A stretch of 37,046 nt of DNA from the NCBI GenBank assembly GCA_019114825.1, contig DXES01000080.1, forward strand, positions 1 to 37,046, given 5' to 3'. Each line of letters begins with the position of its first letter. Position 1 is the first letter of the stretch. Below, piece by piece: positions 1 to 37,046 of the stretch. The position numbers and the translations under genes were made by a program. The notes beneath the pieces are model-generated. The model had not been told where the DNA came from. It ran no database searches and saw nothing but the letters and a program-made list of their open reading frames with translations. This stretch comes from Candidatus Anaerotruncus excrementipullorum. Its GTDB lineage: Bacteria; Bacillota; Clostridia; Oscillospirales; Ruminococcaceae.

Positions 1-24
1 GTTCGAATCTCTCCATCTCCGCCA
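1..24 (+). tRNA. 3' end of a tRNA gene (partial), probably tRNA-Ser
   Basis: GTTCGAATC T-loop, 5-nt T-stem strand CTCTC, 7-nt acceptor strand CATCTCC, discriminator G, encoded CCA. A G discriminator favours Ser; the anticodon lies outside the window. Confidence 0.7.
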
Positions 25-28
25 AAGG

Positions 29-77
29 GGCACTCCGAAAACCCTCCTGTGTTTTCGGGGTGTTCCTTTTTTTGCAT
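29..77 (+). terminator. intrinsic terminator after the tRNA
   Basis: CACTCCGAAAAC...GTTTTCGGGGTG stem followed by a T-rich tract (ttcctttttttg). Confidence 0.7.
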
Positions 78-81
78 ATAA

Positions 82-128
82 CCTAAAAAATAGAACCACC
101 AGTTTTACTGGTGGTTCTATTTTTTAGG
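82..128. terminator. bidirectional intrinsic terminator (perfect 22-bp inverted repeat, TTT loop)
   Basis: CCTAAAAAATAGAACCACCAGT-TTT-ACTGGTGGTTCTATTTTTTAGG, with A-tract and T-tract arms, between the tRNA (+) and the end of a minus-strand CDS. Confidence 0.8.
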
Positions 129-170
129 CGGCTTCTCCTACTCCATCCCCAGTTGAGCCACGGTGAGTTC

Positions 171-1286
171 CTAGACGGTATACCGGTCCAGATTCTGGGT
201 ACCCCAGTAGTCATAGACCCCCTCCAGGCTGGAGGAAGAGCCGGCAACCCGGTGCTGGGAGAGGTCCACCTGGCAGCCGTCCTGTCCCACCACGATGTCG
301 TAATAGGCCACTGGGAAGTAGCCGGGGCCGTCGTAATCCGGGCCGCCGTCAAACGACACATGGGCGGTATAGACCAGCACCAGGATGTTTTCATAGTTGG
401 CGCCGAACTCGGCCCCTTTGCTGGTGAGCAGGTAGGCGGTGACAAACGACGGGTCCCCGTACTCCAGGTCCCGGCTGAAGAAGCTCACCCAGCCGCCGTT
501 TACATCCTCCATCATATCGTAGTCGTTGGCCGCCAGCCGGGCCTGCAAAAGGTCGGTGGCGTCCTGGCGGATGGCGGCGGCGGTATCGGCATCCAGCTGG
601 GAGATGTCGGTGAGCATCTCGTCCAGCCCCTCCACCGTGAAGGTGTAGGTGTCCGACTCCACCAGGTAACCGGCCTGTTCCGCCCGGTTTTTGTTGTAGG
701 TGGCGGTGATGGTGACCTCATCGCCGTTTTTCAAATTTTCATAGGGATCGGCCTGGTAGCTGACCTTTTGTAAAAAGTCGTGGGCGTCCTCGCTGCGGGA
801 GAGGGTGACCCGGCCCCGTGGGGAGGCGCCGCTGAGTTGGATGTCAATCCCTTGGAACAGATCCAAAGGCTCGGCCTCCCGCAGGCCGGAGACGGTGAAT
901 TCCTTCTCGGTCTCCTTCAGGCGAAAGCCCTGCTCCTCGGCCTCCTCCTCATCATACAGCAGCGTGGCAGTCACCTTGTCGCCGTTTTGCAGCCCCTCCT
1001 TTTGGGAGAGCTCCACCCCCTCAATCACATTGGATAGGCGGGAGGCCTCCTCCAAATAGACCAGCCGGTCCTGCAGGTCGTCGGGCATCTCCCCCAGCAC
1101 CGCCGTGGCCAATTCCTCTATGGCCCCGGCCTGGATGGTGGCGGTGGCCCGGCCCTGGGTGTCCAGGCCGCTGAACTTTACCTCCACCAAATCGATCAGG
1201 TCCACATTTTTGGTGCCGCAGCCTCCCAAAAGCATCAGGCCGGCGGCACAGGCGGCCAGTGCCACCCATCTCCTTGCGTTTTTCAT
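171..1286 (-). CDS. lipoprotein with two tandem approx. 90-aa repeat domains
   Basis: Signal peptide with LGGC lipobox (MKNARRWVALAACAAGLMLLGGC). The ATG at 1286 follows an AAGGAG Shine-Dalgarno; the track start (1307) is a GTG overlapping the upstream stop. Internal repeats end in KEFTVSGL / YTFTVEGL. Confidence 0.75.
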   Translation of the reverse strand: MKNARRWVALAACAAGLMLLGGCGTKNVDLIDLVEVKFSGLDTQGRATATIQAGAIEELATAVLGEMPDDLQDRLVYLEEASRLSNVIEGVELSQKEGLQNGDKVTATLLYDEEEAEEQGFRLKETEKEFTVSGLREAEPLDLFQGIDIQLSGASPRGRVTLSRSEDAHDFLQKVSYQADPYENLKNGDEVTITATYNKNRAEQAGYLVESDTYTFTVEGLDEMLTDISQLDADTAAAIRQDATDLLQARLAANDYDMMEDVNGGWVSFFSRDLEYGDPSFVTAYLLTSKGAEFGANYENILVLVYTAHVSFDGGPDYDGPGYFPVAYYDIVVGQDGCQVDLSQHRVAGSSSSLEGVYDYWGTQNLDRYTV

Positions 1287-1303
1287 GTTCCTCAAGCTCC
1301 TTT

Positions 1304-3715
1304 TCACAGATTTTCAGCGGGTTCTGATGCGGCCTCGGCCACGGGTTCTGCCTCGGCAGCGGGTTCCGTCTCGGCGGCAGGCTCGGCCTCGGGGGCGGGT
1401 TTGGCTTCGGCGGAGGGTTCAGCCTCCGTCACGGGTTCGGCCTCCGTCACGGGCTCGGCCTCGGCGGTGGGCTTCGTCTCGGTAGCGGTTTCAGCCTCGG
1501 GGACGGTTTCAGCCTCGGCAGCGGGTTCGTCCTCGGCAGCGGTTTCAGCCTCGGCAGCGGGTTCGGTCTCGGCAGTGGGTTCGGCCTCGGCAGTGGGTTC
1601 CGTATCGGCCACGGGCCCCGTCTCGGCTACAGGTTCGGTCTCAGCGGTGGGCTTCGTCTCGGTTACGGTTTCAGCCGCAGGGGCGGACTGGTAGGGGTTG
1701 GGGATGCCAAACAGCTGCACCCAGTAGAGCCGCCCATCCGCCTGGTAGCAGCCCACGCCCATGGATTGGTAGCCAGCGCCCAGGATGTTGGCCCGGTGGC
1801 CGGGGGAGTTCATCCAGCCCTCCATCACCGCCTGGGGGTCGGCGTAGCCGTTGGCGATGTTCTCCCCCAGGCAGAGGTAACCGGCGCCCCCATCCATGAC
1901 GGTGAAGCAGTCGGTGCCGTCCGGCCGGGTGTGGGAGAACAGCTGCACCAGTTCCTGGGCCCGCAGCTGGGCGGCCTGGGAGAGAGCGGCCACCTCCTGC
2001 ACCGGGGCGAGGCCGTTGGCCGCCCGCTGCTGGTTCACCAGCGCCACCACCTCATGGGCAAAGGCAGCGGTGTCCGGCCCCTGCTGGCTGGGCTGCTGCT
2101 CCTGGCTAGGTTGCTGCTCCTGGCTAGGTTGCTGCTCCTGGCTAGGCTGCTGCTCCTGGCTAGGTTGCTGCTCCTGGGAGGGCTGCTGCTCCTGGCTGGG
2201 CTGCTCCGGCTGGCCGGTCGCCAGGCCGAACAGCTGCACCCAATGGAACCTGCCATTTGCCTGGTAGCAGCCCACACCGATGACTTCGGCGTCCGCCCGC
2301 AGGATGTTGGCCCGGTGGCTGGGGGAGTTCATCCAGCCCTCCATCACTGCCTGGGGGCCCTCATCGTAGCCGTAGGCGATGTTTTCGCCCCGGTAGCGGT
2401 AGCCCTGGATACCCTCCATGGCGGTGGAGCAGGAGCTGCCGTCCGGCCGGGTGTGGGAGAACTGCTGCACGATCTCCTGGGCTCGCACCTGGGCGGCCTG
2501 GGAGATGGCGTCCACCTCCTGGAGCGGGGTAAGGCCGTTGGCCGCCCGCTGCTGGTTCACCAGCTGTACCACCTCATGGGCATAGGCGGCGGTATCCGGC
2601 TCCTGCTGGGCGAGCTGGCCCCCTTGGGCGGCGCCGTCCCCGTAGTTGGGGGCCACAAACCCCTCAATATATCCCCGGGAGACCTGCCCGGTGGCCAGGT
2701 CCAGCACCTGCCGGTCGCTGGTGCGCACCATGTCGTTGGAGTTGCCGTCCAGTGTGACGATGGTCAGCTGGCCGCCATTTTTCTGCTCTTCAAAGAAGAA
2801 AGCGGTGTGGTCCTTGGTGGGCTGGCTGTCCTTTTCCCCCCAGCTAAACAGGAGGATATCCCCGGGGCGGGGCTGGAAATCGCCCCCGGCATAGACGCTC
2901 TCCTCCCAGGGGTGGTACTCCCCGCCGAAGGCGGCGGCGTTGGCCGAAAGGGCGTTGCCCACCACGCTGGTGGGGATCCCGGCCTGGCGGGCGCACCAGG
3001 CGGCAAATTCGGAGCACCAGCCGCTGCCGGCGGAGCCGAAGTAGTAGCCGTACTCGCTGTAGTCGCCGCTGCCCTGGGAGGTGCCGTCCAGCTGCCGGAG
3101 GTTGTCCCCCTCGTGGTAGCCCAGCTGGGACTGGGCCACCGCCAGGATGTCCGTCCGGTAATCGCCGGTGAGCTGCACCTCCATCAGCCGGTCATAGTAG
3201 ACGCTGCCCCGGTATGCCAGGGAAAACTGCCCATTCCGTAGGCCGGTGGCGCCGCCGTCGCTGTCGTTATCGCTGTCGTGGCGGTTGGAGCTGTGTCTGC
3301 CGCCGGAGGAGGATTTGCCCCCGCCCGAGCCAGAGCTGCTGCTGGTTTTGACCACTACGGTCACCTTCCCGGCGTCCTTCTCTGTGGCAGCCTGTTTGGG
3401 GGTGGGCTGGCTGCTGCCCGTGGGGGACTGGGTCGCAGTACTTTTGCCGGCTTCGCCTTCCGGGACCTTTTCTTCGGCCTTCCCGCCGGCCTGCTCGCCG
3501 GTGGGTTTGCCTTCAGCGGCTTCGGGCTTTGCCTGGGTGGCGGCCGCCCGCTGGACGGTGATGCTGGGGCCGCCGCTTTCGGTTTCCGCCTGGGCGGCGG
3601 AGGCGGCGGAGGCAGCTCCGGCGGTTTGGGCGGCTTGATCGCAGCCAGCCAGGGCGGTTAGGCAGGCGGCCGCCAGGATAGCACTGAGGAAGGAACGGAC
3701 CGTTTGACGCTTCAT
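1304..3715 (-). CDS. secreted lipoprotein with CHAP-like amidase domain, two CAP (SCP/PR1, YkwD-like) domains and repeat linkers
   Basis: Lipobox LAGC. CHAP-like core (SQLGYHEG...GWCSEFAAWCARQAG...PGDILLFSW...DHTAFFFE). Two CAP domains (VNQQRAANGL...FSHTRPDG...GENIA.GY...VMEGWMNSP.HRANIL...GVGCYQA.GR..WVQLFG). QPSQEQ linker and AETEP-type C-terminal tail. Confidence 0.85.
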   Translation of the reverse strand: MKRQTVRSFLSAILAAACLTALAGCDQAAQTAGAASAASAAQAETESGGPSITVQRAAATQAKPEAAEGKPTGEQAGGKAEEKVPEGEAGKSTATQSPTGSSQPTPKQAATEKDAGKVTVVVKTSSSSGSGGGKSSSGGRHSSNRHDSDNDSDGGATGLRNGQFSLAYRGSVYYDRLMEVQLTGDYRTDILAVAQSQLGYHEGDNLRQLDGTSQGSGDYSEYGYYFGSAGSGWCSEFAAWCARQAGIPTSVVGNALSANAAAFGGEYHPWEESVYAGGDFQPRPGDILLFSWGEKDSQPTKDHTAFFFEEQKNGGQLTIVTLDGNSNDMVRTSDRQVLDLATGQVSRGYIEGFVAPNYGDGAAQGGQLAQQEPDTAAYAHEVVQLVNQQRAANGLTPLQEVDAISQAAQVRAQEIVQQFSHTRPDGSSCSTAMEGIQGYRYRGENIAYGYDEGPQAVMEGWMNSPSHRANILRADAEVIGVGCYQANGRFHWVQLFGLATGQPEQPSQEQQPSQEQQPSQEQQPSQEQQPSQEQQPSQEQQPSQQGPDTAAFAHEVVALVNQQRAANGLAPVQEVAALSQAAQLRAQELVQLFSHTRPDGTDCFTVMDGGAGYLCLGENIANGYADPQAVMEGWMNSPGHRANILGAGYQSMGVGCYQADGRLYWVQLFGIPNPYQSAPAAETVTETKPTAETEPVAETGPVADTEPTAEAEPTAETEPAAEAETAAEDEPAAEAETVPEAETATETKPTAEAEPVTEAEPVTEAEPSAEAKPAPEAEPAAETEPAAEAEPVAEAASEPAENL
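1307..1675 (-). repeat. degenerate approx. 18-bp-period repeat encoding an acidic (T/A)(V/A)AE(T/A)EP-type tail
   Basis: Protein reads TETKPTAETEPVAETGPVADTEPTAEAEP... to the C-terminus; DNA shows recurring gttcggcctcggcagcgg variants. Confidence 0.8.
2086..2209 (-). repeat. 18-bp tandem repeat encoding (QPSQEQ)n between the two CAP domains
   Basis: Successive ttgctgctcctggctagg units; protein EQPSQEQQPSQEQQPSQEQ... Confidence 0.9.
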
Positions 3716-3761
3716 GGTAAATTCTCCTTTTCCGTAGGTTGTTTTTTTGCCTTCTGTCCTA

Positions 3762-3789
3762 AAGACACAGGGGAGGGGGAAAAGGTTTT
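3762..3789 (-). promoter_or_regulatory. putative ECF-type promoter of the CHAP/CAP lipoprotein gene
   Basis: Minus strand AAAACCTTTT-N11-GTGTCTT about 47 nt upstream of the ATG. Same words and spacing occur upstream of the ECF sigma gene (5708-5735). Confidence 0.6.
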
Positions 3790-3832
3790 AGGCCCCGGAA
3801 AAATTTTTGAAAAAATTTTTCCCGGACCTAAA
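3787..3832. repeat. imperfect inverted repeat with A5T5 tracts upstream of the putative -35
   Basis: Core GGAAAAATTTTT-GA-AAAAATTTTTCC (3797-3822, perfect 12-bp arms), extended by near-symmetric TTTAGGCCCC / CCCGGACCTAAA flanks. Confidence 0.7.
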
Positions 3833-3897
3833 GAGGACAACCGGAACTATAAAATTGCAGCAGCTGGGGGACGATTGGGCAGGGGCTGCTCCGCCAG

Positions 3898-5604
3898 TTA
3901 TCCGCCAGTGGGCACCGACACCTCGAACTGCCAGAGGATCTGCCCGTCGCTGCGCGTGTCAAAGCCGATCCCCATCACCGCAGGGGTGTCCAGATAGAGG
4001 TTGGGGGAATCGTACTCCAAAATCAGCTCCATCGCCTCCTGGGCGGTGGAGGCGGTCCCCACAAACTGTTGGAGGTGGTTGGAGGAGTAGGGAGCGCTGG
4101 GGCAATCCGCCGGGACATTCAAAATCCTTCCCGTGCCGATCTGCGCCCCATACCCGGCGATGATCATCATATCTTCGGAGATCTCATAGGGCTCCATGCC
4201 CTGTTCCTGCCGGTAGCCGTTGATCAGATCCGCCAGGGCGTAAGCCTCCGCCGGGACTTCGAAGGGCGACGGGGCAGCCCTTAGCCCCACGGCGACGTCG
4301 ATCGTCCACAGCGCCGGGGATTGCCCATTGCCGGCGGCCATGCCGATCCCGATGGCGCCGCCCTCCGGGTCGGACAGCACGGAGTCCTCGCTTCGGAGCA
4401 GCATATCCATCGCCTCCGCGGCGGTTGTGGGGCCGGAGAGGCTGCTGCCCCGGATGTGGTCGTATTCATACCCCAGTTCCGCCATAAATTCCCGGGAGGT
4501 GAGGGTGAAGGGCTGGTTCCCCACACCGGTGTTGGAGGAATAGTCGGACAAGGCCATCAGGTCTGCGTTGACGGTGTAGGCGGGCAGGCCGCGCTGTTGG
4601 CGGTAGGCGTTAATGGCCTCCACCAGCCCCTCCGGGCCCTCCCCCACCACCAGGGGCGCTTCCTCCTCCGAGGATGCCCGGCTGGACGCCTCCTCCACCT
4701 GGGAGACCACCGCCGGAGCGGAGGAAGGAGCGGCGGCGGTTTCCTCCGCGGGCTGGTGGGTGAGCACTGCCACACCCCCCACCGCCACTGCGGCGGCGGC
4801 GATCCCCGCCACGATCTTTACATTGAGGGCGGCCAGCAGGCCGCCTTTTGCCGCCGCCCCGGCGGTTCCGGCTGTGGCAGTGGCGGCCCCACCGGCCGCC
4901 GCCCCGGCGGCGGACCCCACCGAGGCGGTGATAGCGGGCAGCAGCCTGGCGGAGCTGCTGGCAGCCAATTCCGCGGTGCTCTGCTCCATCGCCCAATGCA
5001 GGAAGGGGAAGAAGGGGAACACATACAGCTTGGTGCCCCTGCGCTCCAGCTCCCGTACCTGCTTTTCAATCTTCCCTTTGGCGTAGTGGAGGCGGCTCTT
5101 TACGGTGTTTTCCGGCACCTCCAGCGTCTGGGCGATCTCGGCAAGCTTCATCCCCTGGAAAAAGTGCAGGAGGATACAGACCCGCTGCTCATCCGGCAGG
5201 CCGTCCACAATCTCCCGCACCAGCCGCTGGCTCTCCGCATAGTCCAGGGACTCGTCCGGCCGGAACTGGATGTTCTCGTCCTCCTGCTCCCAGTCCTCCC
5301 CGTCCTCGCCGGTGAGGGAGGTCTCAAACCGCAGTGCTTTGGAGCGGGCGAGCAGGTTTTTGCAGCGGTTGGTGACAATGCGGTTGAGCCAGGGCTGGAA
5401 GCTCTCGGGCTTTTCCAGCCGGTCCAGGGAGCGGAACGCCTGGATATAGCTGTCCTGGACGACATCCAGCGCGTCCTGCTCGGAGCGCACCAGGGAGCGG
5501 GCGCGCCCCAATGCGCCTTCGATGGAAAGCTGATAGAGCTGGGTATAGGCGTCGCTGTCTCCCCGGCGCGCCGCCTCCACCAGTTGTCTCATTTCTGCGG
5601 ACAT
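3898..5604 (-). CDS. ECF-type sigma factor fused to a TM segment and two degenerate CAP-like extracytoplasmic domains
   Basis: Sigma r2/r4 motifs (DALDVVQDSYIQAFRSLDRL...FQPWLNRIVTNRCKNLLAR...LPDEQRVCILLHFFQGMKLAEIAQTLEVPENTVKSRLHYAKGKI). Ala/Gly-rich linker, TM (IVAGIAAAAVAVGGVAVLT), then INAYRQQRGLPAY.../INGYRQEQGMEPY... repeats. Start 5604 (AAGGAG SD); alternative in-frame start at 5685 (AAAGGAGG SD). Confidence 0.85.
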   Translation of the reverse strand: MSAEMRQLVEAARRGDSDAYTQLYQLSIEGALGRARSLVRSEQDALDVVQDSYIQAFRSLDRLEKPESFQPWLNRIVTNRCKNLLARSKALRFETSLTGEDGEDWEQEDENIQFRPDESLDYAESQRLVREIVDGLPDEQRVCILLHFFQGMKLAEIAQTLEVPENTVKSRLHYAKGKIEKQVRELERRGTKLYVFPFFPFLHWAMEQSTAELAASSSARLLPAITASVGSAAGAAAGGAATATAGTAGAAAKGGLLAALNVKIVAGIAAAAVAVGGVAVLTHQPAEETAAAPSSAPAVVSQVEEASSRASSEEEAPLVVGEGPEGLVEAINAYRQQRGLPAYTVNADLMALSDYSSNTGVGNQPFTLTSREFMAELGYEYDHIRGSSLSGPTTAAEAMDMLLRSEDSVLSDPEGGAIGIGMAAGNGQSPALWTIDVAVGLRAAPSPFEVPAEAYALADLINGYRQEQGMEPYEISEDMMIIAGYGAQIGTGRILNVPADCPSAPYSSNHLQQFVGTASTAQEAMELILEYDSPNLYLDTPAVMGIGFDTRSDGQILWQFEVSVPTGG

Positions 5605-5707
5605 CAAAATCTCTCCTTCTGTCGGTTGTTTTGGAAACTGCGGGATCTGTGGGCCGCTTCGGCCCGGGGGCCATTTGGGAAGCATCTCCCGTCCTCCTTT
5701 CGGTATC

Positions 5708-5735
5708 AAGACACCGAAAAGGGGAAAAAGGTTTT
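5708..5735 (-). promoter_or_regulatory. putative autoregulatory ECF-type promoter of the sigma gene
   Basis: Minus strand AAAACCTTTT-N11-GTGTCTT, with AAAATTTTCCGG upstream as in the 3762-3789 copy. Confidence 0.55.
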
Positions 5736-5879
5736 CCATTTTGGGGAAACCGGAAAAATTTTGCACTGCATTTGTACCGATTATAGAGCCGGGGCGGGGA
5801 AATTACAATCCCCAAGCGCCCCGCGGCCAGCAAAGTTGCCCGCGCCCTTCGGGCTGGTGGGGCGGGAGGTGCAGGGCAG

Positions 5880-5899
5880 TAATACAAGCACTTGTATTA
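5880..5899. promoter_or_regulatory. palindrome TAATACAAG-CA-CTTGTATTA, candidate GntR operator
   Basis: Perfect 9-bp arms; half-site AATACAAG recurs in the GntR promoter at 6030-6044. Confidence 0.5.
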
Positions 5900-6017
5900 A
5901 CTATGTTGGATATAAGACATCTACCTTCTCTTTTATGAAATTTCTATGAATATTTGGGGCTGTTTTTTCCCAAAAAGTAGAAATTAAGAGGTTTTGTTTA
6001 AAAAATGGCAAAGAAGC

Positions 6018-6046
6018 TTGACAGCTAAAAATACAAGATGTATTAT
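6018..6046 (+). promoter_or_regulatory. sigma-A-type promoter of the gntR gene with overlapping operator-like dyad
   Basis: TTGACA-N17-TATTAT; AATACA-AGA-TGTATT dyad (6030-6044) overlaps spacer and -10. Confidence 0.75.
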
Positions 6047-6097
6047 TTAGATACAGATCAGAACCGTTCCCTACCAGCAGAGAGGGGAGGAACGCAT

Positions 6098-6832
6098 ATG
6101 GCGGAAAACATGAAAAAACTGGTCCCCAGCTGCCTCTACGACCAGGTTTTTGAAAATATCAAGCGGATGATCCGTTCGGGGGAGTTTAAGCCCGGCGACC
6201 TGCTTCCCGGTGAAAATGCTCTGGCGGAGATGATGGGGGTGAGCCGGGTCACCATCCGGCAGGCCCTCAAGCGCCTGAGCGAAGCGGGGGTCATCCGCAC
6301 CTACCGGGGCAAGGGCAGCGTGGTGGCGGTGGACTGGAAGGGGCTCTTGGATGAAGGGGAGTTCCATGACCAGATCCAGCAGTTCCAGGAGGTCTTTTTT
6401 ACCTCCACCCAGGCCCGGCGGCTGATCGAGCCCATGGTGTCCCGGCAGGCGGCGCTGTCCGCCTCCGAGGAGGACATCGCCCGCATGGAGCGGGCGATGC
6501 AAAACAAGGAGGAGCAGCTGGTGATGGTACCCCTCACCGGCCGCAGCTCCGAGCTGGTGGACTTCCACACCGCGCTCTGGATGTCGCTGCACAACGACGT
6601 CCTGATGAAGATCTGGGAGCATCTGGCGGAGACCTCCGCCACCTTCCGCAGCCTGCCCCTGGCGGCCCCCGTCCACCGGGCGGCCCAAAAGGAGGAGGCC
6701 CAGCGGCAGCACGAGGCGATCTTTTGCGCCGTCCGGGATCACAACCAGGAATACGCCTATATCCATATGCTCTACCACTGCGATTGGATCAAAGAGGTCT
6801 ATGGGCAATATTTCAACGACTTCTTGAAGTGA
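6098..6832 (+). CDS. GntR-family regulator (FadR/FCD-like subfamily)
   Basis: wHTH: YDQVFENIKRMIRSGEFKPGDLLPGENALAEMMGVSRVTIRQALKRLSEAGVIRTYRGKGSVV; helical C-terminal region with FHTALWMSLHNDVL. Start follows GAGGGGAGG. Confidence 0.88.
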   Translation: MAENMKKLVPSCLYDQVFENIKRMIRSGEFKPGDLLPGENALAEMMGVSRVTIRQALKRLSEAGVIRTYRGKGSVVAVDWKGLLDEGEFHDQIQQFQEVFFTSTQARRLIEPMVSRQAALSASEEDIARMERAMQNKEEQLVMVPLTGRSSELVDFHTALWMSLHNDVLMKIWEHLAETSATFRSLPLAAPVHRAAQKEEAQRQHEAIFCAVRDHNQEYAYIHMLYHCDWIKEVYGQYFNDFLK

Positions 6833-6957
6833 GGGGCGCAGCCCCCCCTCAGAGGTCCCCAAAACGCCAACTATTTCCCTCGGGGCGGCCTTTTCGCCCC
6901 AGGGAGCTTTAGGATAGCTGGAAAAGGCCGCAGACGGCCGAATTTGGAGGTGTGCAA

Positions 6958-8130
6958 ATGGAGTACAACTTTGACAAGGTCTACGATCGTATGGGCTCCG
7001 ACAGCATCAAATGGGAAAAACAGCTGAAATTCGGCGTTCCCAGCGGGCTGACCCCCTTCTGGATCGCGGACACCGACTTCGCAACGCTTCCCCAGGCGGT
7101 AGAAGCGATGCGCGCCCGCCTGGAGCACCCGATCTTCGGGTACACCTTCACTCCGGAAAAGGTTCTGGAGGCGGTCCAGGGCTGGTACAAGCGCCGCCAC
7201 GGCGTGGATCTGCCGGTCTCCGCCTACGCGGCCGCCCACGGCGTGGTCACATCCATCTGGTTCTCCATCCGGGCGTTTACCCAGGAGGGGGACGGCGTGC
7301 TGGTCTCCACCCCGGTGTATGACCCCTTCTTTGTGGTCATCGAGGACCAGAACCGCAAAAAGGTGGACTGCCCGCTGGTCTATGAGGACGGCGCCTACCA
7401 CATCGACTGGGAGCAGCTGGACGCCAAGCTGGCCACCGTGAAGGCGATGATCTTCTGCAACCCCCACAACCCCACCGGCAACGTGTGGACCGCGCAGGAA
7501 GTGGAGCGGGTGGTCCAGCTCTGCAAGAAGCACGATGTGTGGCTGTTCTCGGATGAGATCCACGGGGACGTGGCCCTCTACGGCAACCGCTGCACCTCCG
7601 CCGCCCAGTTCGCGGCCGAATATGACAAGATGGTGGTCTACACCGCCATCAGCAAGACCTTCAATATGGCGGGCCTGGAGTCCTCCTGCAACATCATCCC
7701 CAACCCCGACTACAAGGCCGCTTTGGTCAACTGCATGCACGGCGCCTGGCTGATGGGCCCCAACTGCATGGCCAACCCCGCCATCGCCGCCTGCTACACC
7801 TATGGCGACGAGTGGGTGGACCAGATGAACGCCTACCTCACCGAAAATGCCGAATATGTGATCCATACGCTGGCCGAGAAGGCCCCCGCCATCAAGGTGG
7901 TGAAGCCCCAGGGCACCTACCTGATGTGGCTGGATTTCAACGCCTTCGGCATGACCAGCAAGCAGATCACCGACGAGCTGGTGAAGGAGTATGGCGTGGC
8001 GGTGGGCGACGGCTCCGGCTACGGCAATGCGGAAGGGTTCATCCGTTTCAATATCGGCTGCCCCCGCGCGACTTTGGAGAAAGGCGTCGAAGCGCTCTGC
8101 CGCTTTGCCGCTTCTAAGAAAGAGAGGTAA
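6958..8130 (+). CDS. PatB/MalY-type PLP-dependent C-S lyase (fold type I, aminotransferase class I/II)
   Basis: WIADTDFATLP...AVEAMRARLEHPIFGYT..., NPHNPTGNVW, LFSDEIHGD, SKTFNMAGL (PLP Lys), RFNIGCPRATLEKGVEAL. Start after GGAGG. Confidence 0.88.
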   Translation: MEYNFDKVYDRMGSDSIKWEKQLKFGVPSGLTPFWIADTDFATLPQAVEAMRARLEHPIFGYTFTPEKVLEAVQGWYKRRHGVDLPVSAYAAAHGVVTSIWFSIRAFTQEGDGVLVSTPVYDPFFVVIEDQNRKKVDCPLVYEDGAYHIDWEQLDAKLATVKAMIFCNPHNPTGNVWTAQEVERVVQLCKKHDVWLFSDEIHGDVALYGNRCTSAAQFAAEYDKMVVYTAISKTFNMAGLESSCNIIPNPDYKAALVNCMHGAWLMGPNCMANPAIAACYTYGDEWVDQMNAYLTENAEYVIHTLAEKAPAIKVVKPQGTYLMWLDFNAFGMTSKQITDELVKEYGVAVGDGSGYGNAEGFIRFNIGCPRATLEKGVEALCRFAASKKER

Positions 8131-8136
8131 AAAAGA

Positions 8137-9456
8137 ATGGGAAACAAACTGAACTTTACAGACTGCCTAGGCTTCTGTATCGGCCAGATCGTCGGCTCCG
8201 GCATCTTCGTGCTCACCGGCATCGTCATGGGCCTCACCGGCCATGGTATGCCCTACGCCTTCATCCTGGCCGCTATCATCTCCCTGCTCCAGCTGATCCC
8301 CATGGCCATCATGGGCTCCGCAATGCCCGCCACCGGCGGCAGCTATGTGTATGCCAAGCGGCTGATCGGGCCCCGGGCCGGCTTTGTCTACCTGATGATC
8401 TTCGTGCTCTCCCAGGTGCTGATCGCCACCTTTGCGCTGGGCTTTGCTGACTATGTGCAGGTGATCTTCCCCGGCGTCTCCACGAAGGTGGTCGCCACCC
8501 TGGCCATCCTGGCCGCGGCCGGCGTCAACATCATCGGCCTGAAGACCTCCGCGGTGGTCCAGAAGGGCATGGTGGCCCTGCTGCTGATCTCCCTGGGCGT
8601 CTACATCGTCTTCGGCCTGCCCCGGGTCAGCTGGGAGATGCTGACCCCCACCATCGACAACCTGATGCCCAACGGGTTCCTCTCCTTCCTGCAGGGCGCG
8701 ACCATGCTCTCCTTCGCCTGCGGCGGCGCCAAGTTCCTGGCTGAGAACGGCGGCGAGGTGGAGAACCCCGGCAAGACCATCCCCCGCGCCATGGTGGTCT
8801 CCACACTGATTGTGGCCGTCTTCTATGCCCTGGTGGGCGTTGTGGCCGCCGGCGTGCTGCCCCTGGACCAGGTGGCCGGCCAGAACATCTCCGTGGTTGC
8901 CAAGGACGTGTTCCCCGCCCCCGTCTATCTGTTCTTTGTCATCGGCGGCGCCTGGTTCGCCCTGCTGACCACCCTGAACGGCACCCTCTCCTGGGTCACC
9001 CGCGGCCTGCAGCGCGCCTCCTTCGACGGCTGGCTGCCCAAGTCCTGGGGCAAGGAGACCAAGAGCGGAGCCCCCATCTATCTGCTGGGCTTCTTCGTTG
9101 TGGTGGGCCTGATCCCGGTGCTCACCGGCATGGACACCACCGATATCGCCAACATGGGCACCGGCTGCTCCAAGCTGTCCGACCTGCTGATGGTGTACGC
9201 CTGCTTCCGCCTGCCTGACGTGCTGCCCGAGGTGTATGAGAAGTCCACCTTGAAGATGGCCCCCGGCAAGCTGAAGGCGGTCATGGTCCTGGTGTTCCTG
9301 GTCCTGGGCGGCACCTCCGCGGTGAGCCTGTCCAGCCTGACCGGCGGCCAGTTCCTGGGCATGGGCGTGTTCATCGTCATCGCCATCATCGTGATGCTGC
9401 TGCGGCAGAAGCACTTCAAGGATGCGGACAACTTCAAGGCCAACAGCAAGGCCTAA
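8137..9456 (+). CDS. APC-family amino acid permease
   Basis: GQIVGSGIFVLTGIVMG..., GGSYVYAKRLIGPRAGF, about 12 hydrophobic segments. Confidence 0.85.
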   Translation: MGNKLNFTDCLGFCIGQIVGSGIFVLTGIVMGLTGHGMPYAFILAAIISLLQLIPMAIMGSAMPATGGSYVYAKRLIGPRAGFVYLMIFVLSQVLIATFALGFADYVQVIFPGVSTKVVATLAILAAAGVNIIGLKTSAVVQKGMVALLLISLGVYIVFGLPRVSWEMLTPTIDNLMPNGFLSFLQGATMLSFACGGAKFLAENGGEVENPGKTIPRAMVVSTLIVAVFYALVGVVAAGVLPLDQVAGQNISVVAKDVFPAPVYLFFVIGGAWFALLTTLNGTLSWVTRGLQRASFDGWLPKSWGKETKSGAPIYLLGFFVVVGLIPVLTGMDTTDIANMGTGCSKLSDLLMVYACFRLPDVLPEVYEKSTLKMAPGKLKAVMVLVFLVLGGTSAVSLSSLTGGQFLGMGVFIVIAIIVMLLRQKHFKDADNFKANSKA

Positions 9457-9496
9457 GCGGTCCTCTATCCGGCAATTTTAAGCAATCCATATTTTC

Positions 9497-9534
9497 CGAA
9501 ATCGTTGCCGGCTCTTTTGCCGGCAACGATTTCG
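9497..9534 (+). repeat. perfect 16-bp inverted repeat between the permease and FAD oxidoreductase genes, without a U-tract
   Basis: CGAAATCGTTGCCGGC-TCTTTT-GCCGGCAACGATTTCG, followed by cgcaataaaaagg. Confidence 0.85.
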
Positions 9535-9557
9535 CGCAATAAAAAGGAGGCGATGAG

Positions 9558-10817
9558 ATGCGCTACGCCATTGTGGGCTTCGGCACCGCCGGCTATCACG
9601 CCGCAAAGGCGATCCGTGCCGGGGACCCGGCCGGGGAGCTCCATGTCTATGGGGACACCGGCCTGGCGCCCTACAACCCCATGCTCACCACCTATTATGT
9701 CTATGGCAAGCTGGACCGGAAGGGGCTCTTCCCCTTTGGGGAGCTGGCCCAGCTCCAGGAGCAGCTGGGCTTTACCTACCACCACGAGCGTGTGATAAAG
9801 GTCCACGCCCAGGAGAGGACGGTGGAGACCGCCTCGGGGACCGAGCCGTATGACAGGATCCTGGTCGCCACCGGCGCCACCGCCTTTGCCCCGCCGGTAA
9901 AGGGCCTGGAGCCGGAGGACTCCTTCCTGATGCGCACCGTGGAGGATGCTCAGCGGCTCAAAGACCGCCTGGACCGGGGGGACGTAAAGACCGCCGTGGT
10001 GGTGGGCGCCTCCATGGCCGGGATCAAGGTGGTGGAGGTGCTGGCCAAGTACGGCGTCCAGGTGGTGCTGGCCGACCTGGCCAAGACCATCTTCCCGCTG
10101 GCAGCCTACCCGGAGGTGGCCGCCATGATCGAGGGGCGGGTGGCCAAGCGGGGGATCGACCTGCGCTTTGGCGTCACCATCGACCATATGGAGACGGTAG
10201 ACGGCCAGAAGACCGCCTTTCTCACCGACGGCACCGCAGTCCCCGCCGATCTGGTCTCCCTGTGCATCGGTACCCGGGCGGCCACAGCGGTGGTCCAGGG
10301 GGAGGTGGAGATCAACCGGGGGATTGTGGTCAACGATCGGATGGAGACCTCTGTCCCGGGCATCTATGCCGCCGGCGACTGCTGTGAGGGCAACAACCTG
10401 GAGAGCGGCCAGCACCAGATCATCGGCCTGTGGGCCAATGCCAACCGCCAGGGGCGGACGGCCGGCGCCAACATGGCCGGCTGCGAGGCCGCCTTCGAGG
10501 GCAATATCCTCCACAACATCACCCACTTTATGGATATGGACTTCATTGGCTTTGGGGATAACCGCATCCAAGGGGAGGTCCTGGAGACCGGTTCCCCCGA
10601 CCACGGCCTCTATATCCGGGTGGTCCTCCAGGAGGGGAAGATTGTGGGGGCCAATATTCTGGATGACTACCGCATCAGCGGCATTGTAAAAAACTATATG
10701 CTCCGCCTGTTCGCCGGGGAGCAGGGGAAGCTGCCCGACTACCAGAAGGCCATGCTCCTGCGCTCAGGGGTGCCGGAGAAATTTATCGACAAATTGGAGG
10801 GGAAGCTGCATGGATGA
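9558..10817 (+). CDS. FAD-dependent pyridine nucleotide-disulfide oxidoreductase-family protein
   Basis: GFGTAGYHAA, ILVATGATAFAPPVKG, VVVGASMAGIKVVEVLAKYG, GIYAAGDCCE. Confidence 0.85.
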   Translation: MRYAIVGFGTAGYHAAKAIRAGDPAGELHVYGDTGLAPYNPMLTTYYVYGKLDRKGLFPFGELAQLQEQLGFTYHHERVIKVHAQERTVETASGTEPYDRILVATGATAFAPPVKGLEPEDSFLMRTVEDAQRLKDRLDRGDVKTAVVVGASMAGIKVVEVLAKYGVQVVLADLAKTIFPLAAYPEVAAMIEGRVAKRGIDLRFGVTIDHMETVDGQKTAFLTDGTAVPADLVSLCIGTRAATAVVQGEVEINRGIVVNDRMETSVPGIYAAGDCCEGNNLESGQHQIIGLWANANRQGRTAGANMAGCEAAFEGNILHNITHFMDMDFIGFGDNRIQGEVLETGSPDHGLYIRVVLQEGKIVGANILDDYRISGIVKNYMLRLFAGEQGKLPDYQKAMLLRSGVPEKFIDKLEGKLHG

Positions 10818-12942
10818 CCTGAACGCACTGCTGAAGGCCAAGATCCCCTGCCCCCAGACGGGGATTGAGGTCAAACACACCGTGTGCGCCATCTGCTCTC
10901 CCGCCTACAACTGCGGCATTGACGCCTATGTGAAGGACGGCAAGCTGCTGAAGGTGGAGGGGATGGACAGCCACCCCCGCAGCAAGGGCGGCCTTTGCAC
11001 CAAAGGCCTGGCCAACCGGGAGTTTGTCTATCGATCCGACCGGATTTTGACCCCCCTCAAGCGGGTGGGGGAACGGGGGGAGGGGAAGTTTTGCCCCATC
11101 ACCTGGGAGGAGGCCTACACGGAGATTGCCCAGAAGCTGCTGGCTATCCGGGCCCAGGACGGCCCGGACGCGGTGGCCTTCTTTGGCGGCTACAACAAGT
11201 GGTACCGCCCCTGGCTGCGCCGGTTTGCCCATTCGTTTGGCACCTATAATTATGGCACCGAGTCCTCCACCTGCATGACCGCCGGTTGGATGGCCTGGAA
11301 GGTGGCCGCCGGGCAGCTGGCCCGGCCGGATATGGCCCACTGCGACCTCTATCTGGGCTGGGCGTTTAACCCCTACTACTCCGGCTACCTCAACGCCCAA
11401 GCCGCTGAGAAGCGCAAGGCGGAAGGGGTCAAATTCATTGTGGTGGACCCACGGATTACCCCCACCACCGAAAAGTTGGCCGACCTGCACCTGCGGCCCC
11501 GGCCGGGCACCGACGGCGCTTTGGCCCTGTGCATCGGCAACACCCTGATCCAGCGGGGCTGGATCGACCGGGAATTTATCCAGCAGCATGTCCATGGCTT
11601 TGCAGAGTACGCTGAATATGCGAAGGATTTCAACGAGACCAATGTGGAGGCGCTCACCGGGGTGCCCTACAGCCAGGTGCTCCAAGCCTGCGAAATGATC
11701 CGGGACAGCAAGGCCATGGCCATTCAGGAGAACAGCGCCCCCATTCCCCACCACAAAAACGGCCTGCAAAACTACCGGGCGATCATGGCCCTCTCCGCCC
11801 TCACCGGCAACTTTGACCGGGTGGGCGGTCAGGTTCCCGCCCACCACAGCTTTACCCACCAGATCGCGGGGTTTGAGACCCGGGAGGAGGAGTGGCAGGA
11901 CGCCACCGCCCCCGCCCATCAAAAGCCCGCGGTGGGGGAGGAGCGGTTCCCCCTGTGGTTCCACACCGAGCGGGAGATGCAGGTGGTGGACCTGGCCCGC
12001 CAGATCAATGAGGGCACCCCCTACCCGGTGAAAGCGATCTTTGGTATGGGGGTCAACTTCCGGATGCTCCCCCAGGATGGGGAACTGGTGAAGGCCATCA
12101 AAAAGCTGGACTTTTTTGTCAATACCGACCTGTTCCTCACCGATACCTGCAAGCTGGCGGATATCGTCCTGCCGGTCTGTTCCTCTCTGGAGCGGGGGGA
12201 ACTGGAGACCTACCCCGGCGGTTGGGCTTGGTTCACCAAGCCGGCCATCAAACGGGTGGGGGAGAGCAGGAGCGATGTGGAGATCATCCGGGATCTGGCC
12301 CAGCGGATGGAGTTGGGGGACCGGGAGCTGGAAGCCGGTTATGAGGCCAATGTGGACTTTATGCTCTCCAACCTGGGGCTCACCGTGGCAGAGCTGAAAC
12401 AGTCGGAGGTACCAGTGAAGGTGGACTTCACCCCCTATCAGCCGGGCACCCGCCGGCGGGAGGGCCTGCCCACCGCCACCGGCAAATTCGAGCTCTATTC
12501 GGAGATGATTGCCAGCCATCCCCAGTGGGGACTGGACCCGCTGCCCACCTACTGCCCGCCGTTGGACGATGCGGATGAAAAGGAATATCCCTATGCCCTC
12601 TGCTCCGGCGGCCGCCTGCCCAATGCCCTGCACTCCCGGCTGCACAAGGTGCCCTGGCTGCGCAGCCTGCGCCCCGACCCCACCGCAGAAATTTCCTTGG
12701 AGGATGCCCAGGCCTTGGAGATCTCGGACGGGGATGGGATCGAGCTCTATACCGCCCGGGGGAGCATCTCGGTGAAGGCCCATCCCTCCCGCCGGGTACA
12801 GCCGGGCGTGGTGTTCTTCTACCACGGCTACAGCCAGGCGGATGTGAATGCCCTTATGTCCGACCAGCATGTGGACCCCTATTCCGGTTTCCCGGCCTAT
12901 AACGCCACCCGCTGTGGCATGAGAAAGAAGGTGGAGCAATGA
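10810..12942 (+). CDS. molybdopterin (bis-PGD)-dependent oxidoreductase, DMSO reductase superfamily, no evident Tat signal
   Basis: N-terminal [4Fe-4S] motif CAICSPAYNCG...GGLCTKG; CPITWEEAY; LTGNFDRVGGQVP; molydop-binding C-terminal domain. Start overlaps the previous gene by 8 nt. Confidence 0.9.
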   Translation: MDDLNALLKAKIPCPQTGIEVKHTVCAICSPAYNCGIDAYVKDGKLLKVEGMDSHPRSKGGLCTKGLANREFVYRSDRILTPLKRVGERGEGKFCPITWEEAYTEIAQKLLAIRAQDGPDAVAFFGGYNKWYRPWLRRFAHSFGTYNYGTESSTCMTAGWMAWKVAAGQLARPDMAHCDLYLGWAFNPYYSGYLNAQAAEKRKAEGVKFIVVDPRITPTTEKLADLHLRPRPGTDGALALCIGNTLIQRGWIDREFIQQHVHGFAEYAEYAKDFNETNVEALTGVPYSQVLQACEMIRDSKAMAIQENSAPIPHHKNGLQNYRAIMALSALTGNFDRVGGQVPAHHSFTHQIAGFETREEEWQDATAPAHQKPAVGEERFPLWFHTEREMQVVDLARQINEGTPYPVKAIFGMGVNFRMLPQDGELVKAIKKLDFFVNTDLFLTDTCKLADIVLPVCSSLERGELETYPGGWAWFTKPAIKRVGESRSDVEIIRDLAQRMELGDRELEAGYEANVDFMLSNLGLTVAELKQSEVPVKVDFTPYQPGTRRREGLPTATGKFELYSEMIASHPQWGLDPLPTYCPPLDDADEKEYPYALCSGGRLPNALHSRLHKVPWLRSLRPDPTAEISLEDAQALEISDGDGIELYTARGSISVKAHPSRRVQPGVVFFYHGYSQADVNALMSDQHVDPYSGFPAYNATRCGMRKKVEQ

Positions 12943-13448
12943 GCCGCCTGGCAATCGACCTGGATATGAGCAAATGCGTCTCCTGCGGCGCCTGCGCCAT
13001 AGCCTGTATGGACCAAAACGATATCGAGCTGGATGCCGGCAAAGGCCCCTTCCGCTGTGTCTTCGACATGGAGGAGCGGGAAGGGTTCAGCCACCTCTCC
13101 CTGGCCTGTATGCACTGTGTGGACGCCCCCTGCATTGTGGGCTGCCCCAGCGCCTGCATCCACAAGGACCCCGAGACCAACCTGACGGTCTTTGACACCA
13201 CCAACTGTATCGGCTGCCACTCCTGCGCCATGGCCTGTCCCTACGGTGTGCCCTCCTTTGGGCCGGATGGGAAGATGGTCAAGTGCGATGGCTGTTATGT
13301 CCGCGTACACCATGGGCTGCTGCCCGCCTGTGTCAAGGTCTGCCCCACCAAGGCGCTGCGCCTGATCGACCTGGATGCCCCTGCAGAGATCCCGCCGGAG
13401 CATTCCCTACGCCAGCGCAGCCTCGCCCTGCTGGAACGCCAAGTGTGA
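12939..13448 (+). CDS. 4Fe-4S dicluster electron-transfer subunit (DmsB/PsrB-like)
   Basis: Four Cys motifs: CVSCGACAIAC, CMHCVDAPCIVGC, CIGCHSCAMAC, CDGCYVRVHHGLLPACVKVC. ATGA overlap with the Mo subunit. Confidence 0.9.
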   Translation: MSRLAIDLDMSKCVSCGACAIACMDQNDIELDAGKGPFRCVFDMEEREGFSHLSLACMHCVDAPCIVGCPSACIHKDPETNLTVFDTTNCIGCHSCAMACPYGVPSFGPDGKMVKCDGCYVRVHHGLLPACVKVCPTKALRLIDLDAPAEIPPEHSLRQRSLALLERQV

Positions 13449-13477
13449 TTTCCCTCCTAACCATATCGCGTTCTCCT

Positions 13478-13521
13478 AAAACGGCTTGCCGCCTGCATTT
13501 TGCAGGCGGTAAGCCGTTTTT
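13478..13521 (+). terminator. intrinsic terminator of the C-S lyase/Mo-oxidoreductase operon
   Basis: AAAACGGCTTGCCGCCTGCA-TTT-TGCAGGCGGTAAGCCGTTTTT. Confidence 0.85.
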
Positions 13522-13568
13522 ACAGGGAAACACGTTTTTTGCCAATCCAGTTGGGAAAATGAAAATGT

Positions 13569-13607
13569 AAAAAGCGGCTGCCCCGCCGCATAGCGGAGCA
13601 GCCGCTT
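13569..13607 (-). terminator. intrinsic terminator of the M16 peptidase gene
   Basis: AAGCGGCTGC...GCAGCCGCTT stem with a T-run on the minus strand. Confidence 0.75.
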
Positions 13608-13617
13608 CCATCCATTC

Positions 13618-16600
13618 TTAGCCCTGCCGGTAGTCATAGACAGCGTCATAGACCTCCGCGGCGGCCTGGATCAGGGCGGCATTGCCGACGGTCACCAGCC
13701 GCATATCCTCCCACAGGGTACGCATGGCCTCTACAGCAGCTTCCCTGTCCGCCGGGGTGGCTTCCAGCATCTCTCTGGCCAGACGCTGTTGGAGGCCGGT
13801 GTCAAATCCAGACAGCGTATATTGCATGGCTATCATCATCCGTTCCAGCTTGCCGGTGGGCCTGGTGACGAGGGAATAGGCGCTGAGGATGTAGCCATCC
13901 AATTCCTCCTGGGTGAGCTCCAGCTCCGCCAGAACATCGGGAATCTGCGCAATCGCCGCAACACTGGCAGCGGGGTTGGGGTCGCTGTAGCTATAGACGG
14001 ACAGCTGATTCAACTGGGAGGACACCAGGACGCCAGCACTGTAGGCCAGCCCCTGGAAGCGGATGGTGGGGACCAGATATTGGTTCTCCAGGGCATAGAG
14101 GAAGGGGAATAGGGTTCCGGAGAGATTCTCCAGTTTTTTTGCATCAAGGACGGCCGCGGTGGTGGTGGTGCTCCCCTCGGTGACCACTGCAAATTGGTCC
14201 GGATACTGTGGGAAGGCATGGGCAGCCTGGGCCTTGGGCAGGGAGGGCAGGGCCCCCAACTTCTCCCCAGCCAGAGCACAGAACCCATCCAGCGTGTCGG
14301 CGGGGGCGGCAGCCATCACCACCAAATTGTCCCGGTGGAGGATATGTCCCGAGATCTCCTGCAGCTTGGCGGTCAGGGTGTCCATAGCGGCGGGATCGGC
14401 ATCCAGCTGTGCCCGCTGCTGGGCGAGGAACTCATAGAACCCTTGGCCGGAGAGCATCTCAGCGTATTGGTAGCTGGCACCGGACACTGTTTGGGCAAGG
14501 AGTAGGGCCAAATCCATTTCATCCGCCCGGGAGAGGTCGCTCTGCGGAAGAATCTGGTCGATGGCGTACAACACCTCCTCCGGGTTCAGATCCAACTGCC
14601 CAAACAGTTCCAAAAGCAGATCCAGGCTGTCCTCGGTATCCTGGGGCAGGGCGTACCATTGGAGGTATACAAAGGGATTGGCAAATGCCCCGGAATCGGG
14701 ATATTTCGTGCCGAGGGTGTAGCCGTAGAGATACTGCATGGCCAGCTGGTTCATCTCGGTGGCTGTGTGGGTTTTTGTGCCCAGCTGGTCTGCAAGCAGC
14801 AGGTAGAGGCGCAGATAGTACAGGTCCTCCTGGGGGATTGTGCTGGTGTCGAAGTAGACGGCATAGGACCCAATGCCCTCCATGCCGGAGGGGACGGTGA
14901 GGTAGGTGATGCCCTCCTCCTGCCGCTGTGTGACCTGGGGCAGCGGCTCCTCCAAAGGCAGGTCGGCCACCGGGATGGACAGGTCCTCATTCTGCATCTG
15001 GAGGGCGTTCCATTCATCGAAGGCCAAGGTATCGGCCACCAGCTGCTCCAGCTCCGCCTGGGTCATGCCCGCCTTTTTCTCGGCCAGATAGTCGGCCTGC
15101 TCCTGGAGAATCTGCTCAGCCAGGCCGGGCTGGGGGGTGGAGGTGACCAGGGCGCTGCGCTGGGCATTTTGCAGGTTGGCGGTCAGCTGCCGGATGAGCT
15201 GTTGGTCGGTGTCCTGGCGCAGGGTGTCAAAGGCGGCGTTCTGATCCAAAAGGCTGTCGGTCTCCCCGGTCTGCACCCACTTGTAGGCCACATAGGGGAA
15301 GATGTTTTCGATGATCACATCGGCCTGTTCCAGGGTGGTATAGTCGCCGATCTCCTTGGCCTTCAGGATGGACTCCACCAGGGCGGGGTCCAGCCCCTCC
15401 TCTGCCACCTGGGCTAGCGTCTGTTCCACCACCGCCTTGAAGGGGGCGGCGTCCTCCGGGTTGGCGCTTTGCAGCATGAAGGCAAAGAACGGCTTGGCTG
15501 AATCGATCCCCACCCCGGCGGACCCCAGGGAGGTAATACCGGCGTTATACAGATTTTCCCGGAAGGGGGAGCCCACCATATTGAATGCGGAGGACAGCAG
15601 GTCATACTCGGCCAGCTGGGTCCAGTCGGCGCCGTCCAGGTCCATGGCATAGAAGATATAGCTGACATCCCGGGTGGCGCTGCCCTCATAGGCAGGGATG
15701 GGCAGGGCAACTTCCACATAGCCGGACTGGGTGGGCGGATCGTCATAGGCGCTCAAGTCGGTGCCCTGGGCAGGGTAATGAGAGAGGTACTCCCCATCCA
15801 AAAATGCCAGGAAACTTTGGTAATCCAGGTCGCCATAGAGCAGCAGCAGGGAATTGTCGAAGTGATAGGCTCGGTCGTAGGTGGCCACCGTATGTTCATA
15901 GGTGAGGCCCTCATAGTTCTCAAACGCCCAGCCCAGCATATTGGCGGCATACTCCCCGGGATAGAGGGCCTGCAGGAGGTTGCGCATCGCATTGAGGGAG
16001 ATGTCGGTCATCCGGCCGGTATCCTCGCTGAAGACGGTCCCCCCCATCTGAATGGGGTCGTCCACATCATAAAGCATATACCGCAGGGCTTCCCGTTGGA
16101 AGAACCGCTCATCCTTCAAAAAGCTGGGGTCTACCATACAGCTCAAGTAGGCGTCTGCCATCTTTTGCAGCTGTTCTTCGCTCTGGCTGGCCACAGGGTA
16201 GATGGTGAATGTCAGGTTGGTAAAGGCGTTGAGATAGGTGTTGTAGGTCTTGCCCATCAGGTCAAAGAACAGGTCGTGGCTGGGGTATTTTCCAGAGGAG
16301 GCGAGCACCGCATGTTCAAACACATGGTTGGTGTCGGTCTCGTCCACCTGGGGGGTGCGGTAGGCCACAGCGAACGCCCGGTTGGTGTCGTCATTTTGAA
16401 TATAGAGCAGCTGGGCTCCGCTCACCGTATGGGTGAACGAGAGCAGGTTGGCGTCCAGTGGCGCAAAGGGTTCCACTGAGGTGAGGGTGAATCCGGCAAT
16501 CTCCTCCCCTATTTGGGGCGCAGCTTCGGGGCCTGCCGGCTGCTCCTGGGCAGGCTGGGAGGCGGCAGGCTGGCTGGAGGCTGCCTGGGAGGCCTCGCCG

Positions 16601-16674
16601 CCGGGGGCTACACAGGCGGTCAGCTGTACCAATAGGGATGCCGCTAGAAAGAGGGAAAGAAATTTCTTTTTCAT
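13618..16674 (-). CDS. M16C (presequence protease/PreP-like) metallopeptidase lipoprotein
   Basis: Inverted zinc motif HVFEH in NHVFEHAVLASSGKYP; GKTYNTYLNAFTNLTFTIYPVAS; M16C-type organisation. Signal peptide with LTAC lipobox from ATG at 16674. Confidence 0.85.
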   Translation of the reverse strand: MKKKFLSLFLAASLLVQLTACVAPGGEASQAASSQPAASQPAQEQPAGPEAAPQIGEEIAGFTLTSVEPFAPLDANLLSFTHTVSGAQLLYIQNDDTNRAFAVAYRTPQVDETDTNHVFEHAVLASSGKYPSHDLFFDLMGKTYNTYLNAFTNLTFTIYPVASQSEEQLQKMADAYLSCMVDPSFLKDERFFQREALRYMLYDVDDPIQMGGTVFSEDTGRMTDISLNAMRNLLQALYPGEYAANMLGWAFENYEGLTYEHTVATYDRAYHFDNSLLLLYGDLDYQSFLAFLDGEYLSHYPAQGTDLSAYDDPPTQSGYVEVALPIPAYEGSATRDVSYIFYAMDLDGADWTQLAEYDLLSSAFNMVGSPFRENLYNAGITSLGSAGVGIDSAKPFFAFMLQSANPEDAAPFKAVVEQTLAQVAEEGLDPALVESILKAKEIGDYTTLEQADVIIENIFPYVAYKWVQTGETDSLLDQNAAFDTLRQDTDQQLIRQLTANLQNAQRSALVTSTPQPGLAEQILQEQADYLAEKKAGMTQAELEQLVADTLAFDEWNALQMQNEDLSIPVADLPLEEPLPQVTQRQEEGITYLTVPSGMEGIGSYAVYFDTSTIPQEDLYYLRLYLLLADQLGTKTHTATEMNQLAMQYLYGYTLGTKYPDSGAFANPFVYLQWYALPQDTEDSLDLLLELFGQLDLNPEEVLYAIDQILPQSDLSRADEMDLALLLAQTVSGASYQYAEMLSGQGFYEFLAQQRAQLDADPAAMDTLTAKLQEISGHILHRDNLVVMAAAPADTLDGFCALAGEKLGALPSLPKAQAAHAFPQYPDQFAVVTEGSTTTTAAVLDAKKLENLSGTLFPFLYALENQYLVPTIRFQGLAYSAGVLVSSQLNQLSVYSYSDPNPAASVAAIAQIPDVLAELELTQEELDGYILSAYSLVTRPTGKLERMMIAMQYTLSGFDTGLQQRLAREMLEATPADREAAVEAMRTLWEDMRLVTVGNAALIQAAAEVYDAVYDYRQG

Positions 16675-16797
16675 GGCTCCTCTTTTTGAGCTGCCAGCGC
16701 CCTTTGGGGCAGCACTGGGCAGACGAACGCCAAGGTTTTTGCAGGCCATCCGGCCCTTCCACCATCATACCTCCGGGGGTCCTCCCCCGTCAAGGGC

Positions 16798-16819
16798 TCC
16801 TGCCGGATATCCGGCAGGA
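16798..16819. promoter_or_regulatory. perfect 22-bp loopless palindrome between divergent genes
   Basis: TCCTGCCGGATATCCGGCAGGA. Confidence 0.6.
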
Positions 16820-17070
16820 AATGAGATGTTTTTATCAGAAGGCTGGCTTTTTCTTCCTATATCCCTATACCTCCCATGCCAGTGGAAGGAGGGAATTCAC
16901 AGGCCAGAAACGGTATGGGCTTATGGCGCTGCTTTATAAATAGATGGGAAATAGCTATTAGGAAACGGTTATAGTGAATTTCACCCGGGATATGGACAAA
17001 ATGCAGCGAGCGTTATATAATTGGCCCATAGCGCGGCCCTGGGCCAACGGCGAGAAAACAGAAAGGGGAT

Positions 17071-18036
17071 ATGAGAAGGATGATTCTGTCGATTGCAGAG
17101 ATCCCGGAAAACCTGTTGGAAATGGTAAAGGAACGCACCGGGGAGTCGATTACCGTGTGTGAATACCGGGCCAACACCGAAAAGGCGCTGCAGCTGGTGC
17201 AGGAGGCAGAGATCCTGCTCACCTGGGCGTTCCCTGTCAACGAGGGCCTGTTTGATAAGATTGACGATTTCAAGCTGGGCTGGATCTTCGCTTTAAGCGT
17301 CGGGGTGGATCACATGCCCTTCCAGCGGCTGAAGGAGCATGGCACCGTTGTTTCCACCATCCGCGGCCTGTCCAATTCCAATGTCTCCGAGCATATCCTG
17401 AGCCTGATGCTCTCCTTTAGCCGCCGCCTGCCGCTCCTATTTGAAAACCAGAAAAAGAAGCTGTGGGATACCAGCTTCCCCATGGATGAGCTGTATAGCC
17501 GGACGCTCTGTATTGTAGGGGCGGGCAACATCGGTGTAGAGGTGGCGAAGAAGGCCAAGGCCTTTGGCATGCGGGTGATCGGCGTGGATCTCTTCCCCCG
17601 GGAGCTGCCGGAGTTTGACGCCATGTATGGCCTGGAGGGCAAACATACCGCCCTGGCCCAGGCGGACTATGTGGTGACGGTGGTGCCGCTGACGCCGGAT
17701 ACCTACCATCTGATCGGCGCAGAGGACTTTGCCGTTATGAAAGAGACCGCCATTTTCCTCAACACCTCCCGGGGCGATGTGATCGACGAGGAGGCCTTGA
17801 TCCGGGCCCTGGAGCAGAAACAGATCGCAGGCGCGGGCCTGGATGTGTTCCACACAGAGCCGCTGGGGCCTGAAAGCCCGCTGTGGGGGATGAAAAATGT
17901 GATCCTCACCCCGCACCGCGCCGGGGACAGCTGCCTGATGCTGGACCGGGCGATGGAACTGTTTGCCAAGAGCCTGCTCCTCTACCGCAAGGGAGAGAAG
18001 CTGCCCAACCAGCTGAACCTGGACAAGGGCTATTGA
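17071..18036 (+). CDS. D-isomer-specific 2-hydroxyacid dehydrogenase
   Basis: GAGNIGVEVAKKAKAFGMRVIGVD (NAD fold), NTSRGDVIDEEALIRAL, GLDVFHTEPL, TPHRAG. Confidence 0.9.
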   Translation: MRRMILSIAEIPENLLEMVKERTGESITVCEYRANTEKALQLVQEAEILLTWAFPVNEGLFDKIDDFKLGWIFALSVGVDHMPFQRLKEHGTVVSTIRGLSNSNVSEHILSLMLSFSRRLPLLFENQKKKLWDTSFPMDELYSRTLCIVGAGNIGVEVAKKAKAFGMRVIGVDLFPRELPEFDAMYGLEGKHTALAQADYVVTVVPLTPDTYHLIGAEDFAVMKETAIFLNTSRGDVIDEEALIRALEQKQIAGAGLDVFHTEPLGPESPLWGMKNVILTPHRAGDSCLMLDRAMELFAKSLLLYRKGEKLPNQLNLDKGY

Positions 18037-18062
18037 TCCTTTTGGGACCCTGCCAGCCGAAG

Positions 18063-18105
18063 GCGGCCGGGGGGCGCCACAGCCGTGGCGCCCCCGGCCG
18101 CTTTT
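18063..18105 (+). terminator. intrinsic terminator
   Basis: GCGGCCGGGGGGCGCCAC-AGCC-GTGGCGCCCCCGGCCGC-TTTT (one bulge). Confidence 0.8.
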
Positions 18106-18412
18106 CCAATTTTGGGAATACAGGCCGGGGGCAGCTGCCGTTTTCGCGCGGAGTGGGGCGGAAAATGGCAGTCCTTCCCAATTCAGAAAGGTTCTATTCA
18201 AAAAATATTCACCAAACCGCCTGCCTTGCCCGGTATAATAAAATAGGATTTCCTACTGGGCTTTGGATAAAAAACTGCCGTTGGGCGGATTGCGCCGGCC
18301 GGGCGGATGTGGTATGATATAGGTGGAGACATGGAATTTTCGGCGGGCGCTCCGCCCGCTTTGCAGCCGGGCCCCCGAGGCCCTAAAATGAAAAAATTGG
18401 AGGGATGCGGAG

Positions 18413-19105
18413 ATGTCCATGGGAAAGATTATGGTTGTGGATGACGACCAGAACATCTGTGAGCTGCTGCGGCTCTATTTGGAAAAGGATGGCTACACGG
18501 TGGTGATTGCCAACGACGGGGAGGAGGCCCTGGCCAAATTCCCTGCCGAAAACCCGGACCTGATGCTGCTGGATATTATGATGCCCAAGCTGGACGGCTG
18601 GCAGGTCTGCCGGGAGATCCGCAAGAAATCCAATGTGCCCATCATTATGATCACCGCCAAGGGCGAGACGTTTGACAAGGTGCTGGGGCTGGAGTTGGGC
18701 AGCGATGACTATGTGGTCAAGCCCTTCGACCCCAAGGAAATTGTGGCCCGGATCAAGGCGATCATGCGCCGCACCGGCAAGTCCGCCTCCGACAACGATG
18801 TCAAGGAGGTCAGCTACGACAAGCTGGTGGTGAACATGACCAAATATGAGCTGAAGGTGGACGGCAAGGTGGTGGATACCCCGCCCAAGGAGCTGGAGCT
18901 GCTGTACCACCTGGCCAGCAACCCCAACCGGGTCTATACCCGGGATCAGCTGCTGGATGAGGTGTGGGGGTTTGAATACTATGGCGACAGCCGCACGGTG
19001 GATGTCCACATCAAACGCCTGCGGGAGAAGCTGGAAGGGGTCTCCGACCAGTGGTGCCTCAAGACGGTGTGGGGCGTGGGCTACAAATTTGAAGTGAAGG
19101 AATAA
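18413..19105 (+). CDS. OmpR/PhoB-family response regulator
   Basis: Receiver (VVDDDQNICELL...LLDIMMPKLDGW...VKPFDPKE) and winged-helix DNA-binding domain (YTRDQLLDEVWGFEYYGDSRTVDVHIKRLREKL). Confidence 0.93.
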   Translation: MSMGKIMVVDDDQNICELLRLYLEKDGYTVVIANDGEEALAKFPAENPDLMLLDIMMPKLDGWQVCREIRKKSNVPIIMITAKGETFDKVLGLELGSDDYVVKPFDPKEIVARIKAIMRRTGKSASDNDVKEVSYDKLVVNMTKYELKVDGKVVDTPPKELELLYHLASNPNRVYTRDQLLDEVWGFEYYGDSRTVDVHIKRLREKLEGVSDQWCLKTVWGVGYKFEVKE

Positions 19106-19183
19106 TTGCCGCGCCAAAGCTGGGGGCGGGCCGGGCGCCCGCCCCTTTGTGCGGTCCAGCCCGTGGGAAGGAGGGGGCGAAGG

Positions 19184-20626
19184 ATGCGAAAAACCCTGTT
19201 CAGCAAACATTTTATCACTGTGGCGGCCATCATCCTGCTGTCCATCACCATCCTGGGCGCGGTGCTGTTGGCCTTTGCCTCCCAATATTTTAAGGAGGAG
19301 CGGTACACGCTCCTGGAGCACAACGCTCGCCAGGCGGCCGAATTGACCTATGTGAACATCAGCTGGAATGAGTTCGAGCGGGTAAACCCCTCCCAGGTGC
19401 TGCCCCTCTACGGGGTGCTGGCGGATGCCATCGAGGGGGATATCTACCTGTGCAACGCCAAGGGGGAGATTTTGCTCTTCTCCAGCGGCTCCGGCGAGGA
19501 ACACAAGAGCGCCCCTATCTCCGCCCAGGTGCTCAATACGGTGGCGGCCAAGGGCCGCTACCGGGAGGTGGGCCGGATGAACGGCCTTTACACCGACCCC
19601 TGCTACACGGTGGGCATCCCCATCCTCAACGATGCGGACAAGCTGGCGGCGGTGGTATTTGCCTCCGCTTCGGCGGACATGCTCACCACCTTTTTGGTGG
19701 AGATCCTAAAGATGTTTATCATCAGCTCCCTGGCGGTGCTGATCCTGGCGTTTGCGGCGGTCTATTTTATCACTGCCGACCTGGTACGGCCGCTGCGCAA
19801 GATGGTCAGCGCCACCCAGGCGTTCTCCAAGGGGGATTTCACCGTGCGGGTGCCGGTAGAGAGCTATGACGAGCTGGGGCAGCTGGCCATCTCCTTTAAT
19901 AATATGGCCTCCTCCCTGGCCACCACAGAGCTGACCCGCCGGTCGTTCACCGCCAACGTCTCCCACGAGCTGCGTACCCCCATGACCACCATCGCCGGCT
20001 TTATCGACGGCATCCTGGATGGCACCATCCCTGAGGAGAAGCGGGACTACTACCTGCGCATCGTCTCGGATGAGACCAAGCGCCTCTCCCGCCTGGTGCG
20101 CTCCATGCTGAACATCGCCCGGATCGAGGCGGGGGAACTGGAGATCAAGCCCGACCTGTTCGATGTGCGGGATACGGTGATCAAGACGGTCTTCTCCTTT
20201 GAAAAGCCCCTGGAGGAGAAACAGATTGAAGTGCGGGGGCTGGACGGGGAGAAGGTGATGGTGGAGGCCGATCCCGACCTGATCCACCAGGTGGTCTATA
20301 ACCTGCTGGAAAATGCGGTGAAGTTCTGCAATGAGGGCGGCTATATCGAGGTGGGCTACCACCAGGATGACAAGGCCACCTCGGTGAGCATCCGCAATTC
20401 GGGGGACGGCATCGCCAAAGACGAGCTGCCCCATGTGTTCGACCGGTTCTATAAGACCGATAAATCCCGCAGCCGGGATAAGGGCGGCGCCGGCCTGGGG
20501 CTGCACATCGTGCGTTCGATCATCAACCTCCATGGCGGCGAGATCGTGGTCCGTTCGGTGGAGGGGGAGTACTGCGAATTTGTGTTCACCCTGCCCCGCC
20601 AGAGCCACAAGGGCAAAAAGGCCTGA
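19184..20626 (+). CDS. sensor histidine kinase with HAMP domain
   Basis: Two TM segments; HAMP; H-box FTANVSHELRTPMTTIAGFIDGI; N-box NLLENAVKFC; DRFYKTDKSRSRDKGGAGLGLHIV. Start ATG at 19184 after GAAGGAGG. Confidence 0.93.
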   Translation: MRKTLFSKHFITVAAIILLSITILGAVLLAFASQYFKEERYTLLEHNARQAAELTYVNISWNEFERVNPSQVLPLYGVLADAIEGDIYLCNAKGEILLFSSGSGEEHKSAPISAQVLNTVAAKGRYREVGRMNGLYTDPCYTVGIPILNDADKLAAVVFASASADMLTTFLVEILKMFIISSLAVLILAFAAVYFITADLVRPLRKMVSATQAFSKGDFTVRVPVESYDELGQLAISFNNMASSLATTELTRRSFTANVSHELRTPMTTIAGFIDGILDGTIPEEKRDYYLRIVSDETKRLSRLVRSMLNIARIEAGELEIKPDLFDVRDTVIKTVFSFEKPLEEKQIEVRGLDGEKVMVEADPDLIHQVVYNLLENAVKFCNEGGYIEVGYHQDDKATSVSIRNSGDGIAKDELPHVFDRFYKTDKSRSRDKGGAGLGLHIVRSIINLHGGEIVVRSVEGEYCEFVFTLPRQSHKGKKA

Positions 20627-20663
20627 CCGGCGGGATTTGGAATCTATTTAAATCTGCTTCAAC

Positions 20664-20700
20664 GAATCTTCACATTTTTTGCGGATTCTTCAGGTATACT
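20664..20700 (+). promoter_or_regulatory. direct-repeat element and -10 upstream of the HtrA-like gene
   Basis: GAATCTTCA (20664) and GATTCTTCA (20684), offset 20 bp; TATACT at 20695-20700; no good -35. Confidence 0.45.
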
Positions 20701-20768
20701 AAACCCTAGAGCGGCCCCGGCGGGCCGGCGGGAAACGGAAATTTTGAACCGGAAAGGTATGACGGAAG

Positions 20769-22367
20769 ATGGATCAACGGGACCAGAACTACAATACGGA
20801 CAATACGGGTGCAACCCCTCCGGAGCAGCCCAGCCAGGAGCAGCAGCCCCATGTCTGGCGGGTGCCCCCCCAGCAGGAGGGCGGCTACCAGCCCCCCTTC
20901 CAGAGCCAGCAGGAAACCCCGTCCCAGGGCCAGCAGCCCTCTGGCGAGCCGGTGCATAACGGCTGGCAGGGCGCTCCCCAGCAGCCCCGCCCGGAAAAGC
21001 CCCCCTACCAGTGGGACTTTGACCAGTATGAGCAGGCCCGCGCCGCCCGCCCCAAGCATAAAAAGCGGGGCTTGGTGGTATTTGCGGGGATCCTGGGGGT
21101 CATCCTGGCGGTCTCGCTGGTCTCCATGGCCAGCATCGCCGTCTATACCAGCCTGGTAGCGGCTCCAGCCGCCCCGGCGGAGCCCCAAGCTGCGGCCTCC
21201 TCCCAGGAGCAGCCCGCGGCCTCTTCGGAACCCCAGGAGTGGATGGAGCTGCAGGACCAGCCCCAGGAGCAGGAGGAGGTCCTGCCCGACGGCAAGCTCA
21301 CCAACCAGCAGATCATCCGCCAGGTCTCCCCGTCGGTGGTGGCCATCACCTCCTATGTCCAGAGCCAGGGCTACCAGGCCACCGGCATGGGCAGCGGCAT
21401 CATCCTGCGGGAGGATGGCTATATCGTCACCAACGCCCATGTGGTGGAGGGGGCGATGGGCATCTCGGTGCAGCTCTCGGACGGCAAGACCTCCTATGAG
21501 GCCCGGGTGATCGGCGCGGATACCCAGACCGATTTGGCGGTGATCAAGGTGGACGCCACCGGCTTGCCCGCCGCCTCCTTCGGCAACTCCGACCAGGTGG
21601 AGATGGGGGACAAGGTGCTGGCCATCGGCAACCCCCAGTCGATGGCGTTTGCCGGCAGTGTCACCGAGGGGATTGTCTCCGGCCTGAACCGGCAGGTCTC
21701 TGCCACCGACCAGTCCACCGGCCAGGTGACCCACTATAAGAACCTGATCCAGACCGACGCGGCCATCAACCCAGGCAACTCGGGCGGCGCCCTGGTGAAT
21801 GAATACGGCCAGGTGATCGGCATCAACTCCGCCAAGGTGATCGCCACCGGCGCCGAGGGGATCGGCTTTGCGATCCCCTCCAATATGGCCCAGCCGATTG
21901 TGGATGACCTGATCAACTACGGCCGGGTTACCGGCCGGGTGATGCTGGGCATCACCGCCCAGGAGATCAATGAGGTCCAGGCCCGCCTGAACCAGGTGCC
22001 CACCGGCCTGTTGGTGATCTCCACCCAGGAGGGCAGCGACATCTCCCAGAAGGGGATCATCCCCGGGGATATCATCACCAAGGTCAATGACAAGGAGATC
22101 ACCGTCCTGCAGGATCTGACCGATGAGCTGGAGGGCAAGAAGCCGGGCGACCAGGTGAAGCTGGAGGTCTACCGCCCCAGCAACCTGCCGGGGTCCCAGG
22201 GCAGCTTCTTCGAGGTGGAGATTGCCCTGATGGAGGACACCGGCGAGGAGCTGCAGCCCCAGCAGGAACAGTCCCAGCAGGAGCAGCCCCAGCAGGAACA
22301 GCCCCGGGCCCAGCAGGATCCCTACGGCTGGTACCGCAGCCCCTTCTTCTGGGATTTCTTCGGCTGA
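20769..22367 (+). CDS. membrane-anchored HtrA/DegP-like S1C serine protease with PDZ domain
   Basis: TM; trypsin-like core (IVTNAHVVEG, DLAVIKVD, QTDAAINPGNSGGALVNEYGQVIGIN), PDZ (IIPGDIITKVNDKEI); Q/P-rich N-terminal and C-terminal tails. Confidence 0.92.
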   Translation: MDQRDQNYNTDNTGATPPEQPSQEQQPHVWRVPPQQEGGYQPPFQSQQETPSQGQQPSGEPVHNGWQGAPQQPRPEKPPYQWDFDQYEQARAARPKHKKRGLVVFAGILGVILAVSLVSMASIAVYTSLVAAPAAPAEPQAAASSQEQPAASSEPQEWMELQDQPQEQEEVLPDGKLTNQQIIRQVSPSVVAITSYVQSQGYQATGMGSGIILREDGYIVTNAHVVEGAMGISVQLSDGKTSYEARVIGADTQTDLAVIKVDATGLPAASFGNSDQVEMGDKVLAIGNPQSMAFAGSVTEGIVSGLNRQVSATDQSTGQVTHYKNLIQTDAAINPGNSGGALVNEYGQVIGINSAKVIATGAEGIGFAIPSNMAQPIVDDLINYGRVTGRVMLGITAQEINEVQARLNQVPTGLLVISTQEGSDISQKGIIPGDIITKVNDKEITVLQDLTDELEGKKPGDQVKLEVYRPSNLPGSQGSFFEVEIALMEDTGEELQPQQEQSQQEQPQQEQPRAQQDPYGWYRSPFFWDFFG

Positions 22368-22490
22368 GCCGCCCCGGACGGCCAAATCCGGCAAATTTCC
22401 CGCCGCGTTGGCGGTATCCTAAACCAGTTGGGCGCCCCGAAAGCTGTTTAGAGGGCCGGCTGCCCGGCCCGCAACCCCAAGGAGTCTGCC

Positions 22491-22922
22491 ATGAATGAAA
22501 AAATGCCAGTTTATAACACATTGGTGCTGGTGACCGACCAGTTCGCCTGCGAGCGGATCATCAAAGCCGCCCGGGTGATCGCGGACCTTTCCAACACCCC
22601 CCTGCAGGTGCTCAGCGTCATGCGGCCGGGCGTCCCTGCCAACCCCCAGGCGCTGGAGCACCTGTTTGGGGTGGCCAAGGAGTACGGGGCCCGGATGACG
22701 GTGGAGTTTTCCGACAACCCCCAGAGCGCCATTGTCCACTTTATCCGGGATAACCGGGTGGTCAACGCCATCACCGGTATGCCGGATGGGGAGGACTCGA
22801 TCCTGGTGCGGATGTGGAAGACCCTGCTCAACGTCCAGTTCTTCACCGTCAGCCCCAATGGGGAGCTGCATGAGGTGTTGGAGCGGGAGTACCGCCGGGA
22901 ACTGCTGGGCACACCGGGCTGA
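22491..22922 (+). CDS. Usp-like (universal stress protein fold) small protein
   Basis: NTLVLVTDQFACERIIKAARVIADLSNTPLQVLSVM...AIVHFIRDNRVVNAITGMP; resembles a single Usp domain. Confidence 0.55.
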   Translation: MNEKMPVYNTLVLVTDQFACERIIKAARVIADLSNTPLQVLSVMRPGVPANPQALEHLFGVAKEYGARMTVEFSDNPQSAIVHFIRDNRVVNAITGMPDGEDSILVRMWKTLLNVQFFTVSPNGELHEVLEREYRRELLGTPG

Positions 22923-22954
22923 CCGGCCCGCGCCAGGGAGGAGTTGGCAAGCGG

Positions 22955-23944
22955 ATGAATATCACCATTAAACAGATCGAGTTTAAAAGCTCCAACGGCC
23001 AGGCCCAGATATTCGGCTGGATCTACCAGCCGGAGCGGGCCCGGGCCGCGGTGCAGATCGTCCACGGCATGTCCGAGCACATGGGCCGCTACCATGAGTT
23101 TATGCGGATGCTGGCCCAAAACGGCTATGTGGCCTGCGGCATCGACCAGCTGGGCCACGGGCGCTCGGCCGGGGAGGGCCCCAAGGGCTTTTTTGCCGAA
23201 CAGGACGGTTGGAAACGCCTTTTGGACGACCAGGCCCGGTTTGGCAAGATCGTCTCCAGCGAGCTGCCCGGGCTGGAGTGCTTCCTTTTGGGCCACAGCA
23301 TGGGGTCGTTTATCGCCCGGCTGTATGCCGCCCGCTACCCCAAGGCGCTGGCGGGCCTGATCCTCATGGGCACCGCCCGGGCGGGCCTGCGCACCGAGAT
23401 GGCCATGCGGATGGCCGCTGCCGCCGCCAAAAAGCATGGCCCCTACTTTGTGGACCACAGCTTTGATAAATACCTGTTTATCCCCTTCAACCAGCATTTT
23501 TCCCCCAAGGTCACCGATTTCGACTGGCTCAGCCGGGACGCCCAGGCGGTGCAGCAGTATGTAAACGATCCCGCCTGCGGCTTTACCTTCACCACCTCCG
23601 GCCTGCGGGATCTGTTCACCCTGCTCAACAGCTGCAACCAGCCCAAATGCTTTGCCGCCCTGGAAAAATCCATGCCGTTGCTGCTGGTCTCCGGGGAGCA
23701 GGACCCGGTGGGGGAGTTTGGCATGGGGGTCACCCGGGTGTACGACCGGTATTTGAAGGCGGGCATGCAGGATGTGGAGCTGGTGCTCTACGACGGCGCC
23801 CGCCACGAGCTGCTCCACGAGACCAACCGCCAGCAGGTCTTTCAGGACCTATTGGACTGGCTGGACGCCCACGGCCCCGCTGGGGCCGCGCCCCTGGGCC
23901 CGGAGGAGCCGGAGGAGGGCTTTTTCGATTCCGACTACCTCTAA
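22955..23944 (+). CDS. alpha/beta hydrolase (serine aminopeptidase S33 / monoacylglycerol lipase-like)
   Basis: VHGMSEHMGRYHEFMRMLAQNGY, GLDQLGHGRS-like GIDQLGHGRSAG, nucleophile elbow LGHSMGS, late His in YDGARHELLHETN. Confidence 0.88.
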   Translation: MNITIKQIEFKSSNGQAQIFGWIYQPERARAAVQIVHGMSEHMGRYHEFMRMLAQNGYVACGIDQLGHGRSAGEGPKGFFAEQDGWKRLLDDQARFGKIVSSELPGLECFLLGHSMGSFIARLYAARYPKALAGLILMGTARAGLRTEMAMRMAAAAAKKHGPYFVDHSFDKYLFIPFNQHFSPKVTDFDWLSRDAQAVQQYVNDPACGFTFTTSGLRDLFTLLNSCNQPKCFAALEKSMPLLLVSGEQDPVGEFGMGVTRVYDRYLKAGMQDVELVLYDGARHELLHETNRQQVFQDLLDWLDAHGPAGAAPLGPEEPEEGFFDSDYL

Positions 23945-23954
23945 AGAAGCCATA

Positions 23955-23993
23955 AAAAATCCCGCCTGCGGGCTCCCCGCAGGCGGGATTTTT
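23955..23993. terminator. bidirectional terminator between convergent genes
   Basis: AAAAATCCCGCCTGCGGG-CTC-CCCGCAGGCGGGATTTTT (perfect 18-bp stem). Confidence 0.85.
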
Positions 23994-23998
23994 GCTGC

Positions 23999-24928
23999 CT
24001 ATTCCCCGTAGAGGCCGGAGGAGAGATACCGGTCCCCCGAGTCGGGGGCCAGGGCCACAATCAGCTTTCCGGCGTTTTCCGGCCGCTGGGCCAGCCGGGC
24101 GGCAGCGCAGATGGCCGCCCCTGCCGAGTACCCGGCCAAAATCCCGTCGGTGCGGGCGATCTGGCGGCAGGTGTCCCGGGCATCCTGGGTGGAGACGGTG
24201 AGGAACAGGTCCACCGCCGAGCGGTCCAGGTTGCCGGGCAGGAAGTTGGCCCCGATCCCTTGGATGCCGTGGGGGCCGGCGTGGCCGGCGGTGACCAGGG
24301 GGGATTCAGCCGGCTCCACAGCGGCCACCTGGATGGCGGGGTTGTGGCGCTTGAGGGCCCGCCCCACCCCGGAGACGGTACCGCCGGTGCCGAAGCAGGC
24401 CACAAATACTGCCACCTGCCCATCGGTATCCCGGAGGATCTCCTGGGCGGTGGAGGTCTCGTGGGCGGCGGGGTTGGCGGGGTTGTCAAACTGCCGGGTC
24501 AAAAAGGCGCCGGGGGTCCGGGCAGCCAGCCGGTCGGCCTCCTCCACAGCCCCCTGCATCCCCGCTGCGGCGGGGGTGAGCACCAATTCGGCCCCCAGGG
24601 CGGCCAGCAGCTGCCGCCGCTCCAAGCTCATGTTCTCCGGCATGGTGAGCACCAGCCGGTACCCCCGGATGGCGCAGACGAACGCCAGGCCGATGCCGGT
24701 GTTCCCGGAGGTGGGTTCGATCACCACGCCGCCGGGGCCCAGCGCCCCCCGGGCCTCCGCGTCCAAAATCATGGCGTAGGCCGCCCGGTCCTTCACCGAG
24801 CCCAGGGGGTTGCGGGATTCCAGCTTCACCACCAGCCGGGCGGGCAGCTGGTGCAGGGCGTTGTAGCGGGTGAGCTCCACCAGCGGGGTGGAGCCGATGA
24901 GCTGTGTGAGGTCGTGCTTGATATACAT
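23999..24928 (-). CDS. cysK: O-acetylserine sulfhydrylase / cysteine synthase
   Basis: LIGSTPLVELTRYN..., KLESRNPLGSVKDRAAYAMI (PLP Lys), EPTSGNTGIGLAFVC, GTGGTVSGVGRALK, GIGANFLPGNLD. Start MYIKHD with AAGGAG; the longer ORF in the track is upstream read-through. Confidence 0.9.
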   Translation of the reverse strand: MYIKHDLTQLIGSTPLVELTRYNALHQLPARLVVKLESRNPLGSVKDRAAYAMILDAEARGALGPGGVVIEPTSGNTGIGLAFVCAIRGYRLVLTMPENMSLERRQLLAALGAELVLTPAAAGMQGAVEEADRLAARTPGAFLTRQFDNPANPAAHETSTAQEILRDTDGQVAVFVACFGTGGTVSGVGRALKRHNPAIQVAAVEPAESPLVTAGHAGPHGIQGIGANFLPGNLDRSAVDLFLTVSTQDARDTCRQIARTDGILAGYSAGAAICAAARLAQRPENAGKLIVALAPDSGDRYLSSGLYGE

Positions 24929-25088
24929 GGCGCGCTCCTTTCCAGAGGGGGGAGGCCGCAGGCCCGGGCGCGGCAGCGTTTTGCAGGCCCGGCGCGGCCG
25001 GTTGATAATTTCATTGTAGCACGCCAACTGGAAAAAACAAGGGAACTGGGCGGCCGGAAAAAAATTTCCCATATGTAAAGAAACCCAC

Positions 25089-25117
25089 TTGACAGCCAGC
25101 CCCCAATCCGGTATAAT
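25089..25117 (+). promoter_or_regulatory. sigma-A-type promoter of the ylxM-ffh operon
   Basis: TTGACA-N17-TATAAT. Confidence 0.85.
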
Positions 25118-25171
25118 ACCACAAGAGCATATGTGTAAAGCGAAAAACTTTACATAAAGGTGGTGCGGAGG

Positions 25172-25534
25172 ATGGCCAAAGACCTGCGGATCTCCCTGCT
25201 GTTGGACTTTTACGGGGACATGCTCACCGAAAAGCAGCGGGATGTGGTGGAGCTCTACTACAACGAGGACCTCTCCCTGGCGGAGATCGCCGCCCACAGC
25301 CAGATCACCCGCCAGGGCGTGCGGGACTCCATCAAGCGGGCGGAGGGGATCCTGTTGGACCTGGAGGAGCGGCTGGGCCTGGCCAAAAAGTTCCGCCAGA
25401 TCCAGGACGGCCTGGACGAGATGGCCGCCTGCGCCCGCCAGATCCAGGCCTTTAACGCCCGCCACGGGAACTTCCAGGAGGTTTCCGCCCCGGCTGCCCG
25501 GATTGTGGAGCTGGCCGGGAAACTCAACGACTGA
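25172..25534 (+). CDS. ylxM: YlxM family (UPF0122) HTH protein, putative SRP-associated
   Basis: LLDFYGDMLTEKQRDVVELYYNEDLSLAEIAAHSQITRQGVRDSIKRAE; adjacent to ffh. AAAGGTGG SD 8 nt before ATG. Confidence 0.88.
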   Translation: MAKDLRISLLLDFYGDMLTEKQRDVVELYYNEDLSLAEIAAHSQITRQGVRDSIKRAEGILLDLEERLGLAKKFRQIQDGLDEMAACARQIQAFNARHGNFQEVSAPAARIVELAGKLND

Positions 25535-25596
25535 CAGGCCGCCGCCGCGCGCGGCGGAAAACTTCTAAGACCGAATTGGAAAGGGGGACGGACACC

Positions 25597-26985
25597 ATGG
25601 CGTTTGAGGGGCTTTCCGAAAAGCTCGGCGCGGTTTTCAAAAAGATGCGCGGCCGGGGGAAGCTCAAGGAGAGCGACATCAAGGAGGCCATGCGGGAGGT
25701 CCGGCTGGCCCTGCTGGAGGCGGACGTCAACTACAAGGTGGCCAAGGAGTTTGTGGCCAACGTCACCGCCAAGGCGGTGGGCGACGAGGTGCTGGAGAGC
25801 CTGACCCCCGCCCAGATGGTCATCAAGATCGTCAACGACGAGCTGACCACCCTCATGGGTTCGGAGAACGAGCGGCTGCACTTTGCCAGCAAGCCCCCCA
25901 CCATCGTCATGATGTGCGGCCTGCAGGGCTCCGGTAAGACCACCCACTCGGCCAAGCTGGCCCTCCACTTTAAAAGCCAGGGGCACCGCCCCCTGCTGGT
26001 GGCCTGCGACGTCTACCGCCCGGCGGCCATTGAGCAGCTGCAGGTGGTGGGGGCCAAGGCGGAGGTCCCCGTCTTTGAGATGGGGCAGGGGGACCCGGTG
26101 CAGATCGCCAAAAAGGCGGTCTCCCACGCCAAGGACTACGGCAACGACCTGGTGATCCTGGATACCGCCGGCCGCCTGCACATCGACGAGACCCTCATGG
26201 GGGAGCTGCAGAACATCAAAGCGGCGGTATCCCCCCAGGAGATCCTGCTGGTGGTGGACGCCATGGTGGGCCAGGACGCGGTGAATGTGGCGGAGAAGTT
26301 TAACGAGGCCCTGGGCATCGACGGCGTCATCCTCACCAAGCTGGACGGCGACACCCGGGGCGGCGCCGCCCTCTCGGTGCGGGCGGTCACCGGCAAGCCG
26401 ATCAAATTTGTGGGCACCGGCGAGAAGCTCCAGGACCTGGAGCCCTTCTACCCCGACCGCATGGCCTCCCGCATCCTGGGGATGGGGGATGTGCTCACCC
26501 TGATTGAAAAGGCCCAGGGGGAGCTGGACGCCCGCAAGGCCCAGGAGATGGCCCAAAAGCTCCGCCGCAGCACCTTTGATTTCAACGACATGCTGGAGCA
26601 GATGCAGCAGATCAAAAAGATGGGCCCCCTCTCCAACGTCATCAATATGCTGCCCGGCGTTTCGGGCAAGGTGAAGGACGAGGATGCCGAGAAGGGGGAG
26701 CAGGAGCTGCGCCGCACCGAGGCGATCATCCAGTCGATGACCCCCCAGGAGCGGGCGAAGCCCTCCCTGATCAACCCCTCCCGCAAGCGCCGGATTGCCG
26801 CTGGCAGCGGCACCCGGGTGGAGGATGTGAACCGGCTGCTGCGCCAGAATGAGCAGATGCAGAAGCTGTTCCGCCAGGTGGCGGCGGTGGGCAAAAAGGG
26901 CAAGCGCCGCCGCAACCCCTTCGGCGGGATGCCCCCGGGGATGCTGGGGGGCGGCGGGATGCCGCCGGGCGGCCTGCCGTTTTAA
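25597..26985 (+). CDS. ffh: signal recognition particle protein Ffh
   Basis: GLQGSGKTTHSAKLA, DTAGRLHIDETLM, TKLDGDTRGGAALS, M-domain SRKRRIAAGSGTRVEDVNRLL. Confidence 0.96.
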   Translation: MAFEGLSEKLGAVFKKMRGRGKLKESDIKEAMREVRLALLEADVNYKVAKEFVANVTAKAVGDEVLESLTPAQMVIKIVNDELTTLMGSENERLHFASKPPTIVMMCGLQGSGKTTHSAKLALHFKSQGHRPLLVACDVYRPAAIEQLQVVGAKAEVPVFEMGQGDPVQIAKKAVSHAKDYGNDLVILDTAGRLHIDETLMGELQNIKAAVSPQEILLVVDAMVGQDAVNVAEKFNEALGIDGVILTKLDGDTRGGAALSVRAVTGKPIKFVGTGEKLQDLEPFYPDRMASRILGMGDVLTLIEKAQGELDARKAQEMAQKLRRSTFDFNDMLEQMQQIKKMGPLSNVINMLPGVSGKVKDEDAEKGEQELRRTEAIIQSMTPQERAKPSLINPSRKRRIAAGSGTRVEDVNRLLRQNEQMQKLFRQVAAVGKKGKRRRNPFGGMPPGMLGGGGMPPGGLPF

Positions 26986-27050
26986 ATTGGTTCCTGCCGG
27001 GTTTCCGGTGGACATAGATGTTCTTGCAAAATGATTAGGAGGTGACATAC

Positions 27051-27293
27051 ATGGCAGTTAAGATCAGACTCAGAAGAATGGGTGCGAAAAAGGCTCCCTT
27101 CTACCGCATCGTGGTGGCGGATTCCCGCTATCCCCGGGACGGCCGTTTCATCGAGGAGATCGGTTACTACGACCCCACCAAGGACCCCTCGGTGATCAAG
27201 GTGGACGGCGAGAAGGCGAAGAAGTGGCTCTCCAACGGCGCGCAGCCCACCGATACCGTCAAGGCGCTGCTGAAGATCGAAGGTGTGCTCTAA
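27051..27293 (+). CDS. rpsP: 30S ribosomal protein S16
   Basis: [42 protein letters not shown]. Confidence 0.97.
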
Positions 27294-27317
27294 TGCACGC
27301 CGGGGAGGGAGATCATC

Positions 27318-27551
27318 TTGGATAAGCTGATCATTGCCATTGCCCAGGGCCTTGTAGAGGAGAAGGACGCCGTCCGTGTGACGGTGGACGAACCCGACGA
27401 GGAGGGCACCGTGGTCTACCATCTCCATGTTGCCTCCGGCGACATGGGCCGGGTGATTGGAAAACAGGGCCGGATCGCCAAGGCGATCCGCACGGTGGTC
27501 CGTGCGGCGGCCAACCGGGCTGAGATGAAGGTCGCGGTGGAGATCGACTGA
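27318..27551 (+). CDS. khpA: KH-domain RNA-binding protein KhpA (YlqC)
   Basis: GRVIGKQGRIAKAIRTVVRAAA KH motif; between rpsP and rimM; TTG start. Confidence 0.9.
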   Translation: MDKLIIAIAQGLVEEKDAVRVTVDEPDEEGTVVYHLHVASGDMGRVIGKQGRIAKAIRTVVRAAANRAEMKVAVEID

Positions 27552-27583
27552 AAAATGGGAAGGTGCGAGCCTTCCCATTTTTT
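27551..27583 (+). terminator. intrinsic terminator or attenuator between khpA and rimM
   Basis: AAAAATGGGAAGG-TGCGAG-CCTTCCCATTTTTT. Confidence 0.75.
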
Positions 27584-27636
27584 GCAGGCGGATTTGCAGA
27601 CACAGCCCCCGCCAGGCGGGGACATAGGAGGCGCGG

Positions 27637-28146
27637 ATGAAAAAGGAATTTTTGGAGTGCGGCAAGATCGTCAGCACCCACGGCGTCCGGGGAGAGGTGC
27701 GGGTCCAGCCCTGGTGCGATACGCCGGACTTTTTGGAACAGTTCGACACCCTCTGGACCGGCCGGGGCCGCGCCCCTGTCCATGTCCAGCGGGCCCGGGC
27801 CCACGGCAACATCGTCATCCTCAAGCTGGAGGGGGTGGATACGGTGGAGCAGGCGGCGGCCTGCCGCGGCCAGGTGCTCTACCTGCGCCGGGACCAGATC
27901 CCCCTGGAGGAGGGGGAATACCTGGTCCAGGACCTGTTGGGCTGCCGGGTGGTGGATGCGGATACCGGCGCCGACTACGGCCAGGTGTATGACGTGCGCC
28001 CCACCGGCGCCAACGACGTCTACTACCTGCGGGACGCCCAGGGCCGGGAGCGGCTGGTGCCCGCCATCCCCCAGGTGGTGCTGGAGCGGGATATCGATGG
28101 GGGGGTCATCACCATCCGCCCGCTGGAGGGGCTGTTCGATGATTAA
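27637..28146 (+). CDS. rimM: 16S rRNA processing protein RimM
   Basis: CGKIVSTHGVRGEVRVQPWCDTPDFL...; next to trmD. Confidence 0.92.
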   Translation: MKKEFLECGKIVSTHGVRGEVRVQPWCDTPDFLEQFDTLWTGRGRAPVHVQRARAHGNIVILKLEGVDTVEQAAACRGQVLYLRRDQIPLEEGEYLVQDLLGCRVVDADTGADYGQVYDVRPTGANDVYYLRDAQGRERLVPAIPQVVLERDIDGGVITIRPLEGLFDD

Positions 28147-28882
28147 GATGGATATCGCCACCCTGTTCCCGGAGATGTGCGAGGCGGTGCTCTCCGCCAG
28201 CATCATCGGCCGGGCCAGGAAGGCGGGGCTTTTGGATATCCGCTGCTGGCAGATCCGCAATTACACGGTGGATAAGCACCGGAATGTGGACGACACCCCC
28301 TATGGGCCGGGCAAGGGGATGCTTTTGCAGGCGGACCCCCTCTACCGGGCCTGGAAGGCGGTCTGCGCCTACCGGGCCAGCCGCCCCCATGTGATCTACC
28401 TGACCCCCCAGGGCCGGACGCTGACCCAGCAGCGGGCCAAGGAGCTGGCCCAGATGGACCACCTCTACCTGATGTGCGGCCACTATGAGGGGGTGGACCA
28501 GCGGGTGCTGGATGAGATTGTGGATGAGGAGCTGTCCATCGGGGACTATGTGCTCACCGGCGGGGAGCTGGGGGCGCTGGTGGTCTGCGACTGCGTGGGC
28601 CGGCTCTGCCCCGGCGTGCTGGCGGACGAGAGCTGCTTTACCGAGGAGAGCCATTGGAATGGCCTGCTGGAGTACCCCCAGTACACCAAACCGGCGGTGT
28701 GGCATGGGGTAGCGGTGCCGCAGGTGATCACCAACGGCAACCACGCCGCCATCGCCCGCTGGCGGCGGGAGATGTCCCTAAAGGCCACCTATGAGAAGCG
28801 CCCGGAGCTGCTGCGGACCGCCCCTTTGAATGAGAAGGACCGGTGGTATCTGCGCACGTTGGGCTGGACGGAGGAGGCGTAG
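28139..28882 (+). CDS. trmD: tRNA (guanine37-N1)-methyltransferase TrmD
   Basis: IATLFPEMCEAVLSASIIGRA, YLTPQGRTLTQ, CGHYEGVDQRVLDE, EELSIGDYVLTGGELGA. Start overlaps rimM by 8 nt. Confidence 0.95.
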   Translation: MIKMDIATLFPEMCEAVLSASIIGRARKAGLLDIRCWQIRNYTVDKHRNVDDTPYGPGKGMLLQADPLYRAWKAVCAYRASRPHVIYLTPQGRTLTQQRAKELAQMDHLYLMCGHYEGVDQRVLDEIVDEELSIGDYVLTGGELGALVVCDCVGRLCPGVLADESCFTEESHWNGLLEYPQYTKPAVWHGVAVPQVITNGNHAAIARWRREMSLKATYEKRPELLRTAPLNEKDRWYLRTLGWTEEA

Positions 28883-28885
28883 GCC

Positions 28886-29602
28886 ATGGGGACGATTGTA
28901 AATAGCGCCGCAGTCCTGGTGGGCGGCCTGCTGGGGCTGCTGCTCCGGCAGGGCCTGTCCAAGCGGATCGAGGAGATCGCCATGAAGCTATTGGGCCTCT
29001 CGGTCTTTTTGGTGGGGCTGGAGGGGACGCTCTCGGCCATGATGACGGTGGACGGGGAAGGGAGGCTGGCCGCCTCCGGGTCGCTGCTTTTGATCGTGAG
29101 CCTGCTGGTGGGCGGCGTGCTGGGCACCGGACTGGACATCGACGGGGTGCTCCAACGGGGCGGCCGCCTGGTGGAGCAGCGGCTGGGCCGGGAGGGGTTT
29201 GCCCGGGGGTTTGTGAACACCTCCCTGATCGTCTGCGTGGGGGCGATGGCGGTGATCGGGGCCCTCAACGACGGCCTCACCGGGGACAGCAGCGTGCTGT
29301 TCGTCAAGGCGGCCATGGACTTTGTGATCGCGGTGGTGCTGGCCTCCACACTGGGGTTCGGGGTGCCCTTCGCCTTTTTGCCGGTGCTGGTCTACCAAGG
29401 GGCGATCACGCTGGCGGCCGGCTGGCTGGCTCCGGTGGTCACAGGGACGCTGCTGGACGGCATCTGCATGGTGGGGTATGCCATTGTGGTGCTCATCGGG
29501 ACCAACTTTTTGGGCTGGACCGACATCCCCACCGCCAACCTGCTGCCCGCCCTGGCCGGGCCGGTGCTCTACGAGGTGGTTTTGCGCCTGATTCCGGGCT
29601 GA
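28886..29602 (+). CDS. DUF554-family membrane protein
   Basis: MGTIVNSAAVLVGGLLGLLLRQGLSKRIEE..., hydrophobic helices, TDIPTANLLPAL. Confidence 0.8.
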   Translation: MGTIVNSAAVLVGGLLGLLLRQGLSKRIEEIAMKLLGLSVFLVGLEGTLSAMMTVDGEGRLAASGSLLLIVSLLVGGVLGTGLDIDGVLQRGGRLVEQRLGREGFARGFVNTSLIVCVGAMAVIGALNDGLTGDSSVLFVKAAMDFVIAVVLASTLGFGVPFAFLPVLVYQGAITLAAGWLAPVVTGTLLDGICMVGYAIVVLIGTNFLGWTDIPTANLLPALAGPVLYEVVLRLIPG

Positions 29603-29764
29603 TCCGACGTCCTTTTCCGCCCCCGGCGGAAAAGGACAGGCGAACTGCTGTAATTGTTGAAAACTTTGTAGCGGATTTGCACAAATACGCCGGAAGCGTT
29701 TTGGGGCGGAACTGGAAAACTGAGAGAAAAAGCGCGGACCCCAGGAAAACTATGACAAAAGTGA

Positions 29765-29793
29765 TTGACGCTTTCCCGCAATCCGCTTATAAT
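29765..29793 (+). promoter_or_regulatory. sigma-A-type promoter of the HPr gene
   Basis: TTGACG-N17-TATAAT. Confidence 0.8.
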
Positions 29794-29846
29794 AATAACA
29801 TCCTGCGAACTGCGCCCACATACTTATGCAATAGGAGAGTAGCGAA

Positions 29847-30110
29847 ATGTTTGTGAAAGAAGTTGCTGTTCAGAACCAGGTCGGCCTCCATGCCCGCCCT
29901 GCCACTTTCTTTATCCAGAAGGCCAACGAGTACAAATCCTCCATCTGGGTGGAGAAGGAGGAGCGCCGGGTGAATGCCAAGAGCCTGCTGGGCGTCCTCT
30001 CCCTGGGGATCGTCGGCGGCACCACCATCCGGATCATTGCGGACGGCTCCGACGAGCAGGCCGCGGTGGAGGGCCTGGTGAAACTGGTGGAGTCCGGCTT
30101 TACCGAGTAA
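29847..30110 (+). CDS. ptsH: HPr family phosphocarrier protein
   Basis: VGLHARPATFFIQKANEYKSSIWVEKEERRVNAKSLLGVLSLGI; His of GLHARPA present. Confidence 0.88.
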   Translation: MFVKEVAVQNQVGLHARPATFFIQKANEYKSSIWVEKEERRVNAKSLLGVLSLGIVGGTTIRIIADGSDEQAAVEGLVKLVESGFTE

Positions 30111-30128
30111 GTTTGTGTGTGAAACCAG

Positions 30129-30163
30129 AAAAAACGCCGTCCGGCTTTCGGCGGCGTTTTTTG
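30129..30163 (+). terminator. intrinsic terminator after ptsH
   Basis: AAAAAACGCCG...CGGCGTTTTTT. Confidence 0.8.
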
Positions 30164-30209
30164 TTTCCCCCAAAAATCCGCCGCCCGCCGGGCGGGAAAG
30201 GAGCGCCGT

Positions 30210-32051
30210 ATGATGGAGAACCCCCGCCTCCCCTATCTGGCCCAAAAGGCCCACAAGCTCCCCCTGCTGCCGGGGGTGTACATCATGCGCAACAAGGCCG
30301 GGGAGATCATCTACATCGGCAAGGCCAAGGCGCTGAAAAACCGGGTGAGCAGCTACTTCCGCTCGGTGGAAAAGCACCTGCCCAAGGTCTACAAGATGGT
30401 CAGCCAGGTGGAGGACTTCGACTATATCCTCTGCGACAGCGAGTTTGAGGCTCTGGTGCTGGAGTGCAGCCTGATCAAGCAGCACACCCCCAAATACAAC
30501 ATCCTGCTCAAGGATGACAAGGGCTACAGCTATATCAAGGTGGCCCCCAAGCAGTGGAGCCGCATCCGCCAGGCGTTCCAGAAGGACGACCCCGAGGCGG
30601 AGTATATCGGCCCCTACATCTCCTCCTTTGTGGTCACCGAGACGGTGGACGAGGCCAACCGGGCGTTTCTGCTGCCCACCTGCAACCGCAGGTTCCCTCA
30701 GGAGTTCGGCAAGGGCCGTCCCTGCCTCAACTTTTACATCAAGCGGTGCATGGGGGTCTGCCGGGGGAAAATCTCCCTGGAGGAGTATAACGAGATCCTC
30801 GCCCAGGCCCTGGACTACATCCGGGGGGGCAGCAGCCAGAGCATCCAGACCCTCACCCGCCGGATGGAGGAGTGCGCCGAAAATATGCAGTTTGAGAAGG
30901 CCGCCCAGCTGCGGGACCGGATCCGGGCGATCCAGAGGATCGGGGAGTCCCAGAAGGTGGTGGAGGCCAAGGGGGCGGTGGACCAGGATGTGATCGCCCT
31001 GGCCCGCACCGAGGACAACGCCTGCGCGGTGGTGCTCAAGTTCCGGGGGGAGCGGCTGGTGGATAAGCAGGACTTCCTGCTGGGGCCGGTGGACGACCTG
31101 GCGGAAGCCCGGCTGGAGTTTCTGTTGCGCTACTACACCACCCGCACCGATTTTCCCCGCCGGGTCCAGCTGGACGGGGAGATCGAGGACATGGAGATCG
31201 CCCAGCAGCTTTTGAGCCAGGAGGCCGGCCGCCGGGTGGAGCTGCATGTGCCCCAGCGGGGGGAGCAGCTGCGGCTGGTGGAGATGGCCAAGCAGAACGC
31301 CGCCGAAAAGCTCTCCCAGCGGATGCAGCGCACCGGCCGGGAGGTGGCCGCCCTGGATGAGCTGGCCCGCCTGCTGGGGCTGGAGAAGCCCCCCGCCTAT
31401 ATCGAGTCGTACGACATCTCCAACATCGGCTCGGATACAGTGGTCGCGGGGATGGTGGTATTTGAAAACGGCCGCCCCCTGCGCAAATGCTACCGCAAGT
31501 TCACCATCAAGACGGTGGAGGGCACCGATGACTACGCCAGCATGCGGGAGGTGCTCTCCCGCCGGTTTGCCCGCTACCTGGACCCGGCGCAGCAGGACGA
31601 GGCGTTCGACCGGCTGCCCGACCTGATCCTGCTGGACGGGGGCAAGGGGCATGTGGCGGCGGTGGCCCCGGTGCTGGCCGGGATGGGCATCCAGGTGCCC
31701 CTCTTCGGCATGGTGAAGGATGACCGCCACCGCACCCGGGCGATTGCCCAGTCGGGCGGGGAGATCGCCATCGCCAGCCACCGCAGCGCCTTTACGCTGG
31801 TCTCCGCCATCCAGGAGGAGGTCCACCGGTATTCCATCTCCTTTTCCCGCCAAAAGCACCAGAAGAACGCCTTCGCCTCCACCCTCACCCGGTGCGAAGG
31901 GATTGGGGAGAAGCGGGCGGCCCAGCTGCTGCGCCAGTTCAAGACGATGAAGGCCCTGCGGGCCGCCTCGCCGGAGGAGCTGGCCCAGGTCAAGGGGCTG
32001 GGGAAGGGGGCCGCCCAGCGGCTCTACGACTTTTTGCATGGGGAAGATTGA
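30210..32051 (+). CDS. uvrC: excinuclease ABC subunit C
   Basis: GIY-YIG (PGVYIMRNKAGEIIYIGKAKALKNRVSSYF), UVR motif, ESYDISNIGSDTVVAGMVVFENG, HhH C-terminus. Confidence 0.96.
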   Translation: MMENPRLPYLAQKAHKLPLLPGVYIMRNKAGEIIYIGKAKALKNRVSSYFRSVEKHLPKVYKMVSQVEDFDYILCDSEFEALVLECSLIKQHTPKYNILLKDDKGYSYIKVAPKQWSRIRQAFQKDDPEAEYIGPYISSFVVTETVDEANRAFLLPTCNRRFPQEFGKGRPCLNFYIKRCMGVCRGKISLEEYNEILAQALDYIRGGSSQSIQTLTRRMEECAENMQFEKAAQLRDRIRAIQRIGESQKVVEAKGAVDQDVIALARTEDNACAVVLKFRGERLVDKQDFLLGPVDDLAEARLEFLLRYYTTRTDFPRRVQLDGEIEDMEIAQQLLSQEAGRRVELHVPQRGEQLRLVEMAKQNAAEKLSQRMQRTGREVAALDELARLLGLEKPPAYIESYDISNIGSDTVVAGMVVFENGRPLRKCYRKFTIKTVEGTDDYASMREVLSRRFARYLDPAQQDEAFDRLPDLILLDGGKGHVAAVAPVLAGMGIQVPLFGMVKDDRHRTRAIAQSGGEIAIASHRSAFTLVSAIQEEVHRYSISFSRQKHQKNAFASTLTRCEGIGEKRAAQLLRQFKTMKALRAASPEELAQVKGLGKGAAQRLYDFLHGED

Positions 32052-32108
32052 CAAACGGCGGAAAATTGCGGATAATAGAGAGGACCTGGACAAGAAGGGG
32101 GAGGCTAC

Positions 32109-32696
32109 ATGAGAGTTATCACCGGATCGGCGCGGGGCACCCGCCTGGAGGCCCCGCCCGGCCTTTCCACCCGCCCCACCTCCGAGATGTGCAAGGAGGC
32201 GGTGTTCAGCATCCTGCACTTCGAGCTGGCGGAGGCCCGGGTGCTGGACCTGTTTGCCGGCAGCGGCCAGATGGGGATCGAGGCCCTCTCCCGGGGGGCG
32301 AAGAGCTGCGTCTTTGTGGATAGCGCCCGCCCGGCCCAGACCGCCATCCGCCGCAACCTGGCCGCCGCCAAGCTGGCCGGCCGGGCCCAGGTGGTGGGGA
32401 TGGAGGCGGAGGCGTTTTTGCGGACCAACCCCGGCCCCTTTGAGATCGCCCTGCTGGACCCGCCCTATGGGCAGCAGCTCTGCCAGGCGCTGCTGCCGCT
32501 GGTGGCCGCCCGGATGAGCGATGGGGGCGTCATCGTCTGCGAGACCGGCCGGGAGGAGGAGCTGCCCGGCCAGGCGGGGGAGTTCTCCCTCAGCCGCACC
32601 TATCGCTATGGCAGGGCCAAGGTGAGCGTCTATCGAAAACAGCAGGAGGAGGAGGAACGCGATGCCGCGCATGGTGATCTGCCCCGGCAGCTTTGA
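32109..32696 (+). CDS. rsmD: 16S rRNA (guanine966-N2)-methyltransferase
   Basis: MRVITGSARGTRLEAPPGLSTRPTSEMCKEAVFSIL, LDLFAGSGQMGIEALSRGA, LLDPPYG. Confidence 0.94.
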   Translation: MRVITGSARGTRLEAPPGLSTRPTSEMCKEAVFSILHFELAEARVLDLFAGSGQMGIEALSRGAKSCVFVDSARPAQTAIRRNLAAAKLAGRAQVVGMEAEAFLRTNPGPFEIALLDPPYGQQLCQALLPLVAARMSDGGVIVCETGREEELPGQAGEFSLSRTYRYGRAKVSVYRKQQEEEERDAAHGDLPRQL

Positions 32697-33171
32697 CCCC
32701 ATCACCAAGGGGCATGAAGATATCATCCGCCGGGCGGCGGCACTGTTCGACCAGGTGCGGGTGCTGGTGAGCACCAACCCGGAGAAGAGCCCCATCTTCT
32801 CCGTCCAGGAGCGGATGGAGCTGATCCGGGATGTCTGCAAGGACCTGCCCAATGTGGAGGTGGACTCCTTCAACGGCCTTTTGGTGGACTACCTGGCCCA
32901 GTCGGGGGCGGTGGCCATCGTCAAGGGCCTGCGGGCGGTCTCCGACTTTGACTACGAGTTCCAGCAGGCGATGGCCAACCGGGCCATGCAGCCCCAGGCG
33001 GAGACCATCTTCCTCACCCCCAATGTGAAGAACATGTTCCTCTCTTCCAGCGTGGTGCGCCAGATCGCCCGCTTTGGCGGGGATATCAGCCAATTTGTCC
33101 CCGCCTGTGTGGTGGACCGGGTGGTGGCCCGCATGACCGAAGCCAACCGCAAGTATTTGGAGAAGGAGTGA
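32662..33171 (+). CDS. coaD: phosphopantetheine adenylyltransferase
   Basis: CPGSFDPITKGHEDIIRRAA, GLRAVSDFDYEFQQAMANR, FLSSSVVRQIARFGGD. Confidence 0.95.
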   Translation: MPRMVICPGSFDPITKGHEDIIRRAAALFDQVRVLVSTNPEKSPIFSVQERMELIRDVCKDLPNVEVDSFNGLLVDYLAQSGAVAIVKGLRAVSDFDYEFQQAMANRAMQPQAETIFLTPNVKNMFLSSSVVRQIARFGGDISQFVPACVVDRVVARMTEANRKYLEKE

Positions 33172-33177
33172 TCCTGG

Positions 33178-33663
33178 ATGAATATTGACGAGATCTTGGA
33201 CAACATCGAGGAGCTGCTGGACCGTTCCTGGAGCCTGCCCCTCTCGGGGGGCCGCTGCGTGGTGGATGCGGACAAGGTGCGGGACCTGGTGGACGATATC
33301 CGGCTGAACCTCCCCTCGGAGATCAAGCAGGCCAGGGGGATCGTGGCCGACCGCAGCGAGATCATCGACAACGCCAAGCGGGAGGCGGAGCAGATCGTCC
33401 GCAAGGCGGAGGACCGGGCCCGGGCGCTGGTGTCGGAGGAAGAGGTGGTCAAGGCTGCCCAGGCCAAGGCCACCGAGGTGCTCTCCCAGGCCCAGATGAA
33501 ATCCCGGGAGATCCGCCAGGCTGCCCAGGAGTTTTCCGACAACTGCCTGCTCAAGACCGAGGAGGCGCTGATGAAGTCCCTCACCGAGGTGAAGGCCACC
33601 CGCCAGGCGTTCCGCAACGCCACCGCGAAGGCCGCCCCCGCCCACCCGCCCAAACAGGGCTGA
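33178..33663 (+). CDS. coiled-coil protein of unknown function (ATP synthase subunit B/H-like)
   Basis: MNIDEILDNIEELLDRSWSLPLSGGRCVVDADKVRDLVDDIRLNLP... then long helical heptads; directly after coaD. Confidence 0.7.
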   Translation: MNIDEILDNIEELLDRSWSLPLSGGRCVVDADKVRDLVDDIRLNLPSEIKQARGIVADRSEIIDNAKREAEQIVRKAEDRARALVSEEEVVKAAQAKATEVLSQAQMKSREIRQAAQEFSDNCLLKTEEALMKSLTEVKATRQAFRNATAKAAPAHPPKQG

Positions 33664-33673
33664 GCCCATCCCC

Positions 33674-33702
33674 AGCGCCCCACCTGCCGGCGGGGCGCTT
33701 TT
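33674..33702 (+). terminator. intrinsic terminator upstream of the recA promoter
   Basis: AGCGCCCC...GGGGCGCT-TTT. Confidence 0.65.
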
Positions 33703-33715
33703 GCGGAAAAAGAGG

Positions 33716-33729
33716 AGAACATTTGTTCT
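33716..33729. promoter_or_regulatory. LexA (SOS/Cheo) box upstream of recA
   Basis: AGAAC-ATTT-GTTCT, fits the Gram-positive GAAC-N4-GTTC pattern. Confidence 0.75.
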
Positions 33730-33736
33730 ATTTTGC

Positions 33737-33765
33737 TTGCTTTTTCCTCCGCAATCGTGTATAAT
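33737..33765 (+). promoter_or_regulatory. recA promoter
   Basis: TTGCTT-N17-TATAAT immediately downstream of the SOS box. Confidence 0.75.
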
Positions 33766-33830
33766 AACCCCAGAAGAGCGAATCCCGCCGCGGCGCGGCG
33801 GAAAACCCAGATAGAGACGGAGGACGCAGC

Positions 33831-34991
33831 ATGGCGGAGAAAAAGGCAATGCCGGTGAGCGGGCGGCGCTCCAGCGTTTCGGCGGAGGACCGGAAAAAGG
33901 CGCTGGAGACGGCCCTGGGCCAGATTGAAAAGCAGTTCGGCAAGGGCGCGGTGATGAAGCTGGGCCAGAATAGCACCCTGAATGTGGAGGCGATCTCCAC
34001 CGGGAGCCTCTCCCTGGACCTGGCGCTGGGCATCGGCGGCCTGCCCCGGGGGCGGATCGTGGAGATCTACGGGCCGGAGAGCTCGGGCAAGACCACCGTG
34101 GCCCTCCATGTGGTGGCGGAGGCCCAGAAGGCGGGCGGCGAAGCGGTGTTCATCGATGTGGAGCACGCCCTGGACCCGGTCTACGCCCAGGCGCTGGGGG
34201 TGGATATCGACTCCCTATTGGTGAGCCAGCCGGACACCGGCGAGCAGGCGCTGGAGATCTGCGAGGCGCTGGTGCGCTCGGGCGCGGTGGACGTGGTGGT
34301 GGTGGACTCGGTGGCCGCCATGGTCACCAAGGCGGAGATCGAGGGGGAGATGGGCGAGAGCCATGTGGGCCTGCAGGCCCGGCTGATGAGCCAGGCCCTG
34401 CGCAAGCTCACCGGCGCCATCGGCAAATCCAACTGCGTGGTCATCTTCATCAACCAGCTGCGGGAGAAGATCGGCGTCATGTACGGCAACCCGGAGACCA
34501 CCCCCGGCGGCCGGGCGCTGAAGTTCTACGCCTCGGTGCGCCTGGATGTGCGCCGGATCGAGCAGCTCAAGAGCGGCAGCGAGGTGATCGGCAACCGCAC
34601 CCGGGTGAAAACGGTGAAAAATAAGGTGGCGCCCCCCTTCAAGGAGGCGGAGTTCGACATCATGTACGGCGAGGGCATCTCCAAGGTGGGGGAGATCCTG
34701 GACCTGGGGGTCCGGCTGGAGATTGTCAGCCGCAGCGGCACCTGGTTCAACTATGGGGATGTGCGCCTGGGCCAGGGCCGGGACAACGCCAAGGAATTTT
34801 TGAAGGCCAACCCCGAGGTGGCCGCCGAGATCGAGGCCAAGATCCGGGAGAACGCCGACAAGCTGCAAAAGTCCTCCCGCACCGCCGGCAAAAAGCCGGT
34901 GAAGGTGGGCAAGCCCCTGGAGGAGGCCCCGGCGGCCGCCCCCGCCCCGGCCGCGCCCCCGGTGAACATCGACGTTGAGGTGGACGGGTGA
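33831..34991 (+). CDS. recA: recombinase RecA
   Basis: [74 protein letters not shown]. Confidence 0.98.
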
Positions 34992-35608
34992 TGGAGATCA
35001 CCGCCCTGAAACCCACCAAACAGGGCCGGATGGCCCTGTTTGTGGATGGGCAGTTCCTCTTCTCCCTGGCGCCGGAGCTGTGTGCCGCCGAGGGCCTAAA
35101 GGTGGGCCGGCAGGTGGAGATCGGGCAGCTGGAGGCGCTGCGGGCCCAATCGGACCTGAAGAAGGCCAAGGAGAAGGCGCTGCAGCTGCTCTCCCGCCAG
35201 GCATATACCGCCGGCCAGCTGCGGCAAAAGCTGGCCCAGCATACCGATGGGGACACCGCCGCCCAGGCGGTGGAGCGGATGGAGCAGCTGGGGCTGGTGG
35301 ATGATGCCGCCTACGCCCGCCAGTTTGCCCAGGAGCTGGCCCAGCGCAAGCGGTTCGGGCCCCTGCGCATCCGCCGGGAGCTCTGCCGCCGGGGGATCGA
35401 CCCCCAGCTGGCCCAGCAGGCCCTGGAGGAGCTGGAGCTGGACCCGGAGGGGGCGATGGGGGAGATTTTGGCCCGGAAATACGCCGCCGCCCCCCAGGAC
35501 CCGGCGGTCCGCCGCCGGGCATACGGGGCGCTGCTGCGGATGGGCTACCAGCCCGCCCAGGCCCGCCGGGCACTGGACGATTTCTGCGGCGGGGGCTGGG
35601 CGGATTAA
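34991..35608 (+). CDS. recX: regulatory protein RecX
   Basis: ALQLLSRQAYTAGQLRQKL...DDAAYARQFAQELAQRKRFGPLRIRRELCRRGI; TGATG overlap with recA. Confidence 0.9.
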   Translation: MEITALKPTKQGRMALFVDGQFLFSLAPELCAAEGLKVGRQVEIGQLEALRAQSDLKKAKEKALQLLSRQAYTAGQLRQKLAQHTDGDTAAQAVERMEQLGLVDDAAYARQFAQELAQRKRFGPLRIRRELCRRGIDPQLAQQALEELELDPEGAMGEILARKYAAAPQDPAVRRRAYGALLRMGYQPAQARRALDDFCGGGWAD

Positions 35609-35621
35609 AAACGGAAAAGCG

Positions 35622-35656
35622 GTTCCACCGCCCCTCTTGGGGGCGGCGGAACTTTT
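35622..35656 (+). terminator. intrinsic terminator after recX
   Basis: GTTCCACCGCCCC-TCTTG-GGGGCGGCGGAAC-TTTT (one mismatch). Confidence 0.7.
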
Positions 35657-35701
35657 GCGCGTCTATACAGTCTTTCAAAAACAGTGGAATGGAGCGATCG
35701 T

Positions 35702-37024
35702 ATGTCGGTAAAGGTGGGAATGGTCTCCCTGGGATGTTCCAAAAACCAGGTGGACGCGGAGCTGCTGCTGGCCATGCTGGCGGACGGCGGCTATGAGATC
35801 TGTGCGGATGCCGCCCAGTGCGATGTGGTGGTGGTCAACACCTGCGGGTTTATTGAGGACGCCAAGCGGGAGAGCATCGAGAATATCCTGGAGTTCGCCC
35901 AGATGAAAAACGAGGGGAAGATCAAGGCGGTGGTGGTCACCGGCTGCCTGGCCGAGCGGTACCGGGAGGAGCTGGCCCGGGAGATCCCCGAGGCGGATGT
36001 GGTGCTGGGCATCGGCAGCAACGGCGGCCTGCTCCCGGCGATCCAAGCCGCCCTGGCGGGCAGACGGACGGTGGCCTTTGGCGCCAAGGAGGACCTGCCC
36101 CTGGAGGGCCGGCGGATCTTGGCCAACGACCCCTACTACGCCTACCTGAAGGTGGGGGATGGGTGCGACAACCGGTGTACCTACTGCGCCATCCCCCTGA
36201 TCCGCGGCCCCATGCGCAGCCGCCCGATGGAGAAGATTGTGGAGGAGGCCAGGCAGCTGGCCGCCAATGGGGTCACCGAGCTCAATGTGGTGGCCCAGGA
36301 CACCACCCGCTATGGGGAGGACCTCTACGGCAAACTGATGCTGCCCCAGCTGCTCACCCAGCTCTGCCGCATCGATGGGGTGCGCTGGGTACGCATCCTC
36401 TACTGCTACCCCGACCGGGTGACCGACGAGCTGCTGGAGGTGATGGCCCGGGAGGAGAAGGTGGTCAAATATATGGACCTGCCTCTGCAGCACTGCAACG
36501 GCCGGATCCTGCGGGCAATGAACCGCCGGGGGGACGCCGACAGCCTGAAGGCCCTGCTCCAAAAGGTGCGGGACCGGGTGCCAGGGGTGGTGCTGCGCAC
36601 CACTATGATCGCCGGCTTCCCCACCGAGACGGAGGAGGAGTTCGGAGAGCTCTGCCAGTTCATCCAGGAGGTGCAGTTCGAGCGGCTGGGCTGCTTTGCC
36701 TATTCCGCCGAGGAGGACACCCCCGCCTATGGGATGGAGCAGGTGGACGAGGAGGTCCGCCGCCGCCGGGCGGACCAGGTGATGGAGGTCCAGTACGGCG
36801 TTATGGAGCAGGTGAACCGGGCCCAGCTGGGCCGCCGGCTGACTGTGCTGGTGGAGGGCCGCCAGGGCCGCCTGTGGTACGGCCGCAGCTACATGGATGC
36901 CCCGGACATCGACACCAAGGTCTACTTCACCGCCCGCCGGGCCCACCGCCCCGGGGAGTACATCCAGGTGGAGATCGACGGCGTGGAGGGATACGACCTG
37001 CGGGGCAAGGAGGTGGAGGCATGA
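35702..37024 (+). CDS. rimO: ribosomal protein S12 methylthiotransferase RimO
   Basis: GMVSLGCSKNQVDAELLL, VNTCGFIEDAKRESIENIL, radical SAM CDNRCTYCAIPLIRG, C-terminal TRAM. Confidence 0.96.
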   Translation: MSVKVGMVSLGCSKNQVDAELLLAMLADGGYEICADAAQCDVVVVNTCGFIEDAKRESIENILEFAQMKNEGKIKAVVVTGCLAERYREELAREIPEADVVLGIGSNGGLLPAIQAALAGRRTVAFGAKEDLPLEGRRILANDPYYAYLKVGDGCDNRCTYCAIPLIRGPMRSRPMEKIVEEARQLAANGVTELNVVAQDTTRYGEDLYGKLMLPQLLTQLCRIDGVRWVRILYCYPDRVTDELLEVMAREEKVVKYMDLPLQHCNGRILRAMNRRGDADSLKALLQKVRDRVPGVVLRTTMIAGFPTETEEEFGELCQFIQEVQFERLGCFAYSAEEDTPAYGMEQVDEEVRRRRADQVMEVQYGVMEQVNRAQLGRRLTVLVEGRQGRLWYGRSYMDAPDIDTKVYFTARRAHRPGEYIQVEIDGVEGYDLRGKEVEA

Positions 37025-37046
37025 ATCTGCCCAACAAGCTGACGGT
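37021..37046 (+). CDS. pgsA: start of CDP-diacylglycerol--glycerol-3-phosphate 3-phosphatidyltransferase (partial)
   Basis: MNLPNKLTV... typical PgsA N-terminus, ATGA overlap with rimO, known rimO-pgsA adjacency; only 8 full codons visible. Confidence 0.65.

Follow-up and report, generated by a model that had tools for sequence, protein, structure and literature searches.

The DNA analysed here, a 37,046-nt stretch of the Candidatus Anaerotruncus excrementipullorum genome (hereafter the window), contains a set of six genes spanning positions 6098–13448. All six open reading frames lie where a preliminary description had placed them, and the gene families and their order were borne out by Pfam and NCBIfam matches. 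The genes and the features around them are as follows.

5880..5899, no strand assigned: 20-bp perfect palindrome TAATACAAGCACTTGTATTA (inverted repeat 9+2+9), candidate GntR operator
6018..6046, + strand: predicted sigma-70 promoter TTGACA-17-TATTAT (consensus match 11/12), supportive only
within 6018..6046, + strand: second candidate operator AATACAAGATGTATT, read directly, overlapping the promoter spacer and -10
6098..6832, + strand: GntR/FCD transcription regulator (PF00392, 76 bits; PF07729, 56 bits)
6958..8130, + strand: PatB/MalY-type PLP C-S beta-lyase (TIGR04350, 383 bits; structure 6qp3)
8137..9456, + strand: APC-family amino acid permease (PF13520, AA_permease_2, 121 bits)
9497..9534, + strand: intercistronic hairpin with a 16-bp perfect stem, between the permease and redox genes (z -4.3 for the 101-nt gap)
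9558..10817, + strand: FAD/NAD(H) oxidoreductase subunit (PF07992, Pyr_redox_2, 175 bits)
10810..12942, + strand: bis-PGD molybdenum enzyme, catalytic subunit (PF00384, PF01568, PF04879)
12939..13448, + strand: four-[4Fe-4S] electron-transfer subunit, FeS (PF13247; Cys motifs)
about 13478..13521, + strand: intrinsic terminator, a T-tailed hairpin of very high stability (-44 kcal/mol over the stretch, z -7.8)

As described earlier, the last three genes overlap, by 8 nt between FAD (end 10817) and Mo (start 10810) and by ATGA between Mo (end 12942) and FeS (start 12939), and the strong terminator noted after the FeS gene proved to be real. The proposal of one regulated cluster stood as far as the contiguous set of six genes is concerned. 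A gap of 125 nt separates gntR from patB, and the 101-nt gap between the permease and FAD genes contains the perfect 16-bp hairpin (-38 kcal/mol); expression of the cluster at two levels is therefore likely, and the six genes do not obviously form one uniform transcript. Hairpins differing in sequence were also found in the permease–FAD gaps of the related loci L005 (z -3.5) and L030 (z -4.0), and an imperfect stem followed by T's was seen by eye in that of L004. The 37-kb window has three TGTATTA half-sites, and each of them lies upstream of gntR, at 5880, 5893 and 6039 (3 observed vs. 0.49 expected; a count of 3 was reached in 1 of 100 shuffles). The frequency of promoter-like matches in the region was not above that in shuffled sequences, and the sigma-70 promoter is therefore regarded as supportive only. 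Searches of the window revealed no tRNA and no Rfam match at the gathering threshold. The top-listed matches in a plasmid search were distant relatives (about 31%).

The assignment of the lyase is supported by its TIGR04350 score, which exceeds the cut-off of 340 bits (relatives scored 385 and 391), and by the match to its nearest solved structure, 6qp3 PatB (E 2.5e-90). The protein has the PLP-Lys motif ISKTFNMAGL and the N-P-H-N-P motif in the form CNPHNPTG, and SK[TS]FN[ML]AGL is retained in the PatBs of Mo-linked relatives. RidA, the deaminase of 2-aminoacrylate released by PLP beta-elimination, is encoded directly after FeS in L005; at another locus, L082, its gene adjoins a tryptophanase-like beta-lyase located directly upstream of a FAD-Mo-FeS trio. 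RidA is absent from the window. The C-S cleavage suggested in the preliminary description would fit the PatB family match, the SK[TS]FN motif and the presence of RidA in one relative, and probably proceeds by beta-elimination. For the permease the nearest solved structure was ApcT MJ0609 (E 4e-19), and no substrate could be deduced from homology to solved structures. Two window-like APC permeases (54% identity) were present in the family sample, both adjoining a Mo gene. Of the less similar permeases that follow (identity of 44% or less), those with examined surroundings had no Mo gene beside them.

The domains of the Mo enzyme (Molybdopterin, PF00384; Molydop_binding, PF01568; Fe4S4, PF04879) and the fold of its AF2 model (pLDDT 91.9) place it in the DMSO reductase superfamily (bis-PGD). 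The [4Fe-4S] ligands C26, C29, C35 and C63 and the metal ligand C155 were invariant across 26 homologues, and in alignments Cys155 falls on the metal-binding Cys of FDH, PsrA and acetylene hydratase. The best PDB fold for the model was acetylene hydratase 2E7Z (TM 0.86/0.84, rmsd 3.1). In sequence comparisons with solved structures the highest score was obtained for PsrA 2vpw (190 bits), followed by acetylene hydratase (187) and FDH (185). No family cut-off was reached in an NCBIfam equivalog search, and the second-best family was thiosulfate reductase PhsA (257 bits vs. a cut-off of 694). In the tree, neither a clade with acetylene hydratase (p-AU 0.41) nor one with PsrA (p-AU 0.31) was rejected, and the FDHs split off from the Mo family (100/99). 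The protein is a member of an uncharacterised, Cys-ligated family.

Several known classes were considered and rejected for this enzyme. Characterised S-/N-oxide reductases of the superfamily (DMSOR, TorA, BisC, MtsZ) use Ser as the metal ligand, while Cys155 is invariant here and the curated scores are far under their cut-offs. The S-oxide reduction named in the preliminary description is not favoured, because the ligand is Cys and not Ser and the fold is nearest to acetylene hydratase and not to MtsZ/DMSOR; as an activity, as distinct from family membership, it is possible though unsupported. Membership in the DmsA/YnfE family was rejected at 221 bits vs. a cut-off of 778, and a clade with E. 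coli DmsA was weakly rejected (p-AU 0.042). In acetylene hydratase proper, the catalytic Asp13 stands next to the second Fe-S Cys, and this residue is replaced by Ser30 in CAICSPAYNC; in closely related aligned members the equivalent position is not Asp, with the exception of L049_0. Formate dehydrogenase was dismissed as the Sec/Cys-His motif is missing, with Met156 following Cys155, and the Fdh-alpha score was 288 bits vs. 666. Membership in PhsA/PsrA thiosulfate/polysulfide reductases was rejected on the PhsA score and the lack of both a signal and an NrfD/DmsC gene. Alignment columns that set the PatB-linked Mo clade apart gave no pointer to the substrate.

The partner subunits resemble those of other redox complexes. 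The best NCBIfam match of the FAD subunit was PadH (201 bits, under its cut-off), and the solved structure nearest to it was 8c0z_E, the corresponding subunit of an aldehyde oxidoreductase complex. Across the FAD homologues that were aligned, an acidic NAD-type residue, Asp (LAD/FAD/VD/LLD), ends beta2 of the second Rossmann fold, and no CoA-disulfide-reductase Cys was seen in the N-terminal region of the subunit. The FeS subunit is DmsB-like (111 bits vs. a cut-off of 214), also resembles the Fe-S subunit of the 8c0z complex, and has 18 Cys, including the four-cluster Cys motifs common to its homologues. No twin-arginine signal was detected in the N-terminus of the Mo enzyme (MDDLNALLKAKIPCPQTGIEVKHTVC) or of FeS, and no DmsC/NrfD-type anchor gene in the cluster, as had been noted earlier. 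The FAD-Mo-FeS complex looks cytosolic and, by the NAD-type Rossmann residue, is predicted to be NADH-linked; both agree with the cytoplasmic, NAD(P)H-linked complex proposed before.

To follow the distribution of the set, we analysed related loci, in which genes within high-GC regions were called by codon-usage scoring; the close named relatives were Negativibacillus and Oscillospiraceae genomes. PatB-APC-FAD-Mo-FeS occurs in identical order at five loci, namely the window and, in four other genomes, L004, L005, L030 and L031; their Mo enzymes are as little as 56–58% identical. The Mo enzymes linked to PatB form a single supported clade (95/90). In L029, PatB-Mo-FeS is kept and APC and FAD are gone, with no FAD homologue found in that genome. 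Moco-synthesis genes adjoin the set in L005, L029 and L030, and MOSC/MogA and transporter genes in L004. A Mod-type transporter stands beside four set loci, the one in L029 scoring as ModA/ModB (molybdate), and the host carries this Moco/Mod complement on contig C78. The association of lyase/permease and redox genes is beyond chance, and the set is of single origin, co-inherited with losses. The co-occurrence of the two halves in relatives, to which the preliminary description had tied its interpretation, holds for the five full loci, the one PatB-Mo-FeS locus and the one Mo clade, but the halves are also found apart. Negativibacillus (L003/G216) has a GntR-FAD-Mo-FeS operon with a 72% identical Mo enzyme, and both PatB and APC have been cleanly lost from it; only a distant PatB (34%) is located elsewhere. 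The Mo enzyme thus has a use without the PatB lyase and, as PatB-APC pairs also exist without Mo genes, each half works alone somewhere. The trio of L082 lacks PatB and lies behind the tryptophanase-like lyase; an NhaC-type carrier and a UbiD decarboxylase are encoded nearby. Other neighbours in the trio family include NhaC, EutA/EutC-like proteins with MmgE/PrpD, an NMT1-type ABC system and a YedY-like protein; with so many unrelated neighbours, gene context does not fix the chemistry of the trio.

In our tentative reading, to which we give slightly less than an even chance, the locus encodes a substrate-regulated cytosolic module by which a sulfur-containing amino acid is fermented, the trio serving as its NADH-linked reductase. 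The APC permease would import the amino acid, and PatB would strip the sulfur group by beta-elimination, yielding a sulfur product and 2-aminoacrylate, the latter going on to pyruvate and ammonia. With NADH as electron donor, the FAD-FeS-Mo complex may reduce an oxidised group, carried either by the amino acid taken up or by the sulfur leaving group; a disulfide/persulfide, thiosulfonate/thiosulfate, S-oxide or other reducible substituent is a candidate for it. Cleavage would thereby be coupled to NAD+ regeneration. We infer one pathway shared by PatB and the Mo complex, a transfer of electrons from NADH to the substrate, and what kind of compound that substrate is. The same-order full set, the one Mo clade, the window-like permeases beside Mo genes, PatB kept in L029, the Moco and Mod-type transporter genes adjoining the set or present in the host, the 8c0z-like FAD and FeS subunits and RidA in L005 and L082 speak for this reading; the Negativibacillus trio without PatB/APC, PatB-APC without Mo, the varied trio neighbours and the lack of RidA in the window speak against it.

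A special case of this fermentation would be that the Mo enzyme acts like a polysulfide/thiosulfate reductase, cytosolic and NADH-linked, on an S-S bond that PatB has formed or left behind. The bond would be that of a persulfide, which lyases of the PatB/MalY type can release from cystine, or of thiosulfate, to which S-sulfocysteine can be cleaved. The Cys ligand as in PsrA, the top match to 2vpw and the second-best NCBIfam place of PhsA point this way, but acetylene hydratase and FDH match equally well, the nearest fold is acetylene hydratase and not PsrA, the tree does not group the family with PsrA, and trio relatives occur in contexts without obvious sulfur genes. We consider it improbable, while keeping it first among the alternatives. 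It is also unlikely that the halves are independent under a merely common regulator, PatB-APC serving general cysteine/S-conjugate use and the trio an unrelated electron acceptor. The strong intercistronic hairpin between them and their separate occurrence in relatives, including the Negativibacillus operon, would agree with this, yet the full order is kept in one clade over ~57% Mo identity, L029 retains PatB with Mo-FeS after the loss of APC and FAD, and L082 has a different beta-lyase in the equivalent upstream position.

Equally to be weighed, and doubtful in our view, is a reductive dehydroxylase or related C-X cleaving enzyme of an acetylene-hydratase-like branch, acting on a hydroxylated/aromatic group of a cysteine conjugate or lyase product. 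Besides the acetylene hydratase fold, this may be argued from catechol dehydroxylases, reported as nearest to acetylene hydratase (PMC7028382), from the surroundings of the L082 trio, which suggest aromatic substrates, and from Ucdh, a gut enzyme of another Mo family for which NADH-driven dehydroxylation was proposed as a fermentative electron sink (PMC12771579). Against it, loci of the PatB clade have no adjoining aromatic-degradation genes, and it is speculation that the substrate is a cysteine conjugate. Very unlikely is a joint action of the Mo and PLP enzymes in making or breaking a C-S bond on a (hetero)aromatic ring, in the manner of metallopterin ergothioneine synthase (MES). In MES (PMC9516567), a Cys-ligated Mo/W module related to acetylene hydratase is linked to a PLP sulfur enzyme, and the module agrees in fold and metal ligand with the Mo enzyme of the window. 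The PLP part of MES, however, is a NifS-type desulfurase (class V) and not PatB, no FAD or Fe-S partner is described for MES, and the cluster studied here lacks a histidine methyltransferase-like gene.

Returning to the fermentation reading, the gene set suggests an undescribed route of sulfur amino acid fermentation in an uncultured anaerobic Clostridia bacterium. The set is real and probably undescribed, its parts themselves being known. The preliminary description had not recognised the combination as a characterised pathway; a literature search for it found nothing relevant, which bears this out only within the literature searched. A bolder version, which we hold possible though rather unlikely, is an undescribed anaerobic pathway of gut-type Clostridia. 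In it, a Cys-ligated Mo enzyme resembling acetylene hydratase, supplied with electrons from NADH via FAD/Fe-S, would catalyse a novel reduction of a sulfur amino acid or its fragment, in series with a C-S lyase. If true, sulfur amino acids would serve as carbon source and electron sink at once. Sulfur amino acids give rise to sulfide and thiols that shape gut chemistry, and for most Mo enzymes of gut Clostridia the substrate is not known. The set offers a small, testable Mo family with a clue built in, namely a C-S lyase and an amino acid permease, and the joining of one FAD-Mo-FeS module to two unrelated PLP beta-lyases (PatB and tryptophanase-like) provides a route to what the family reduces.

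Among known systems, PatB/MalY C-S beta-lyases (TIGR04350; 6QP3) share the family score, the PLP-lysine motif and full length with the lyase of the window, which differs in having a Mo redox complex as operon partner. Acetylene hydratase (2E7Z) is alike in fold, the one [4Fe-4S] cluster and the Cys metal ligand, whereas the window enzyme has Ser30 for Asp13, FAD and four-cluster Fe-S partners, and apparently molybdate-type transporters on the host side. PsrABC/PhsABC share the Cys ligand, the alpha/beta subunit pair and the top solved-structure sequence match, but in the window an FAD subunit stands in place of the signal peptide and membrane anchor. Catechol dehydroxylases of Eggerthella/Gordonibacter (DMSOR family) have bis-MGD and, in some cases, a four-cluster Fe-S subunit; the described members are two-component or membrane-anchored, without an FAD/NADH subunit. 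MES likewise combines an acetylene-hydratase-related Mo/W module with a PLP sulfur enzyme, yet as a fused single chain with a class V desulfurase and no NADH/FAD subunit described. The aldehyde oxidoreductase complex 8C0Z is similar in its FAD and Fe-S subunits, while its catalytic subunit is of the AOR type and that of the window belongs to the DMSOR superfamily.

The six genes that the preliminary description had placed in one regulated cluster were recovered as claimed, with their families, the 8-nt and ATGA overlaps and the strong terminator borne out by coordinates, family matches and the hairpin:

5880-5899: perfect 20-bp palindrome 5′ of gntR, candidate operator
6018-6046: sigma-70 promoter, good match, 5′ of gntR; overlapped by candidate operator AATACA-AGA-TGTATT
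6098-6832: gntR, GntR regulator
6958-8130: patB, C-S lyase
8137-9456: APC permease
9558-10817: FAD oxidoreductase
10810-12942: Mo enzyme, 8-nt overlap with the FAD gene
12939-13448: Fe-S subunit (FeS), ATGA overlap with the Mo gene
ending about 13521: terminator closing the set, very stable hairpin with T-run

All three copies of TGTATTA in the 37-kb window fall 5′ of gntR (expected 0.49), a number reached in 1 of 100 shuffles. The permease-FAD gap holds a strong hairpin (z -4.3). Hairpins of different sequence occupy this gap in two related loci, L005 (z -3.5) and L030 (z -4.0), and a stem with T-run was read by eye in a third, L004. Expression thus probably differs in level between the lyase/permease half and the redox half, so the six genes, though they stand together, are not obviously one uniform transcript.

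In the Mo subunit, the Fe-S cysteines 26, 29, 35 and 63 are all invariant, as is Cys155 at the metal-ligand position. No NCBIfam equivalog was reached, and PsrA (190 bits), acetylene hydratase (187 bits) and methanogen-type FDH (185 bits) were about equally close in sequence. The fold closest to its AlphaFold2 model (pLDDT 91.9, pTM 0.91) is that of acetylene hydratase (TM 0.86/0.84, rmsd 3.1), Ser-ligated S-oxide reductases being less close (TM by query 0.76-0.78). In the window protein Asp13 of acetylene hydratase is not conserved, which makes hydration unlikely. In a tree with references, the Mo family formed its own clade apart from FDH (support 96/99), with p-AU 0.41 for joining to acetylene hydratase, 0.31 to PsrA and 0.042 to DmsA. 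The S-oxide reduction proposed earlier is possible, although this class of Mo enzyme does not favor it. The FAD subunit has an acidic residue of the kind usual for NAD(H) binding and is nearest, among solved structures, to its FAD counterpart in aldehyde oxidoreductase 8C0Z; the Fe-S subunit carries Cys motifs for four clusters. As neither signal peptide nor membrane anchor was present in the redox complex, the cytosolic, NADH-linked complex suggested previously remains the simplest reading of these sequences.

PatB is a solid member of its family (383 bits vs. a cut-off of 340; nearest solved relative, 6QP3). We infer, tentatively and at slightly less than even chances, that a sulfur amino acid would be imported and cleaved by PatB through beta-elimination, and that the Mo complex with NADH would reduce an oxidized group carried either by the amino acid or by the sulfur portion set free. 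Coupling in one pathway, electron direction and substrate all belong to this proposal, whereas the gene content, the single origin of the set and the fold are results of the analysis. In L005 a RidA gene lies directly 3′ of FeS, as expected if PatB releases 2-aminoacrylate. A Mo complex acting on S-S bonds, as a persulfide or thiosulfate reductase, is unlikely, its PsrA affinity being matched by that to acetylene hydratase. DUF554 membrane proteins adjoin PatB in L029 (13159-13845) and L030 (14916-15602); in the window, a DUF554-like protein (28886-29602) far from the cluster and a CysK-like PLP synthase (23999-24928, minus strand) about 10 kb off it were recognized by eye.

Related loci were collected from other genomes and their genes called by codon usage; the assembly holding the window is 1.94 Mb and 79% complete. 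The order PatB-APC-FAD-Mo-FeS recurs in L004 (Clostridiales bacterium BH.7_2), L005 (uncultured Oscillospiraceae), L030 (G268) and L031 (G266). L029 (G173) retains PatB-Mo-FeS but lacks APC and FAD, with no FAD homologue in its genome at E 1e-20, and L003 (G216, Negativibacillus) retains GntR-FAD-Mo-FeS but lacks PatB and APC. A maximum-likelihood tree of 28 Mo enzymes placed the seven from the window and these loci in one clade (support 95/90) with that of Negativibacillus nested within, so the set most simply appears to have arisen once and been trimmed later. The Mo family is uncommon: at E up to 1e-100, the family sample has such an enzyme in 12 of its 299 genomes and the order sample in 11 of 394. 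In the family sample, both permeases most like the window's (54%) adjoin a Mo gene; the next (≤44%), among those with surroundings read, do not. PatB-APC pairs without Mo genes occur in L076-L078 and L081 (35-42% identity), in two cases with GntR; the pair is therefore probably either older than the full set or self-sufficient in other genomes. That the two halves are independent is unlikely. The association of lyase/permease with redox genes is more than chance. EamA-family transporters, perhaps product exporters, follow the Fe-S gene in L030 (6926-7807) and L031 (10150-11022).

The FAD-Mo-FeS trio also occurs alongside an NhaC-type carrier (L032, L041, L042, L082). In L033-L035 it accompanies a pair of MobA-like and YedY-like genes, and in L047 and L048 Mo-FeS stands next to NMT1-type ABC genes. 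In L082 (G936, 6264-13675) the trio lies directly 3′ of RidA and a tryptophanase/tyrosine-phenol-lyase-like enzyme, so that this Mo family is joined to another type of lyase as well, with the carrier and, further along, a UbiD decarboxylase nearby; pairing with PLP beta-lyases thus recurs with two unrelated lyases. In L043 (G577) and L044 (G471) the trio's neighbors are two genes for EutA-like proteins (Asp/Glu racemase/AMDase family), two for MmgE/PrpD proteins and one that is EutC/ornithine-cyclodeaminase-like, an unrecognized catabolic cluster. Given these many contexts, the trio is a general module, probably NADH-linked, of varied substrates.

Genes for MoaA, MoaC, MoeA-type and MOSC/MogA proteins and a Mod-type ABC transporter adjoin the set in L005, L029 and L030, with MobA also in the latter two; L004 has MOSC/MogA and transporter genes nearby, and in the host these Moco/Mod genes are found on contig C78. 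For the L029 transporter the scores for molybdate ModA and ModB exceed the cut-off, favoring Mo over W as the predicted metal. A second Mo/W cluster of the host (L050, 2946-10632, contig C66) encodes a lipoyl-domain dihydrolipoyl dehydrogenase and a bis-PGD enzyme that is divergent (30% identity), along with two Fe-S proteins, an AFOR N-domain protein of 301 aa and another FAD subunit; a MobA-like gene adjoins it.

The combination consists of known parts, is real and conserved, and has probably not been described so far. Dehydroxylase-like chemistry by the Mo complex seems improbable; its precedent is the catechol dehydroxylases, reported to have acetylene hydratase as nearest relative (PMC7028382). 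C-S chemistry like that of metallopterin ergothioneine synthase, where an acetylene-hydratase-related Mo/W module accompanies a PLP desulfurase (PMC9516567), is very improbable. For S-oxide reduction, fecal E. coli offers a precedent in another organism: it reduces S-methylcysteine sulfoxide by an unknown enzyme (PMC8137612), making such reduction a real gut chemistry.
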